A stretch of DNA of 64,000 nt. It comes from Secundilactobacillus odoratitofui DSM 19909 = JCM 15043. GTDB taxonomy: Bacteria; Bacillota; Bacilli; Lactobacillales; Lactobacillaceae. Position numbers and translations under genes: made by a program. Positions 1 to 64,000 of this stretch are shown piece after piece. The notes beneath the pieces are model-generated. The model was not told the origin of the DNA. It did not search any database and saw nothing but the letters and a program-made list of their open reading frames with translations. The stretch is from assembly GCF_001434895.1 (NCBI RefSeq), contig NZ_AZEE01000028.1, positions 496,502-560,501 of the forward strand, read 5' to 3'. Positions within the stretch are counted from its first letter, which is position 1; each line of letters begins with the position of its first letter.

Positions 1-1
1 C

Positions 2-166
2 GCAGGTCATGACAGTTATATTTTAAGCCAGGCCGTACCAACAACCATGCTGTTTGTCCCCAGTGTCGGCGGTATCAGTCACGCACCGAACGAACAGACT
101 AATCCAGCCGATTTGGCTGCTGGCATTGACGTTTTAACAGAAAGTCTACGTCGCCAAGCTTATTAA
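2..166 (+). CDS. M20-family amidohydrolase, C-terminal end (partial)
   Basis: Only the last 54 residues are present; the gene enters from the left edge. The fragment reads AGHDSYILSQ, then TTMLFVPSVGGISHAPNEQT, which matches the end of N-carbamoyl-L-amino-acid hydrolases and allantoate amidohydrolases of the M20 metallopeptidase family. In that family the His of the GHD motif lies near the metal site and the GGISH segment carries another conserved His. Substrate cannot be inferred from this fragment. A hairpin terminator follows directly. Confidence 0.7.
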   Translation, partial: AGHDSYILSQAVPTTMLFVPSVGGISHAPNEQTNPADLAAGIDVLTESLRRQAY

Positions 167-196
167 ACCCGCTTATGCAATTCAATTACCATATAA

Positions 197-246
197 AAAC
201 GCGTACCCAGATGCTCAATCGTCATCCGGATACGCGTTTATTTTAT
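197..246. terminator. Terminator between M20 gene and yqeY
   Basis: Inverted repeat AAACGCGTA / TACGCGTTT (about 197-205 and 231-239), followed by a T-rich run on the plus strand and preceded by an A-run, so it can serve both convergent genes. Confidence 0.7.
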
Positions 247-315
247 CGAGTGCGCCAAACCACCGTTTGAACAACACATGTTTTTGATTCAAATTCGTCT
301 TTGTGACGTCAAGAT

Positions 316-762
316 TTACTTACTAAGTAAACTCTTAACGGTTTTGTTCACAATGGCACCGTCTGCCCGACCCTTAAGTTTAGGCATCACTGCACCCATT
401 ACCTTACCAAAATCGGCCATAGAACTGGCACCTACTTGGCTAACCGTTTCAGTAACGATCTTTTGAACTTCTTCTTCACTTAACTGCTTAGGTGCGTACT
501 TTTCAACCAATTTAATTTCAGCGTCTAGGCCGTCAACTAAGTCCTGACGGTTAGCAGCTGCGAATTCCTCGCGAGATTCCTTACGCTGCTTTAATTCTCG
601 TGATAATACCGTTAATTCATCATCATCGGTTAAATCATGACCGAGCTTGACCCGTTCATTGGTAAGCGACGCCTTAATCATCCTAATCACGTTCAAGGCA
701 ACCTTATCATGCGCCTTCATCGCTGTTTTAAGATCTTCTGTTAATGTATCAGATAATGACAT
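316..762 (-). CDS. yqeY: GatB/YqeY domain protein
   Basis: 148-residue protein of the YqeY family, related to the C-terminal tRNA-binding tail of GatB, the amidotransferase subunit. Its cellular role is not well defined; a tRNA-related function is inferred from the GatB similarity. The start chosen is the ATG reading [10 protein letters not shown], 7 bases after GGAGG; an in-frame extension upstream has no ribosome site and would overlap the hairpin. It follows rpsU, the usual arrangement in Firmicutes, but a terminator-like hairpin stands between them, so it is probably expressed at a lower level than rpsU. Confidence 0.92.
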
Positions 763-790
763 GATGAGTCCTCCATTTAAATTTATTCTC

Positions 791-820
791 AAAAAAAAGC
801 TCCTGCTAAAAACAGGAGCC
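791..820 (-). terminator. Intra-operon hairpin between rpsU and yqeY
   Basis: Perfect 7-bp stem GCTCCTG / CAGGAGC (799-805 and 813-819) followed on the minus strand by eight Ts. This has the form of an intrinsic terminator just after the rpsU stop and before the yqeY ribosome site, likely giving partial termination. Confidence 0.75.
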
Positions 821-829
821 ATTATGCAA

Positions 830-1015
830 CTAGAAGCGCTTCTTGTTCTTGCGTTTTCTTGCTGCTTCTGATTTTAATTTGCGTTTAACACTTGGCTTTT
901 CGTAAAACTCACGTTTACGGTATTCTTGTAAGGTACCGCTTTTTGAAACGGTTCGTTTGAAGCGCCGAAGAGCATCGTCAAGAGACTCGTTTTTGCGAAC
1001 GACTGTCTTTGTCAT
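830..1015 (-). CDS. rpsU: 30S ribosomal protein S21
   Basis: 61-residue, strongly basic protein ([20 protein letters not shown]...) that matches bacterial S21, a small-subunit protein near the anti-Shine-Dalgarno end of 16S rRNA. Length and the arginine/lysine-rich C-terminus are typical. It is the first gene of the rpsU-yqeY unit and has a well-formed promoter upstream. Confidence 0.97.
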
Positions 1016-1099
1016 GTAAATTCCCTCCCTCCGAGCTCAAGTAGTAACCGACTGAAATTAAACAACAAAAATAAAGGTTCATTCCAACAGTTCTTTTTA

Positions 1100-1128
1100 A
1101 TTATACCTATATCAGACCCCATCGTCAA
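1100..1128 (-). promoter_or_regulatory. rpsU promoter
   Basis: On the minus strand TTGACG (1123-1128) and TATAAT (1100-1105) are separated by 17 bases, a near-consensus sigma-A promoter about 85 bases before the rpsU start. Confidence 0.75.
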
Positions 1129-1226
1129 TCTTTTCATACAAGTTTTGATTGAGAAATTTAACGATCTTTTTTTCTACGAGCCCTTTTTAAAAAACAATTT
1201 GAAGCATCAACTGAACTTCCAAGCTG

Positions 1227-1260
1227 TGCTAAAATGAGGTTACTTAATTTACTTGGGAGG
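1227..1260 (+). promoter_or_regulatory. Extended -10 promoter and RBS of PPDK regulator gene
   Basis: TGCTAAAAT (-10 hexamer 1230-1235) is an extended -10 element; no good -35 is seen. GGGAGG at 1255-1260 decides the ATG at 1268 over the upstream in-frame ATG at 1253. Confidence 0.5.
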
Positions 1261-1267
1261 TTTCAAC

Positions 1268-2107
1268 ATGTCAGAAAGTCCTGAAATCGAAATCTTTTTA
1301 ATCTCAGATTCTTCCGGGGAAACTGCCCTCACAGTTGCTCAAACTGCTGTCGCACAATTCCCTGATCTGCAAGTCAAATATCAACGTTTTCCTTTTATTC
1401 AAACCGAATCAATTTTAGGCGGCATCCTAAACTTAGCCGCTAAAAAAAATGCAGTGCTTTACTACACGTTAGTGACGAGCTCACTCAGTGAACAAGTCAT
1501 TAACTTTACTACTGAACATCACTTACAAGCGTTTGATTGTATTCAACCGGCCATGACCGTTTTAGCCAATCGCAGTGGGCTAACCCCTGCCTCCATTCCT
1601 AGCATGAACCACAGTTTAACTGATACTTATTTCGATCGAATCGGCGCAATGGAATTCGCCGTGGCTTACGATGATGGTAAAGATCCGACCGGGCTCTTAA
1701 AAGCTGACCTTGTGATTCTTGGCGTGTCAAGAACGTCCAAAACACCCTTGTCACTATTCTTGGCTAACCGCGGCATTAAAGTGGCTAATTTGCCACTTTC
1801 ACCAAAATCACAATTGCCTGACGAACTATGGCAGGTTAATCCAGGCAAAATCATTGGTCTGACTAACAGCCCTAAGGTTTTACGGCGAATTCGCCAACAA
1901 CGAATGATTTCATACGGCCTACCAGCTGAAAGTGCCTACTCTGATACCGAAAAAATCAAGGCAGAGCTCAAGTATGCCGATGAAATTTATCAAAAAATTG
2001 GTTGCTTAGAAATTAACGTCGCCAATAAATCCATTGAAGAAACCGCCACCTTAATTTTGGAAAGTTTAGATTTAGAACCCGCCGAAGTTGACACAATTCG
2101 AGATTAA
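1268..2107 (+). CDS. Pyruvate, phosphate dikinase regulatory protein (DUF299)
   Basis: 279 residues of the PPSR/DUF299 family, bifunctional enzymes that use ADP to phosphorylate a threonine of pyruvate,phosphate dikinase (or PEP synthetase) and remove it by phosphorolysis. The P-loop-like signature GVSRTSKT lies near residues 151-158, and the N-terminal SDSSGETA motif is intact. It is likely monocistronic, with a terminator directly after it. No dikinase gene lies in this window, so its target must be elsewhere or it acts on another protein. Family assignment is firm; the partner is inference. Confidence 0.9.
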   Translation: MSESPEIEIFLISDSSGETALTVAQTAVAQFPDLQVKYQRFPFIQTESILGGILNLAAKKNAVLYYTLVTSSLSEQVINFTTEHHLQAFDCIQPAMTVLANRSGLTPASIPSMNHSLTDTYFDRIGAMEFAVAYDDGKDPTGLLKADLVILGVSRTSKTPLSLFLANRGIKVANLPLSPKSQLPDELWQVNPGKIIGLTNSPKVLRRIRQQRMISYGLPAESAYSDTEKIKAELKYADEIYQKIGCLEINVANKSIEETATLILESLDLEPAEVDTIRD

Positions 2108-2111
2108 ACAT

Positions 2112-2154
2112 AACCACCAAGCCAGGCAGAATCACTGTTGGTTTGGTGGTTTTC
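2112..2154 (+). terminator. Terminator after PPDK regulator gene
   Basis: Stem AACCACCAA (2112-2120) / TTGGTGGTT (2143-2151), followed by a short T-run. It separates this gene from the flavin reductase fusion. Confidence 0.7.
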
Positions 2155-2201
2155 TTGTATACTTGAGTTATGAGCAGCACGATTCTTTCAGACAGGATGT
2201 G

Positions 2202-3056
2202 ATGAAATTGAACCAAATTGGCATTATTGTTGGCAGTTTACGGAAGTCTGCCTACTCAAAAAAAGTGGCCAAACAACTGGCTAACTTGTTACCCGTAACC
2301 TTTAACCCGGTTTTTATCCCGATTGATCAGTTACCGCTCTACAATACTGACGCAGACGAACCCAACACGGTGCCACAATGGGAAACTTTTCGACAACAAC
2401 TCGATGCGGTCAGCGGACTAATTATTGTCACTCCTGAGTACAATCGGTCAATGTCTGGCGCGCTTAAAAACGCCTTTGATGTGGGTTCAAAGCGCCACAA
2501 TCACTGGAAAAAGCGACCAGCCTTAGTGATATCAACTTCGCCAGGTGCAGCGGGTGGTTTTGGTGCCAATCAACACGTTCGTCAGGTATTGGTGACCTTA
2601 AACGTCACGCCAGTTCAGCGACCAGAAGTTTATCTTGGCCACGTTAACCAACTCTTTGACGCGAACGATCAAATCACCCAAACCGAAACGCTCTCATACC
2701 TACAAACCGCCATTGATACGTTTGTGACCTTACATCAACAACTCACACAAGCAACTAATATTGATGAATCCATACACCTGCAATTTGAACCTGGGCGTTT
2801 CTTTGCTAGGAATGACCACCAAGAGATCATTGCTGAAATTACTTGTGAGCCACACCAACAAAATGAACTTTTAGTTGATAGAACCTATGTGGCTGAATCG
2901 CTCCGAGGTCAAGGCGTTGCCTCCCAACTGATGCAACGGGTAATTCGCTACGCACAGCTTTATAACTTAAAAATTATCCCGGAGTGCACCTATGCAAAAG
3001 CCTACTTTAAACGTCATCCTGACGACCAAGGATTGTTAGCAGCCCCACTGACATAA
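2202..3056 (+). CDS. NADPH-dependent FMN reductase fused to GNAT acetyltransferase
   Basis: 284 residues with two domains. Residues 1 to about 180 are an NADPH-dependent FMN reductase fold: GSLRKSAYSKK near the N-terminus for FMN phosphate binding and PEYNRSMSG near residue 77, the family signature. Residues about 195-284 resemble the short GNAT acetyltransferases of the YjdJ type, with the acetyl-CoA loop LRGQGVAS near 235 and the YAKAYFKRHPD ending. The start is the ATG at 2202 after AGGA; the open frame extends upstream into the preceding gene but lacks a ribosome site there. A likely role is a soluble flavin/quinone reductase with a linked acyltransferase; substrates are unknown. Confidence 0.85.
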   Translation: MKLNQIGIIVGSLRKSAYSKKVAKQLANLLPVTFNPVFIPIDQLPLYNTDADEPNTVPQWETFRQQLDAVSGLIIVTPEYNRSMSGALKNAFDVGSKRHNHWKKRPALVISTSPGAAGGFGANQHVRQVLVTLNVTPVQRPEVYLGHVNQLFDANDQITQTETLSYLQTAIDTFVTLHQQLTQATNIDESIHLQFEPGRFFARNDHQEIIAEITCEPHQQNELLVDRTYVAESLRGQGVASQLMQRVIRYAQLYNLKIIPECTYAKAYFKRHPDDQGLLAAPLT

Positions 3057-3109
3057 TCTAATTGATTGTGCCTAAAAGCGTGCCAATGCTAACAGAACTC
3101 AAGTCTGCA

Positions 3110-3144
3110 AAAAGACGCTTGCCGAATTTTGGCAAGCGTCTTTT
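3110..3144. terminator. Bidirectional terminator
   Basis: 14-bp perfect stem from AAAAGACGCTTGCC (3110-3123) with its complement at 3131-3144, with A-run and T-run on the two sides. It serves both the flavin reductase fusion and the minus-strand nfo operon. Confidence 0.9.
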
Positions 3145-3212
3145 TTGAAGCGGATTATCATCCGTTGACTCAGGTTCATTCACATTTTCAAAAACGTTTA
3201 AGTAACTAAGAA

Positions 3213-4142
3213 TTACTCATCAAAACCAAGGGTCGCATCAAATGGCGCCTGAGCAAGCACTTTTTCCTCAATTTGCGGATCAAAGCGCTGTTGCTTCAAC
3301 ATCTCAACCTCATAACCATAGGGTGCCAGCTTATGTTTTTTATCAACAGCAACCCACGGTGTTTCCATCACTTTGGGTACCTTCGTCAAGGCTGGGTGGT
3401 GAGCAACAGCGTTTAGCGCTTCAAAGCCAATCGTACCCTTACCGAGCAGTTCGTGGCGGTCCTTATGACTACCCATTGGATTTTTGGAATCGTTCAAGTG
3501 AATCACACCCATTCGATCTAAGCCAATCACATCATCGAACGTTTTCAGGACACCATCAAAATCACCAGCAATATTATAGCCGGCATCGCTCGTGTGACAC
3601 GTATCAAAACAGACTGATAGCTTATCATTATCGTTAACCTGATCAATGATTTGCGCCAGCTGTTCAAAAGTGATACCTACCTCAGTTCCCTTACCAGCCA
3701 TAGTTTCCAGGGCAATTTTGACGGTTTGATCTGGGGTAATAATTTCGTTAAGTCCTTTTGCAATTTGAGCAATGGCTGCGTCTGGACCGGCACCCACATG
3801 TGCCCCCGGGTGCAGCACGATTTGACTTGCACCAATTGCCTGAGCTCGCTTAACTTCTTCACGTAGAAATTGAACAGCAAAGGGATAGTTTTCAGGCTTG
3901 ATGGTATTGCCCAAATTGACGACGTATGGCGCGTGCACCACGATTTGTTGCAGACCATGTTCCGCCATGTACGCCTGACCGGCTTCGATATTTAACTCAT
4001 CAATGGGTTTACGTCTCGTGTTTTGCGGTGCCCCAGTATAGACCATAAACACGTTTTCGCCATACCCAGCCGCTTCTTTAGCCGACCCCAACAACATGTC
4101 CTTACCCTTCATACTGACGTGTGAACCGATTAAAAACGTCAT
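3213..4142 (-). CDS. nfo: Endonuclease IV (deoxyribonuclease IV)
   Basis: 309-residue AP endonuclease of the TIM-barrel Nfo family, which cuts at abasic sites in base excision repair using a three-zinc cluster. Visible metal-site motifs in order are [40 protein letters not shown] and the GSHKDRHE segment. Its ATG overlaps the stop of the upstream glycerophosphotransferase gene (4139-4142), so it is translationally coupled to a teichoic acid gene. It is the last gene of the unit, before a strong terminator. The repair function is firm; the link with cell wall genes is probably just operon placement. Confidence 0.95.
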
Positions 4143-5365
4143 TTTGCAATTCCTCCTAAAATCAAATCAGCGACTTGTTGAGAAGCAGTACCATCTTCCC
4201 AACGACAGTACTTTTGATTAAATTGTACCAAACGTTCATGAAAATCGCCAAAGGTCCCAGTTTGCTGGAATGCTTTGAGGTTTGCGAGCAGTTGATTTTC
4301 ATTAGTGGCCAGCGGTCCTGGGATTTCAGCCTGATAATCGAAGTAAAATCCCCGTAATTGGTCACGATAGTGCTCTAAGTCATACGCATAAAATAGCATT
4401 GGCCGTTTTAAATTAGCAAAATCAAACATCACCGAGGAATAGTCAGTGATGAGTAGATCGGTTATTAAATATAAATTCGAAATATCTTCATCAGCTAGTA
4501 TTTTAACCCGCGATTCATATCCGGCAATGTCGATTCGGTCTTTCACCAAATAATGCGGGCGAATCACTAATATGGTCTGTTCATCTACCTGCTCAAAGAA
4601 GTGCCCCAAGTCAAACGGTAATTTGAAATGATACTGCCCTGTTTTAATCGCATCATCGTCACGCCAAGTCGGCGCGTAAGTCACCACGGTAGTAGTCGCA
4701 TCACCAACCAACTGTTGTTTTAATTGGGCAATGACTTCAGGTTTATTTTGATGATATAACACGTCATTTCTAGGGTAGCCAATCTCTAAAAACTGGTTTT
4801 GAAACTGGAATGCTGATTTAAAAATCTGCTCCGAATAATCATTTGGCGCAATCAGATAACGCCAACGGGCTGCTTCCTGTGTAAATTGCCGATAATAATC
4901 CTGTGTCCGTGTTCCCGGAATGGCAACGTGCTCAATATCAACGCCAAGGTGCTTCAGTGGCGTACCATGCCAAGTCTGAATATAAACAGTCTGGCGGTTT
5001 TTACGCCACCAGTTAGGCATTCTTGAATTATTCACCCAATACTTGGCATGCGCCATTAGCCACACCCATTTGAGTGAAAAGCGTTTGACCAATTTAATGT
5101 CAGGATACTTGGCATGAAGTTGCCGATAAAGGCGTGGCTTTACACCGAAATATGCGGTGTGAGCCAGCTCCGGTTTTTGAGTGATCAACGCCCGGTAGAT
5201 GGCAGCCGGATTATCATTAACGTCATTGCCGTTGAAACTCTCGAAGACGATCAGATCTTTTTTGGTCGGGAAACAAATAAACCCATCGTTTATCACGATG
5301 AGTCCATAGCGAATCACGATTTTAAGACCCTTAATGACCTGGTTTTTTAATCCAGTCATGGTCAT
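4139..5365 (-). CDS. CDP-glycerol glycerophosphotransferase (TagF-like)
   Basis: 408 residues. The C-terminal two thirds is a CDP-glycerol:poly(glycerophosphate) glycerophosphotransferase domain with [10 protein letters not shown] near residue 130 and [11 protein letters not shown] in the C-terminal part, both hallmarks of the TagB/TagF family that primes or extends teichoic acid on the inner membrane face. It is shorter than full-length TagF polymerases because it lacks the long N-terminal part, so priming or limited extension is also possible. The ATG at 5365 follows AAAGGAGG. A likely promoter sits directly upstream, so it can be transcribed apart from the permease gene. Confidence 0.85.
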
Positions 5366-5396
5366 CGTAATTCCTCCTTTAGTTTGTTTAATTACT

Positions 5397-5424
5397 ATTA
5401 TATGGTGCTGCCGCCAAAAAGCAA
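5397..5424 (-). promoter_or_regulatory. Internal promoter before tagF-like gene and nfo
   Basis: On the minus strand TTGCTT (5419-5424) and TATAAT (5397-5402) with a 16-base spacer, in the 63-base gap after the permease gene. Confidence 0.55.
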
Positions 5425-5428
5425 TCAG

Positions 5429-6235
5429 CTAAATTAAATCCACGAATCTCGAACGGAACTTGTAGTGCAGGTGAGAGCCCACTAACAAGAAGAACAAAAC
5501 GAATAGCCAAAATTCTATTGTGAGCACTGGTCGCTGCCAGAACCACCCTTGACCAAGCATTGATTCACGAAAACCGGAAACCACGTAGAAAAATGGATTC
5601 AATTGTAACAGGCGGGTCACAGTTGGTGGAAAGGCACCGGTCTCAAAGTTAAACAGGACACCAGAAATATAAAATAACATCCGCATCACTGACTGCAACA
5701 GCACGTGGTAGTCTCGAATTAGAATTGACACCGCTGAGTTAAAAATGCCAAAGGCTAACAGGAACATAATCATACAGAAAAAGTAATAAATGGATTCAAA
5801 CCAATAAACGCTTGGTCGAATACCGTATAGCAGGCCAACGATTACCGAAACCACCAACATCGTCCAAAACGAACTTAAGTTGGACACAATCTTGATCGTT
5901 GGTAGCGCCGACACTGGAAACTTCATCTTAGACACCATCCCAGCACGCTGGTAAATTGATTTAGAGGCGTCCAAAGTTGCTCGATTCATGAAGAACCAGG
6001 GTGTGATCCCAATCACCATCCAAGGCAAATAATCAACACCACTGTTTTGACCGTGTTTAAGTCCAACACCAAACACCAACCAATAAATACTAATTTGAAT
6101 CAGAGGATACAAGTATTCCCACACTAAACCTAAGTAATGGCTCTGATAACTTGCCCGATCTTCATAACTCGAAATTCGAAAAATAATGCCCAAACTCTCA
6201 AATTGTTCCTTAAATAAGGTTATGACCTCTTTCAA
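5429..6235 (-). CDS. tagG: Teichoic acid ABC exporter permease (TagG-like)
   Basis: 268 residues, ABC-2 type permease with about six membrane segments. The N-terminal cytoplasmic part (SYEDRASYQSHYLGLVWEYL) and the conserved WMVIGITPWFFMNRA segment match TagG, which with the TagH ATPase flips lipid-linked wall teichoic acid outward. It lies between two glycerophosphotransferase genes, which supports teichoic acid as cargo. No ATPase gene of the TagH type is adjacent or elsewhere in the window, so the partner must be encoded remotely. Confidence 0.88.
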   Translation of the reverse strand: MKEVITLFKEQFESLGIIFRISSYEDRASYQSHYLGLVWEYLYPLIQISIYWLVFGVGLKHGQNSGVDYLPWMVIGITPWFFMNRATLDASKSIYQRAGMVSKMKFPVSALPTIKIVSNLSSFWTMLVVSVIVGLLYGIRPSVYWFESIYYFFCMIMFLLAFGIFNSAVSILIRDYHVLLQSVMRMLFYISGVLFNFETGAFPPTVTRLLQLNPFFYVVSGFRESMLGQGWFWQRPVLTIEFWLFVLFFLLVGSHLHYKFRSRFVDLI

Positions 6236-6257
6236 AGGTTAACACTCCTTCACACCA

Positions 6258-7412
6258 TTACCCGTTGAGATAATGGCAGTAATATTCAACCACTCGTTTA
6301 GTAGCTTGTCCGTCGTTATAGGTATTCCAGTGACGGTTAAACTTGGTAAAGTCAGTTTTTTGATCTGCAAGAATTGCAGTCTCTAAAGCTGCGGCAGTCT
6401 GTAATGGTGGCGTTGGCAACCATTGTAGAAAATGGGGTTGAATGCCCGGATTCCGTTCGTACTCCGGCAAATCAGCCATGTAAAATAATAAACTATGTGC
6501 ATTTGGTAATAAACTATAATCAAAGGCAATCGATGAGTAGTCAGTGATTAACGTTTCTGTCACCATTAACAAATCGGTCGTCGATAATTGCGGATAAAAG
6601 CGTACTTGATGTGTCGTAGTGGCACTAAATTGTTGTTCATACTTTTGCAAAAGCGGGTGTAACTTGATAACCACGATTGCATCCGGATCAGCCACCAAAG
6701 CCTGCTTTAATTCCGGGGTGAGTTCAAACGTCATCGAATCTCGGTAAGTCGGCGCATACAAAATCACACGATGGTCCGAAAGTCCAGGTGCCAAGCGATT
6801 AATTCTAGCCAGTGCAGCGGCTTGCCAAGTTTTTGAGAAGAATCGATCTGACCGCGGGTAACCGAGCAACTTCATGCGCGAACGCGGAACCCGATAACTT
6901 TCTTGAAAAACGGTCCCCATTGCATCAGAAGCAACGACATAATCATCAAAATGATCATAAACATGCTGAAAGCGACGTTGATCAGCGGCCGACCGTTGCT
7001 TCGTCTTAGGGTCACCCCAGCCAAATCGTTTAATTGCCCCATTTGCGTGCCATAACTGCACGATTCGACAATGTCTTGGGTGTTTCAAGCCACCCAAGAA
7101 GGCGTAATAATTATCACAAAAAATCAAGTGTGACCGCATTAACACCGGCACATCTTCGAAAACGAAATGTAGGTTATCTCGGAATGGTTTCACCGTAATA
7201 CCATAGGCGGCAAGCTGCGTTGCAGCAACTTCAACAGCTGGTCGGTAGTAAACGACCAGTTGTTGCTGCGCTGGTAGCGATTTCGCCAACGCTAAAATAA
7301 ACTTGAGGTTATTACCAAAGCTCATGAGATAAATCACTGGCCGCGTCTTGGCGAGGTCAAAATAGTGGCACCAGGACAACAAACGCACAAGCCAAATATA
7401 AATTACTTTCAC
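6258..7412 (-). CDS. CDP-glycerol glycerophosphotransferase (TagB-like)
   Basis: About 384 residues. The first part has a hydrophobic stretch (VIYIWLVRLLSWCHYF) likely tying the protein to the membrane; the rest carries the glycerophosphotransferase motifs LWHANGAIKRFG and ETLITDYSSIAFDY. Members of this family add the first or later glycerol-phosphate units to the linkage disaccharide or chain. The start is uncertain: no ATG is available, and GTG at 7412, spaced after GGTGG, fits better than TTG at 7418. It is the first gene of the teichoic block, behind an extended -10 promoter and a long inverted repeat. Confidence 0.82.
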   Translation of the reverse strand: MKVIYIWLVRLLSWCHYFDLAKTRPVIYLMSFGNNLKFILALAKSLPAQQQLVVYYRPAVEVAATQLAAYGITVKPFRDNLHFVFEDVPVLMRSHLIFCDNYYAFLGGLKHPRHCRIVQLWHANGAIKRFGWGDPKTKQRSAADQRRFQHVYDHFDDYVVASDAMGTVFQESYRVPRSRMKLLGYPRSDRFFSKTWQAAALARINRLAPGLSDHRVILYAPTYRDSMTFELTPELKQALVADPDAIVVIKLHPLLQKYEQQFSATTTHQVRFYPQLSTTDLLMVTETLITDYSSIAFDYSLLPNAHSLLFYMADLPEYERNPGIQPHFLQWLPTPPLQTAAALETAILADQKTDFTKFNRHWNTYNDGQATKRVVEYYCHYLNG

Positions 7413-7441
7413 AACCAACCACCAATTCTATAACATTCTCC

Positions 7442-7480
7442 TGCGCCACAAGGCTCATATTCAATGGGGTTTGTGGCGCA
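7442..7480 (-). promoter_or_regulatory. Inverted repeat in the leader of the teichoic acid operon
   Basis: Perfect 10-bp inverted repeat TGCGCCACAA / TTGTGGCGCA with a 19-base spacer, lying just after the predicted transcription start and 30 bases before the TagB-like gene start. No T-run follows, so it is not a terminator. It could be an RNA hairpin that sets mRNA stability or a protein-binding operator. Confidence 0.55.
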
Positions 7481-7489
7481 CAACGTAGT

Positions 7490-7498
7490 ATTATACCA
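7490..7498 (-). promoter_or_regulatory. Extended -10 promoter of teichoic acid operon
   Basis: TGGTATAAT on the minus strand: a perfect -10 hexamer (7490-7495) with an upstream TG. A convincing -35 is not seen. Confidence 0.5.
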
Positions 7499-7593
7499 CA
7501 TTCATAATCACTGGCGAGGCCTTTAAGACGAATTTAATAAGTCGTCACCCTTTCCATCCTATCAGCAATTAATCCGGCACTTGAATAACAAAC

Positions 7594-7637
7594 AAAACGA
7601 AGTGTGCCAAATACTTCTGGCAACACTTCGTTTAAAA
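7594..7637 (-). terminator. Terminator after yitT-family gene
   Basis: Long stem from AAACGAAGTGT(T)GCCA (7595-7609) with TGGCAACACTTCGTTT (7618-7633), with an A-run on the plus side giving Ts on the minus strand. Confidence 0.85.
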
Positions 7638-7650
7638 AGCATCATTTGAC

Positions 7651-8526
7651 TTAAAGTTTGGGTTCATAAAAATGACCAAGAACTTTGTAAATTTCAGACA
7701 CACTTACAAAAGCATGTGAGTCTGCTTCATCCATTGCTTCTTCTAAATCACTCATTTCATAGCGTGAGATGACCGTGAACAAAATCGTCTTAGTGTCGTG
7801 GTGATATGCCCCTTCGGCATCATGGACAATGGTGATACCCCGCCGAATGTGATTTTGAATCGAATCGATCACCGTTTTTGGTCGGTCAGTGATAATCATG
7901 ACTTGCATCAATTGCTGGCGGGTATACGTCATGTCCATGACCCGGGCATTCACAACTAGACCAATGGCAGAATAAAACGCGTATGGCCAGCCGTATAAGA
8001 AACCAGCCGCAATAATAATTAGGGAGTTAAAGGCAATGTTAATCGTACCAATCGAACGGCCTGTCTTACGTCGAATGACAATTCCCAAAATATCAAGGCC
8101 ACCCGTTGAGATGCCATTTTTTAACGCCAACCCAGTACCAAAACCATTAACGGCCCCACCAAATAGCGCACAAATAATTGGGTCCGTTGTCAAATGAACT
8201 GGATGCAATAATTTAATCATCAAACTTGCCAAAAAAACGGCAATAACGGTATAAACGGTAAAATTATGGCTGATTTGCCGCCATGCAAGAATAAATAGTG
8301 GCACGTTCAAAAGAAACAAGCCTAACGCGGTGGATACCACAAAGGGCAAATGTCGTTCAGATAACGTCGTCACAAGTTGTGCCAGGCCCGTGATGCCAGA
8401 CGAATAAATATGTCCCGGCGTCCAAAAAAAGTTCATTGCGATTGAAACTAGGATGCCATAAATAAAGGCGGTCGAGATTTTACCGATTGATTGGTGGCGT
8501 TTAATCAAACGCTGTACATCGTCCAT
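7651..8526 (-). CDS. YitT-family membrane protein (DUF161/DUF2179)
   Basis: 291 residues. About five to six membrane helices in the first 200 residues, including GLAQLVTTL and the glycine-rich NGFGTGLALKNGISTGGLDI segment typical of DUF161, then a soluble C-terminal DUF2179 domain (ITDRPKTVIDSIQNHIRRGITI...). Such proteins are widespread in Firmicutes without a firmly established transport role. It is monocistronic with its own terminator and an unusually long, structured-looking upstream region (8527-8720). Confidence 0.85.
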   Translation of the reverse strand: MDDVQRLIKRHQSIGKISTAFIYGILVSIAMNFFWTPGHIYSSGITGLAQLVTTLSERHLPFVVSTALGLFLLNVPLFILAWRQISHNFTVYTVIAVFLASLMIKLLHPVHLTTDPIICALFGGAVNGFGTGLALKNGISTGGLDILGIVIRRKTGRSIGTINIAFNSLIIIAAGFLYGWPYAFYSAIGLVVNARVMDMTYTRQQLMQVMIITDRPKTVIDSIQNHIRRGITIVHDAEGAYHHDTKTILFTVISRYEMSDLEEAMDEADSHAFVSVSEIYKVLGHFYEPKL

Positions 8527-8720
8527 AATAGCCCTCTCTCATTCATTTAATCGGAGTTTGAAGTTAATTCGCTCAATCAAGGTGTACCCTGATCAAACAT
8601 CATGGCAATTTTCGTCACAGCTCATTAAGTTGCGGCGAGTTCCAAAGTTCTGACTCGAATCGTTATCGCTCGTCAGATCTCACGAAACACCGAATAACTT
8701 CTGTTTCATATCCATCCTAG
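8527..8720 (-). other. Long upstream region of yitT-family gene
   Basis: The 242 bases before this gene hold no open frame. A possible extended -10 element (TGCTAGGAT on the minus strand, near 8718) would give a leader of roughly 180 bases. The clearest structure is TCTGAC ... GTCAGA near 8650-8678 with an inner CGA/TCG pair. No known riboswitch signature was recognised. Confidence 0.35.
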
Positions 8721-8768
8721 CACAACCACCATTGTGATGTTGGTAAAATAAGATTTCTCTACAAACCC

Positions 8769-9308
8769 TTATTTTGATACCGGTTTCTGCCAGTGTTTTT
8801 TAACAAATTCCTCTCGACCACCAGACTCTTCCAGTGCAAACCGCGCTGGATCCTTATGATAAAAGTCCTGATGTTCTTCTTCAGCCTCATAAAATGGTTT
8901 GACGTCTTCAATTTGAGTCACGATTGGCTGATCAAATTTGCCAGAATCAATTAGAGCCTGTTTCGACTTTTCTGCAATTTGGCGCTGGTTATCGTCCTTA
9001 ACAAAAATCACGGGACGGTAGTTATCACCACGATCTTGAAACTGCCCCATTGCATCCGTTGGATCAGTTTGTTGCCAGTAAATCGAAACTAGCTTTTCGT
9101 AGGACATGATTTCGGGGTCGAAAATAATCTTTACAGCTTCTGTATGACCCGTTTCGTGCCGTTTTACTTGATCGTAAGTTGGATTGGCAACGTGTCCACC
9201 AGTGTATCCCGAAATCACTTGGTCGATACCTGGTTGAGTATCAAACGGTTTGACCATGCACCAAAAACACCCACCCGCAAAAATTGCTGTTTCTCGTTGT
9301 TCACTCAT
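8769..9308 (-). CDS. msrA: Peptide-methionine (S)-S-oxide reductase A
   Basis: 179 residues. The active-site motif GGCFWC is at residues 12-17, with Cys14 as the nucleophile, and the [26 protein letters not shown] stretch is the standard substrate-binding region. It repairs oxidised methionine in proteins using thioredoxin. The ATG at 9308 follows GAGGTG; an upstream in-frame ATG at 9365 adds 19 residues without a ribosome site. It is a single-domain MsrA with no fused MsrB, and appears to be a single-gene unit divergent from the T-box operon. Confidence 0.95.
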
Positions 9309-9418
9309 ATATTTCACCTCTAAAATTAATGTGTTTATTATACGGCCAATAATAGTAGGCCACAAGTTATAAGTTTGACCACATAACGTGCGTTAGAAAA
9401 AATTTTTCAAAATAGGGC

Positions 9419-9447
9419 TTTACAAATCATGAAAATCCGATTAAGAT
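9419..9447 (+). promoter_or_regulatory. Promoter of T-box-controlled operon
   Basis: TTTACA (9419-9424) and TAAGAT (9442-9447) with a 17-base spacer, placed about 25-30 bases before the first part of the T-box leader. Confidence 0.6.
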
Positions 9448-9474
9448 ACTTTTAAATTAAAAAATAATTAAAAG

Positions 9475-9725
9475 CAATGAAGAGCAAGATTAGACAATTA
9501 TTTCTTTCAGAGAATTCGTGGTTGGTGTAAACGAATAAAAATGATTATCGAAAGTAGGCTCAGAGCTATGAATGCGAATTTTGAGTGTTCATTGGGTGCC
9601 CCCATTATCAAGGCCAGCGAATCCGACTATTGTCGTGCTCGCTAAGGTTGCACTCGTTGCAACATCTCAAGGTGGTACCGTGCATTGCTTTTGCGCCCTT
9701 CGATTTATTTCGAAGGGCGCTTTTC
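9475..9725 (+). promoter_or_regulatory. T-box leader, specifier probably AGU (Ser)
   Basis: A tRNA-sensing T-box riboswitch. The T-box sequence AAGGTGGTACCGTGC is at 9669-9683, followed by a strong terminator (stem 9693-9703 / 9710-9720 with Ts). Upstream, Stem I can be folded: GAGC pairs with GCTC at its base, GACAATTATTT pairs with AAATGATTATC above, leaving the internal loop GAA-AGT-A at 9550-9556. In known T-boxes the codon after GAA and before A is the specifier, here AGT for serine. The UGGU bulge would pair best with a tRNA whose discriminator is A, while tRNA-Ser normally has G; however the Asp T-box in this window shows the same UGGU. Serine is therefore likely but not proven. Confidence 0.88.
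9693..9725 (+). terminator. T-box conditional terminator
   Basis: Stem GCGCCCTTCGA / TCGAAGGGCGC with loop TTTATT and a following T-rich stretch; competes with the antiterminator formed by the T-box sequence. Confidence 0.85.
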
Positions 9726-9756
9726 ATTTTTAATATTATTTTAGGAGGTCTTTTCA

Positions 9757-10494
9757 TTGACATTATTTGACTCGCAAGCCCAAGCAACAGGAACTATTAT
9801 TCCTGCAGCCGGCGATGGCAACAGTTTTAAACTACTTAGCACTCAAGCATTCCCCGCCATCTTACTCGATGGCACTTTAACGACCCAGACACTACTAGCT
9901 GAGGACAATCAGGGATTACTTTCCTTATCAGAATATGCCAAATTCTGTCGTGACATGAGTCTAAAGAAAACGACTAGGTTGATTGCAGATTTGCAATCTG
10001 GGTTTGGGAGCCCGCTCAACACTTACTATGCCGCTCAAGAACTTGAGCGCAGTGGCGCCGATATTTTACTGCTTAATGATCAAAAATATCCGGCTCACTC
10101 CACCAAGGATCCCGCTACCACAACACCAGCTGATTTAATTGGCAAGCTCAGAGCTGCCATTGACGGTTTGGATAACCCCAACACGGAAGTTTGGCTGAAA
10201 TTAGAAGGCATTACGAGTTACGGTATCGACGGATTATTAAAACGAATTCACTATGCTAGTAATGCTGGTGCCGATGCCATTGTGTTGGCCCACTGTCAAC
10301 CAGAACAGCTCAACTCAATTCTTGCTCAACAGCCTGAACTGCCGATTCTAGCCACTTATCAATCATCGCAACCCGCCATTGCTGGTTTAGCTGGATGGCT
10401 GGACGATGGCTACCTTGCAATGCAAGCTCAGTCGGCACGCGAATCAGCTCTGAAAACACTTACAAAGGAAGTCTTTGAATATGCTAAAAAATGA
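9757..10494 (+). CDS. Isocitrate lyase/PEP mutase superfamily protein, catalytic residues lost
   Basis: 245 residues, TTG start after AGGAGG (9743-9748). It aligns with the following gene product over the core barrel: IADLQSGFGS matches FADADTGYGD, and LLLNDQKYPAHS matches FIEDQVWPKRCGH. In this protein the second metal-site Asp is Gln, the Glu of IEDQ is Asn, the KRCGH catalytic loop is absent, and the SRTDAR arginine segment is replaced by KLEGIT. It also lacks the C-terminal helices. It is therefore either a non-catalytic partner of the next protein or an enzyme with another reaction. It overlaps the next reading frame start by 14 bases, which suggests coupled translation and a complex. 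Confidence 0.75.
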   Translation: MTLFDSQAQATGTIIPAAGDGNSFKLLSTQAFPAILLDGTLTTQTLLAEDNQGLLSLSEYAKFCRDMSLKKTTRLIADLQSGFGSPLNTYYAAQELERSGADILLLNDQKYPAHSTKDPATTTPADLIGKLRAAIDGLDNPNTEVWLKLEGITSYGIDGLLKRIHYASNAGADAIVLAHCQPEQLNSILAQQPELPILATYQSSQPAIAGLAGWLDDGYLAMQAQSARESALKTLTKEVFEYAKK

Positions 10495-11386
10495 TCGAAT
10501 ACGACAACAATTTCAAAAAATGGTATTAAGTGGCCACATTGTTCGAATGATGGTGGCGCCCGATGCTTTAGCGGCTAAAATTGCCCAATCTTGTGGTGCT
10601 CAGGCCGTGTTTAGCGCTGGTTACGCCACCAGCGCATCCGCACTCGCGATGCCAGATCGAGGGATTAGTGATTTTGGCATGGCCATTGAGCGGTGTCGTG
10701 AAATTATTAATGCGGTTGATATTCCGGTATTTGCTGATGCTGACACCGGCTATGGTGATCTCGCAAACGTCAAACGGACCGTCGAAAGTTATGAAGCAAT
10801 TGGTGCTGCGGGGATTTTCATCGAAGATCAAGTTTGGCCTAAGCGTTGCGGCCACATGGATGGTAAAAAAGTCGAACCAACCGAAGTCTTGGAAGCTAAA
10901 ATTCGAGCTGCCAAGGCAGCTCGGCAGCACGATGATTTTTTGATTATGTCCCGTACTGATGCACGAGCAGTCTACGGCCTAGACGACGCGATTGAACGTA
11001 GTAAACGGTACAAAGCCGCTGGAGCAGATTTGATTTTTATCGAAGCGCCACAAAGCTCAGCCGAATTGGAAACGATTCATGAAGCCTTCCCAAACACACC
11101 AATGATGGCCAACATGATTGAAGATGGCAAAACACCGCTGACTAAAACCGAAGATTTGGAACGACTCGGCTTTAATATCGTTGTCCATCCCAACGCCATG
11201 ACGTACACGCAAACCTATGCTGAAGAACAATTGGTCAAAACCCTCCAACGTGATGGGACAACCAAGGCGTACAAATCTCAGATGATTACCTTCCCCAAAT
11301 TTAATGAGTTTGTAGGGTTAGACGAAGTGAATGCGCGGGATGCAACGTACGCACCCGAAAAAATGGCACAGTATCTCACTGATTAG
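10481..11386 (+). CDS. Isocitrate lyase/methylisocitrate lyase-like carboxylate lyase
   Basis: 301 residues of the isocitrate lyase/PEP phosphonomutase superfamily. The Mg site FADADTGYGD, the IEDQ glutamate, the catalytic loop PKRCGH, the SRTDAR arginine and the MANMIEDGKTP asparagine are all present, which favours a C-C lyase (methylisocitrate lyase, oxaloacetate hydrolase or a related 2-hydroxy-dicarboxylate lyase) over a phosphonomutase. Exact substrate cannot be told. ATG at 10481 with AAAGGA 11 bases before is chosen; TTG at 10475 is an alternative. No other propionate or methylcitrate genes are nearby, so a methylcitrate role is unlikely. Confidence 0.85.
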   Translation: MLKNDRIRQQFQKMVLSGHIVRMMVAPDALAAKIAQSCGAQAVFSAGYATSASALAMPDRGISDFGMAIERCREIINAVDIPVFADADTGYGDLANVKRTVESYEAIGAAGIFIEDQVWPKRCGHMDGKKVEPTEVLEAKIRAAKAARQHDDFLIMSRTDARAVYGLDDAIERSKRYKAAGADLIFIEAPQSSAELETIHEAFPNTPMMANMIEDGKTPLTKTEDLERLGFNIVVHPNAMTYTQTYAEEQLVKTLQRDGTTKAYKSQMITFPKFNEFVGLDEVNARDATYAPEKMAQYLTD

Positions 11387-11422
11387 ATTCATACATACAA
11401 TTAATAGATTGGAGTCCTATTT

Positions 11423-12718
11423 ATGGCAGCAAATTCACTCGGATTAGAATCACAGCTTAACGCAGCACGCGAAACGCCCCTATTTTATAAAGTCTTCCTC
11501 TTAGCCGGCGCCGGCATCATGTTGGACGCTGCGGACGTTTACATTGCCAGTGCGATTAACGGCGCCATGGTCGCCTCCGGTTTCGCGAGTATTCAGGCCG
11601 GATCATTATTTCTTTCAAGCGGCTTCTTAGGTTTATTTTTAGGATCACTGCTTGCTGGTTACATTGGCGACTTTTACGGCCGGAAAAAAGCTTACCAATA
11701 TAATCTGTTACTTTTTGGTGCATTCACGTTATTGTCAGCTATTGCACCCAACATTTTAATTCTGACCATTTTCCGCTTATTCGCAGCCACCGGTCTTGGC
11801 GCCGAAATTGTGACCAGTTACGCCATCGTCAACGAATTTGCACCAATCAAACGCCGGGGCCATTGGTCAGGCATGACCGCCATTGTGGCCAACAGCGGTG
11901 CCCCCCTTACGCTGTTAATTGCGACCTTCATGATTCCAAAGTTTGGCTGGCGCTCAATGTTTCTCTTACTCGGTGCACTAGCGATTCTACTTTGGTTTGC
12001 TCGCCGTCACTTCCCAGAATCTCCTCGTTGGTTACTTGCTAAGGGACGGACCGAGGAAGCCAACACCATTATCAAACAGTTAACCTCACGTGGCTTGTAT
12101 GAAGAAACACGTTCACAAGAACAATCAGGCCAACCCACCAGTCACCTCAGCTTTGGTAAGGGTTTATTCATCGCCATTATCGCAGTCAGTGCAACACTGC
12201 TATGTCAATATACGTTTACAAGTTGGGTGCCAACGTTGCTATTGAAGCGTGGTATTAACATCGTCAGTTCCATTGGTTTCTCAGCAATCATGATGTTAGG
12301 CGCCCCAATCGGATCCGCAATTGGTGCCTTTCTCGCTGATCGAACTGGTCGTAAGAAAGTGATTTTATTCGGTTTTCTGGCAGTCGCCATTTTGGGCGTT
12401 GCATACGCATATGAGACAACCACCATTGGTATCTTGATCAACGGTTTTCTCCTGACTGTAACACTATATATCTTAGTTGCCACCGTAGTTAGTATCTATA
12501 CGAATGAACTCTTCGAAACCAGTCATCGATTCAGAGGGGCTGGCATTGCAAATGGGATTTCAAAACTACTCAACGTGTTGATGCCCACAGTGGTTGCTTT
12601 CATCATTACGGCCGCTTCGCCATCGTTTTTATATTATGGCATTGCCGCCATCGCCATCATCGCGGCGATTGTGATTCAGGTCTGGGGACCAGAAACGGAT
12701 CAAAAAGCCATTAAATAA
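11423..12718 (+). CDS. MFS transporter, metabolite:H+ symporter type
   Basis: 431 residues with about 12 membrane helices in two halves and a cytoplasmic loop near residue 225-245. Motifs of the sugar-porter/aromatic-acid symporter branch are clear: GDFYGRKKAY after helix 2, PESPRWLLAKGRTEEA at the central loop and ADRTGRKKV in the second half. Members carry sugars, aromatic acids, nicotinate or dicarboxylates. As third gene behind the two lyase-family genes and the T-box, it probably imports or exports the carboxylate (or its product) handled by them; this is inference. ATG follows TGGAG. A strong terminator lies downstream. Confidence 0.88.
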   Translation: MAANSLGLESQLNAARETPLFYKVFLLAGAGIMLDAADVYIASAINGAMVASGFASIQAGSLFLSSGFLGLFLGSLLAGYIGDFYGRKKAYQYNLLLFGAFTLLSAIAPNILILTIFRLFAATGLGAEIVTSYAIVNEFAPIKRRGHWSGMTAIVANSGAPLTLLIATFMIPKFGWRSMFLLLGALAILLWFARRHFPESPRWLLAKGRTEEANTIIKQLTSRGLYEETRSQEQSGQPTSHLSFGKGLFIAIIAVSATLLCQYTFTSWVPTLLLKRGINIVSSIGFSAIMMLGAPIGSAIGAFLADRTGRKKVILFGFLAVAILGVAYAYETTTIGILINGFLLTVTLYILVATVVSIYTNELFETSHRFRGAGIANGISKLLNVLMPTVVAFIITAASPSFLYYGIAAIAIIAAIVIQVWGPETDQKAIK

Positions 12719-12788
12719 AGATCGATACTAACCTGTCGCCGCGGTTTTATGGATAAACGAACGGCCGGGTAAATTAAATTATCGGACT

Positions 12789-12832
12789 AAAAAACGCCCA
12801 AATTTCCTTAATTAGAAATTTGGGCGTTTTTT
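12789..12832. terminator. Bidirectional terminator between MFS gene and aspS
   Basis: 18-bp perfect stem AAAAAACGCCCAAATTTC / GAAATTTGGGCGTTTTTT (12789-12806 and 12815-12832), symmetric for both convergent units. Confidence 0.95.
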
Positions 12833-12860
12833 AAATTAAGACTCAGGATTCATTTTGAAA

Positions 12861-14651
12861 TCATTTTTCATCATCTTCTGGCTGCGTCACAAACAAATTC
12901 AAGTCAGTCAATTGTTTGTCTGAAACAGTCGTTGGTGCTGAGGTTAATGGTTCAACCGCCTTTGAGTTCTTAGGGAAGGCAATCACGTCACGAATGTTAC
13001 CGCGTTTAGCGAGTAAACGGGCAAACCGATCCAAGCCGATTGCTAAACCGCCATGAGGTGGAAAACCATAGTCTAACGCATTTAGCAGGTAGCCAAACTG
13101 ATCTTCGGCCCGTTCTTTGGTAAAGCCAAGCGCCTTTAACATCTTCATTTGAAGTTCGCGGGTGTGGATCCGGATTGAACCACCACCTAGTTCGAGACCA
13201 TTCAAAATGATGTCGTAACTTTGTGCATAGGCTTGGTGTGGGTCTTCACCCTCATCCAAGTAGTGTTCGTCACCAGCTTTAGGCATCGTAAATGGATGGT
13301 GAGCTGGTACCCAACGCTTCAAATCTACGTCGTAGTCAAAGAGTGGCCAGTTAACGACCCAGAGGAAGGCAAACTTGGATTCATCGATCAACCCAAGTTC
13401 CTCCGCAATCGTTCGACGCAAGTAATCAAGGGTTTGGGCAACGACTCGCTTTGAATCACAAGCAAACAAGAGCATGTCGCCTGGCTTAGCACCAGTTCGT
13501 TCAGTAATTGCTTTGTATAATTCAGCATTGTCCTTGAAGAACTTCGCGATTGGTCCGGTAAAGTTATCCTCAGTCACCTTCAACCAAGGCAAACCTTTGG
13601 CACCGAAACGATCAATGTGTTCAACAAACTTATCAATGTCTTTGCGTGAATACTTATCAGCGCCTCCTGGTACGGCAATCGCCTTAACTTGACCACCATC
13701 AGCTAAAACGTTGTTAAAGACGTTAAAGCCGAGGTTATCAACTAAGTCACCCAAGTCCTTCAGTTCCATCCCAAAGCGAACGTCAGGTTGATCTGTCCCG
13801 AAGCGCGCCATTGATTCATCCCAGTCAAGCCGTTCAAATGGTAACTTAACGTCGACATCAAGGGTTTCCTTCATAACTTTAGCAATCAAGCCTTCAGTGA
13901 GGTCTTGAATTTCTTCAGCATCAAGGAATGACGTTTCCATATCGATTTGGGTAAATTCAGGTTGACGGTCCCCACGCAAATCTTCGTCACGGAAACAACG
14001 GGCAATCTGGTAGTAACGGTCGAAGCCAGCACCCATTAACAGTTGTTTAAACAGTTGTGGTGATTGTGGTAAGGCGTAAAAATGACCAGGGTAAACACGT
14101 GAAGGCACTAAGTAATCACGGGCACCTTCAGGCGTTGACTTCGTCAAATCAGGCGTTTCAATGTCAATAAAGCCTTCGGAATCAAAGTAACTGTGAACTG
14201 CTTGCGTGATGCGATTACGAATCATCAACCCACGCTGCATTTCTGGCCGACGTAAATCTAAGTAACGGTACTTCAATCGCAATTCGTCAGAAACGTTAAT
14301 GTCATCTTGAATATAAAATGGTGGGTTTTTAGCCTTGTTGAGCAAGTTGATGTCAGTGACCCGCACTTCAATCTTACCAGTCCGCATTTTATCGTTAATT
14401 TCACGTTCGGCTCTGGCGACCACGTGGCCTTTAATTTCAATGACGTATTCATTACGTAACTGATCAGCAACAGCTAAGGCGTCCTTGTCAAATTCTTCAC
14501 TAAATACTAATTGGACAATGCCTTCGCGGTCACGTAAATCGATGAAAATTAAGCCACCTAAATCCCGGCGCTTTTGAACCCAGCCCTTAAGGACAACATC
14601 TTGATCAAGATATTGTTCATCAACGAGGCCGGCATATGTTGTTCGCTTCAT
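12861..14651 (-). CDS. aspS: Aspartyl-tRNA synthetase
   Basis: 596 residues, class II synthetase of the bacterial type: N-terminal OB anticodon-binding domain (to about 110), the catalytic core with [18 protein letters not shown], an inserted GAD domain in the middle, and motif 3 [14 protein letters not shown] near the C-terminus. It charges tRNA-Asp. The ATG reading [10 protein letters not shown] follows GGGAGAAG; upstream in-frame codons would overlap the hisS end. It is co-transcribed with hisS and so sits under the same T-box, whose GAC specifier codes for its own amino acid. Confidence 0.97.
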
Positions 14652-14664
14652 TTTGTCTTCTCCC

Positions 14665-15951
14665 TTAGTCAATGTTTTCGGTTACTTTTGTAAAATCATT
14701 TAACACATCTGTTATTGGTGCTGAAACTTCGTTACCAGACGCCATGTTTTTAACGTGAATCGTCTGAGCGGCTAATTCGGCTTCACCTAATGTCAACGTG
14801 TAGGCGGCATTAAGCCGATCCGCCGTCTTGAACTGAGCCTTTGGTTTCCGGGCCAAATAATCCCGATCAGCCGAGAAGTTTTGCTGTCTAAGCGCTTGAA
14901 CAACTTGTAAAGTTGCGGCATCTGCTTCATCGCCGATACCAACCACGTAAGCATCCAAATGGTGCTCCTCAGGAAATGACACGCCGGTCGCTTCCATCAA
15001 CAGCAATAAGCGTTCCATGCCAAGACCGAACCCAACACCGGAAACTTCCGGACCACCCAGCTCTTCGACTAGGCCGTTATAACGACCACCGGCACACACC
15101 GTGGTGTATCCATGACCCAAGGCCTTAGAGTTAACCATAACCTCAAAAATCGTGTGGTTGTAGTAATCCAAGCCACGAACCATGGTTGAATCAACGTCAA
15201 ACTCGATGCCAAGCGCGGTTAAGAGTGATTTGACCTGCTCAAAATGGGCCTTGGCATCGTCAGTCAAGTAATCCAAGATTGAAGGGGCATCCGCGACAAA
15301 CTTTTGATCCTGCTCATCCTTGCTATCCAATACCCGTAATGGGTTCTTATGGAGTCGAACCTGAGAATCTTCACTGAGTTCATCGAAGTGGGGTTCCAAA
15401 TAATCAATTAATGCTTGGCGATAGGCATCCCGCGATGGTTTGTCGCCTAACGTATTGATGGCCAACCGCATGTCATGAATCCCAAAGTGCTTAAACAGGT
15501 CCATCCCCATTGCAATCACTTCAACATCCAATGCCGGTTCGTCTGAGCCAAACGCTTCCACCCCAATTTGATGGAATTCCCGTAGCCGACCAGACTGAGG
15601 CCGTTCATAACGGTACATCTGACCCATATAATAGGTCTTGAAGGGTTTTTGAACCTCTGGGCCATACAGTTTATTTTCTACGAATGCCCGGACAACACCA
15701 GCGGTGCCTTCAGGTCGTAAACTAATGTGGCGATCACCCTTATCTTTAAAATCATACATTTCTTTCGTGACAATATCAGAAGTGTCACCTGACGTCCGCG
15801 AAAAGACTTCAAAGTTTTCAAATAACGGGGTTCTGATTTCTTCAAAACGATACTTACTAAACACTTCACGGGCAACATTTTCGATATACTGCCAGTGTGA
15901 ACTTTTACCTGGTAAAATATCGGCTGTTCCCTTTGGTCTTTGATAACGCAT
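14665..15951 (-). CDS. hisS: Histidyl-tRNA synthetase
   Basis: 428 residues, class II synthetase. [11 protein letters not shown] at the N-terminus, motif 2 [25 protein letters not shown], and the histidine-specific segments [14 protein letters not shown] and [10 protein letters not shown] are all visible; the C-terminal anticodon-binding domain ends at TENID. The ATG at 15951 follows AAAGGAA at a normal distance. First gene of hisS-aspS, with the gap to aspS only 13 bases. The T-box leader upstream couples its expression to uncharged tRNA-Asp rather than tRNA-His. Confidence 0.97.
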
Positions 15952-15989
15952 ATAACATTCCTTTCTGATCATCGGCCGGCTTCAAAATA

Positions 15990-16190
15990 AAAAGCACCCT
16001 TGTTTTCACAAGGGTGCTTGGCACGGTACCACCTTAAATTTACTCATCCATAACGTCGGACACGAATAATCACTTATTCACCTCAAAAGTGTCTTCATTA
16101 AACTGCCTGCTATGGTCTTCCATTAACCGGCCACTTTCTGAAAGTCACAGCTTAATTACTTATCTTTATCATCGGTATTTTCAATATTTA
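15990..16190 (-). promoter_or_regulatory. T-box leader of hisS-aspS, specifier GAC (Asp)
   Basis: Read on the minus strand: Stem I with the AGTA loop-E-like motif near its 5' side, then GAA-GAC-A in the specifier loop (GAC at 16093-16091, Asp), the T-box AAGGTGGTACCGTGC at 16035-16021, and a terminator AAGCACCCTTG / CAAGGGTGCTT (about 15992-16019). Asp T-boxes on hisS-aspS are known in lactobacilli. The UGGU bulge faces a G-discriminator tRNA here. Confidence 0.92.
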
Positions 16191-16200
16191 ACTATTTTTA

Positions 16201-16229
16201 AGATTACTCAGTTCTGACCTAAAAGTCAA
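16201..16229 (-). promoter_or_regulatory. Promoter of hisS-aspS T-box operon
   Basis: Minus strand TTGACT (16224-16229) and TAATCT (16201-16206) with a 17-base spacer, immediately before the leader. Confidence 0.7.
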
Positions 16230-16282
16230 GCCAAATTCACGGTCGGATTGTGACAGGTCTACAATTTTTTTGAAAAATAACC

Positions 16283-16288
16283 TATAAT
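16283..16288 (+). promoter_or_regulatory. -10 element of amidase gene
   Basis: Perfect TATAAT 32 bases before the TTG start; the -35 at 17-base spacing would be TACAAT, which is weak. Confidence 0.45.
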
Positions 16289-16319
16289 AATTAGAAAACC
16301 TAAGACAGAGGCAATTAAT

Positions 16320-17171
16320 TTGAAAACTTACCTGAAACAACACTGGCCCCAACTTACCTTGGTCCTGGTTGTTGTCTTAACACTTTCAGTCACCCTTTTT
16401 TTGACTGTTCGACAAGATCGACTGACAACGCCTTTAGCCAACATCAACGTTCGCACCGGCCCTAATATTAACTATCGAACTAAAGCCACGCTTAAAAAGG
16501 GCCAGGCCGTCTACATTGTTAAAAAAACTGATAATTGGTACAAGATTCGCTACGATGATCACCAATTCGGCTGGGTGGCCAGCTGGCTGATTAATCAATC
16601 GACTTCATTGAAAGCGGCAACGAACCTTTCCGAAGCAACCATTGTTTTGGACCCCGGGCACGGCGGCTCCGACTCTGGCGCATTATCGATTGATCAAAAG
16701 CATGATGAGAAGACCTATACCCTGGCCTTAGCCAAACGTGTCGCTAACCGACTTCGTGCCCGTGGTGCACACGTCATCATGACTCGAACGGGTGATCAAT
16801 CCGTTTCTTTAGGTGCTCGGCCAGAACTAGCAACTGACAATCATGCTGATGCCTTCATCAGTTTTCACTTTGATTCCAGTCCCGCTGATAATTTAGGCTC
16901 TGGGTTTACCACCTACTACTATCACAGTAATACGTCACTACAACTTGCCAAAACCATCAATGCCCACCTGACTGGATTGCCATTAACCAATCGAGGTGTA
17001 GAGGTTGGTAACTTTGAAGTCATTCGTGACAACTTACGACCAGCGTTGTTGCTTGAGATGGGCTACATCAACACATCAAAGGACTTCAAGGCGATTTCCA
17101 GTACCAGTTATCAACAACGGGTGGCGCAAGATGTGACAAATGGCCTAGCTGATTATTTTAAAACAAAGTAA
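16320..17171 (+). CDS. N-acetylmuramoyl-L-alanine amidase with SH3 domain
   Basis: 283 residues, TTG start after AGAGG. Residues 12-30 form one uncleaved membrane anchor or signal segment; 35-100 a bacterial SH3 domain (INVRTGPNINYRTKATLKKG...WVASWL); 108-283 an Amidase_3 domain. The zinc and catalytic residues are visible in VLDPGHGGSDSGA, the DEKTY glutamate, ISFHFDS and LLEMGYI. It cleaves the stem peptide from muramic acid in peptidoglycan, outside the membrane. Likely role is wall turnover or daughter cell separation. Confidence 0.92.
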   Translation: MKTYLKQHWPQLTLVLVVVLTLSVTLFLTVRQDRLTTPLANINVRTGPNINYRTKATLKKGQAVYIVKKTDNWYKIRYDDHQFGWVASWLINQSTSLKAATNLSEATIVLDPGHGGSDSGALSIDQKHDEKTYTLALAKRVANRLRARGAHVIMTRTGDQSVSLGARPELATDNHADAFISFHFDSSPADNLGSGFTTYYYHSNTSLQLAKTINAHLTGLPLTNRGVEVGNFEVIRDNLRPALLLEMGYINTSKDFKAISSTSYQQRVAQDVTNGLADYFKTK

Positions 17172-17196
17172 CTTGCAATAAGGGGAAGTGTGTTAA

Positions 17197-18030
17197 ATGG
17201 ATAAAACGTGGTTAGCAAAACTGCCAATTGATCAAATCCAAACCGCTACACCAGTCAGTGGCGGTGACATCAATCAGGCCTTTAAAATTGAAACCAACAC
17301 AACAACTTATTTTTTACTGGTTCAGCCAAATCGAGCAGTAGATTTTTATACCCACGAAATTGAGGGCCTTAATCTCTTAGCTCAAGCGGCGCAAGTGCCA
17401 GACGTCATCACTTCAGGTGAAATTGATGGCGATGCTTACTTACTGCTCTCTTGGTTAGAAAGCGGGTACGGCAATCAATACGATCTGGGCGTGATGGTCG
17501 CCAATGTGCATCAGATTCACCATGACCAATTCGGTTTTGATCACGACGTTGTTGGCAAGCTGCCCAAGATCAACACCTGGCAATCAAATTGGGGTGATTT
17601 TTACGTCCATCAACGACTAGAAGTCCTAGCTCAGCGCGCGTCAGATCATGGCTTATGGAACCCAAATCGGCAGCGTCATTTATCACGACTCTGCCAAACG
17701 ATTTTAACTTATTACAATGACCATCCCACAACCGCCAGTCTCTTACACGGTGATCTATGGTCAGGTAATGTCATGTTCACGGCAGACGGTCGACCAGCTT
17801 TAATTGATCCGGACGTACTGTATGGTGACAGGGAGTTTGACCTCGCCATGACAACTGTTTTCGGAGGCTTTGATGCTCAATTTTATGAAGGCTACAATGA
17901 CACCTATCCGATTTCGGCTGGTTTCGAAGACCGGCTACCCTGGTATCAGCTGTACTACTTACTCGCACACCTGAACTTATTTGGTGAAAGTTACGGCGGT
18001 GCCGTTGATCGAATTTTAACGGCCTACTAA
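17197..18030 (+). CDS. Fructosamine kinase family protein
   Basis: 277 residues with a kinase-like fold of the fructosamine-3-kinase/aminoglycoside phosphotransferase group. Visible are the N-terminal SGGDINQAFKIET loop, the catalytic LLHGDLWSGNVMF (Asp and Asn of the Brenner-type motif) and the metal-binding LIDPDVLYGDREFDLAM. The typical nucleotide-binding lysine position is occupied by LLVQPN, so the usual FVKxN pattern is altered. Family members phosphorylate ketosamines on glycated proteins or small amines. It lies 25 bases after the amidase gene and its stop overlaps the stop of the convergent HAD gene. Confidence 0.85.
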   Translation: MDKTWLAKLPIDQIQTATPVSGGDINQAFKIETNTTTYFLLVQPNRAVDFYTHEIEGLNLLAQAAQVPDVITSGEIDGDAYLLLSWLESGYGNQYDLGVMVANVHQIHHDQFGFDHDVVGKLPKINTWQSNWGDFYVHQRLEVLAQRASDHGLWNPNRQRHLSRLCQTILTYYNDHPTTASLLHGDLWSGNVMFTADGRPALIDPDVLYGDREFDLAMTTVFGGFDAQFYEGYNDTYPISAGFEDRLPWYQLYYLLAHLNLFGESYGGAVDRILTAY

Positions 18031-18674
18031 TCAGCAAGTAAAGCGGCTGCGAGTCCTGAAACGTTCGTCACGTCAATTTCCGGCCGACTGAGTTGACTGT
18101 CGATCAACCGGCCTGGATCAAACAGGCCGCCTGCCATCCCGGCATGATGACCGGCTTCAACGTCAAGATTGCGATCACCAATCATAATGGCCATTTTAAG
18201 GCTGACGTGATGACGTTGAACTAAAGCATTTAAGGAAGCTGGATCTGGTTTGCGTGGAAATGGCTGTTCACTGGTAATAATATCGGTGAACAGTTTTTTT
18301 ATCCCCACGTTTTCAAGTCGTTCAATTGCGCTTTTATCCCGATGGGTTAATAAAAAGTGCTGGCCACCGTTGGCTTTTAATTGGGTCAGCAAGTCGATAA
18401 CCCCATCAAATGGTTGGGCATCAGTCACATGAGTCGCCTCAATTGCGCGATAATCGCGTTCCAAGCGATCAGCGTTGATGCCAAACTCGGCACTAAATTG
18501 TCGAATCGCAGTCCCTAGCGAATGGCGTCGCATGACTTCATAAATGGCAACTTCGTCCAGCTCTAGTTCAGAAACGCGTTGCTGTTGCAATGCTGCCATA
18601 AACGATGCCACCATCCCCGGATACGTGTCAAACAAAGTCCCATCAAAATCCCAGAAAAACGTTTGATACTTCAT
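18027..18674 (-). CDS. HAD-superfamily phosphatase (phosphoglycolate phosphatase-like)
   Basis: 215 residues. HAD motif I is WDFDGTLFDTYPG at the N-terminus, motif II LTHRDKS near residue 109, and motif IV MIGDRNLDVEAGHHAGM near 165; the helical cap between motifs I and II is of the C1 type seen in phosphoglycolate phosphatase and beta-phosphoglucomutase. Substrate unknown. The start is ATG 18674 because AGGAGG (overlapping the dtd stop) sits 7 bases before it. Co-transcribed with dtd. Confidence 0.85.
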   Translation of the reverse strand: MKYQTFFWDFDGTLFDTYPGMVASFMAALQQQRVSELELDEVAIYEVMRRHSLGTAIRQFSAEFGINADRLERDYRAIEATHVTDAQPFDGVIDLLTQLKANGGQHFLLTHRDKSAIERLENVGIKKLFTDIITSEQPFPRKPDPASLNALVQRHHVSLKMAIMIGDRNLDVEAGHHAGMAGGLFDPGRLIDSQLSRPEIDVTNVSGLAAALLAD

Positions 18675-18684
18675 TGCCATCCTC

Positions 18685-19131
18685 CTAAAGTGCGTCATTA
18701 TCAAAAATAATCGTCACTGGACCGTCATTAATTAAGCTAACTTGCATATCAGCACCGAATTCACCAGTCGCTACTGTGATACCGGATTCACGCAATTTAT
18801 CATTAAACCGGTCGTAAATCTGCTTAGCGTGGGTCGGCTCACCCGCACCGGTAAAGCTTGGTCGATTGCCCTTCTTAGTTGACGCATACAGTGTAAATTG
18901 AGAAACGGATAAAATTTCGCCTTGAATGTCTTGAATGGACAAGTTCATTTTGCCGGCCTCATCCGAAAAGACGCGCAAGTGACTAATTTTATGGACAAAG
19001 TAATCAATTTCTTGATCACCATCCGTGTCGGCAGCCCCGACCAGTAATAAATAACCCTGCTTAATTTGACCAACGACTTGCTGGTCAATTGAAACCTGTG
19101 CTTCTGAAACACGCTGTAATACAATTCGCAC
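18685..19131 (-). CDS. dtd: D-aminoacyl-tRNA deacylase
   Basis: 148 residues, GTG start after GGAGGGG. The family motifs SQFTLYAS (active-site region, Ser-Gln) and [10 protein letters not shown] (Gly-cisPro loop) are both intact. It hydrolyses D-amino acids wrongly attached to tRNA. It follows rel in the same direction, as commonly seen in Firmicutes, but here a strong terminator stands between the two genes, so it probably has its own promoter. Confidence 0.95.
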
Positions 19132-19241
19132 GAGTAACCCCTCCGATAGTTATGATGATTTTATTCTACAAGATATTAAGCTGAACCGCTAGTTTTTGTG
19201 AATGACTCACTGTGTTCTTAAGTCGCGAAATCATCTGCAAT

Positions 19242-19284
19242 AAAACGGGCCGCGATTTCCAAAGAAGAAATCACGGCCCGTTTT
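19242..19284 (-). terminator. Terminator after rel
   Basis: 18-base arms AAAACGGGCCGCGATTTC / GAAATCACGGCCCGTTTT with one G/A mismatch, followed by Ts on the minus strand. Confidence 0.9.
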
Positions 19285-19307
19285 ATCGTTATTAAAATGT
19301 GACCTAA

Positions 19308-21545
19308 CTATCTAAACGGTCGTTTAACGACGTAGACATCTTGAATGTTTTTCAAATTGTCAATAATTCGTTGTAACTGTTCAGCATTACGAACCCCTAG
19401 CGATATTGAAATCGTGACCATCTTGTTGTGATCGACTCGGCCATTTACCACGTTAAGTTGCTTCGTCGTATTATTGACGATTCGTAACGCTTCGTTTAAG
19501 AGTCCGTTACGATTATAACCCTGAACCTCAAGGTCAGCGTTGTACATTGCCGTGGTGTCATTTGGATTATCCCAACGAACATCAATCAAACGTTCACCGT
19601 TAGCTTCCGCATGGGCCACGTTAGGACAATCCGAGCGGTGAACCGAGACGCCACGACCCTTGGTAATGTAACCCACAATTTTGTCACCAGGTACCGGTCC
19701 GCAACAGTGACTTAAGCGCACGAGCAAATTATCAACACCCTCGATGATAACGCCTTCAGATGGCTTTTGCTTACGCTTACGTTGCGTATCACTTTCAGTA
19801 TCACTGCTGGTAATTGACTGGTGTTCTTCCAACAATTCGCGTTCTTCTTGCCGTTGACGCTGCGCTTCACGTTCGTGTCTTACATCTTCAGTCAGCCGGT
19901 TAGCAACTCCCACTGGCTGTAAATCACCAAATCCGACGGCCGCAAACAAGTCATCGATGTGTTGATAATGCAGTTTGTCGACGACCTTTTGAAGCTGTGG
20001 TTTAGTCATCAAGGCCTTAGGATCAAACTTGAACTCGCGTAATTGCTGTTCGATAATTTGACGACCCTGTTCGATGTTTTTCTCGCGATCCTTCAACCGG
20101 AAGAATTGTTTGATTTTGTTTCGCGCTCGTCTAGTTGAGACCAGTTTTAACCAATCACGATTAGGCCCGGCTGAATTCGAAGAGGTCTTAATATCAACAA
20201 TGTCACCATTTTTGACTTCGTAATCCAGCGGAACAATTTTACCGTTTACGGTGGCACCAGTGGTATGATTCCCAACTTCTGTATGAATTGAGTAAGCCAT
20301 ATCCAATGGGCCTGCACCCTTTGGCAGTTCCAAGACGTCACCTTTCGGGGTAAACGCGTAAACGTGGTCGCCAAATAGTTCGCCTTTAACACTGTCCATA
20401 AAGTCGGCGGCATCATCGGTATCTTCTTGTAATTCAATAATTTGTTTAAACCAGTTTAACTTGTTACCAGTATTGGAGGCTTGAACCTTATCGGTCATGC
20501 CTTCCTTATACGCCCAGTGAGCCGCGACCCCAAATTCAGCGACGCGGTGCATCTCAGCCGTCCGAATCTGTACTTCAAGCGGCCGACCTTCTGGCCCAAT
20601 CACCGTGGTATGAAGTGATTGATACATATTGGCTTTTGGCATCGCAATGTAGTCCTTAAAGCGACCAGGCATTGGCTTCCACTGCGTATGAATTGCACCC
20701 AAAACGGCATAACAGTCCCGAATGTTATCCACAATCACTCGAATAGCCAATAAATCGTAAATTTGGCTAAACTGTTTATGTTGATCGCGCATTTTGCGAT
20801 AAATTGAATAAATGTGCTTTGGTCGACCATAAATCTCTGGTTTAATGTTTAAATCATCAATTGCGCGTTCGATATCGCCAATGGCTTCTGCGATGTAAGA
20901 CTCCCGTTGGTCTCGTCTAGAATTCATTAAGTGGACGATTCGATAGTACTGCTGTGGGTTTAAATACCGCAGTGAAATATCTTCAAGTTCCCATTTAATG
21001 GTACTGATCCCCAACCGGTCAGCCAGTGGCGCGTAAATTTCCAACGTTTCGTTAGCAATCCGTCGTTGCTTATCTGGTCGCAAGTGCTGCAGCGTTCGCA
21101 TGTTGTGTAAACGATCAGCCAATTTAACGATCATAACCCGGATATCTTTAGACATCGCTAAAAGTAACTTACGGTGGTTTTCAGCTAGTCGTTGTTTGTT
21201 GGACTTGTACTTAATTTTGCCAAGTTTAGTGACACCATCAACGATCATCGCCACATCGTCGCCAAATAACTCGCGGACATCGTCTAACGTGACACCCGTA
21301 TCCTCAACGATATCGTGTAAAAACCCGGCCGCAATTGTGGTTGGGTCCATTTTAAGATTCGCTAAAATACCGGCAACTTGAATGGGGTGCATGATGTAAG
21401 CTTCCCCAGATTGGCGAATCTGATCTCGATGTGCCACCGCCGCAAATTGATACGCTTTTTCAACGATAGCCACATGATCTTTGTTCATATATGCTGAAAC
21501 GGCGTTGATCACGTCATCGGCTGTCCATGTTTGATCTCTTGACAT
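19308..21545 (-). CDS. rel: Bifunctional (p)ppGpp synthetase/hydrolase
   Basis: 745 residues, full length for the RSH family. The N-terminal HD hydrolase domain has HPIQVAGILANL and FLHDIVEDT; the synthetase domain follows with RPKHIYSIYRKM and RFKDYIAMPKANMYQSLHT; then a TGS domain near residue 395, a conserved cysteine segment (SHCCGPVPGD) and a C-terminal ACT domain (NGLLNEALRIVNN). It controls the stringent response. ATG 21545 is chosen with AAGGGGG before it; TTG 21563 is weaker. A hydrophobic protein gene lies immediately upstream. Confidence 0.96.
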   Translation of the reverse strand: MSRDQTWTADDVINAVSAYMNKDHVAIVEKAYQFAAVAHRDQIRQSGEAYIMHPIQVAGILANLKMDPTTIAAGFLHDIVEDTGVTLDDVRELFGDDVAMIVDGVTKLGKIKYKSNKQRLAENHRKLLLAMSKDIRVMIVKLADRLHNMRTLQHLRPDKQRRIANETLEIYAPLADRLGISTIKWELEDISLRYLNPQQYYRIVHLMNSRRDQRESYIAEAIGDIERAIDDLNIKPEIYGRPKHIYSIYRKMRDQHKQFSQIYDLLAIRVIVDNIRDCYAVLGAIHTQWKPMPGRFKDYIAMPKANMYQSLHTTVIGPEGRPLEVQIRTAEMHRVAEFGVAAHWAYKEGMTDKVQASNTGNKLNWFKQIIELQEDTDDAADFMDSVKGELFGDHVYAFTPKGDVLELPKGAGPLDMAYSIHTEVGNHTTGATVNGKIVPLDYEVKNGDIVDIKTSSNSAGPNRDWLKLVSTRRARNKIKQFFRLKDREKNIEQGRQIIEQQLREFKFDPKALMTKPQLQKVVDKLHYQHIDDLFAAVGFGDLQPVGVANRLTEDVRHEREAQRQRQEERELLEEHQSITSSDTESDTQRKRKQKPSEGVIIEGVDNLLVRLSHCCGPVPGDKIVGYITKGRGVSVHRSDCPNVAHAEANGERLIDVRWDNPNDTTAMYNADLEVQGYNRNGLLNEALRIVNNTTKQLNVVNGRVDHNKMVTISISLGVRNAEQLQRIIDNLKNIQDVYVVKRPFR

Positions 21546-21566
21546 CAGCATTTCCCCCTTCAATTT

Positions 21567-21896
21567 TTACTCAGTTACACGGGTGCTACTTAATCCATAA
21601 GTTAAATAACTGACGCATAGATAAACAACCGTAAAATAAATCGCATATTTAGGTCCAGCAAACCAAGTGCCAATGGTAAAAAACACCGGCAATAAAAGCA
21701 TCAGCCACCAGCCACCTTGATTACGCTTAAGCGTATAGCCGATTATCCCGGCAATAATGACGTAAAAAACGCCAAAAATAATACCATTGTGCCATAAGGG
21801 ATTGATTGAAATAGCTTTTAAAATGATGGGCAGACAAACGCCGAATAGGACGCCAATGAGCCAATACCCCCATGTTTGTCGCTTAAAAATCGTCAT
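21567..21896 (-). CDS. Small four-helix membrane protein
   Basis: About 109 residues, nearly all hydrophobic, with four predicted membrane helices (YWLIGVLFGVCLPIILKA, GIIFGVFYVIIAGIIGYTL, WLMLLLPVFFTIGTWF, YAIYFTVVYLCVSYLTYGL). I do not recognise a family. The start is uncertain: GTG 21908 or ATG 21896; neither has an ideal ribosome site. It lies between rsmE and rel in the same direction, 21 bases before rel. Confidence 0.65.
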   Translation of the reverse strand: MTIFKRQTWGYWLIGVLFGVCLPIILKAISINPLWHNGIIFGVFYVIIAGIIGYTLKRNQGGWWLMLLLPVFFTIGTWFAGPKYAIYFTVVYLCVSYLTYGLSSTRVTE

Positions 21897-21955
21897 GATG
21901 ATCGTCACTCTCTTGTATTTAGATGAATGGTTATTATTTTATCATTCCGCTCAGT

Positions 21956-22690
21956 CTACTGCAATTCCCAAACGGTTGAAGCCGCTGCCAGCAAATATAG
22001 CGGCGCCGTTTCAGTTCTCAAAATTCGTGGGCCGAGTCCGGCCACCGTCGCACCGTGATCTTTTAAGAGGGCTAGTTCGGCTGGCGAAATTCCACCTTCC
22101 GGACCAAAAACCGCACTAATGGCTTGATGAGGTGTACTGCGTTTTAGAACCTGAATTAATTGCGCTGCTTCACCCTGTTTGGCCGCTTCTTCATAGGCCA
22201 CAACTAACTGATCTGAAGTCAATTGCGTCAAAGCTTGTTGGAGCGTCGCAAAGTAGGCAATCTCAGGAACGTGTAACCGATGAGATTGTTCCGCCGCTCC
22301 CCTGGCAATTTTTTGCAATCGTTCAATTTTTTTGGCTTGTTTATTCGGTTGCCACTTGGCAATTGACCAATCGGCGGCGAAAAAAGCAATTCGATAGGCT
22401 CCCATCTCAGTAGCCTTTTGCACGATCCACTCGGCTTTATCTTGTTTAGGTAATCCAGATAAAATGGTGATATTTACTGGGAGTTCAACGTCTGCGCTCA
22501 GAGGTTGTACAATAGTGACAGTTTGAGTTGTCGTCAATTGACCTAAAAATAAATGTTCAGTATCGTCAACTAACTCTGCTTGATCACCAGCTTCACCACG
22601 CATAACTTGAAGCCAATGTTTTGCGACCGAACTTGGTAAGGTTACTGTCTCACCGACTGTGAGTGACTGATCCATAAAATATCGCTGCAT
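21956..22690 (-). CDS. rsmE: 16S rRNA (uracil1498-N3)-methyltransferase
   Basis: 244 residues of the RsmE SPOUT methyltransferase family. The N-terminal PUA-like region holds HWLQVMR; the C-terminal knot holds IFGPEGGIS-type AVFGPEGGISPAE, LGPRILRTETAPL, the SAM-binding knot signature. It methylates U1498 of 16S rRNA. Its ATG directly abuts the prmA stop and its ribosome site lies inside prmA, so the two are translationally coupled. Confidence 0.95.
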   Translation of the reverse strand: MQRYFMDQSLTVGETVTLPSSVAKHWLQVMRGEAGDQAELVDDTEHLFLGQLTTTQTVTIVQPLSADVELPVNITILSGLPKQDKAEWIVQKATEMGAYRIAFFAADWSIAKWQPNKQAKKIERLQKIARGAAEQSHRLHVPEIAYFATLQQALTQLTSDQLVVAYEEAAKQGEAAQLIQVLKRSTPHQAISAVFGPEGGISPAELALLKDHGATVAGLGPRILRTETAPLYLLAAASTVWELQ

Positions 22691-23650
22691 TTAGTCATCT
22701 TCTCCTGGTTTTTGGGCAATCACACCATACCAATCACCCATTTTGAGCGTTTGAATAATTCGGAAACCTTGTTGGCGCTGGGCAGCTAAAATATCAGATA
22801 CTTTATCACTGATGATCCCCGAAGTCACAAAATACCCGTGAACCGGTAACAGTGCCCAGGCCTGCGGAATTAACGGGATAATAACTTCGGCTAAAATGTT
22901 AGCGACAATAATATCAGCTTCGCCGCTAATACCGGTTAACAAATTATTGGCAGCCACTTTGACTGTGCTAGCAACTGGGTTTAGTGCCAAGTTCTTTTGG
23001 GCAGAATCAACCGCAACTTGATCGAGGTCATAGGCTCTCACATCGCCAACACCTAATTGCTTAGCAGCGATACTTAAGACACCTGAACCCGTACCTACGT
23101 CAATGAGTCGTTCACCACCGTGAATCACCATTTCGAGCGCCTGCATGGAAAGTTTGGTGGTTGGATGCGTCCCAGTTCCAAAAGCCATTCCGGGGTCTAA
23201 AACGATCAACCGTTCATCAGCATGTTGTGGCGTATAATCTTCCCAACTCGGTACCACCGTCAAAAAACGGGTGACTTGGACCGGGTGATAGTACTTTTGC
23301 CAAGCAGTGGCCCAATTGGTTTCATCAACTTTATCGGTAACAACTTCAGCTGGTTCAACCGCCAAACCGAATTGCGTTAGGCCTTCGACTTGCTGCTTAA
23401 TTTCAGGTACGATCTCGGGGACAAACACTGTAGCCGGAAAATATGCGGTCACGTGGGCACCACTTTGAACGTGTGGAATTTCATCAACGTTTAAAATTTC
23501 GCCCTTGCTGGCCCAATCGACGTGCCGAAATTGTTCATAATCGGCCTGATCATCAATTTGAACGCCAGAAGCGCCATGCTCCATTAATAAGTTGCTAACT
23601 GCTTCAACAGCTTCATTAGTCGTCTTTACGGTTACTGCTGTCCAATCCAT
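22691..23650 (-). CDS. prmA: Ribosomal protein L11 methyltransferase
   Basis: 319 residues. The segment [23 protein letters not shown] is diagnostic for PrmA, followed by the SAM motif [15 protein letters not shown] and the substrate-side ANILAEVI. It trimethylates ribosomal protein L11. The ATG follows AAGGGAG. The prmA-rsmE pair is a common Firmicute arrangement. Confidence 0.95.
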
Positions 23651-23806
23651 GAATAGTCTCCCTTATAAGTTGGTGTGCCTACTTATATTTAAAATTTAAG
23701 GGCACTTTGAGTTTTCTTACTGTTATATTTTGAAACAGAATATCTGGCAACTAGATTATATTCTGAGTCTTAAACGCCGTTTCTGACACTCTGCAAAAAG
23801 AGAACG

Positions 23807-24112
23807 CTACTTGGCGTCCTCTGAGTCTTCACGTTTTTCGCGCTGAGGTAGACGTGACTCTAGGTAAGCCAGTAATTCGTCTTCAGTTCTGAAAATTCGT
23901 GGATGTTTTTGTTTGTGTAAACGCAAATCAATTTCGTTAATCCGTTGCCGACCAGTCCACGTATGACTGTATCGGATGATTACCCGATTATTTAACGCCT
24001 CTCGCCCAAATTTGAACACGTAGACACTTTCCGGTGTCATCAGTGGTCGAATGTAGGACTTTTCATACCGATAATGTCGGCTCTTTAAATATTCTTTCGT
24101 TCGATTTAGCAC
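23807..24112 (-). CDS. Conserved-looking protein of unknown function
   Basis: About 101 residues, basic, with a charged C-terminus (LPQREKREDSEDAK). I do not recognise the family. The chosen start is GTG 24112, eight bases after GGGAGG; GTG 24121 would overlap the ribosome site. No membrane segment or signal is seen. It lies 150 bases upstream of prmA in the same direction and may be part of that unit. Confidence 0.65.
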   Translation of the reverse strand: MLNRTKEYLKSRHYRYEKSYIRPLMTPESVYVFKFGREALNNRVIIRYSHTWTGRQRINEIDLRLHKQKHPRIFRTEDELLAYLESRLPQREKREDSEDAK

Positions 24113-24312
24113 GGTAACCACCTCCCAACGGTATCTATTTTCCGTTACGTTTCTATTAAGTACATCATATCATATTTAGCACCTAATCGACACTAAAACG
24201 GGCGCTTCGCTCTTCTAAAGAACTTATATTACTGGACTTTACTAAAAATGTCAAACTTTTAATTAAACCTTTCTCATTTGAATTTTAATGGAATTATCAT
24301 GGCTGAGATAGC

Positions 24313-24340
24313 TTGCTTTTACTTGGGTAAATAGTATTCT
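24313..24340 (+). promoter_or_regulatory. Possible promoter of corA-type gene
   Basis: TTGCTT (24313-24318) and TATTCT (24335-24340), 16-base spacer, about 45 bases before the start codon. Confidence 0.4.
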
Positions 24341-24386
24341 AAAACTAATAAGATTACCGATGATCGGTATGCGGAGGAAATCAGTT

Positions 24387-25298
24387 ATGATTAAACCAAC
24401 GAAACATCTCAACGGGTTTGACTGGATTGAAACAACAGCCCTGACCCAAGCGGAACAGCAAACCCTGATGGCTGAACATGGTATCACAGAAGACATCATT
24501 ACTTATGTTACTGATAAGGATGAAACAGCCAATTACGTTTACGATCCTGCTAACAACCAACAACTCATGATTGTTTTAGTTCCTTACCAACTCAAAAACA
24601 CCCAGTCACCGCGTTACATTACTCGGCCAGTCGGCTTTTTAATTCACCGTGGCCTACTCTTCACTTTCAATGAAAGCAATCTGAACTTTGTCAGCCAAGC
24701 GTTTGAAAAAACCAGTACCGATGTGGAAACAACCAGCGTATCCACTTTTATCCTTGAATCACTTTTCGATTTGGTGGATTCATACATCCCAATCGTTAAA
24801 TTTGTAACGAAGCAGCGTAACCAGTTGGATAAAATGCTCAACCGCAATGCTAAAAATTCTAACCTCATGGCGCTTTCTTACCTTGGCCAAACCTTAACTT
24901 TCTTTAACAGCGCCATTGAGTCAAACAACGAATTATTTAATCGCATCCCCCGAACCTATTTTGGCGTGAATGCCTCTAGTTATGAAACGGATCTACTCGA
25001 AGATGTCTCCATTGAATCTGACCAGGTCCAACACATGGTCGAAAATGAATCTCAGGTTGTTGACCGAATCACGAGTACCTTTGATAGTATTATTAACAAT
25101 AATCTAAATGACACCATGAAATTTTTGACAATTTGGTCCCTGACTATGGCCGTGCCCACCATTGTGACCGGCTTTTATGGTATGAACGTGAAACTACCCT
25201 TCGCCAATATCAGTAACGCCTGGGTCATGGTAGTTGCCATGTCGATTGGTTTAATTGTTTGGTTACTCCTCTCCATCAAATTTCGCCATAAACTTTAA
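24387..25298 (+). CDS. CorA-family magnesium transporter
   Basis: 303 residues. A large soluble N-terminal domain precedes two C-terminal membrane helices; the GMN selectivity motif is present in FYGMNVKLPF at the end of the first helix, which defines the CorA/Mrs2 family. It forms a pentameric channel for Mg2+ or related divalent ions. The ATG at 24387 follows CGGAGGA; the upstream in-frame ATG at 24360 lacks a ribosome site. Confidence 0.92.
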   Translation: MIKPTKHLNGFDWIETTALTQAEQQTLMAEHGITEDIITYVTDKDETANYVYDPANNQQLMIVLVPYQLKNTQSPRYITRPVGFLIHRGLLFTFNESNLNFVSQAFEKTSTDVETTSVSTFILESLFDLVDSYIPIVKFVTKQRNQLDKMLNRNAKNSNLMALSYLGQTLTFFNSAIESNNELFNRIPRTYFGVNASSYETDLLEDVSIESDQVQHMVENESQVVDRITSTFDSIINNNLNDTMKFLTIWSLTMAVPTIVTGFYGMNVKLPFANISNAWVMVVAMSIGLIVWLLLSIKFRHKL

Positions 25299-25400
25299 TC
25301 AGTGGTTTATCGCCTTGCTGTCAGATTTTACTTGTAAGGGTTTCACTGAATTGGTATGCTCAAACCAGTCGATTTTTACGAATTTGGAGGCAGTCATTTA

Positions 25401-26285
25401 ATGAAAAAAATCGCTGTTGTCACTGACTCAGCCAGTTATTTAACCCCACAACAGGTCAACGAGTATCAGATTCACGTTGTGCCAATCACCGTTATTTTTG
25501 GTCGCCAAACTTACCTAGACAACGTGGAGATCACCACTGAGGACTTCTACCAACGATTAAAAACTGATTCTCAGTTACCAACGACGACTCAAGTCACACT
25601 GGGGCAAATGCAGGCTATGTACGATCAATTGGCTGATGAAGGCTATGACGCTGTCATTAGCATCCACCTTTCAAGCGGTATCACGAGTTTCTACAATAAC
25701 TTGGTCAACTTCCTGCCAAGTGTGAAAAACATTGCGGTTTACCCGTTTGACTCGCGAATCGCTTCAGCTGGCGAAGCTGACTTGGTGATGTTAGCCGGTA
25801 AATTAGCGGCGGCCGGCGAGTCGCCAGAAACCATCATCAAGGCATTAACCGCCTTTCGTGATACGATTGACGCCTACTTTGTCGTTGATGATTTATCGCA
25901 CCTAGTTCGGACTGGCCGCTTATCAAACGCGAGCAGTATCGTCGGCGGCCTATTGCGTATCAAACCCATTCTGACGTTTAACGATCAAGCTGCCATTGTC
26001 GCAATCGAAAAAGAACGCACAATGAAGCGCGCCTACCAGGCGATTAAACAGAAATTTCAGCATGTGTACGATCAAGCTCAAATGCCGCTCCGACTGACAG
26101 TTATTGACGCCAATAATCCCGAGTTGCAGGCGCAGTGGTCTGCCGATTTAGCCGCCAGTTTTCCCGACGTCACGCTCGCCCATAGTGAAATTGGGCCAGT
26201 GCTTGGTGTTCACGTTGGTGCCGGCACAATGGCGCTACTTTGGGACTATGATTGGGAAAAGTGGCCAGTCACAGCAGTGCAATAA
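25401..26285 (+). CDS. DegV family fatty acid-binding protein
   Basis: 294 residues with the DegV signature: VVTDSASYLTPQQ at the N-terminus, TTTQVTLGQM, HLSSGITSFYNN and a C-terminal VGVHVGAGTMAL-type sequence (VLGVHVGAGTMALLW). Members bind a long-chain fatty acid and some deliver it to the FakA kinase. ATG 25401 follows TTGGAGG. It is followed by a strong terminator. Confidence 0.92.
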   Translation: MKKIAVVTDSASYLTPQQVNEYQIHVVPITVIFGRQTYLDNVEITTEDFYQRLKTDSQLPTTTQVTLGQMQAMYDQLADEGYDAVISIHLSSGITSFYNNLVNFLPSVKNIAVYPFDSRIASAGEADLVMLAGKLAAAGESPETIIKALTAFRDTIDAYFVVDDLSHLVRTGRLSNASSIVGGLLRIKPILTFNDQAAIVAIEKERTMKRAYQAIKQKFQHVYDQAQMPLRLTVIDANNPELQAQWSADLAASFPDVTLAHSEIGPVLGVHVGAGTMALLWDYDWEKWPVTAVQ

Positions 26286-26354
26286 GCGTTCGGTGTTATC
26301 CAAAAGCGACATTCACGCTGCAAAGCTTCATTTGCAATTATTCAAATGCACGTT

Positions 26355-26392
26355 AAAAGGTGATGATTGGAAAAGTCCAATCATCACCTTTT
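26355..26392. terminator. Bidirectional terminator between degV-type gene and lepA
   Basis: 17-bp stem AAAAGGTGATGATTGGA / TCCAATCATCACCTTTT, with Ts on both strands. Confidence 0.9.
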
Positions 26393-26418
26393 TTATGTGG
26401 CAAAGGCTGAGCAAACGC

Positions 26419-28257
26419 CTATTTACCGCCGCTATCCTCATCATCGGATTGCAGGACGGCCATGAACGCCTCTTGAGGGACATCCACTGTCCCAACGGCT
26501 TTCATCCGTTCCTTACCCTTTTTTTGTTTATCCAATAACTTCGCCCGTCGATCTGGATCCCCGGTATGAATCTTCACGGTTACATCCTTACGGTAGGCAC
26601 GGATATTGGTACGCGCAATGACTTTGGCCCCGATTGCGGCTTGAATTGGAATCTCGAAGTTTTGTCGTGGAATAATGCCCTTTAACTTAACGGCAATTTC
26701 ACGACCACGTTTTTCTGCAAACTGACGGTGAGAGATAAAGCTCAACGCATCCACCTTGTCACCATTCAGCAAAATATCAATTTTAACTAAGTCACTTTGT
26801 TGATACTCGTCCAGTTCGTAGTCCAATGAACCATAGCCCTTGGTGGACGACTTTAGCTTATCAAAAAAGTCGAAGATGATTTCAGACAGTGGCATTTTGT
26901 ACACCACGTTAACCCGGTAATCATCCAAGTACTCCATCGTGACAAACTGTCCCCGGCGACGCTGGCAAAGTTCCATAACTGAGCCCACGTAGTCGTTTGG
27001 TACCATCACGGTTGCTTTAACGTATGGTTCTTCAATACTCCGAATCTCAGAGGTTTCTGGCATATCAGATGGGTTTTCAACTTCTTTAACGCTACCATCC
27101 GTTAAATTAGCCCGGTAGGTTACTGACGGGGCCGTGGTAATCAAATTAAGATTGAATTCCCGCTCCAATCGTTCCTGCACCACGTCCATGTGCAACATGC
27201 CTAGGAAGCCACACCGGAAACCAAAGCCCAAAGCCTGTGAGGATTCGGGTTCGAATTCGAGCGCAGCATCATTTAACTTTAGCTTTTCAAGCGCTTCTCT
27301 CAGATCTACGTACTTCGCATTATCGGTTGGGTATAGCCCGGCATAAACCATTGGTGCCATTTCACGATAACCAGGTAATGGCTTATCTGCTGGATTAACA
27401 GCACTGGTGACGGTATCACCAACCCGGGTATCCGTAATATCTTTAATGCTGGCAGTGATATAACCAACTTCACCAGCAATCAATTCGTCTCGCTTAATAG
27501 GGTTAGGAGAGTTCACCCCGACTTCAGTCACTTCGTACTCGGCACCAGAGTTCATAAATTTGATGCGGTCTCCGCGTTTCACGGTACCTTCAAAAAGCCG
27601 AACACTCAACACGACACCACGATAATCATCGTAAACCGAATCAAAAATCAAAGCACGCAAAGGTGCTTGTAAATCACCATCCGGCGCCGGAATTTTATGG
27701 ACGATCTGTTCCAATAAGTCTTCAATCCCAATGCCTTTTTTAGCGCTGGCCAAAACGGCTTCAGAGGCATCGATACCGATGACATCCTCGATCTCTTGTC
27801 GAACCCGCTCCGGATCAGCTGATGGCAAGTCAATTTTATTGATAATCGGTAAAATCTCAAGGTCATCATCCAGTGCCAAGTAAACGTTAGCCAGCGTTTG
27901 TGCCTCAACACCCTGAGCAGCATCCACCACTAAAACGGCACCTTCACAGGCTGCCAATGAACGCGAAACTTCATACGAGAAATCCACGTGACCTGGTGTA
28001 TCAATTAGGTGAAATTCGTACGTATGGCCATCCTTGGCTGTGTAAGTTAATTCCACGGCGTTTAGTTTAATCGTAATTCCACGTTCCCGCTCAAGATCCA
28101 TGTTATCAAGTAATTGGTCTTGCATATCGCGTTTGGCGACGGTATCCGTCAATTCCAAAATACGATCGGCCAAAGTTGACTTACCATGATCGATGTGAGC
28201 GACAATTGAAAAATTTCGGATCTCACGTTGGTGCGCCTTCATTTGTTCAAGATCCAT
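26419..28257 (-). CDS. lepA: Elongation factor 4 (LepA)
   Basis: 612 residues. G1 motif [10 protein letters not shown]3 DTPGHVDF, G4 NKIDLPSA are in place, and the C-terminal domain with YRKDVTAK-type AYRKDVTVK and [13 protein letters not shown] is LepA-specific. This ribosomal GTPase promotes back-translocation or initiation-related steps. ATG 28257 is placed 8 bases after AAAGGAG; an ATG two codons earlier is too close to it. It is downstream of dnaJ, separated by a terminator. Confidence 0.97.
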
Positions 28258-28312
28258 AGTCATTCTCCTTTAAAAATCAATCTTACCATTTATTATACCA
28301 GAATCGGCTATG

Positions 28313-28347
28313 AAAAAAGTTCGGCAACTAAACTTCGTTCCGAACTT
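28313..28347 (-). terminator. Terminator after dnaJ
   Basis: Minus-strand stem AAGTTCGG / CCGAACTT (28317-28324 and 28340-28347) with six Ts following; ends the heat-shock operon before lepA. Confidence 0.75.
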
Positions 28348-28372
28348 CCTTCATGATTGATATCAGATGTCG

Positions 28373-29530
28373 TTAGTTATCAAAGGCATCCTTCATTTTG
28401 TCAAAAAAATTACCTTTGCCTGACCCCACTTGTTCACCGCTGGCTTCAGCGTATGCTTTTAATGCAGTCCGTTGTGCTTTGTTAAGGTTCTTTGGTGTCA
28501 CAATTTTTACGGTCACTCGTTGGTCACCGTTACCGTTACCACGCAATCTTGGTGCACCTTTACCTTTGAGTCGGAAGGTCGAACCAGTTTGGGTACCAGC
28601 CGGGATCTTCAAAGAAACATCCCCGTGGACTGTTTGAACCTTGATTTCGTCACCCAAGGCAGCTTGGGTGAAACTAATATCCTTATCGAGGTAGATATCA
28701 GCGCCGTTACGCTGGAAAACCTTGCTTGGTTGAACTGAGAAGATGATGAATAAATCCCCATAAGGGCCACCATTTTGACCAGCTTCACCTTGGTTTTGCA
28801 GCCGCATTTGTTGACCGTCATCAACGCCGGCAGGAATGTTAACTTCAACTTCATGCCGTTCTTCTTCGTGACCAGAACCGCCACAAGTTGGGCACTTTTC
28901 CTTGATTTCTTTACCAGTTCCTTGGCAAACGGGACAAACTTGTTGACTACGCATCCGACCGAGTGGCGTGTTGGTTTCGCTCATCACGTAACCAGAGCCG
29001 CCACAATTATGACACGTTTCAGGCGTTGTACCGGGTTTTGCACCACTACCATGACAGGTATGGCATTGCGCTTCACGATTGTACTTAATCTTGGTCTTTT
29101 TACCGAAAATGGCTTCTTCGAATTTAAGGGTCATTTGGTACTGTAAATCACGGCCCGGTTGCGGTGCATTTGGATTACGACGCGCACCGCCACCACCGCC
29201 GCCAAAGAATTGACTGAAAATATCTTCGAAGCCACCGCCGCCAAAACCACCAGCGTCGCCGAAGCCACCAAAACCACCAGCGCCGCCAGCTCCACCGCCA
29301 AAACCTTGTGGGCCATCAGCTGAGCCATATTGGTCGTAGTTTGCGCGCTTTTGTTCATCACCTAAAACTTCATAGGCTTCAGTAATTTCCTTGAACTTTT
29401 CTTCCGCACCAGGTGCTTTATTAATATCTGGGTGATACTGCTTGGATAATTTACGGTAGGCTTTTTTAATATCAGCCTGGGAAGCATCCTTACCTACCCC
29501 AAGCACTTCATAATAATCTTTGCCAGCCAT
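28373..29530 (-). CDS. dnaJ: Chaperone protein DnaJ
   Basis: 385 residues. J domain with YHPDINK (HPD triad) in residues 1-70, a glycine/phenylalanine-rich linker of about 50 residues, four zinc-binding repeats ([32 protein letters not shown]) around 150-220, then the C-terminal substrate-binding domains. It stimulates DnaK ATPase and delivers clients. The ATG follows AGGAGG. A hairpin with Ts stands between dnaK and dnaJ, so dnaJ levels may be set by read-through. Confidence 0.97.
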
Positions 29531-29618
29531 GTTAACCTCCTAAAATTGCGTCCGGCCAAACTGAATAGACGCTCCAACAAAAATAGTTCACTCCATAGAA
29601 TAGCATAGTTCCATTGAA

Positions 29619-29654
29619 ACAAAAAGCCAAAGCCCGCGTTTGAGCCTTGACTTT
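29619..29654 (-). terminator. Intra-operon hairpin between dnaK and dnaJ
   Basis: On the minus strand AAAGTCAAGGC pairs with GCTTTGGCTTT over 11 bp (two G-U pairs), loop of 10, then five Ts. Terminator-like, probably attenuating dnaJ. Confidence 0.65.
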
Positions 29655-29676
29655 CTGAAACTATTTGAGTTTACGA

Positions 29677-31545
29677 TTACTTTTTATCGTCATCGTTTAC
29701 TTCAGAGAAGTCACCGTCAAATGTTTGACCATCACTACCCTTATCATCGGAATTAGAAGCTTTACCATCGGCTGCGCCATCAGCACCAGCAGCACCTTGT
29801 TGTTCTTGGGCTTGTTGATAAAGTTTAACGGATAAATCTTGAACGATCTTGTTCAAATCATCCTTCTTAGTCTTCATTTCTTCAACGTTGTTATCTTCTT
29901 GGGCCTTCTTTAATGCGTCACGCGCATCCTTAGCCTTTTGAATTTCGTCATCAGAAACCTTGTCCTTAACTTCATCCAAAGTCTTATCAACTGTAAAGAG
30001 TAATTGATCGACTTCGTTCTTCAAGTCAGCCTCTTCCTTACGAGCTTTATCAGCCTCTTCGTTTTCTTGGGCTTCCTTCATCATCTTGTCGATTTCGTCG
30101 TCTGACAAGCCACCAGAACTCTTGATGGTGATCTTTTGTTCCTTACCAGTCCCCTTATCCTTAGCCGAAACGTTAACAATCCCGTTACGGTCAATATCAA
30201 AGGTCACTTCGATTTGAGGCACACCACGAGGCGCAGCAGGAATATCAGTTAGTTGGAAGTTACCCAACGTCTTGTTGTCAGCAGCCATTGGCCGTTCACC
30301 TTGGAGCACGTGAATATCAACAGCAGGTTGATTGTCAGCGGCAGTACTGAAGACTTGTGACTTGCTGGTTGGAATCGTGGTGTTCCGATCAATCAATTTA
30401 GTGAAGACGCCACCCATGGTTTCGATACCAAGTGACAATGGTGTGACATCAAGTAAAACAACGTCCTTAACGTCACCGGTCAAGACCCCACCTTGAACGG
30501 CGGCACCTAAAGCAACGGCTTCATCAGGGTTGATCGAGTGGTTTGGTTCCTTGCCAGTCCACTTCTTAACGGCTTCTTGAACGGCTGGAATTCGAGTTGA
30601 CCCACCATTTAAGATGACAACGTCTAACTCACCAGCAGATAAGCCAGCATCTTTCAAGGCGTTTTCAACTGGAATCCGAGTCCGTTCAACTAAGTCAGAA
30701 GTCAATTCATTGAACTTGGCACGTGATAACGTTGCTTCCAAGTGCAATGGGCCGTTTTCACCAGCAGAGATGAAAGGCAAGCTAATTTGTGATTCACTTA
30801 CACCTGACAAGTCCTTCTTGGCTTTTTCAGCGGCTTCCTTCAAACGTTGCATGGCCATCTTATCCTTAGATAAATCAATGCCATTTTCAGCCTTGAATTG
30901 TTCAATTAACCAATCCATGACCTTCTTATCAAAGTCGTCACCACCAAGATGCGTATCACCATTGGTTGACAATACATCAAACACGCCGTCGCCTAAATCG
31001 AGGACAGAAACGTCAAACGTCCCACCACCCAAGTCATAAACGAGGATCTTTTCGTCAGCATCTTGCTTATCCAGACCGTAAGCTAATGAAGAAGCCGTTG
31101 GTTCGTTAATGATCCGCTTAACGTCCAAGCCAGCAATCTTACCAGCATCTTTAGTCGCTTGACGTTGAGAATCATCGAAGTAAGCTGGCACTGTAATAAC
31201 TGCCTGAGTGACTTCATCACCAATATAATCTTCAGCAAAGCCCTTGATGTATTGTAAGATCATCGCTGAAATTTGTTGTGGCGTGTAATCCTTACCTTCG
31301 ATATTAACCTTGTAACCTGCTTCACCCATGTGACTCTTAATTGATGAAACCGTGTTAGGGTTAGTAATTGCTTGACGCTTAGCAACTTCACCAACCGATG
31401 GCTTGCCATCTTTGAACGCAACAACTGATGGTGTCGTCCGACCGCCTTCTGGGTTTGGAATAATTTTAGGTTCGTTACCTTCGAGAACCGCAACTGCTGA
31501 GTTTGTCGTACCTAAGTCAATACCAATAATTTTATTACTTGCCAT
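29677..31545 (-). CDS. dnaK: Chaperone protein DnaK
   Basis: 622 residues, HSP70. N-terminal ATPase domain with [28 protein letters not shown] and the [11 protein letters not shown] signature; the substrate-binding domain starts near 385; the C-terminal tail is rich in Gly, Ala, Asp and acidic residues. It works with DnaJ and GrpE in protein folding and stress recovery. Third gene of the hrcA-grpE-dnaK-dnaJ operon, controlled by HrcA at CIRCE. Confidence 0.98.
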
Positions 31546-31589
31546 GTATAATTTACCTTCTTTTTAAAGTTTGATTCGGAAATAATTGC

Positions 31590-32207
31590 TTATTGCGCAA
31601 CCATAACCATTGCGGGACGCAACACGCGGTCCTTTAATTGATACCCTTTTTGAAGGACCTGTGTCACATGATCTTTTTGATCATCAGATTCAGCCGGAAC
31701 TGACTGAACGGCTTGATGAACCGTTGGATCAAATTTTTCGCCCGCGGCCTTGATTTCGGTGACACCATTTTTAGTGAGCGCCTCAACCAGATGCTTTTGA
31801 ACCATTTCAATTCCCTTTTTAAATGAATCAGCCTGTTCGCCTTCAATCGGCATACTCAAGGCCCGTTCCAAATTATCAAGTGCTGGTAAAATATCATGGG
31901 CCAATTGCTGCCCATCATACTTGATCAAAGCCGCTTGATCTTTCTTGTTGCGCGTCTGAATATTTTGAATCTCGGCTTGCGCACGTAAATTCTGGTCAGA
32001 GGCTTGCTCAAGCTGCTTTTTGAGATCCGCAACTTGTGCCAGTGCACTTGCTAAATCAGTCTGAGTCGAAGTTGCCGATTCAGAGGCTGAGTCAGTCGCC
32101 TCAGAACTGGTTTGATCAGTCACCTCTGCACTTTGTGCGTTAGTTGCTGATGTTGCTTGTTCATCAGCCGCTTCACTTGCCGGTTGATTAGTTTTATCTT
32201 CTGCCAC
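31590..32207 (-). CDS. grpE: Nucleotide exchange factor GrpE
   Basis: 205 residues, GTG start after AAAGGGG. A long Ser/Thr/Ala/Gln-rich N-terminal tail (about 60 residues, few hydrophobics) is followed by the coiled coil ([26 protein letters not shown]) and the beta-domain with [20 protein letters not shown], typical of GrpE. It releases ADP from DnaK. It starts 15 bases after hrcA ends. Confidence 0.96.
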
Positions 32208-32222
32208 TTTAACACCCCTTTA

Positions 32223-33266
32223 CTACTGATCAAAATATCGATAATAATCGATGAGCCGTTGTGCTAACTCCTGTCGAAATGCACCAACTAGGCCAATCAT
32301 ACGCGAATATGGCATCCGTGTCGGACCCAACAGTGCAATCACACCTTTACCGTGATCACCGACCTCATAGGTTGCAGTAATTAAACTGTAGTCCTTCAAA
32401 ATGTCATTGGTGATCTCACTACCGATCTTCACTTGAATGTGATCTGACGGTTGACCTAACACACTCGCCATATCATCAGTCCGATCCATCAACGTATAAA
32501 GTGACTTCAATTCATCGACGTCACTACTATCCGAAAAGTTCAACAAGTTCAACCGACCACCAACGTAAAAGCGCTCCTGAGCAGCCTTGGTTAACACATC
32601 ACCAAAGATTTTCAAGAAACCATCTGGTCGTTGTAAGTACTGCCCGACTTGGAGCGGAATTTCAGTCTGAAGGGCTTGTAACACCGAGTTGAGCGGTTGA
32701 CCAACCAATTGATCGTTAATCAAACGTACGACTGCTTCCAACTGATCACCACTGATATTAGGCGCAATGTTAAACGTTTGAGATTCGACATCGCCGTTAT
32801 CAGTGACCAACACTGCCATCACCTGACGTTTACCAAGCGGAACCAATCGAAAACCACTTAAGCGACTCTCTTTTAATTCCGGTTTTAAAGTAAACGCTGT
32901 GTATGATGTCAGATTGGACAAGATCTTAGCCGATGTTTCAATAATCTCATCGATTTTAACGAACTGTCCATCCAATGATGACTTGATCAAATCAATATCA
33001 TTGGCCTTGATCGGATCTGGTTGAACCAAGTGGTCCACGTAATAACGATATCCCTTCACCGAAGGAATTCGACCTGAACTTGAATGGGTCTTAGTAATTA
33101 AGCCCAACTCTTCAAGTGCCGCCATTTCGTTACGGACCGTTGCTGAACTAACGTGAAGCGGTAACTGCGTCGCTAACGCCTTGGAGCCAACAGGAACACC
33201 ACTGCTCGTATAATCGCGAACAATCGCCTTTAAAATCATTTTCTGCCTGTCCGTTAACGTGATCAT
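32223..33266 (-). CDS. hrcA: Heat-inducible transcription repressor HrcA
   Basis: 347 residues. N-terminal winged helix (SSGVPVGSKAL, SSATVRNEMAALEELGLI) binds CIRCE; the rest is the HrcA dimerisation and inserted domain. It represses the dnaK operon and groE, and is kept active by GroEL. The start is uncertain by a codon: ATG 33266 or GTG 33269, both very close to the AGAGG. First gene of the operon, with a CIRCE copy only 10 bases upstream. Confidence 0.96.
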   Translation of the reverse strand: MITLTDRQKMILKAIVRDYTSSGVPVGSKALATQLPLHVSSATVRNEMAALEELGLITKTHSSSGRIPSVKGYRYYVDHLVQPDPIKANDIDLIKSSLDGQFVKIDEIIETSAKILSNLTSYTAFTLKPELKESRLSGFRLVPLGKRQVMAVLVTDNGDVESQTFNIAPNISGDQLEAVVRLINDQLVGQPLNSVLQALQTEIPLQVGQYLQRPDGFLKIFGDVLTKAAQERFYVGGRLNLLNFSDSSDVDELKSLYTLMDRTDDMASVLGQPSDHIQVKIGSEITNDILKDYSLITATYEVGDHGKGVIALLGPTRMPYSRMIGLVGAFRQELAQRLIDYYRYFDQ

Positions 33267-33275
33267 CACCTCTTT

Positions 33276-33302
33276 TTAGCACTCATAGTATCCAAGTGCT
33301 AA
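33276..33302 (-). promoter_or_regulatory. CIRCE operator, proximal copy
   Basis: TTAGCACTC - 9 bases - AAGTGCTAA, the HrcA operator with a single mismatch from the perfect inverted repeat. It lies between the hrcA promoter and start codon. Confidence 0.95.
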
Positions 33303-33313
33303 GACACATATAT

Positions 33314-33342
33314 AATGTATCAAACGCTGATTTTTAAGTCAA
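33314..33342 (-). promoter_or_regulatory. hrcA operon promoter
   Basis: Minus strand TTGACT (33337-33342) and TACATT (33314-33319) with a 17-base spacer, sitting between the two CIRCE copies. Confidence 0.7.
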
Positions 33343-33359
33343 GTATTCAGCCGACTTTT

Positions 33360-33386
33360 TTAGCATTTAATTCATTCGAGTGCTAA
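33360..33386 (-). promoter_or_regulatory. CIRCE-like element, distal copy
   Basis: TTAGCATTT - 9 bases - GAGTGCTAA: the right arm is perfect and the left arm has two changes. It lies 17 bases upstream of the -35 box and overlaps the ribF stop codon. Confidence 0.75.
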
Positions 33387-34337
33387 TTTTGTTAATGAAT
33401 GCGCTTCAAAGTAGGCTTTCGTGTCAAGCGCATCTTGATCAAGTTGTGCCACCAGTCCCTCAACTGAGTCAAATTTAACTTCACCTCGAAGTCGATACAG
33501 CCATTCCACGGTGACGACTTCCCCATAAATTGCCTGATGAAAATCTAAGATGTAAGCTTCCACGGTGACTGGTCTGCCGTCACCAAAGGTCACGTTGCGG
33601 CCAATTGAAGTCATCGCCTGATACCACTGATTGCCAATTTTAAGTCGGGTGACGTAAACCCCGATCCCTGGTAGCCAGTATTTTGCATCATGACTCACAT
33701 TAGCAGTTGGATAGCCTAATGTTCGGCCACGAGCTTCTCCGTGCATGACCGTCCCAACAGTTCGATAACGATACCCAAGTAACTCGTTAACCGTTTGAAG
33801 ATCACCCTGATCGAGATTATGACGAATTCGCGACGAACTAATCTTCTTAGTCTGCATCTCCGCCTTACCAACCGTGACAATCTCGAAACGCCCCTTCGCA
33901 AATTCTGGTAAGCGAGCCATTGTTGCCACGTCTTTTGGTCCATAGGTATGGTCAAAGCCAGCTACCACCACTTGAGCGTGAAACCCGATGAGGTATTGAT
34001 CGACAAATTCTTGAGGTTTCAAAGCTGCAAATTGACTTGAAAAATTAACTTGATAAACAATTTGAACACCTAATTGCTCAAAAAGTGCCATTTTCCTTTG
34101 ATTAACGGTGATATAACGATTACGTTCACGACTGAGTTTTTCGTACACCAAGGCTGGATGATGATCATAAGTCAAAACCGCTAATGCAAGGCCACGCTCA
34201 TCTGCAATTGTCTTTGCACGTTGCAACACCGCTTGATGACCACGATGAACACCGTCAAAAAAACCCATTGCCAAAACAACTGGTTGCTGTAATGCATCCG
34301 TTTTAGACATCGGATGATGAATCTGAATAACCTGCAT
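33372..34337 (-). CDS. ribF: Bifunctional riboflavin kinase/FAD synthetase
   Basis: 321 residues. N-terminal FMN adenylyltransferase with FFDGVHRGHQAV and the SSSRIRHNLDQGD-type ISSSRIRHNL; C-terminal flavokinase with GRTLGYPTANV and ending domain FDSVEGLVAQL. It makes FMN and FAD from riboflavin. Located downstream of truB and its end overlaps a CIRCE-like site; no terminator is seen between it and hrcA, so some read-through into the heat-shock operon is possible. Confidence 0.96.
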   Translation of the reverse strand: MQVIQIHHPMSKTDALQQPVVLAMGFFDGVHRGHQAVLQRAKTIADERGLALAVLTYDHHPALVYEKLSRERNRYITVNQRKMALFEQLGVQIVYQVNFSSQFAALKPQEFVDQYLIGFHAQVVVAGFDHTYGPKDVATMARLPEFAKGRFEIVTVGKAEMQTKKISSSRIRHNLDQGDLQTVNELLGYRYRTVGTVMHGEARGRTLGYPTANVSHDAKYWLPGIGVYVTRLKIGNQWYQAMTSIGRNVTFGDGRPVTVEAYILDFHQAIYGEVVTVEWLYRLRGEVKFDSVEGLVAQLDQDALDTKAYFEAHSLTKLALE

Positions 34338-34354
34338 AATATCGTCTCAACTTT

Positions 34355-35254
34355 CTACTTAGTACTAAACATTTTTAATGGTTTGTATCGATTATTAACG
34401 CGTTGATACAAACACTTGATTTGTTTTTGAAAACTTAACGCCACAATTGGTGCCGTTGAAGCGACTTCGTCTGGTAATAACCAAACACCATTTTTAACGA
34501 CAGCCCACTGTTCATCACTCATCGCAACGGTTGGATACTGGCTTAACACACGATCGATTGGAAAAATAAAGCCGGTGTCATCATCGGCCAACCGCTGGCG
34601 AATCGTCTCAAGCGATACCGTCTCATCAAGTTTGAAGCCACCGCTCTCCACCCGAGTTAAGGATGACATCACAGCTGGTAATCCGAGTTTAACACCCACT
34701 TCAACTGCTAAAGTTCGAACGTAGGTCCCCTTTGAACAAACCACTTCAAAGTCGAATCGCTGAGTTTTATCCTGTTCATCAAAGACCACGTCACTCGTTC
34801 GCTTAAATTCAGAAATAGTGACGGTCCGAACCGGTCGCTCAACGGTCTGGCCAGCCCGAGCATATTCGTAAAGCTTCCGGCCATTCACCTTAACGGCAGA
34901 GTACATCGGCGGAATCTGCTTGAGTTCGCCCACCATTGCAGCCATCACAGCGTCAATTGTCGACGCCGCAATTGGTTGATCAATTGCAACTCGATCTACT
35001 TCTTGGCCGTCCAGATCTTCCGTTTCGGTCGCAAAGCCCAAAGTCACGCTTCCTCGATAAACCTTGCGATGAGTCATTAAATAATCCACCACTTTGGTGG
35101 CACTACCAATACAAATTGGTAAGACGCCATCCACGTTGGGATCTAACGTACCAGAATGACCAACCTTCTTCATATGCAGTATTTTGCGTAGGTGATTCAC
35201 GCAATCGTGACTTGTCATGCCACGTTCTTTGTAAAGTGGAATAATCCCATCCAT
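34355..35254 (-). CDS. truB: tRNA pseudouridine(55) synthase
   Basis: 299 residues. The catalytic Asp is in SGTLDPNVDGVLP near residue 40; CSKGTYVRTLAVEVG is the second conserved block. It forms pseudouridine 55 in the T-loop of tRNAs. It starts after a terminator with its own extended -10 promoter and is followed by ribF after 17 bases. Confidence 0.96.
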   Translation of the reverse strand: MDGIIPLYKERGMTSHDCVNHLRKILHMKKVGHSGTLDPNVDGVLPICIGSATKVVDYLMTHRKVYRGSVTLGFATETEDLDGQEVDRVAIDQPIAASTIDAVMAAMVGELKQIPPMYSAVKVNGRKLYEYARAGQTVERPVRTVTISEFKRTSDVVFDEQDKTQRFDFEVVCSKGTYVRTLAVEVGVKLGLPAVMSSLTRVESGGFKLDETVSLETIRQRLADDDTGFIFPIDRVLSQYPTVAMSDEQWAVVKNGVWLLPDEVASTAPIVALSFQKQIKCLYQRVNNRYKPLKMFSTK

Positions 35255-35291
35255 TTATGAATGCTCCATTTCGTTTAAGGTTAACTAAATT

Positions 35292-35300
35292 ATTATAGCA
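35292..35300 (-). promoter_or_regulatory. Extended -10 promoter of truB-ribF
   Basis: TGCTATAAT on the minus strand about 37-45 bases before truB, directly after the rbfA terminator. Confidence 0.6.
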
Positions 35301-35323
35301 CGCTTTATGGTCAATCCTGTATC

Positions 35324-35368
35324 AAAAAAATCTGCAAAACCCATGTTAACAGGCTTTGCAGATTTTTT
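35324..35368. terminator. Terminator between rbfA and truB
   Basis: Stem AAAAAATCTGCAAA / TTTGCAGATTTTTT with an inner CC/GG pair (35325-35342 and 35352-35368). It splits the usually continuous infB-rbfA-truB-ribF order into two units. Confidence 0.85.
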
Positions 35369-35407
35369 GTTTGGCATAAATCCGAGTGACAAATACTCCG
35401 ATTTAGC

Positions 35408-35761
35408 TTAGCGGTCTTCTTGATGCAATTTATTCAGTAATTCATCAATTCGACTACCATATTTAACTGATTGATCTCGTTCGAATTGGAGTTCAGGCGT
35501 CTTAAAAATGTTTAGACGTGACCCTAATTCACTTCGAATGAGCCCAGTTGCCTTCGTTAAGCCAGCAGCTGCTTTTTCACCATCAGAGGCTTTGTCAGAC
35601 AAAATACTGTAATAAATGGTTGCCTGTTGTAAGTCGCCAGTGACTTCTACCCCGGTAACGGTAATCCCTTGAACGCGCGGATCCCGAACTCGTTTGAGTA
35701 AAATATCGTTAACTTCACGCTGAATTTCTTGTTCTAGACGTCCCACACGATAATGTGCCAT
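35408..35761 (-). CDS. rbfA: Ribosome-binding factor A
   Basis: 117 residues, the single-domain KH-like Rbf[26 protein letters not shown] at the N-terminus and [22 protein letters not shown] at the end. It assists late 30S maturation. Last gene of the rimP-nusA-ylxR-ylxQ-infB-rbfA unit. Confidence 0.96.
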
Positions 35762-35790
35762 TTTTTCACCACCTAAAATTTGTTGTCAAC

Positions 35791-38286
35791 CTATTCGATT
35801 GGTACTTCTTTCATGACGTAGGCTTCGATCACATCGCCAACCTTGATATCGTTATAATTCTCAATGGTAAGGCCTAATTCATGACCTTGCTTAACGTCTT
35901 TAACGTCATCTTTGAACCGCTTCAAACTACCAAGCTTACCTTCATAAATCACGACTGAGTCACGGATCAAACGCACGTCAGAATCATTGGAAACGTGGCC
36001 TTCAGTGACCATCCCACCAGCAATGGTTCCAATCTTAGATGCCTTAAAGATTTCACGGACTTCAACTTGACCAATCACTTCTTCTTCATAAGTTGGTTCA
36101 AGCTTACCCTTCATGGCGTGTTCGATTTCATCAATCGCGTTATAAATCACACGGTGAAGTCGAATATCAACTTGATCTTGTTCAGCTTGCGCCTTTGCTT
36201 GTGGTGTTGGCCGGACATTAAACCCAATGATGATCGCATTACTTGCTTCTGCAAGGGTCACATCACTTTCGTTAATTGCACCAACGGCTGTATGCAAGAT
36301 GTTAACCCGCACGCCCTCAACTTCAATCTTGTTCAGACTGTTAGCCAAGGCCTCTACGGAACCTTGAACATCCGCTTTAATGATAACTTCGACTTCCTTC
36401 ATTTCGCCATCTTTCATGGTGTCAAATAAGTTGTCGAGCGTAACCGTGTTCTTCGAGCGACGTTCTTCCATCAAGGCGTTCTTAGCCCGTTCTTCACCAG
36501 CAGCGCGAGCCGTTTTTTCATCGTCAAAGACCACAAATCGGTCCCCGGCTTCGGGCACATCGCTTAAACCAGTGATTTCGACTGGTGTCGATGGGGTGGC
36601 TTTCTTGATAGCCTTACCCAGTTCGTTTTCCATCGTTCTAACTTTACCAAAAGTATTACCAACCACAATTGGATCACCGACGTGCATGGTCCCTTGTTGA
36701 ACAAGTAATGTGGCAACTGAACCCTTACCTTGATCCAACTTAGCTTCGATAACTGAACCTGCGGCATTTTGTTGTGGGTTAGCCTTTAATTCCATCACTT
36801 CTGATTGAAGTAAGATCATATCCAGTAATTCGTCAATGTTCTTACCAAACTTAGCAGAGATTTGAACGAAAATCGTGTCACCGCCCCAGTCTTCAGGAAT
36901 TAGACCGTATTCAGTCAATTGTTCCATCACATGGTTAGGGTTAGCGCCTGGCTTATCAATCTTGTTAACGGCAACAATAATTGGTGTCTCAGCAGCCTTG
37001 GCATGGTTGATGGCTTCAATGGTTTGTGGCATCACGCCGTCATCAGCAGCCACCACCAGAATGGTAATATCGGTAATGTCAGCACCACGCGCCCGCATTT
37101 CGGTGAAGGCCGCGTGTCCTGGGGTATCCAAGAAAGTAATGGTCTTACCTTGGTGCTTGAGTTGATAGGCCCCAATAGCTTGTGTGATCCCACCGGCTTC
37201 ACCCGCGGTAATGTGTGAATGACGCAAGTGATCCAATAACGTCGTCTTCCCATGGTCAACGTGACCCATGATCGTCACAACTGGTGGTCGATTTTCTAAG
37301 TGATCAGTGTTGTTGGCTTCTTCTTCAAAGAACTTGTCAATATCAGTGACATCGACTTCAACCTTTTCTTCCGCACCAATACCGTATTCAGAAGCTAAGA
37401 TTTCAATAGTATCCTTATCAAGTGATTGGTTTTGGTTAACCATAACACCTAACATGAATAACTTCTTCACGATTTCAGCGGGTTCACGGTGCAAGAGTTT
37501 TCCAAGATCTTGAGCATTCATGCCAACACTGTAAACCAATGTTTCTGGCAATGCCTTGTTCTTACGTTCTGGCGCACCCTTATGTTGATTAGTATCTTTG
37601 ATTCGTTGGTTCTTTTTGTTGTAGCGTTGGTTATTGTTGTTACGACGGCGGTTGTTTTTGCGGTTGTTACGGTTGCCGTTTCGGCCACCACCATTACCAC
37701 CACTGTTCAAACTGCCACCGAAACGACCTGAACCACTGTGATTGCGGTTATTGTTACTACTGCCTTGTGAGTGGTTGCTTGATTGATTACGGTTACCAGA
37801 TTGTTGTGAATGGTTACCATTGCCGTTTTGGCTACGATTGTTTGATTGCTGTGAACGATTACTACCGTTGCTCTGGCTACGGTTGCTTGATTGTTGCGAC
37901 CGGTTACCACTATTGCTCTGACTGCGATTATTCGATTGTTGTGAACGATTGCCACTGTTATTTTGTGTGTGGTTACCGTTACTTTGGCTTCGATTGCCAG
38001 ACTGAGTCCGGTTTTGTGAGCCGTTACCCGTCGAATGGTTGCTGTTTGAACGATGCGTGGTTTGACTACTTTGGTGACCAGTTGCAGGCTTGGCTGCTTG
38101 AGATGCAGCAGGTTTGCTACTACCACCTTTGGTACCAAAACTCTCGCGCAATTGCCGTTCTTCGTTACTTCCTAATGATGACATGTGATTTTTCACGTCA
38201 AACCCCTTTTCTTGGGCCTTATCGATCATCGCTTTGCTTGATACGTTAAGTTCTTTAGCTAATTCGTAAATTCGCTTTTTGCCCAT
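35791..38286 (-). CDS. infB: Translation initiation factor IF-2
   Basis: 831 residues. An N-terminal IF2N-type motif (residues 1-50), a low-complexity Asn/Ser/Gln/Arg-rich linker (about 60-215), a basic stretch, a second IF2N domain, then the G domain with [12 protein letters not shown] near 345, DTPGHAAF and [10 protein letters not shown], and domains II-IV to the end. It places initiator tRNA on the 30S subunit. The ATG follows AAAGGAGAG. The linker is far richer in N, S and Q than is usual. Confidence 0.97.
37640..38095 (-). repeat. Low-complexity repeat region inside infB
   Basis: Encodes a degenerate tandem array of short units such as [13 protein letters not shown] and its variants in the IF-2 linker. 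The unit of about 12-18 codons recurs at least six times with point changes, then grades into an Asn/Arg/Gly-rich stretch. Confidence 0.85.
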
Positions 38287-38290
38287 ATCT

Positions 38291-38605
38291 TCACTCTCCT
38301 TTGATATTAACTAGTTCGATTAACTTCCTAGCAAATCCAGGATCTTTCACGCCGTATGCTGTCCGGTTCATCCCGGTCGCTTGGCTAAGTTGTTCTTTAG
38401 TAAATGCGGTAATTAAGTCAACGTGATAAAACGCGGCCTTATCACGAAGCTTTTTCATACTTGACGCACCAGTATCACTGGCGATAATTGCAACTGCAAT
38501 TGACTGACCTTGGATGGCTTTTAAGACAAATCCTTCACCGGTCACCAGTTGATTGGCACGTCTGACCAAACCTAAAAGCTGTAAAAAAGCGCTAGTCTTG
38601 GCCAT
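38291..38605 (-). CDS. ylxQ: L7Ae-family ribosomal protein YlxQ
   Basis: 104 residues of the L7Ae/L30e kink-turn-binding family: [25 protein letters not shown], then [14 protein letters not shown]. In Firmicutes it is the small RNA-binding protein encoded between ylxR and infB. The ATG (MAKTSAF) overlaps the ylxR end by 14 bases; upstream in-frame codons lie inside ylxR. Role in RNA metabolism is inferred from the fold. Confidence 0.9.
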
Positions 38606-38894
38606 CTTCAAACAACGCCCGACGAGCTTGTTGATGGTCCACGTATGCCACCAAATCGTCATAAAACTGCGCGTCAACTTTAGTTTCGAAAACTTTGTCA
38701 AAGGTATGCTGTTTTTTGGCTTGTTGCGCTACCTTGACGTCTAATGAAATGTAAGCACCGCGACCAGACTTTTTACCAGTCGGATCAACTGAGACGTTGT
38801 TATCTTTGTCTCGAACAATTCGAACGAGGTCCTTTTTAGGTGCCATTTCACCGGTCACAATGTCTTTTCGCATTGGTACCTTGCGTTTCTTCAT
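38592..38894 (-). CDS. ylxR: YlxR/RnpM family RNA-binding protein
   Basis: 100 residues of DUF448: MKKRKVPMRKDIVTGEMAPKKDLVRIV, then GKKSGRGAYIS. Homologues bind RNase P RNA and modulate its activity. It sits between nusA and ylxQ, the standard position, and overlaps ylxQ. Confidence 0.92.
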   Translation of the reverse strand: MKKRKVPMRKDIVTGEMAPKKDLVRIVRDKDNNVSVDPTGKKSGRGAYISLDVKVAQQAKKQHTFDKVFETKVDAQFYDDLVAYVDHQQARRALFEDGQD

Positions 38895-38908
38895 GTTCGC
38901 TTACCTCC

Positions 38909-40093
38909 TTAGTCTTCTGACGGCGTATCGTCAGTTAATTCTGATTCAGCAGCGGTATCACTCGAATCAGTTTGCGCTGATGTTGCTTCATCATCAGCAG
39001 GTGCTTGATCATCTGAAACAGCTTCATCAGCGGGTTGGTCTTGATCGTTAAAAGTCGCTTCCGCTTCTGTTTCAGACTTAATATCGATCTTATAGCCCGT
39101 CAATTTGGCGGCTAACCGAGCATTTTGACCACGCTTCCCGATTGCAAGTGATAATTGGTAATCAGGCACGATCACCGTGCAAGCACGCTCGTTGTTTTCG
39201 TCAAAAATGACATCGATCACTTCAGCTGGGTTAAGGGCGTTAGCAATGAACTTGGCCTCATCGTCCGTCCATTCAACGATATCCATGTTCTCGCCACCAA
39301 GTTCAGAAACAATGGCTTGAACCCGTTGACCACGAGGACCAACACTCGTCCCAACCGGATCAACATCCGGATTGTTCGAACGAACAGCAACCTTCGCACG
39401 ATCGCCAGCTTCACGGGCAATTGACATGATTTCAACAGTACCATCGTAAATTTCCGGAATTTCTTGTTCAAATAACCGCTTTAACAAACCTGAATCCGTA
39501 CGACTAACAAAGACTTGTGGGCCCTTGGCTGCATTTTCAACCCGGGTAACGTACACCTTAATGTGGTCGTGCATCCGATACATTTCGTTTGGCATCTGAT
39601 CTTGACGACTCATGACGGCTTCAACGTTGCCAAGGCTCACATAAACGAACCGGTTATCTTGACGTTCAACTTCACCCGTGATGATTTCATTTTCATACTG
39701 GCTGTATTGGTCAAAAATCAATGATCGTTCTGCTTCACGGACCCGTTGCATGATGACCTGTTTAGCAGTTTGAGCGGCGATTCGACCAAAGTTCTTAGGT
39801 GTGACCTCAAATTTGATGTCATCACCTAATTCATAACCTCGACTGACCTGTAACGCATCGTCTAAGCTAACTTCAAGTCGTGAATCATAAACTTGATCAA
39901 CGACCTTCTTAACTGCATAGACGTGAACATCACCCTTTTTTTGGTCAAAGGCAACTTCGACGTTTTGCGCTTGGCCGTAGTTACGCTTATAAGCTGAGGT
40001 TAAAGCAGCTTCTAAGGCTTCAATCACGATTTCCTTTTTGATGCCCTTTTCACTTTCCAGTGTGCTAAGGGCACCTAATAGTTCTTTACTCAT
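38909..40093 (-). CDS. nusA: Transcription termination/antitermination factor NusA
   Basis: 394 residues. N-terminal RNA polymerase-binding domain (1-125), S1 domain (about 130-200, GEVERQDNRFVYVSLG), KH1 and KH2 (PVGTSVGPRGQRVQ, SLAIGKRGQNARLAAKLTG), then an acidic Ala/Asp/Ser/Thr tail of about 50 residues that replaces the C-terminal repeats of enteric NusA. It modulates pausing and termination. Confidence 0.97.
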   Translation of the reverse strand: MSKELLGALSTLESEKGIKKEIVIEALEAALTSAYKRNYGQAQNVEVAFDQKKGDVHVYAVKKVVDQVYDSRLEVSLDDALQVSRGYELGDDIKFEVTPKNFGRIAAQTAKQVIMQRVREAERSLIFDQYSQYENEIITGEVERQDNRFVYVSLGNVEAVMSRQDQMPNEMYRMHDHIKVYVTRVENAAKGPQVFVSRTDSGLLKRLFEQEIPEIYDGTVEIMSIAREAGDRAKVAVRSNNPDVDPVGTSVGPRGQRVQAIVSELGGENMDIVEWTDDEAKFIANALNPAEVIDVIFDENNERACTVIVPDYQLSLAIGKRGQNARLAAKLTGYKIDIKSETEAEATFNDQDQPADEAVSDDQAPADDEATSAQTDSSDTAAESELTDDTPSED

Positions 40094-40115
40094 TACTGTA
40101 ATCTCCTTTTAGCTA

Positions 40116-40589
40116 TTAAAACTTAATTGCTAATCTCGCTTTGGCAATGTTAGTACGTGGGATGACCAGGTCTTTAATACGCCCTTTTAAATTAACTTTT
40201 AACGTTAATTCGTCATCATTCAACGCAATCATTGTGCCCTCATACGCTTTTTCGCCCGCAATTTTTTGGTAGAGCGAAATGTGAACGTAGTGGTTCAAGG
40301 CACGTTCATAATCAGCCGCCTTTTTAAGTGGCCGTTCTGCGCCAGGCGAGGATACTTCTAAGAAATACGCTTGTGGAATTGGATCAGGGTCGAGGCCGTC
40401 AAGTTGTTCGCTCACCTCATCGCTGACCAGTGCGCATTCATCAATTGTAATGCCACCAGGTTTATCAATGTAAAGCCGTAAATACCAGCTTTTACCTTCA
40501 CGTACGAATTCGACGTCCACCAATTCAAAGTGATGAGTCTCTACAATTGGCTGCGCTAGAGCCGTAACAATGTCTACGACGTTATCCAA
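40116..40589 (-). CDS. rimP: Ribosome maturation factor RimP
   Basis: 157 residues. [26 protein letters not shown] and [16 protein letters not shown] are the family signatures. The start chosen is TTG 40589 (LDNVVD), seven bases after GGAGG; the frame stays open upstream to 40643 but that part overlaps a terminator-like hairpin. It is first in the rimP-nusA operon and helps 30S assembly. Confidence 0.93.
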
Positions 40590-40618
40590 TCTGTTACCTC
40601 CAATACCATTTTTCCAAT

Positions 40619-40645
40619 AAAAAGAGTGAGCATCGCTGCTCACTC
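40619..40645 (-). terminator. Hairpin upstream of rimP
   Basis: Minus-strand stem GAGTGAGCA / TGCTCACTC followed by five Ts, placed 30 bases before the rimP start. It can end polC transcripts or act as an attenuator of the nusA operon. Confidence 0.7.
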
Positions 40646-40737
40646 CTTTCCGAAATATCTACGTCTGTAAGTATATCATAAACAACTGGTAGACGCAAGG
40701 TTAGCCAATCGTAACTGAACAAGGATGGTTTCAGTAA

Positions 40738-43700
40738 CTACATCATGTCAAACAAGCTCAGTTGATTTTCGTCTGGCAGACCATCTAACACACCGTTATC
40801 CGTCATAAATTCGATCAAAGTTTTGGAAACCTTGCCTCGTTTAGCCAAGTCCTCCTTAGAGAGGAACGGTTTGTCTTCACGGGCGGCCACAATTTGCTTG
40901 GCAACGTTTAGCCCTAATCCTGGTGCCGCATTAAACGGCGCAATTAGAGTGTTGCCATCGATCAACCATTCGTTAGCGGCCGATTTTTCAATATCAATCA
41001 TCTTAAAATCAAAACCACGTTCCAGCATTTCGTTTGCCAGCTCAAGGACCGTTAAGAGGTTCTTTTCCTTAGTCGAGGCATCCATACCCTCATCGTTAAT
41101 TTCTTTCATTTTGGCTTTAACTGATTCCTTGCCGCGTGACATGGCCACAACGTCAAAATCTTCAGCACGAACAGAGAAATATGCTGCGTAATAAACTAAT
41201 GGGAAATAAACCTTAAAGTAAGCAACCCGCAACGCCATCAGAATATAAGCAGCCGCATGGGCACGTGGGAACATGTACTTGATTTTCAAACATGAATCAA
41301 TGTACCAGTCGGGCACTTCCGCCTCTTTCATTTTATCTTGCCATTCATCCGGAATCCCACGGCCTTTTCGAACGTGTTCCATAATTTGAAAGGCAATTTC
41401 TGAATCCATGCCCCAGTGAATCAAGTCGGTCATGATGTTATCACGACAACCAATCACGTTGGCAATCGTTGCAGTCCCATTTTTAATCAACTCTTCAGCG
41501 TTACCAAGCCACACGTCGGTACCGTGAGAGAGACCTGAAATTTGAAGTAACTCTGAATAATTACTTGGATGGGTTTCTTCTAGCATTCCGCGTACAAAGC
41601 GGGTCCCGAATTCTGGCACACCCAACGTTCCCGTTTTAGATTGAATCTGTTCCGGTGTCACACCAAGTGATTCCGTACCAGAAAAGAGGGCCATCACACC
41701 CGGATCATCCATTGGAATCGTTTGTGGGTCAACGCCACTCAAATCTTGCAGCGTCCGGATCATGGTTGGATCATCATGGCCCAGAATATCAATTTTTAAA
41801 ATATTATCGTGAATTGAATGGAAATCAAAGTGGGTTGTTTGCCAAGCGGCGTTTTGATCATCGGCCGGATACTGAATTGGCGTGAAATCATAAATGTCCA
41901 TATAATCCGGCACAACGATAATCCCCGCTGGATGTTGGCCGGTCGTCCGCTTAACCCCGGTGGCACCCTTGGCCAGTCGATCAATTTCAGCATTCCGGAA
42001 GTTTTGTTCGGTGTCTCGTTCGTAAGCTTTCACGTAACCATAAGCCGTTTTATCGGCCACGGTACCGATTGTGCCCGCCCGGTAAACGTTCTTCTCGCCA
42101 AACAAAACCTTCGTGTAATTATGGGCGATTGGTTGATAATCACCCGAGAAGTTCAAATCAATATCAGGCACTTTGTTACCCGTAAAGCCCAGGAACGTTT
42201 CGAACGGAATATCATGACCATCACCGATCATCAACGTCCCACAATTAGGACAGTTCTTCTCTGGTAAATCAAACCCTGAACTGTACTCACCTTGGGTATA
42301 AAAATGTGAGTATTGGCAGTTAGGACAACGGTAATGCGGTGGTAAGGGGTTCACTTCTGTGATTCCAGTCATGGTGGCAACTAGACTCGAACCGACAGAC
42401 CCCCGTGAACCAACCAAATACCCGTCTTTATTACTTTTATGCACAAGTCGTTGTGCAATCAGGTAAATCACTGAGAAACCGTTACCGATAATACTCTTTA
42501 ATTCACGATCTAACCGTTTTTGAACAATATCTGGTAACGGATTACCGTACCACTCGTAAGCCGTGTTCATGGTTCGCTCTCGAATTTCGTCTTCGGCGCC
42601 TTCCATTCGCGGTGTGTATAGCTTATCTTTTAGCGGATGCACGTCCTCAATCTGGTCAGCAATGGCGTTTGAATTCGTCACGACCAGCTCTTGTGCTTTG
42701 GCTTCACCTAAGAACTGATAATCATCAAGTAACTCATCAGTTGTCCTGAAATGAACATCCGGCAATTCTTGACGATTTAGTGGGTTCGCCCCACCTTGTG
42801 AATGAATCAGAATCTTACGGTAAATGGCATCCTCTGGATTCAGATAGTGCGCATCGCCCGTTACAACAACCGGCTTATCAAGTTCTTCACCCAGTTTAGC
42901 CATATTGGCCAAGATTTCTTGGAGATTCTTTTTATTTTGGATAAGTCCTGAGTCAATCAACGGTTTATAAGCAGCCAGTGGTTGAACTTCAAGATAATCA
43001 TAAAATTTAGCTTTACTGCGTGCTTCAGCGTACCCTTTTTGCATCATCGCGGTGAAAACTTCACCAGAATCACAAGCGGAACCAATCAGCAGTCCTTCGC
43101 GTAACTTCTCAACTTGACTCCGTGGCATTCGGGGCACCCGATAAAAATAATTCACGTTAGACATCGAAACCAGTTTAAACATATTTTTAAGACCGGTTTG
43201 AGTCTGGGCCAAGATAATCGCATGAGACGGTCGAGCGTGCTTGTAGGCGTCATTTTCACTCATGTGGTCATTCAACTGATCGTGATATTTGATTTGGTAC
43301 CGATCTTCAGCGTCTTTTAAAAACAAGTAATTCAAATGACCAGTTGATTCAGCATCATAAATAGCACGGTGATGGTGTTCCAAGGCCACGTGGAATTTTT
43401 TGGCCAAAGTATTCAGCCGGTAACCCTTCAACGTTGGGTACAAGAACCGAGCCAATGTCAGCGTATCGATGATTGGATTGGTGACCTCTGGCAAGTCATA
43501 GCGCTGATAGCCCGCATTCATGAAACCAATATCGAAGGTGACGTTATGGCCAACAATAATAGCATCGCCATAAAATTGGCGGAACAATTCAAAAACTTCT
43601 TTTTCCGACTTGGAGCCCTTCACCATGTCATCCGTGATACTTGTTAATTCGGTCGTTTGATCTGACAAATGGAAGCCGGGATCAATAAATTCTTCAAACT

Positions 43701-45066
43701 GGTCAATCACTTCTTTACCTTGCATCTTGACCGCTGAAAGTTCAATCACTCGATCATAAATCGCAGAAAGTCCGGTGGTTTCCACGTCAAAAATAACGTA
43801 AGTTGCGCCTTCCAATTGTCGGTGTTCACTGTTATACCCAATTGGAACACCATCATCGACTAAATTGGCTTCCACGCCGTAAATCATTTTAATGTCGTTT
43901 TTAGCAGCGGCACTAAATGCTTCTGGGAACCCTTGGACACCAGCATGATCGGTAATTGCAATTGCTTTGTGACCCCATTTTTTGGCCTGTTTAACGTAAT
44001 CCGTAATTGGATTGGTTGCATCCATGGTACTCATACTTGTGTGCAAGTGTAATTCCACCCGTTTTTGACCCTCGGGTGCTAAATCCTTGCGACTGGGCAC
44101 AGTGACCTGATTAATATCGTAAGCATTGAGAACCAAATCACGCATGAAGTTGTCCTCTTGAACGCTACCTCGCACCTTGATCCAATCACCTTCGTTAAGC
44201 CCTTCGAATTGGGCCTCATCGCCATCATCGCGAGAGAACTTTTTAACGACAATTGAGGACGAATAATCGGTAATTTCCAAAATCATTAATTTGCGACCAG
44301 AGCGTAGATCACGAATTTCCTTACTGAAAACATAACCTTGAACGACAACCGATTTTTCTTCATCTTCGATATTAATCAACTGCATAGGTTCGTCGTCAGA
44401 CTTAATTTTACGACCAATCACAGTCGGACCGCTTGGAACATCACCGCCCTGTTGCTCACGCTTCTGATTAGCCTGCTTAATGGCCGCAACGGCCTTTTTA
44501 GCAAGTTCAGCGTCGGACTGGGCCTTCTTTTGCTTAAAATCATTGATTTTTTGTTGTGATGCCGATTCATCCACCATGGTATGAATTGAAAATTTAGGAA
44601 AGCCATAAACTGTATACTGGCTTTCAATTGGCCCTAACGCCTGATTAACCAAGAAGTTTTTTACGACTTCGTTTTCAGCCATGAAAATAACCCGATCATC
44701 TTGAACTTGTGGCACTTGATCGTGGCAAAGTTCCTGTACAAGTGGTGACGTGAGACCACTATGTTGAACGACCCAATTCCAGTAATCCCCAACCAGTCGA
44801 TTATCAAGCTGCGTTTGTGGTGTTTGAATTTCAAAATCCACTGACGCAATCGATTGAAATGTCTTTTCAAGTTGGCCTTGAAAAGTTAAAAAGGTTTGAA
44901 AGGGCACGATATCTGGAAATTTAAAGTTAAAGTGCCACCGTTTTGACTGTGCATGAACGGTTAATTTATCAAGCTCAGCACCCTGAAAGGCGGGTTGCTG
45001 GGCTAATTCAGTCAGTTGAAGTTGCTCTAATAATTTTTCAAATAATTGTTGGTGATCTAAGGCCAC
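40738..45066 (-). CDS. polC: DNA polymerase III PolC-type alpha subunit
   Basis: 1442 residues, usual for lactobacilli. Domains in order are an N-terminal region, an OB fold ([15 protein letters not shown]), a PHP domain ([16 protein letters not shown]), an inserted 3'-5' exonuclease ([15 protein letters not shown] near residue 425), a Cys-rich zinc segment (CPNCQYSH...CPNCG), and the polymerase palm with [12 protein letters not shown]. It is the main replicative polymerase of low-GC Gram-positives. The GTG at 45066 is taken because AAAGGGGG lies 8 bases before it; the frame continues upstream but without a better site. Confidence 0.96.
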
Positions 45067-45110
45067 GCCAACTGCCCCCTTTAATGTATTCACTTGAATA
45101 TTTTAACGTA

Positions 45111-45156
45111 AAACGGGTTCGAAACAAAACGACTAGTCTTGTTTTCGAACCCGTTT
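45111..45156 (-). terminator. Terminator between proS and polC
   Basis: Stem AAACGGGTTCGAAA(A)C / G(T)TTTTCGAACCCGTTT (45111-45130 and 45141-45156) followed by Ts on the minus strand. Confidence 0.85.
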
Positions 45157-45171
45157 ATTAACCAACTCTGG

Positions 45172-48218
<3,047 letters not shown>

Positions 48219-48266
48219 AGACGTCGATCCTTCCGTAAATTGTCTAAGACTTCTAACAACATTAAT

Positions 48267-49055
48267 TTAAATAAACCCAAGTAAATGTAAGGCTGGTAAT
48301 ACTAACAGCAAGCTGTCAAAACGGTCTAAAATACCACCGTGACCTGGCAAAATTTTGCCTGAGTCTTTCACACCATAGTAACGTTTTAAAGCCGATTCAA
48401 CCAAATCGCCTAACTGTCCAAAAACTGAGAGAACAATTGTGAGAAGTACCGTCGTTAATAAGCTGTAATTGCCTTGTGGATAGAAGTAGGCAAATACACC
48501 CACGATGATTGTGGCTACGACAGTACCGCCAATTGAACCTTCCCAAGTTTTGTTTGGGCTCACGTGTGGTGCAAGTTTGTTTCGACCGAGTTTTCGACCA
48601 ATCATATAAGCGCCTGAATCGGTGATCCACACGATTAACAGTGCAAAAAACAATGTGTCTAACCCTGCGGCACGCGCTACGATGAAGTAATGAAAACCAA
48701 ACCCAATGTAAATTGTCCCAATCGTTAAGACGGCCGCATCATCAAACGAAAAGCGGTTTTTTGAGAAAACGGTATACATCAGTAATAAGATCACGATGAG
48801 ATAGACAATAAAAGTCAAGTCTAAATGTGCCGGCAGAATTGACTGCCAAACATCCGGTAAGATGACCAACAAGATCGCAATGCCAGATAATATGGCTTCA
48901 GGTGAAATAATTAATCTCTTGCGCATAACAAGTAATTCTGATAAAGCGACAAGTCCCAACACTGCCGCTGCGATATCAACCCAAATTCCCCCAGCAATGA
49001 TAATTGGAATAAAAATAATGAGTGCGACTACCGCCGTTATAACCCGCTGTTTCAT
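48267..49055 (-). CDS. cdsA: Phosphatidate cytidylyltransferase
   Basis: 262 residues with about eight membrane helices. The family signature is in DSGAYMIGRKLGRNKLAPHVSPNKTWEGSIGG and the C-terminal DLVESALKRYYGVKDSGKILPGHGGILDRFDS. It makes CDP-diacylglycerol for phospholipid synthesis. ATG 49055 follows AGAGGA; the longer open frame upstream overlaps uppS and has no ribosome site. Confidence 0.95.
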   Translation of the reverse strand: MKQRVITAVVALIIFIPIIIAGGIWVDIAAAVLGLVALSELLVMRKRLIISPEAILSGIAILLVILPDVWQSILPAHLDLTFIVYLIVILLLMYTVFSKNRFSFDDAAVLTIGTIYIGFGFHYFIVARAAGLDTLFFALLIVWITDSGAYMIGRKLGRNKLAPHVSPNKTWEGSIGGTVVATIIVGVFAYFYPQGNYSLLTTVLLTIVLSVFGQLGDLVESALKRYYGVKDSGKILPGHGGILDRFDSLLLVLPALHLLGFI

Positions 49056-49074
49056 AAAAGTCCTCTTCCCTAAT

Positions 49075-49851
49075 TTATTTTGAAAGGCCGCCAAACCGAC
49101 GCTTACGATGTTGATATTCGTCAATTGCTTGAACCAGTAATTCGGGTGTAAATTCTGGCCAGTGTGGTGCCATAAACACAAACTCCGAATACGCAATTTG
49201 CCAAAGTAAGAAGTTTGAGATGCGTTTTTCACCAGAAGTCCGAATGACAACGTCCGGATCGCGATATTGCCCTAACGACTGTGTCATTAAGTGCTCATCA
49301 ATCAACTCGCTGGTAATTTGATCCGGTTCGAGTTGACCGTCCTTCACTTCTGTGGCAATTGTTTGCATGGCAGTGGTAATCTCAGCACGACTACCGTAAT
49401 TGAGTGCAAAGTTCAACACCATGCCGGTACAGGCTTTGGTGTCTTCAATTGCCTTATTGACTGCATCCTGCGTTTTTTGTGGTAACTGGTCGGTATAGCC
49501 CATCACGTTTACCCGCACGTTATGCTTGATTAGATCTGGGACAAAGGTATCAAAAAAGTCGACCGGTAGTTTCATTAAATAATTGACCTCATCGGCAGGC
49601 CGCTTCCAGTTTTCGGTTGAAAAGGCATAAAGGGTCAATACCTTCACACCTAAGTCGCTAGCAGCTTGCGTAATCACCTTGACAGTATCCATGCCCTGTT
49701 TGTGACCAGCTACCCGTGGCAAATGCCGTTTTTGCGCCCAACGGCCGTTACCATCCATAATAATTGCGATGTGCGCTGGAATATTATCTGGATCTAACGT
49801 CATCTCATCAGGCAACGTTGCCTGGTCCTTTTTATTCAGCCAAGAAAACAA
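49075..49851 (-). CDS. uppS: Isoprenyl transferase (undecaprenyl diphosphate synthase)
   Basis: 258 residues, TTG start seven bases after GGAGG. AIIMDGNGRWAQKR (catalytic Asp), AFSTENWKRP and RTSGEKRISNFLLWQ are the cis-prenyltransferase motifs. It makes undecaprenyl diphosphate, the lipid carrier for peptidoglycan and teichoic acid. First gene of uppS-cdsA-rseP-proS, after a terminator. Confidence 0.96.
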   Translation of the reverse strand: MFSWLNKKDQATLPDEMTLDPDNIPAHIAIIMDGNGRWAQKRHLPRVAGHKQGMDTVKVITQAASDLGVKVLTLYAFSTENWKRPADEVNYLMKLPVDFFDTFVPDLIKHNVRVNVMGYTDQLPQKTQDAVNKAIEDTKACTGMVLNFALNYGSRAEITTAMQTIATEVKDGQLEPDQITSELIDEHLMTQSLGQYRDPDVVIRTSGEKRISNFLLWQIAYSEFVFMAPHWPEFTPELLVQAIDEYQHRKRRFGGLSK

Positions 49852-49884
49852 AATGGCACCTCCAAATTAGCTTTACAAAACTTT

Positions 49885-49890
49885 ATCATA
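49885..49890 (-). promoter_or_regulatory. Possible -10 element of uppS unit
   Basis: TGGTATGAT (extended -10 form) directly after the terminator T-run on the minus strand; no clear -35, and the element overlaps the terminator end. Confidence 0.3.
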
Positions 49891-49892
49891 CC

Positions 49893-49927
49893 AAAAAACA
49901 GAGTTGTCGACTATCCCAACTCTGTTT
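49893..49927 (-). terminator. Terminator before uppS
   Basis: Stem AAACAGAGTTG / CAACTCTGTTT with six Ts following on the minus strand. Ends the rpsB-tsf-pyrH-frr side. Confidence 0.85.
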
Positions 49928-49958
49928 GAACGGTGATATTTAACAGAATCTAAATATG

Positions 49959-50369
49959 CTACTGAAGCAAGCGCCATTCACCACGATTAGCGTCAGATAA
50001 CGTATTAAAATACTGAAGTAAGTTGTTTGCATCGTCTGGACTCACTTCACCTAACATATTAAGCCCTTCCCCAGTAGGAATTGGCTCGCTTAGATCCGTG
50101 ATTTCAGAATCGTTTTCAATTGTTGCCTTTGAAAAGGCAATGATCCAATCTTCTTCGATGAGTTGTGTGATGACAAAAAATAAATTGAAATCGTCATTCA
50201 CATACGCTGGTTGTGCAAAAACACCATCGTCAATTTGAGTTAACTCACCGCCGTTATAGTTTAAAACGGCAAGATTCTCGTCGTTAACTGCATCGTTAAG
50301 TTTGAAAACCATTTTGGCAAATTCCGGAGTACCTGGCGTGATTTCCATTGTTTCGTCGTCGTTAGCCAT
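49959..50369 (-). CDS. Acidic protein of unknown function
   Basis: 136 residues, very rich in Asp, Glu and Asn with no Cys, no membrane segment and no signal peptide. I do not recognise a family. The ATG follows AAAGGACA and lies 30 bases after frr, so it is probably the last gene of pyrH-frr-X. It interrupts the usual frr-uppS order. The composition and the FFVITQLIEEDWIIAFSKATI core suggest a soluble protein; function cannot be inferred. Confidence 0.75.
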   Translation of the reverse strand: MANDDETMEITPGTPEFAKMVFKLNDAVNDENLAVLNYNGGELTQIDDGVFAQPAYVNDDFNLFFVITQLIEEDWIIAFSKATIENDSEITDLSEPIPTGEGLNMLGEVSPDDANNLLQYFNTLSDANRGEWRLLQ

Positions 50370-50398
50370 ACAAATGTCCTTTCTTTGATACCAGTTGT

Positions 50399-50956
50399 TT
50401 AACCAGCGATAATTTCTTGTTCTTTTTCATCAGTCAACTGATCAATCCGCTTTACAGCGTCGTCAGTCACTTGTTGAACGTTTTTTTCGAGATTATGAAC
50501 TTCATCATCAGTGAAATCACCATCTTTATGGCCCTTTTTCAAAGCATCCATGGCCTCGCGACGAACGTTTCGAACAGCTACCTTGCCAGTTTCTGCAACG
50601 CCACGAACTTGTTTGGCAAGTTCCTTACGCCGTTCTTCAGTTAACTGTGGTACTACCAAACGGATCGCCGAGCCATCGTTAGCCGGTGTAATGCCAAGGT
50701 CCGATTCCAAAATACCCTTTTCGACGTCTTGTAAAGAAGACTTATCAAATGGGGTCACTAAAATCACCCGTGGTTCTGGAACCGTAATGGCGGCCACTTG
50801 GTTGATTGGTGTCTCAACGCCGTAATATTCAACCGTCACACGGCTGAGTAAACTAGCGTTAGCGCGACCGGCACGAATCGTCCCAAATTCACGACCTAAA
50901 GCCTGTTCAGCTTTGACCATTTTGGCTTTTGCTTCTTCAATAATTGTGTTTGCCAT
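50399..50956 (-). CDS. frr: Ribosome recycling factor
   Basis: 185 residues with the RRF signatures [18 protein letters not shown] and [20 protein letters not shown]. It splits post-termination ribosomes with EF-G. Its ATG is two bases after the pyrH stop. Confidence 0.97.
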
Positions 50957-50958
50957 GA

Positions 50959-51681
50959 TTATTTACCCCTAACTGTTGTTCCGATTTCGTCACCCAGAAC
51001 AACTTTTTTGATGTTACCTGGTTGGTTTAAGTTGAAGACAACTAGTGGAATATCGTTGTCCATTGAAAGTGTGCTTGCAGTTGAATCCATAACGTGCAAG
51101 CCTTTGTTAATGATATCCATATGAGTTAAGTGATCAAACTTAACTGCATTATGATCGATGTTAGGATCAGCTGAATAAACACCATCGACGCCGTTTTTAG
51201 CCATCAAAATAGCATCGGCATTAATTTCAGCAGCACGTAAAGCAGCCGTTGTATCAGTTGAGAAGTATGGGCTGCCAGTACCACCGGCGAAAATAACAAC
51301 GCGTTCTTTTTCTAAGTGTCGAATCGCTTTGCGGCGAATATAAGGTTCCGCAATCGCACGCATCTCGATTGAAGTCTGTACCCGAGTAGGTACACCCAAC
51401 GATTCAAGGTTATCTTGAAGCGCTAAGGCGTTCATAATTGTCGCCAGCATGCCGATATAATCAGCTTGTGCACGTTCCATACCCATCTGGGCACCTGACT
51501 CGCCACGCCACATATTGCCACCGCCAACGACGATTCCAATTTGAAGACCCAGTTCAAATACATCCTTAACTTCTTTAGCGACCGTTTTGATAACTGGTGG
51601 ATGAATACCAAAACCTTGATCTCCCGCTAAGGCTTCGCCACTTAGCTTCAAAACGATGCGCTTATACTTTAAATCCGTCAT
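50959..51681 (-). CDS. pyrH: UMP kinase
   Basis: 240 residues of the amino acid kinase fold: [17 protein letters not shown] at the N-terminus, [10 protein letters not shown], and [20 protein letters not shown]. It makes UDP from UMP. ATG 51681 follows AGGAGG; the frame is open for 35 codons upstream but that part crosses the tsf terminator. Confidence 0.96.
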
Positions 51682-51762
51682 TATGAGCCTCCTATTGCTT
51701 TCCTTGTGTAATTCTATCATAAACCGATACCATTCGATAGTCGTATCGCGGGCAAATTGCAT

Positions 51763-51794
51763 AAAAAAAGATGTACCCAAGTACATCTTTTTTT
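51763..51794 (-). terminator. Terminator after tsf
   Basis: Stem AAAGATGTAC / GTACATCTTT, loop CCAA, with Ts following. Separates rpsB-tsf from pyrH-frr. Confidence 0.9.
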
Positions 51795-51805
51795 AGTGAC
51801 ACAAA

Positions 51806-52687
51806 TTAGCCATTGATTTGGCTGTTTACTTCGTCTTCAAAGTTTTTAACTTCAACTTCGATACCTTCGCCGACTTCATAGCGAACAAAGCTCTTAAGCT
51901 TGCCACCCTTTGAAGCAACGTATTGGCTAACGGTTTGATCAGAATCCATGACAAATTCTTGGTCAGCTAAGCTGATTTCAGACAAGAATTTACGGAGACG
52001 GCCTTCAACCATCTTTTCAACGATGTTTTCTGGCTTGCCTTCATTTAAGGCTTCCTTCTTCAAGACGTCACGTTCGTGATCCAACCGTTCGGCAGGAATA
52101 TCGTCGCGTGAAACGAATTCTGGGTTAACGGCAGCAACGTGCATTGCAACGTTCTTAGCAACACTTTCGTCAGTACCTTCCAATACAACTAAGGCAGCAA
52201 TTTGGCCACCGTTGTGTAAGTATGCACCAAAGACTTCGTTATCATTCTTTTCAACAACTGCAAAACGACGTAGAGAAGTGTGTTCTGAGGTCACTTGAGT
52301 TTGTTCAATAATCAAATCGTTGACAGTTTGACCAGCATCGTTCTTGAGTGCTAAGGCAGCATCTAAATCAGCTGGCTTTTGAGTAGCAATCAAATCGGTA
52401 ATTGTGTTAACCAAGTTCTTGAAACGATCATTAGTCGCCACGAAGTCAGTTTCTGAGTTGATTTCAGTAATTGCAGCCGTGTTACCGTCGACTGAAATGT
52501 GAGCTAAACCGTTGGCAGCAACGTTGCCACTCTTCTTTTCAGCCTTGGCAATACCCTTTTCACGTAAGAAATCAACGGCCTTTTCCATATCACCGTCAGT
52601 GGCAACTAAAGCCTTCTTAGCGTCCATCATACCAACGCTTGTCTTGTCGCGTAGTTCTTTAACTAATTTTGCATTAATGCTTGCCAT
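51806..52687 (-). CDS. tsf: Elongation factor Ts
   Basis: 293 residues. The N-terminal module [21 protein letters not shown] and the [10 protein letters not shown]-type [15 protein letters not shown] segment are diagnostic. It regenerates EF-Tu-GTP. ATG 52687 follows AAGGAGG; the frame extends upstream through the rpsB-tsf spacer without a ribosome site. Confidence 0.97.
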
Positions 52688-52737
52688 TATTATGGCCTCC
52701 TTAAATTTAAGTACTAAATATCTCTTAACATCAACAC

Positions 52738-52793
52738 AAAAGGCTGACCTGAAAATAATCAGGCCTCGCGGGTCCACATTTTCAAGCCAGCCT
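52738..52793 (-). terminator. Long hairpin between rpsB and tsf
   Basis: On the minus strand AGGCTGGCTTGAAAAT pairs with ATTTTCAGGTCAGCCT over all 16 positions (with G-U pairs), loop of 21 bases, then TTTTG. An attenuator-like element that probably gives less tsf than rpsB. Confidence 0.7.
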
Positions 52794-52825
52794 AGCACTG
52801 ATGGTTTTAACAAATGTTAGAAAAA

Positions 52826-53590
52826 CTATTCAGCAGCGTTGTCGCCTTCAACTGCAGCTTTAACATCTTCCATGTTAACTTCTGCTTGGGCAGCTTCTGC
52901 GTCATCTTCGCCTTGACGACCTTCAATGACTGCATCGGCCATCTTGCTAGTGATCAAGCGTACGGCACGAATAGCATCATCGTTAGAAGGAATGATAACG
53001 TCAACATCATCTGGATCAGTGTTAGTATCAACCATCGCAACGATAGGAATGTTCAACTTTTGAGCTTCCTTAACCGCAATTTGTTCCTTACGAGGATCGA
53101 CAACAAACATCACATCAGGAATCTTAGGCATGTCTTCGATACCACCCAAGAATCGTTCCAACTTGTCAGTCTGCTTCTTTAATAAAGAAACTTCCTTCTT
53201 AGGTAAACGATCAAAAGTGCCATCTTCGGCCATCTTCTTAAGATCCTTCAAACGCTTGATACGAGTTTGAATGGTGTTCCAGTTAGTCAAAGTCCCACCT
53301 AACCAACGGTGGTTCACGTAGTATTGGCCAGCACGAGTTGCTTCTTCAGCAATTGAGTCCTGAGCTTGCTTCTTAGTACCAACGAATAATACGACGGCAC
53401 CCTTTGAAGCTTCGTCCTTTACAAAGTTGTAAGCAGTATCAATTAACTTAACAGTCTTTTGTAAGTCGATGATGTAAATACCGTTACGTTCCGTAAAGAT
53501 ATATTCCTTCATCTTTGGGTTCCAGCGACGAGTTTGGTGACCGAAGTGGACACCAGCTTCTAGTAATTGTTTCATTGTAATAACAGCCAT
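52826..53590 (-). CDS. rpsB: 30S ribosomal protein S2
   Basis: 254 residues: [24 protein letters not shown] and [17 protein letters not shown] are S2 signatures; a C-terminal acidic Ala/Glu tail follows. ATG follows GGAGG. It leads the rpsB-tsf unit behind a structured leader. Confidence 0.98.
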
Positions 53591-53619
53591 GAAATAGCCT
53601 CCATCAAAGTTTTTTCCTC

Positions 53620-53678
53620 CTCCGAGGTCTTCTATGCTAAGAACTCATTAAGAGCACTACTTAGCATATTGCTCGGAG
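53620..53678 (-). promoter_or_regulatory. Structured leader of rpsB
   Basis: Three-tier hairpin in the 5' leader: outer stem CTCCGAG / CTCGGAG (53672-53678 and 53620-53626), middle stem TATGCTAAG / CTTAGCATA (9 bp), and an apical CTC / GAG. No T-run follows. It ends 30 bases before the rpsB start codon, a fitting place for autoregulation by S2, which is inference. Confidence 0.6.
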
Positions 53679-53706
53679 TGTGAATTATGGCGATTAGCCG
53701 GTAATT

Positions 53707-53735
53707 AGTATACCCGTTTTAAATGATTGTCGCAA
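53707..53735 (-). promoter_or_regulatory. rpsB promoter
   Basis: Minus strand TTGCGA (53730-53735) and TATACT (53707-53712), 17-base spacer. The rest of the gap to the next gene (53736-53936) shows nothing clear. Confidence 0.7.
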
Positions 53736-53936
53736 GCATTGAATCAAAATATGTGGTTCAACCTGCCACTTTTACAGAAGAATTGTGCGCCGTGGGTTTT
53801 CAATTTAAGACATGGCGTGCAATTAAGCTGTGCAACGCGCGGTATTGAAGGAATCAGTGCCCTAGGTAAATAAAGTTATAATTAATGTTACATTTGTGTT
53901 ACACTACATCTCGCAGAATTGTGAGGAGGAACGACT

Positions 53937-54647
53937 ATGATCAAAGCCATCGTTTTTGATCTTGATGATACGCTGTATGATCAACAGCGGCCATTCCAGC
54001 AGGCTTTATTGTCCGTATGGAATGACCCAGCCGTATCAGGTTCAGTATTAAACGATCTGTTTTCAACGTTCAAACAGCTAAATGATCGCGTCACAACGTT
54101 GGAAACTTTAAACATGACACAAGTGTTCGATCAACTTAACACCGTGCTAGCCCATCACGATTTACCAGCACTTGCCGGCTCCGTTTGGCTCGCGTTTTGG
54201 GACCAATACCAAAAAGAAGCAGCGCACATTCACTTGTTTACCGAAATCAAAGACCAACTAACTTTTTTGAAAGATCATTATCAGTTGGGCATCATTACAA
54301 ACGGTACCGTTGAAGCACAGTCTCAAAAAGCATTGAAACTTAATTTGCATCAGTGGATCGACCGAAAAAACATGGTTATTTCTGAAGAGGTTGGGTTAAT
54401 CAAACCTGACGCCAGAATTTTCACCTACTTCAACCGTCTCTTGAATCTTCAGGCTAACGAAGTCGTTTACATCGGCGATAACTTTAATAATGATATGCTT
54501 GGTGCTAAGCAAGCTGGTTGGCACGCCTTTTGGTTTAATCATCGTGGTCTCGACTTACCTAAGTCAGACTACATTCCTGATCAAACCGTTGAATCACCAG
54601 CTGAACTGGCCGAATTGCTACAAGCCATGACAGTTACAGCATATTAA
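53937..54647 (+). CDS. HAD-superfamily hydrolase (YjjG-like)
   Basis: 236 residues. Motif I is VFDLDDTLYDQQRPF, motif II GIITNGTVEAQ near residue 118, the conserved Lys is in EEVGLIKPDARIF, and motif IV VYIGDNFNNDMLGAKQAGW near 180. This resembles YjjG-type nucleotidases, but substrate is not certain. ATG follows GAGGAGG. It stands alone between two terminated units. Confidence 0.88.
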   Translation: MIKAIVFDLDDTLYDQQRPFQQALLSVWNDPAVSGSVLNDLFSTFKQLNDRVTTLETLNMTQVFDQLNTVLAHHDLPALAGSVWLAFWDQYQKEAAHIHLFTEIKDQLTFLKDHYQLGIITNGTVEAQSQKALKLNLHQWIDRKNMVISEEVGLIKPDARIFTYFNRLLNLQANEVVYIGDNFNNDMLGAKQAGWHAFWFNHRGLDLPKSDYIPDQTVESPAELAELLQAMTVTAY

Positions 54648-54668
54648 TTTACTAAACGATCTCTTTGT

Positions 54669-54705
54669 ATCGCAGGCCGTCTTACGACGGGCTGCGATTT
54701 TTTTG
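54669..54705 (+). terminator. Terminator after HAD gene
   Basis: ATCGCAG(G)CCGTC / GACGG(G)CTGCGAT stem with seven Ts following. Confidence 0.85.
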
Positions 54706-54726
54706 TCAATTACTCATAAAGGCATC

Positions 54727-54775
54727 AAAAAGAACCACTTAAAGCACCCAGAGCGGCTGTTTTAAGTGGTTCTTC
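54727..54775 (-). terminator. Terminator after ldhD
   Basis: 14-bp stem AAGAACCACTTAAA / TTTAAGTGGTTCTT with five Ts on the minus strand. Confidence 0.85.
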
Positions 54776-54853
54776 GAGAATATGAATAAAATTAAGTCTT
54801 AACTAAGCGTTAAAATCAATTCTATTTCACAAGTTGTTATTTGTAATTTGTTG

Positions 54854-55849
54854 TTAGAACTTAACTTGGCTTTCGTCGCTACCCTTTTCAATCAAGTTAA
54901 CGTTGCTGTTCAAGGCGAATTGCACCATGTTCTTAACAGCAGTCTTGGTGAAGAAGGCAATATGTGGTGTAACCAAAACGTTTTCACGCTTGATCAAGTT
55001 CTTAAGACGTTCGTCTGGAATAGCATCGAAGCTACCAAAGTCAGTGTTGAAGATACCAACTTCGTCTTCGTAGACGTCAAGTGCGGCTCCAGCAACCTTG
55101 CCTGAATCCAAGGCACGAATCAAAGCGTCAGTATCAACTAAGGCGCCACGGGCTGGGTTGATGATGAAGACACCATCTTTCATCTTGCCGAACGCTTCGT
55201 CGTTAAACATGTGTTCGTTTTCTTTAGTAGCTGGTGAGTGCAATGAAATCACATCAGCTTGGGCATATAATTCGTCCAAAGTATCAACGTAGATGCCTTC
55301 CTTTTCCAATTCTGGGTTGTGGAAGATATCATAAGCGATAATTTTGGCACCAAAGCCCTTGTAGATGTTGATTGCAGCACGGCCAATCCGGCCAGTAGCA
55401 ATCACACCGACAGTCATTTGGTCTAATTCATCAGCAATGTCTGGGGCCCAACGAAGGTCACCATTAGCGATTTTACAATCAAATGTGTTAGTGCGACGAA
55501 GTAACCGCATCAATTGAGTTGCAGCTAATTCAGCAATTGCGTTTGGAGAGTATGCAGGAACGTTAGTCACTTTAATATCATTGCGCTTAATTGCGTCAGC
55601 ATCGACGTTATCCACACCGACGTTACGTAATGAAAGTGATTTGATACCAAAGCTTGCTAACTTGTCCAAAACTTCAGCTGTGTATGGCTTTTGTTGATAG
55701 ACAACAGCACCATCATAGCCTTTAGCTTGGTCCACCGTTGATTCATCCAACAATTCGGCAACTGCCTTAACTTCGATACCCTTATCCTTTGACCATTGAT
55801 CGAGGTAAGGCTTTTCATCGTCACGAATACCATATGCAATAATTTTCAC
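54854..55849 (-). CDS. ldhD: D-lactate dehydrogenase
   Basis: 331 residues, the size of lactobacillar LdhD, and similar along its length (MKIIAYGIRDDE at the start, RNVGVDN, PAYSPNAIAEL, QVKF at the end). The D-2-hydroxyacid dehydrogenase triad is visible in NPARGALVD (Arg), the Glu around YEDEVG and TPHIAFFT (His). It reduces pyruvate to D-lactate with NADH. The Rossmann loop reads GVIATGRIG, so the first Gly of the usual GTGRIG is Ala. GTG 55849 follows GGAGG at 8 bases. Confidence 0.93.
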   Translation of the reverse strand: MKIIAYGIRDDEKPYLDQWSKDKGIEVKAVAELLDESTVDQAKGYDGAVVYQQKPYTAEVLDKLASFGIKSLSLRNVGVDNVDADAIKRNDIKVTNVPAYSPNAIAELAATQLMRLLRRTNTFDCKIANGDLRWAPDIADELDQMTVGVIATGRIGRAAINIYKGFGAKIIAYDIFHNPELEKEGIYVDTLDELYAQADVISLHSPATKENEHMFNDEAFGKMKDGVFIINPARGALVDTDALIRALDSGKVAGAALDVYEDEVGIFNTDFGSFDAIPDERLKNLIKRENVLVTPHIAFFTKTAVKNMVQFALNSNVNLIEKGSDESQVKF

Positions 55850-55881
55850 AATTGTTTCCTCCATTTCACGAATCTGCTTTT

Positions 55882-55919
55882 ATTTTAGCACGTTTACCAT
55901 TGAATGATAAGCGTTTCCA
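55882..55919 (-). promoter_or_regulatory. ldhD promoter with cre-like site
   Basis: Extended -10 TGCTAAAAT (hexamer 55882-55887), -35 TTATCA (55905-55910) at 17 bases. The -35 overlaps TGGAAACGCTTATCA (55905-55919), which resembles a catabolite-responsive element but has one base too many. Confidence 0.4.
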
Positions 55920-55957
55920 CTAACTATTACAAAATGTTCACAAAAAACGCCAAGCTT

Positions 55958-56233
55958 TCAAGAAAGCTGAATACCGTGTTCAGCTAAATAACGTTCCTTT
56001 TTGGCTCTAGACTGGTGTTTGAACGCATATTCGGCCTTCAGAGCAGCCGACTTGGTTGAAAAAGTTTCGTAGTATATCAACTTGAGTGGGTGGCGTCGTT
56101 TGACCCGAGTATACTTCGCACCTTTACCAGCCTGATGGGCCTTAAACCTTCGAAAGACGTCGGTTGAATAGCCACCGTATAATGTTTGATCAGCACACAA
56201 CAAGACGTAGAAAAAATACTGTTTAGTTGCCAT
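55958..56233 (-). CDS. GIY-YIG domain protein
   Basis: 91 residues of the UPF0213/YazA-like group: [25 protein letters not shown] (GIY-YIG core as LYGGYS), then [15 protein letters not shown]. The first tyrosine pair is partly changed. Members are small GIY-YIG proteins associated with DNA or RNA; enzymatic role not established. It overlaps the upstream methyltransferase gene by 11 bases, the same pairing seen in other Firmicutes. Confidence 0.88.
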
Positions 56234-56987
56234 AAAGCATCTTCTTTATCGGTTTTGAATATTCACCAGTCTCATCGTAGGTCATCAGTCCCGGCATCAC
56301 CTTCATGCCGGTTCTTTGACCATCTTTAATTGCCTCGACCAAAACGATGTTTGCCTCCCGCCCAGCCTTGGGGTAGACAAATTGGACGCGCTTAATTGCC
56401 AAGCGGTGTTTGGCCATCAATGCAGCTAAATCTAAAAAACGATCTGGACGGTGGACAAAGTAAGCCTTCCCATTCATTTTCAGCAAATCACTGGAGACTT
56501 TGATCACCGTTTCCAGATTAGTTTTAATTTCATGCCTGGCAATTGCTAAATATTCGTTGGGATTTTTCTTACTTGCGGGCTGATCCGCAAAGTAAGGTGG
56601 ATTACAAACCACTACATCCACAGAATCCTTAGCGATTTTTTCAGTAATGGTTGCCAGGTCTTGTTGATAAACGGTAATTTGATTGTCCAACTGGTTAAGT
56701 TGGACGGATCGTGCTGCCATGTCCGCGAGACGTTCTTGCAACTCAACCATCGCGATCGAGCCCTTAGTTTTGTGCGCCATAAACAGACTGACTGCGCCGT
56801 TTCCGGCACATAAATCAACGAGGAGCCCACTTTTTTTGGCTGGTGCCTTCGCAAAATTTGCTAGTAAAACGGCGTCCAATGAAAACGAAAACACACTGGG
56901 ACTTTGAATAATTTTAATGTCTTGACTGTATAACTGATCGATCCGCTCGTCGGATCTAAGTTCAGGCGTTACCAAATAATCACCCAT
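56223..56987 (-). CDS. tRNA1(Val) (adenine37-N6)-methyltransferase family protein
   Basis: 254 residues. The SAM site [17 protein letters not shown] and the N6-methyltransferase catalytic motif VVVCNPPYF are intact, as in the TrmN6/YabB family that makes m6A37 in tRNA1(Val). ATG 56987 is taken; the frame is open upstream to 57035 but only in the divergent promoter region of plsC. Co-transcribed with the GIY-YIG gene. Confidence 0.9.
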
Positions 56988-57059
56988 TTCATTGATGTTT
57001 CCCTCAATTATCTCTATAATAGCAATATTATACAACTTTATGTTAAGAGAGGTTAAAGG

Positions 57060-57686
57060 ATGTTTTATTCGTTTATCCGTGTCGTAGTGCGTGTGCTGTT
57101 ATTTATTGTGAACGGTAACGCCCACTATGAACACAAAGAACGGCTACCTGAAGGCAACTACATTTTAGTGGGGCCTCACCGAACCTGGTTTGACCCCATA
57201 TACTACGCGTTGGCAGGTAGCCCGAAGAAGTTTAGTTTTATGGCTAAAATTGAATTATTTAAAAACCCAGTTTTACGCTGGATTTTAAAACACGCCAATG
57301 CGTTTGCCGTTGACCGTGATCATCCCGGTCCGTCAGCAATTAAAACGCCCGTTAGATTGCTTAAAAAAAGCGATTTATCCTTAATCATGTTTCCATCTGG
57401 GACCAGACACTCTCAGGATTTAAAGGGCGGTGTAGCCGTGATTGCTAAACTTGCCAAAGTCCCAATCGTCCCCACCGTTTATCAAGGTCCATTAACGTTT
57501 AAGCAATTATTTACCCGCAAAAAAATTACCGTCTCTTTCGGCGAACCCTTCTACGTCGACCCCAAACTCAAGCTTGATGAGGCCGGCTTCAAAGTCATTG
57601 AAAGTCAGATGCAACAGGGCTTTGACCGGTTAGATAAAGAGATTGATCCAACTTTTAAATACGTTGACCCAAAGCAACTCAAATAA
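57060..57686 (+). CDS. plsC: 1-acyl-sn-glycerol-3-phosphate acyltransferase
   Basis: 208 residues. The acyltransferase H-X4-D motif is in VGPHRTWFDP near residue 40, the second block in FPSGTRHSQDLKGG near 120 and the third in VPIVPTVYQGP. One hydrophobic N-terminal segment anchors it at the membrane. It acylates lysophosphatidate. Divergent from the methyltransferase gene; followed by a strong terminator. Confidence 0.94.
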   Translation: MFYSFIRVVVRVLLFIVNGNAHYEHKERLPEGNYILVGPHRTWFDPIYYALAGSPKKFSFMAKIELFKNPVLRWILKHANAFAVDRDHPGPSAIKTPVRLLKKSDLSLIMFPSGTRHSQDLKGGVAVIAKLAKVPIVPTVYQGPLTFKQLFTRKKITVSFGEPFYVDPKLKLDEAGFKVIESQMQQGFDRLDKEIDPTFKYVDPKQLK

Positions 57687-57733
57687 CAAACTTGTTTCGT
57701 CAGTTTTACTCAGCTCAACTCGTTTCGCAAACC

Positions 57734-57786
57734 AAAAGCTGCCCTCAATGCAATGTGAACTTTACACATGCATTGAGGGCAGTTTT
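57734..57786. terminator. Terminator between plsC and ABC exporter genes
   Basis: Long stem CTGCCCTCAATGCA / TGCATTGAGGGCAG flanked by an A-run and a T-run. Confidence 0.9.
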
Positions 57787-57834
57787 TATTTAACTCATTT
57801 TCGTTGAATCGCGCAGTCAACATCGACGGCATCG

Positions 57835-59628
57835 TTAATCTAAGTGAGCGGTGTTCTGTAACTGAATCATGTCGTAGTAAACACCGCGCTGTGCCATTAA
57901 TTCATCATTAGTTCCCCGTTCTACGATCCGACCACGCTTCAAAACCAGAATCAAATCTGCGTTTTGAATGGTGGATAACCGGTGAGCAACGGCAATCGTG
58001 GTTCGGCCGGCCTGCAGTTTTGCTAAACTGGCTTGAATGGCCTCTTCTGTTTGGGTGTCGATATTGGCCGTGGCTTCATCCAAAATTAAAATTTTCGGAT
58101 TGGTCACTACCGTTCGAGCAAATGAAATCAACTGTCTTTGACCACTGGAATAACCATTCCCGCGTTCAATTACTCTGGAATCATACCCTCTTGGCAGTTG
58201 TTCGATCATGTCATCCGCGTTGACGAATTGGGCAGCGGCGCGAACCTGGCGATCGGTAATTGAGGCATCAAACATGCGAATATTTGACGCTACGGTGCCG
58301 TAAAACAAAAACGGTTCCTGTAATACGAGCCCCATGTTACGTCGCAAGGTTGCAACATCGAATTCACGAATATTTTGGTCGTCTAAAAGCACCTCACCAG
58401 ATTGAAACTCATAAAAACGCATCAAGACGTTAATGATGGACGACTTTCCACTACCGGTCTCCCCTACCAGGGCAACTGTCTGCCCGGGTTGCGCCACAAA
58501 CGAGATGTCATCCAAAATCGGCGTCACACCATCGTAGGAAAAATTAACGTGTTTGAATTCAATTTTACCAGCCGTAATGTCCCGGTTCGCAACAACTTGT
58601 TGTGCGGGGGCCGTCGTCTCATCTGCCAACAGCTTCATAACACGTGAACCAGAAACAACGCCATCTTGAAAATCACTAAGATTATCCATCATACTCGTCA
58701 TTGGGTTGAATAAATTATCAAGGTAAGTGACGAAGGCGTAGATCATCCCTGCCGCAACGTAATGGTGTAAGCCAGAAACGCCGAACAGGCCTAAAATTAA
58801 AATCACACCAGTTGCATAAAACAAATCAATTAACGGACTCAACAGCAACGCATTAATGCGAATCATCGCGCGCCGAGTATTAAAGTAGGCGTCATTCACA
58901 TTATTAAATTCTTGGCTCATCCTTTTTTCTTGTCGAAATTGTTGAATGACACTAATGCCCGTAATGGCTTCAGCCAAGCGGGCATTTAATTCACTCAAGC
59001 GTTCCCGCATCCGTCGATAAACCTTAGAACTGTAGCGTTGATAATACCAGATGGCCGCCCCCAAAAACGGGAGTAGCACCAATAACCAAAGCGCAATTTT
59101 AGCGTTAAGTAAAAACATCGCAATAATTGATGAGATGACTGAGAGTAACGCCACGATCAAACTGCTAAATAACTGCCAAAAAGTACTGAATGACATCGTA
59201 TCATTGGTTAATCTTGATAAAATTGACCCGCTTGGAACTTGGTCAAAAAAACGCATACCGAGTGAATGAATTTTCTGAAAAATTAATCTGCGGACCCGTT
59301 CAAGCATGTACTCGGCACCCATGCTATATAAGTAAGTCTGACAGAATTGTAAAACTGCTTTAATCACCATAGCGAAGAAATATGCGCCAGCAAAAAACCA
59401 CATGATTTTCAAATCGGCACGACCAACTTTGAGATAGTGATCCATGTACGTTTGAATAATCATCGGCAGTAAAATATTGACAGCGCTAATGAGTACGGCA
59501 AACCCAATTGCCACCCCAAAATACCGCCAAAAAGGTTGGGCATACTTCATTAATCGACCCACAACGTGGAATTGTTGCTTCACGGTCATACTTTTAGACC
59601 ACGCTGATTGATGCGTCTCATTTTTCAT
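57835..59628 (-). CDS. ABC exporter half-transporter, noncatalytic-signature subunit
   Basis: 597 residues: six membrane helices then a nucleotide-binding domain. Walker A is GETGSGKSS, the signature is the altered YSSGQ, Walker B is ILILDEATANID with the catalytic Glu, and the H-loop is VAHRLST. Paired with the next gene it matches the heterodimeric LmrCD/BmrCD type, in which one ATP site is degenerate. Cargo unknown; drug export is typical. It overlaps the upstream gene by 11 bases. Confidence 0.92.
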   Translation of the reverse strand: MKNETHQSAWSKSMTVKQQFHVVGRLMKYAQPFWRYFGVAIGFAVLISAVNILLPMIIQTYMDHYLKVGRADLKIMWFFAGAYFFAMVIKAVLQFCQTYLYSMGAEYMLERVRRLIFQKIHSLGMRFFDQVPSGSILSRLTNDTMSFSTFWQLFSSLIVALLSVISSIIAMFLLNAKIALWLLVLLPFLGAAIWYYQRYSSKVYRRMRERLSELNARLAEAITGISVIQQFRQEKRMSQEFNNVNDAYFNTRRAMIRINALLLSPLIDLFYATGVILILGLFGVSGLHHYVAAGMIYAFVTYLDNLFNPMTSMMDNLSDFQDGVVSGSRVMKLLADETTAPAQQVVANRDITAGKIEFKHVNFSYDGVTPILDDISFVAQPGQTVALVGETGSGKSSIINVLMRFYEFQSGEVLLDDQNIREFDVATLRRNMGLVLQEPFLFYGTVASNIRMFDASITDRQVRAAAQFVNADDMIEQLPRGYDSRVIERGNGYSSGQRQLISFARTVVTNPKILILDEATANIDTQTEEAIQASLAKLQAGRTTIAVAHRLSTIQNADLILVLKRGRIVERGTNDELMAQRGVYYDMIQLQNTAHLD

Positions 59629-61375
59629 CAGTTGCCTCCCTTACCTTCATTTCCAAAGCCTGACGATCAAACATTTGACGATACCAACCCTTTTGGGCCA
59701 TCAATTCGTCATGCGTCCCGCGTTCAGTAACTTCACCATGATCAAGGACGATAATCTCATCGGCTTGCATCACCGAGCTTAATCTGTGAGCGGCGATAAT
59801 CGTGGTTTTGTTCGTCCGCAGCTGATGCAAATTGCCTAGGATATGACTTTCCGTTTCTGCGTCAACAGCTGAAAGTGCATCATCTAAAATCAGTAACTCT
59901 GGCTGAATCAATAAGGCCCGTGCAATAGCCAATCGTTGACGCTGGCCACCGGAAAGTGACACCCCTTGTTCACCGACCAGTGTTTCGTAACCCTGTTCAA
60001 AGTTTGCGATTTGTTCGGTTAACCCGGCCAAATCAACTGCTTGCTCAATTTCGGCTTGGGTCGCCTCAGGTTTGGCAAACGCAATGTTGTCACGAACTGA
60101 TTCAGAAAATAAAAAACTGTCCTGCGGTACGTAACCGATTGCTGGTAAATAGGCGTCAAGTTTATAATCTAAAATATTCGTTTCACCAAAATCGATTTGG
60201 CCTTGATAATGCTCGAACTGACGCAACAGTAACCGCATCACCGTCGTTTTACCGGCGCCAACCCGACCGACGATCCCGAGTGTTTGACCGGCCTTTAGGT
60301 TAAACTGCACGTTTTTAAGGGTCAAAGTGGTAGCGTCTGGATAACCGAAACCCTGTAGATTAAACCTTAAATCACCCGCTGGTCGACTAACCACACCATC
60401 AGTGAGATCGACAACCTGAGAGTGTTCATTGATCAAGCGCATGACGCGATCGTAACTGGCATTACCACGCTCCATGGTGTTGAATAACATCCCAACCGCA
60501 AAAATCGGCCAAATCATCATTGATAAGTAAGTAATAAACGTCACCAGGTTCCCAATTGAAATCACGTGATGCACCACTAAACTACCACCCATGACGATTG
60601 TTGCAACGTAGGCCAATCCGATGATCAACGTGGTAATCGGGTCAAACATAGCATCTAATCGGTTAACCCGACGATTAATCTCAATCGTTCGGTCAATTTG
60701 TTGGTTAAAGTCATCAATATCCGCTTGTTCTTGCCCTAAACTTTTAATCACCTTAACACCGGTAATACTTTCTTGGGCTTTATTATTGAGCCGTGAAAAA
60801 GCCGCTTGAGAATCACGGAAAGCTAAGTTAATTTTCTGACCCAAATAAAATGCCATGACTGCGAGTAATGGAAATGGGAGGACAGCAATTAAAGTTAGGC
60901 GCCAATTGACCAAAGTCATCATCGCAATTAGCGTCGTACCACCCGTAATAATTGAATCCGCAAACTGAAGGATTCCGCCACCAGCAACCCGTTGAATCGC
61001 CTGCAAATCATTCGTAGCTCGAGCCATTAAATCACCAGTCCGGTACTGTTGATAAAAAGTTTGGTCCATGTTCATATAATGCTTGAATAGCCGTTGCCTG
61101 AGTGTTTTCTCTAAGTTAGCGGCCGCACCCCAGATGGCCGTTCGCCACATATACCGTGACCCGTATTGACCAATTGCAGCAATTGCGAGGATTCCCAACT
61201 GAACAAGCAACGTTTTCAATGTCAGTTGATGGCCATGAATGGCATCGACGATCAAGCCAATCATTCTAGGTGGGATGATTGCTAAAATTGCCGTTAATAA
61301 TAACCCCAGCAATCCAAACAAATAAGTTCGCCACTCAAGTTTGAAATACCACCCCAATTTTTTAAAGATGCTCAA
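59618..61375 (-). CDS. ABC exporter half-transporter, degenerate Walker B subunit
   Basis: 585 residues, TTG start after AAGGGGG. Walker A GRVGAGKTT and signature LSGGQ are standard, but Walker B reads ELLILDDALSAVDA, with Asp instead of the catalytic Glu. This, with the altered signature of the partner, gives one normal and one degenerate ATP site, as in heterodimeric multidrug exporters. Co-translated with the downstream subunit. Confidence 0.92.
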   Translation of the reverse strand: MSIFKKLGWYFKLEWRTYLFGLLGLLLTAILAIIPPRMIGLIVDAIHGHQLTLKTLLVQLGILAIAAIGQYGSRYMWRTAIWGAAANLEKTLRQRLFKHYMNMDQTFYQQYRTGDLMARATNDLQAIQRVAGGGILQFADSIITGGTTLIAMMTLVNWRLTLIAVLPFPLLAVMAFYLGQKINLAFRDSQAAFSRLNNKAQESITGVKVIKSLGQEQADIDDFNQQIDRTIEINRRVNRLDAMFDPITTLIIGLAYVATIVMGGSLVVHHVISIGNLVTFITYLSMMIWPIFAVGMLFNTMERGNASYDRVMRLINEHSQVVDLTDGVVSRPAGDLRFNLQGFGYPDATTLTLKNVQFNLKAGQTLGIVGRVGAGKTTVMRLLLRQFEHYQGQIDFGETNILDYKLDAYLPAIGYVPQDSFLFSESVRDNIAFAKPEATQAEIEQAVDLAGLTEQIANFEQGYETLVGEQGVSLSGGQRQRLAIARALLIQPELLILDDALSAVDAETESHILGNLHQLRTNKTTIIAAHRLSSVMQADEIIVLDHGEVTERGTHDELMAQKGWYRQMFDRQALEMKVREATDEK

Positions 61376-61446
61376 TAGTTAACCCCCTTCTAAATAACAA
61401 ACAGATTAATATTTTAACGATAACATAATTATTAAATGATAGAAAT

Positions 61447-61475
61447 AATAAAAAGAGCCCCAGGATTGCTCCTAA
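61447..61475 (-). terminator. Weak terminator after yneF-type gene
   Basis: GAGC / GCTC short stem followed by TTTTTATT on the minus strand; stem is imperfect. Confidence 0.35.
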
Positions 61476-61500
61476 AGCCCTTTATCAGCCAATTTAGTGA

Positions 61501-61725
61501 CTATTTTTCTGATTGTTGTTGTTTCATGCTGTTCATCATCTGACGCAGTTTCTTTTCAGAAGGACGTTGGCCCATCTGCATCATCATCATCCGCAGCTGA
61601 TCTTCGTTGATAGGTGGGTTTTCACGGATATACTTCTCCATGTAACGGCGTGCTGCAAAGAACCCAATTGCTAAACCTGCCAATAATGCAACGATCACAA
61701 TAAGAATCCAAATTCCAGTGCTCAA
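61501..61725 (-). CDS. yneF: YneF family protein (UPF0154)
   Basis: 74 residues, TTG start after AGGAGG. One membrane helix ([21 protein letters not shown]) then a charged tail with [29 protein letters not shown], the UPF0154 pattern. Function is unknown. Often near lexA and ynzC in Firmicutes, as here. Confidence 0.9.
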
Positions 61726-61817
61726 GTGGTTGTGCCTCCTTTACTCTAGCTTCCATTAAACAATATTACACAAAAACGCTTCATTTTAAAAGGACTTCTC
61801 ACACATTGCTGCAAAAG

Positions 61818-62063
61818 CTAGTCACGTAGCCCCTTTTTCTTTTGAATATCACGAACTTTTTGTGGGGTAACTTCTTTACCCGACTTATCGAAGATCTGCA
61901 TCATTTCGATTTGACTCTTAAAACTTTCACGGAATTTCTTCAGGTATTTTTGGCGTAAATCCTTACGTTCAATTTCTTCAAGTTCAGAAAGGCCTTCAGC
62001 CTTTGCTTTTTTGGCAAGCGCGTTAATTCTTTCGATCAATGCCTTCATTTCAGTATCTGCCAT
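61818..62063 (-). CDS. ynzC: DUF896 family protein (YnzC type)
   Basis: 81 residues, mostly helical and charged: INALAKKAKAEGLSELEEIERKDLRQKYLKKFRESF is the DUF896 signature. ATG 62063 follows AAAGGAG. Small cytosolic protein of unknown role, encoded beside lexA as in Bacillus, where it is SOS-linked; the direction here is divergent from lexA. Confidence 0.9.
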   Translation of the reverse strand: MADTEMKALIERINALAKKAKAEGLSELEEIERKDLRQKYLKKFRESFKSQIEMMQIFDKSGKEVTPQKVRDIQKKKGLRD

Positions 62064-62187
62064 GCCATTCACTCCTTTACTTTACACAACTTTTCATAAT
62101 ACAACGATTAGACCATGGGGGCAAGTCAGAAGCTCAACAATTCTGAGTGAGTTAGCCTACATTTAGTGGATAGTTGTCACCAATACC

Positions 62188-62201
62188 CGAACAGGTGTTT
62201 G
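62188..62201. promoter_or_regulatory. LexA (SOS) box
   Basis: CGAACAGGTGTTTG fits the Gram-positive LexA operator pattern CGAAC-N4-GTTYG. Its last three bases are the first three of the lexA -35 box. Confidence 0.85.
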
Positions 62202-62227
62202 AAATTCGACGTAAAATGTGCTATGCT
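62199..62227 (+). promoter_or_regulatory. lexA promoter
   Basis: TTGAAA (62199-62204) and TATGCT (62222-62227), 17-base spacer, overlapped by the SOS box. Confidence 0.75.
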
Positions 62228-62261
62228 AGGCTAAATTAGACCGACTGTTAGAGGTGAACCC

Positions 62262-62891
62262 ATGACAAAATCATCAGATTCAAAGCAACTCGCAATCTTG
62301 CGATTTATTTATGACCAGACTCAGTCACACGGTTATCCGCCAACTGTCCGAGAAATTGGCGAAAAGGTTGGCTTAAGTTCAACTTCCACCGTTCATGGCC
62401 ATATTGCTCGTCTATCAAAGAAGGGCTATCTCATCAAAGATCCTACCAAACCACGGGCGCTAGAGGTAACCGATCTGGGTATCGATGCCCTTGGCATTGT
62501 CACGACACCCACTAAAATTCCGGTGCTTGGGACGGTTACTGCTGGTGAACCAATTTTAGCCGTTCAAGAAGCAACCGATTATTTCCCAATTCCCGATCAG
62601 TTAGTGGATGAGGCCGGTGAATTGTTTATGTTACAAATTCGCGGTGAGAGTATGATTAACGCTGGTATTTTAACTGGTGACAAAGTCATCGTCAAAAAGC
62701 AACACACTGCTGAGAATGGTGAAATTGTGATTGCCATGAACGAGGATGATGAAGCCACCTGCAAACGATTCTATAAAGAAGATCACTACTATCGCTTGCA
62801 GCCTGAAAACGACACGATGGCACCAATTATTTTAAATCAAGTTACAATCTTAGGTAAAGTCATTGGCTTATACCGTGACCAGATTTACTAA
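62262..62891 (+). CDS. lexA: LexA repressor
   Basis: 209 residues. N-terminal winged helix ([27 protein letters not shown]), the Ala-Gly self-cleavage site in LGTVTAGEP, catalytic Ser in GESMINAG and Lys in VIVKKQ. It represses SOS genes and is autocleaved with RecA. Start ATG after AGAGGTG. Autoregulated through the box upstream. Confidence 0.97.
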
Positions 62892-62920
62892 AGGTTATTT
62901 TTTAAGAATCTGAGACAGCG

Positions 62921-62964
62921 AAAAAGTCGTCGATTTCGAGCAAATTCGAAATCGACGACTTTTT
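62921..62964. terminator. Bidirectional terminator between lexA and mvaS
   Basis: 19-bp stem AAAAAGTCGTCGATTTCGA with its complement at 62946-62964. Confidence 0.9.
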
Positions 62965-63015
62965 ATTGACGCAAAAACCTTGCCTATTTGCATCAAAGTT
63001 GTTGTCTCAAGTTAC

Positions 63016-64000
63016 TTAGGCCTCTCGATCGACGTATTGGCGTTGATCATGCTTAATGCCCGCCAACACAAAACGAGCATCATCTTGCCGTGTATCCAGT
63101 AACACATCGTGGTTGGGTAACTGTTGCTTAAATAGTCGCTCGTAGGTTGCCACATCAACTTGGGTTCGATTAGCAAAATAATGGTCAAACCAAGCCTTTG
63201 AGGCCTCGACATCAAACTTGTCACTAATCGTACCGCTATAAAACTCCCCTTCTGCACCAGAACCATAGCTGAACAGGCCAATCCGTTGACCTGGCTTTAG
63301 CGTGGCTTGGTCAAAAAGTGACCGTAAACTCAAATAAAGTGAGCCTGTGTACAGATTACCAACTAATCGATTGTAAACTCGACTGGCTTCAAAATTCGTC
63401 ATCAATTGACTTTGTTGTTGCTCACTGGCTTCTGGCAACACAGCTCGAAGTGCTTTTAGACCCATTTTAGTGAACGGTAAGTGAAACGCGAATGCTTCAA
63501 AATCACGGATGTGTCGGTTGGTCTGTGACTGATAGTTCGCCCAAACAGCCTTAAAGAAATCAATGTAAACATTCTCCGAGTACCGACCATCAACCAGCGC
63601 TTCTGTCCGATACAGTGGTCGCCAAAAATCCATAATATCTTCTGAACGAAAAGTCGATACGTCATCTAGATTCAACAAGGCTGGTTCGGCACTAATCGTC
63701 ATCGCGACTGCACCACCACCCTGAGTCACTTCTCCTGGTGTCTTCAAACCATATCGCGCAATGTCAGACCCGACAACTAAAACCTGCTGTTCTGGATGTA
63801 ATGCAACATAATCCCGGGCAAACTGCACCCCTGCAGTAGCGCCATAACAGGCCTGTTTCAATTCAATTGCCCGAATATTGTCTGGTAACTGCAACAGCCG
63901 TTTGAGATACATTGCTGCCGACTTTGAATGATCAATTCCCGATTCAGTGCCAAACAAAACCATCGCGATTTTATTGCGATTTTCATCATTGATCACACGA
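63016..64000 (-). CDS. mvaS: Hydroxymethylglutaryl-CoA synthase (partial, 5' end outside)
   Basis: About 328 C-terminal residues; the frame runs off the right edge without a start. The catalytic Cys is in ELKQACYGATAG and the His in AFAFHLPF, as in bacterial HMG-CoA synthases. It condenses acetyl-CoA and acetoacetyl-CoA in the mevalonate pathway that supplies isoprenoids to UppS in this same window. No early stop is seen. Confidence 0.95.
   Translation of the reverse strand, partial: RVINDENRNKIAMVLFGTESGIDHSKSAAMYLKRLLQLPDNIRAIELKQACYGATAGVQFARDYVALHPEQQVLVVGSDIARYGLKTPGEVTQGGGAVAMTISAEPALLNLDDVSTFRSEDIMDFWRPLYRTEALVDGRYSENVYIDFFKAVWANYQSQTNRHIRDFEAFAFHLPFTKMGLKALRAVLPEASEQQQSQLMTNFEASRVYNRLVGNLYTGSLYLSLRSLFDQATLKPGQRIGLFSYGSGAEGEFYSGTISDKFDVEASKAWFDHYFANRTQVDVATYERLFKQQLPNHDVLLDTRQDDARFVLAGIKHDQRQYVDREA

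Follow-up and report, generated by a model that had tools for sequence, protein, structure and literature searches.

The window, which here means the whole 64-kb stretch of DNA that was analysed, contains on its plus strand a T-box leader followed by three genes in the same direction, g1, g2 and an MFS transporter gene. All the elements that the initial annotation had named in this arrangement are present. The leader RNA (9468-9703, +) matches RF00230 with 106.4 bits against a gathering threshold of 93 (E 1.7e-22) and is the single gathering-level Rfam match in the window. Ahead of it lie weak sigma-70-like hexamers, TTTACA-17-TAAGAT (9/12; 9419-9447, +), which are a candidate promoter at most, since the 9 matches of this kind counted in the region are near the figure for shuffled sequences (mean 6.5, sd 2.9). 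The antiterminator region, with approximate limits of 9670-9692 (+), carries the T-box sequence AGGUGGUACCGUG with a UGGU bulge, and the antiterminator sequence reads AAGGTGGTACCGTG. It is followed by an intrinsic terminator hairpin of 11 pairs and TTTT (9693-9720, +). The terminator/leader fold has a z of -4.6, and none of 200 shuffled sequences was equally stable.

When the leader is aligned to that of valS and to further T-boxes of this genome, its specifier is GUA, a valine codon, in GAAA-GUA-G-GCUC, and its context is the same as that of valS, GAAAGUAA. The pheS and trpD T-boxes have their own codons at this place, as do the T-boxes of genes that we read as Met, Arg and Leu genes. The genome has a tRNA-Val(UAC) with discriminator A, which turned up at three places in the 12 loci scanned, and this discriminator fits the UGGU bulge. 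Membership of the T-box class therefore has both a covariance score above gathering and agreement of specifier, tRNA and discriminator. The amino acid, which the initial annotation had left open, is valine, and from the sequence we are confident that control of the operon responds to it.

The second gene, g2 (10481-11386, +; 301 aa from ATG), encodes a lyase of the PEP mutase/isocitrate lyase superfamily and passes Pfam PF13714 (PEP_mutase) with 147.4 bits at a cut-off of 31.5. As had been proposed, it keeps all the residues expected of such a lyase: DxD, E, KRCGH and RTD are aligned, with the roles that we take to be those in E. coli PrpB. In 22 of 22 aligned rows, D86, D88, E115, K121, C123, G124, H125 and R158 are invariant, and R122 in KRCGH is nearly so. 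We thus regard g2 as very probably an active lyase. Its best NCBIfam equivalog, methylisocitrate lyase TIGR02317, aligns with residues 8-289 at 254.9 bits, under the cut-off of 354.4. The nearest solved chain by sequence is the petal death protein 1zlp (E 2.3e-59), and six clostridial relatives with 44-55% identity are found in gene clusters that include LeuC-like and LeuD/DmdB-like genes, with the proteins of two of these clusters scanned. The proximity to the petal death protein together with the clostridial context suggests that g2 belongs with the alkylmalate-type lyases, so that the earlier description of a central-carbon-like lyase is probably off.

The first gene, g1 (9757-10494, +; 245 aa, TTG start), encodes a degenerate paralogue in the same superfamily. 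It passes PF13714 with 36.1 bits (cut-off 31.5), and its AlphaFold2 model (mean pLDDT 89.1) has as its best Foldseek match the 2,3-dimethylmalate lyase 3fa3 (E 3.8e-15; TM 0.84 by query length). The superfamily fold is thus present by both searches, and active-site residues have been lost. The alignment bears out what had been read from the sequence: the first metal Asp is kept, the second is Gln, the Glu is Asn, and KRCGH and the Arg are absent. In 19 of 19 aligned g1 rows the second metal Asp is Gln, the Glu is replaced and KRCGH is missing; no homologue that keeps the catalytic residues, which would have spoken against a degenerate paralogue, is among them. These rows represent 19 of 22 loci; left out are L041, where g1 is split, L038, whose g1 start is unclear, and L053, where g1 is truncated. 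Another alignment took in L038 and the L053 fragment and omitted L041. The family has invariant residues of its own in the 19 rows, including D78, Q80, G82, F83, G84, D108, Q109 and P112. In the two of five pairs tried for which dN/dS was computable for both genes, g1 gave 0.045 and 0.072, against 0.003 and 0.019 in g2; a third pair gave 0.044 for g2 alone. Downstream of g2, the MFS gene (11423-12718, +; 431 aa; MFS_1 140.9 bits) is nearest in NCBIfam to the aromatic acid/H+ symport family TIGR00895, at 177.3 bits and under the cut-off of 418.55.

The frames of g1 and g2 overlap, as had been noted, by 14 nt between the g1 stop and the g2 ATG. Measured in 20 of 22 g1-g2 loci, this overlap of 14 nt occurs in nine by the start rule and in 12 if the upstream ATG is taken for L040, L043 and L045.

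The g1-g2 pair is conserved in Lactobacillaceae as the initial annotation had expected: it was found in 20 of 251 sampled genomes of the family, at 22 loci, mostly with an MFS gene (directly downstream at 18, divergent at two, absent at L040 and L042). Every one of the 22 g1-type genes is adjoined by g2, including L041, where g1 is broken in two and g2 is intact. This split means that g1 may be dispensable there, or that the assembly is wrong. A g1 match was seen in 25 genomes, 20 with the pair and three (G012, G050, G199) with a single relative only; the remaining two, G139 and G189, have a match that lies outside the set whose residues were compared. A search for related loci returned two, both in Secundilactobacillus, and a literature search on the lyase pair found no paper. 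In a sample of the phylum, 63 of 398 genomes have a g1 match. Of the best 19 matched loci beyond the window genome (L094-L112), 18 have the loop, as KRCGH or KKCGH, and 17 have RTD, as read from the longest pattern-picked frame, which in some loci is perhaps a neighbouring paralogue. We considered whether these relatives with intact active sites belong to the same degenerate family and, as far as seen, rejected this since the loops and RTD are present.

The T-box is attached to 15 of the 22 loci, and GUA is read in 13 of the 15; the T-boxes of L043 and L045 (67.5 bits each) deviate from the rule GAA-N-codon-purine and do not show GUA by it. The expectation that a T-box always accompanies the pair is thus borne out in part; amino-acid-responsive control is present at most loci, with three of the other seven having a Val- or Ile-rich leader peptide. 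These three loci (L050-L052), of genus g32, contain in place of the T-box a leader ORF with VVVSVQVVVSVV, SVAVQVVV or SIAIQIIII, together with a ribosome-binding site and a hairpin that resembles a terminator. Of the three peptides, one is rich in Ile, with a run that was equalled in 46 of 2000 random sequences. One g32 locus lies on a plasmid of Nicoliella spurrieriana (one of the plasmid matches listed, 20 of 127). The leader peptides suggest that a mechanism other than the T-box responds to the same amino acids. An Mga-type regulator and a divergent MFS gene are present at two further loci without T-box (L049 by likeness), and nothing was recognised upstream at the remaining two, of which L047 is the unbroken one.

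In addition to the pair, a single and more degenerate g1 relative without adjoining g2 occurs in six genomes, three of which also have the pair. These six genes are the first behind T-boxes of 74 to 88 bits, below the gathering threshold of 93, with GUA or GUU specifiers. They are divergent from an acetolactate synthase gene, and ilvC then follows in five of the six. The window genome has further GUA T-boxes, both below gathering, before a branched-chain amino acid carrier gene (87.6 bits) and ahead of a panE-like gene (91.8 bits). The T-box of a second panE-like gene, L083, perhaps has the specifier GAC. Among 30 panE-like loci, at least two (L121, L122) show GAAAGTA in an incomplete automatic reading.

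We found no match for ilvC, ilvD or leuA in the window genome, while the branched-chain aminotransferase gene ilvE is present. Across the sample, ilvC above cut-off is enriched in the genomes with the pair (9 of 20 against 19 of 231 others; Fisher p 5e-5), which indicates that the pair does more than stand in for a valine pathway that has been lost; on this ground we rejected such a loss as the sole explanation of the pair. A leuA-like gene is present in 16 of the 20 pair genomes, none above the NCBIfam cut-off.

From these observations and the known T-box mechanism, we propose that uncharged tRNA-Val(UAC) would pair with the GUA specifier and the UGGU bulge, and that this pairing would block the terminator so that g1, g2 and the MFS gene are transcribed. 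The transporter, judged by its family, may import a carboxylate, which g2 would then cleave by the chemistry of its superfamily. The g1 protein, translated through the 14-nt overlap, most likely binds g2 as a partner or regulatory subunit; the overlap and the co-occurrence of the genes point to a heteromer, and g1 is probably a non-catalytic partner of g2. Since ilvC and ilvD have no match and an aminotransferase is present, the useful product is most simply 2-oxoisovalerate, which may well be the case although we advance it with reserve. A candidate substrate is 2-isopropylmalate, giving 2-oxoisovalerate and acetate, or another 2-isopropyl-substituted malate; 2-isopropylmalate itself is possible and somewhat doubtful. 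In genomes with a leuA-like gene, a 2-isopropylmalate lyase would run a futile cycle unless it is timed by the T-box, which argues against this substrate. A literature search for 2-isopropylmalate with alkylmalate lyase found no paper. The reading as a whole, a valine-starvation operon in which an imported 2-alkylmalate-type acid is cleaved to 2-oxoisovalerate, is plausible and remains tentative. We count against it the enrichment of ilvC in the pair genomes, the Ile-rich leader (a compound that would correspond to 2-isopropylmalate for Ile is seldom met in nature), the seven of 22 loci without T-box, two of them with an Mga-type regulator and a divergent MFS gene, the lack of the MFS gene at L040 and L042, the split g1 of L041 and the T-boxes of L043 and L045, which do not show GUA by the rule. 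The observation made in the initial annotation is confirmed, and its interpretation is partly supported.

An alternative is that the substrate of g2 is citramalate, 2-methylisocitrate or oxaloacetate, from which it would release pyruvate (or else acetate plus products of the oxalate type), and that valine control reflects no more than the path from pyruvate through acetolactate to valine. The top equivalog of g2 is indeed methylisocitrate lyase, and ilvC above cut-off in 9/20 pair genomes and ilvD in 10/20 would let pyruvate lead to valine in these. However, the score is under the equivalog cut-off, pyruvate is plentiful in lactic acid bacteria, and ilvC above cut-off is absent in the window genome, where pyruvate would not be a valine source by the usual route with ilvC and ilvD undetected, and in 10 other pair genomes; we consider this alternative unlikely. 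Another alternative is a retro-aldol reaction that splits ketopantoate into 2-oxoisovalerate and formaldehyde, with pantoate as the valine source and the panE-like gene under the Val T-box as a companion. PanB is in the same superfamily as g2, and a GUA T-box precedes the panE/apbA family gene in the window genome, yet g2 finds its matches among lyases for alkylmalates and methylisocitrate, and PanB is absent from its Pfam, NCBIfam and solved-chain results. Moreover, lactic acid bacterial panE-like proteins are known as D-2-hydroxyacid dehydrogenases, so that cleavage of ketopantoate appears highly improbable. The portion of PMC9241929 consulted names panE a ketopantoate reductase and gives no support for a hydroxyacid dehydrogenase role.

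The role of g1 and the meaning of the valine signal can also be read differently. That g1 is an enzyme of its own or a ligand sensor, for example of a branched-chain oxo-acid or valine, and not a subunit of g2, would agree with its own set of invariant residues and with the single g1-like genes near ilvA and ilvBC in six genomes, which indicate that the fold can act alone. These single relatives are more degenerate and their role may differ, none of the 22 g1-type genes lacks an adjoining g2, and the 14-nt overlap is kept in 12 of the 15 T-box loci when the upstream g2 ATG is taken; a role apart from g2 is therefore rather less likely than one as its partner. The operon could instead serve carboxylate catabolism and have acquired its valine control through shuffling of T-boxes, without a metabolic link to valine. 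T-boxes are numerous, with 42 matches in the window genome, their duplication and change of specificity are on record in the part of PMC3766115 seen, and the loci with the Mga-type regulator (two, L049 by likeness) and the unbroken L047 without recognised leader would fit. We judge this very unlikely, since the T-box and the leader peptide are mechanisms of unrelated kind that both point to Val, and since Val also recurs in other operons, those that contain the single g1 relatives.

If the valine-starvation reading is true, the operon would provide a route to valine that bypasses acetolactate, and it would explain a lyase pair that is so far an orphan and whose label, in one annotated record, is just 'isocitrate lyase/PEP mutase family'. 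It would also reveal a conserved family of pseudoenzymes, open to direct functional tests through a named amino acid signal, and T-box versus leader-peptide control on one operon would be a natural regulatory replacement that points to the metabolite. A more speculative extension, which we regard as improbable in its full form, is that a heteromeric 2-alkylmalate lyase, made of an active and a dead paralogue, salvages the leucine-pathway acids excreted by neighbours (2-isopropylmalate and its Ile counterpart) to branched-chain oxo-acids in valine-starved lactobacilli, and that the dead family has found a further use close to ilvA and ilvBC, where it follows valine T-boxes and would regulate branched-chain amino acid synthesis.

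Among known systems, the Val-class T-box (RF00230) is matched by the leader in being complete, with GUA as in valS of the same genome, the UGGU bulge, terminator and antiterminator, and the operon differs in the regulated genes, a lyase pair and an MFS transporter. Neither the main text of PMC2494555 nor that of PMC3766115 contains the word lyase. With the petal death protein and 2,3-dimethylmalate lyase, g2 shares the catalytic motifs, 1zlp being its best solved-chain match, but it comes with a degenerate paralogue and under valine control; a literature search for dimethylmalate lyase with dimethylmaleate hydratase found no paper. The catalytic residues of the methylisocitrate lyase PrpB are also kept, but the score is ~100 bits under the equivalog cut-off, and neither prpC nor prpD was read among the neighbouring genes in the window. 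Ribosome-mediated attenuators of the ilv/leu type have leader peptides, and L050-L052 share with these a Val- or Ile-rich ORF followed by a terminator-like hairpin, differing in that they stand ahead of a g1-g2-MFS operon that elsewhere has a T-box. As in systems of an active enzyme with a pseudoenzyme partner, of which Pdx1.2 with Pdx1 is an example, g1 and g2 are two homologues of which one is stripped of catalytic residues yet conserved; we are not aware of another example within the PEP mutase/isocitrate lyase superfamily.

The window operon opens with a T-box leader (9468-9703, + strand) that scores 106.4 bits against the gathering score of 93 bits for RF00230, followed by a strong terminator predicted from sequence and fold (9693-9720, +). 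Behind it lie g1, the degenerate paralogue of the PEP mutase/isocitrate lyase superfamily (9757-10494, +), g2, the paralogue with a complete active site (10481-11386, +), and the MFS transporter gene (11423-12718, +). The g1 and g2 frames overlap by 14 nt, and all three genes lie on one strand while the neighbours run in the opposite direction. From a reading of the proteins, msrA lies upstream of the operon and an aspS-hisS pair downstream. A weaker T-box match precedes the latter pair (16007-16181, −; 82.9 bits), and its specifier, read by the rule used for the operon T-box, is GAC (Asp).

In the Rfam alignment, the operon T-box carries GAAA-GUA-G ahead of the closing strand of stem I, and we calibrated this specifier position on the other T-boxes of the same genome (42 matches, 30 of them given as loci). 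The T-box of valS, whose identity was confirmed by NCBIfam, reads GAAA-GUA-A, and those of pheS and trpD read UUC and UGG. Genes named by reading only also show the expected codons at this place: CUC for leuS, CGC for argS and AUG for two methionine genes. GUA was found in two further T-boxes of this genome that score below gathering, one before a branched-chain amino acid carrier (TIGR00796; 87.6 bits) and one before a panE/apbA family gene (91.8 bits). The latter is the first of three panE/apbA family genes with a sub-gathering T-box match just upstream, the other two scoring 81.7 and 55.7 bits (L073, L083 and L144). Among 12 scanned of the 30 tRNA loci, tRNA-Val(UAC) occurs at three places, and the sequences read have the discriminator A, which matches the UGGU bulge of the operon T-box.

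We searched an even sample of a larger group, 251 genomes of this family, with g1 and found a match in 25. The surroundings fetched for these matches show g1 adjoining g2 in 20 genomes; counting the window a single time, this gives 22 loci. In 18 of the 22, a related MFS gene lies directly downstream, with a shortened frame in L052 and a split one in L053; in L048 and L049 it is divergent, and it is absent from L040, which has another MFS type, and from L042. A T-box at gathering level precedes 13 of the 22 pairs, and two more (L043 and L045) have one at 67.5 bits; the specifier is GUA in 13 of these 15 and not readable by the rule in L043 and L045. No T-box was found at L047-L053. Nothing was recognised ahead of the pair in L047, while in L048 a regulator gene (8454-9839) that passes the NCBIfam AcpB/EbpR/MafR model and the Pfam Mga domain stands between g1-g2 and the divergent MFS gene; the regulator gene in the same place in L049 (2805-4199) resembles it. 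L041 has a split g1 beside an intact g2, and L053 a truncated g1 and an MFS gene in two frames. These defects suggest decay or assembly error, and L053 looks decayed. A literature search found no paper on the g1-g2 pair, and the word "lyase" does not occur in the main texts of PMC2494555 and PMC3766115; the operon may still be listed in their supplements or in other T-box surveys.

The initial annotation had described g1 as catalytically degenerate and g2 as complete, and the alignments bear this out. In g2, the DxD, E, K-CGH and R residues of the superfamily are invariant in 22 of 22 rows. In the 19 aligned rows of g1, the second metal Asp is always Gln, the KRCGH loop is absent, and the Glu and Arg are replaced; g1 also ends ~50 residues short of the g2 end and has invariant residues of its own. 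The AlphaFold2 model of g1 (mean pLDDT 89.1) has the fold of the g2 superfamily, with 2,3-dimethylmalate lyase as the best Foldseek match. In two close pairs, dN/dS is 0.045 and 0.072 for g1 and 0.003 and 0.019 for g2, indicating that g1 is under selection, weaker than that on g2.

A single, more degenerate g1 relative occurs in six of the 251 genomes (G012, G050, G081, G088, G108 and G199; loci L054-L058 and L060), three of which (G081, G088 and G108) also have the pair. It is the first gene behind a T-box in all six, at sub-gathering scores of 74-88 bits, with the specifier GUA or GUU. An acetolactate synthase-like gene is divergent from it in all six, and in five of them ilvC comes next; the exception is L054, whose ilvC lies on a different contig. 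ilvA follows the single relative in five, not in L058 (ilvB and ilvA were scanned in L055 only). All six genomes have ilvC above the cut-off, among 28 such genomes of the 251 (Fisher p = 1e-6). The link between the degenerate family and valine is thus seen a second time.

Three of the loci with the pair belong to Nicoliella (Lactobacillaceae): L050, L052 and L051, the Nicoliella spurrieriana plasmid NZ_CP093360.1. Here g1 is preceded by a short ORF equipped with a ribosome-binding site, and a terminator-like hairpin, folded for L050 and L051, lies in between. The ORF contains a run of valine codons in L050 (VVVSVQVVVSVV) and L051 (SVAVQVVV) and of isoleucine codons in L052 (SIAIQIIII). Such runs were matched in 0, 1 and 46 of 2000 first-order random sequences, respectively; the isoleucine case therefore leans mainly on its resemblance to the valine case. 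Leader-peptide attenuators are built in this way, from a short ORF with a codon run and a terminator hairpin behind it, and these putative leader peptides point to the same amino acids as the T-box through another mechanism. These leaders (L050-L052, and L113 at 7597-7857) stand where other loci have the T-box.

The window genome (31 contigs, estimated 99.98% complete) has no match to ilvC, ilvD or leuA, and a branched-chain aminotransferase is present. With ilvC and ilvD undetected, a pyruvate-yielding lyase could not help valine synthesis by the usual pathway, while one yielding 2-oxoisovalerate could. Relatives of g2 at E 1e-60 or better occur in 24 genomes besides that of the window, of 299 in the phylum, at 41-55% identity, and we read six of these regions (44-55%). 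On a clostridial contig (L200, 223-7961), three lyase genes, the first 55% identical to g2, are interleaved with two LeuD/LeuC-like pairs and followed by a transporter; in L204 the lyase gene sits directly beside a LeuD-like gene. Scanned proteins from L200 and L204 hit the families LeuD/DmdB and 3-isopropylmalate dehydratase. By reading, aconitase-type subunits lie some genes off in L201, L202, L203 and L205. Several observations speak against 2-isopropylmalate as the substrate: ilvC is commoner in genomes with the pair (9 of 20 versus 19 of 231), a leuA-like gene is present in 16 of the 20 (none over the NCBIfam cut-off), and one leader peptide is rich in isoleucine. A possible substrate of g2 is 2-isopropylmalate, which its chemistry would cleave to 2-oxoisovalerate and acetate. 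The nearest solved protein to g2 is the petal death protein, which cleaves 2-alkylmalates.
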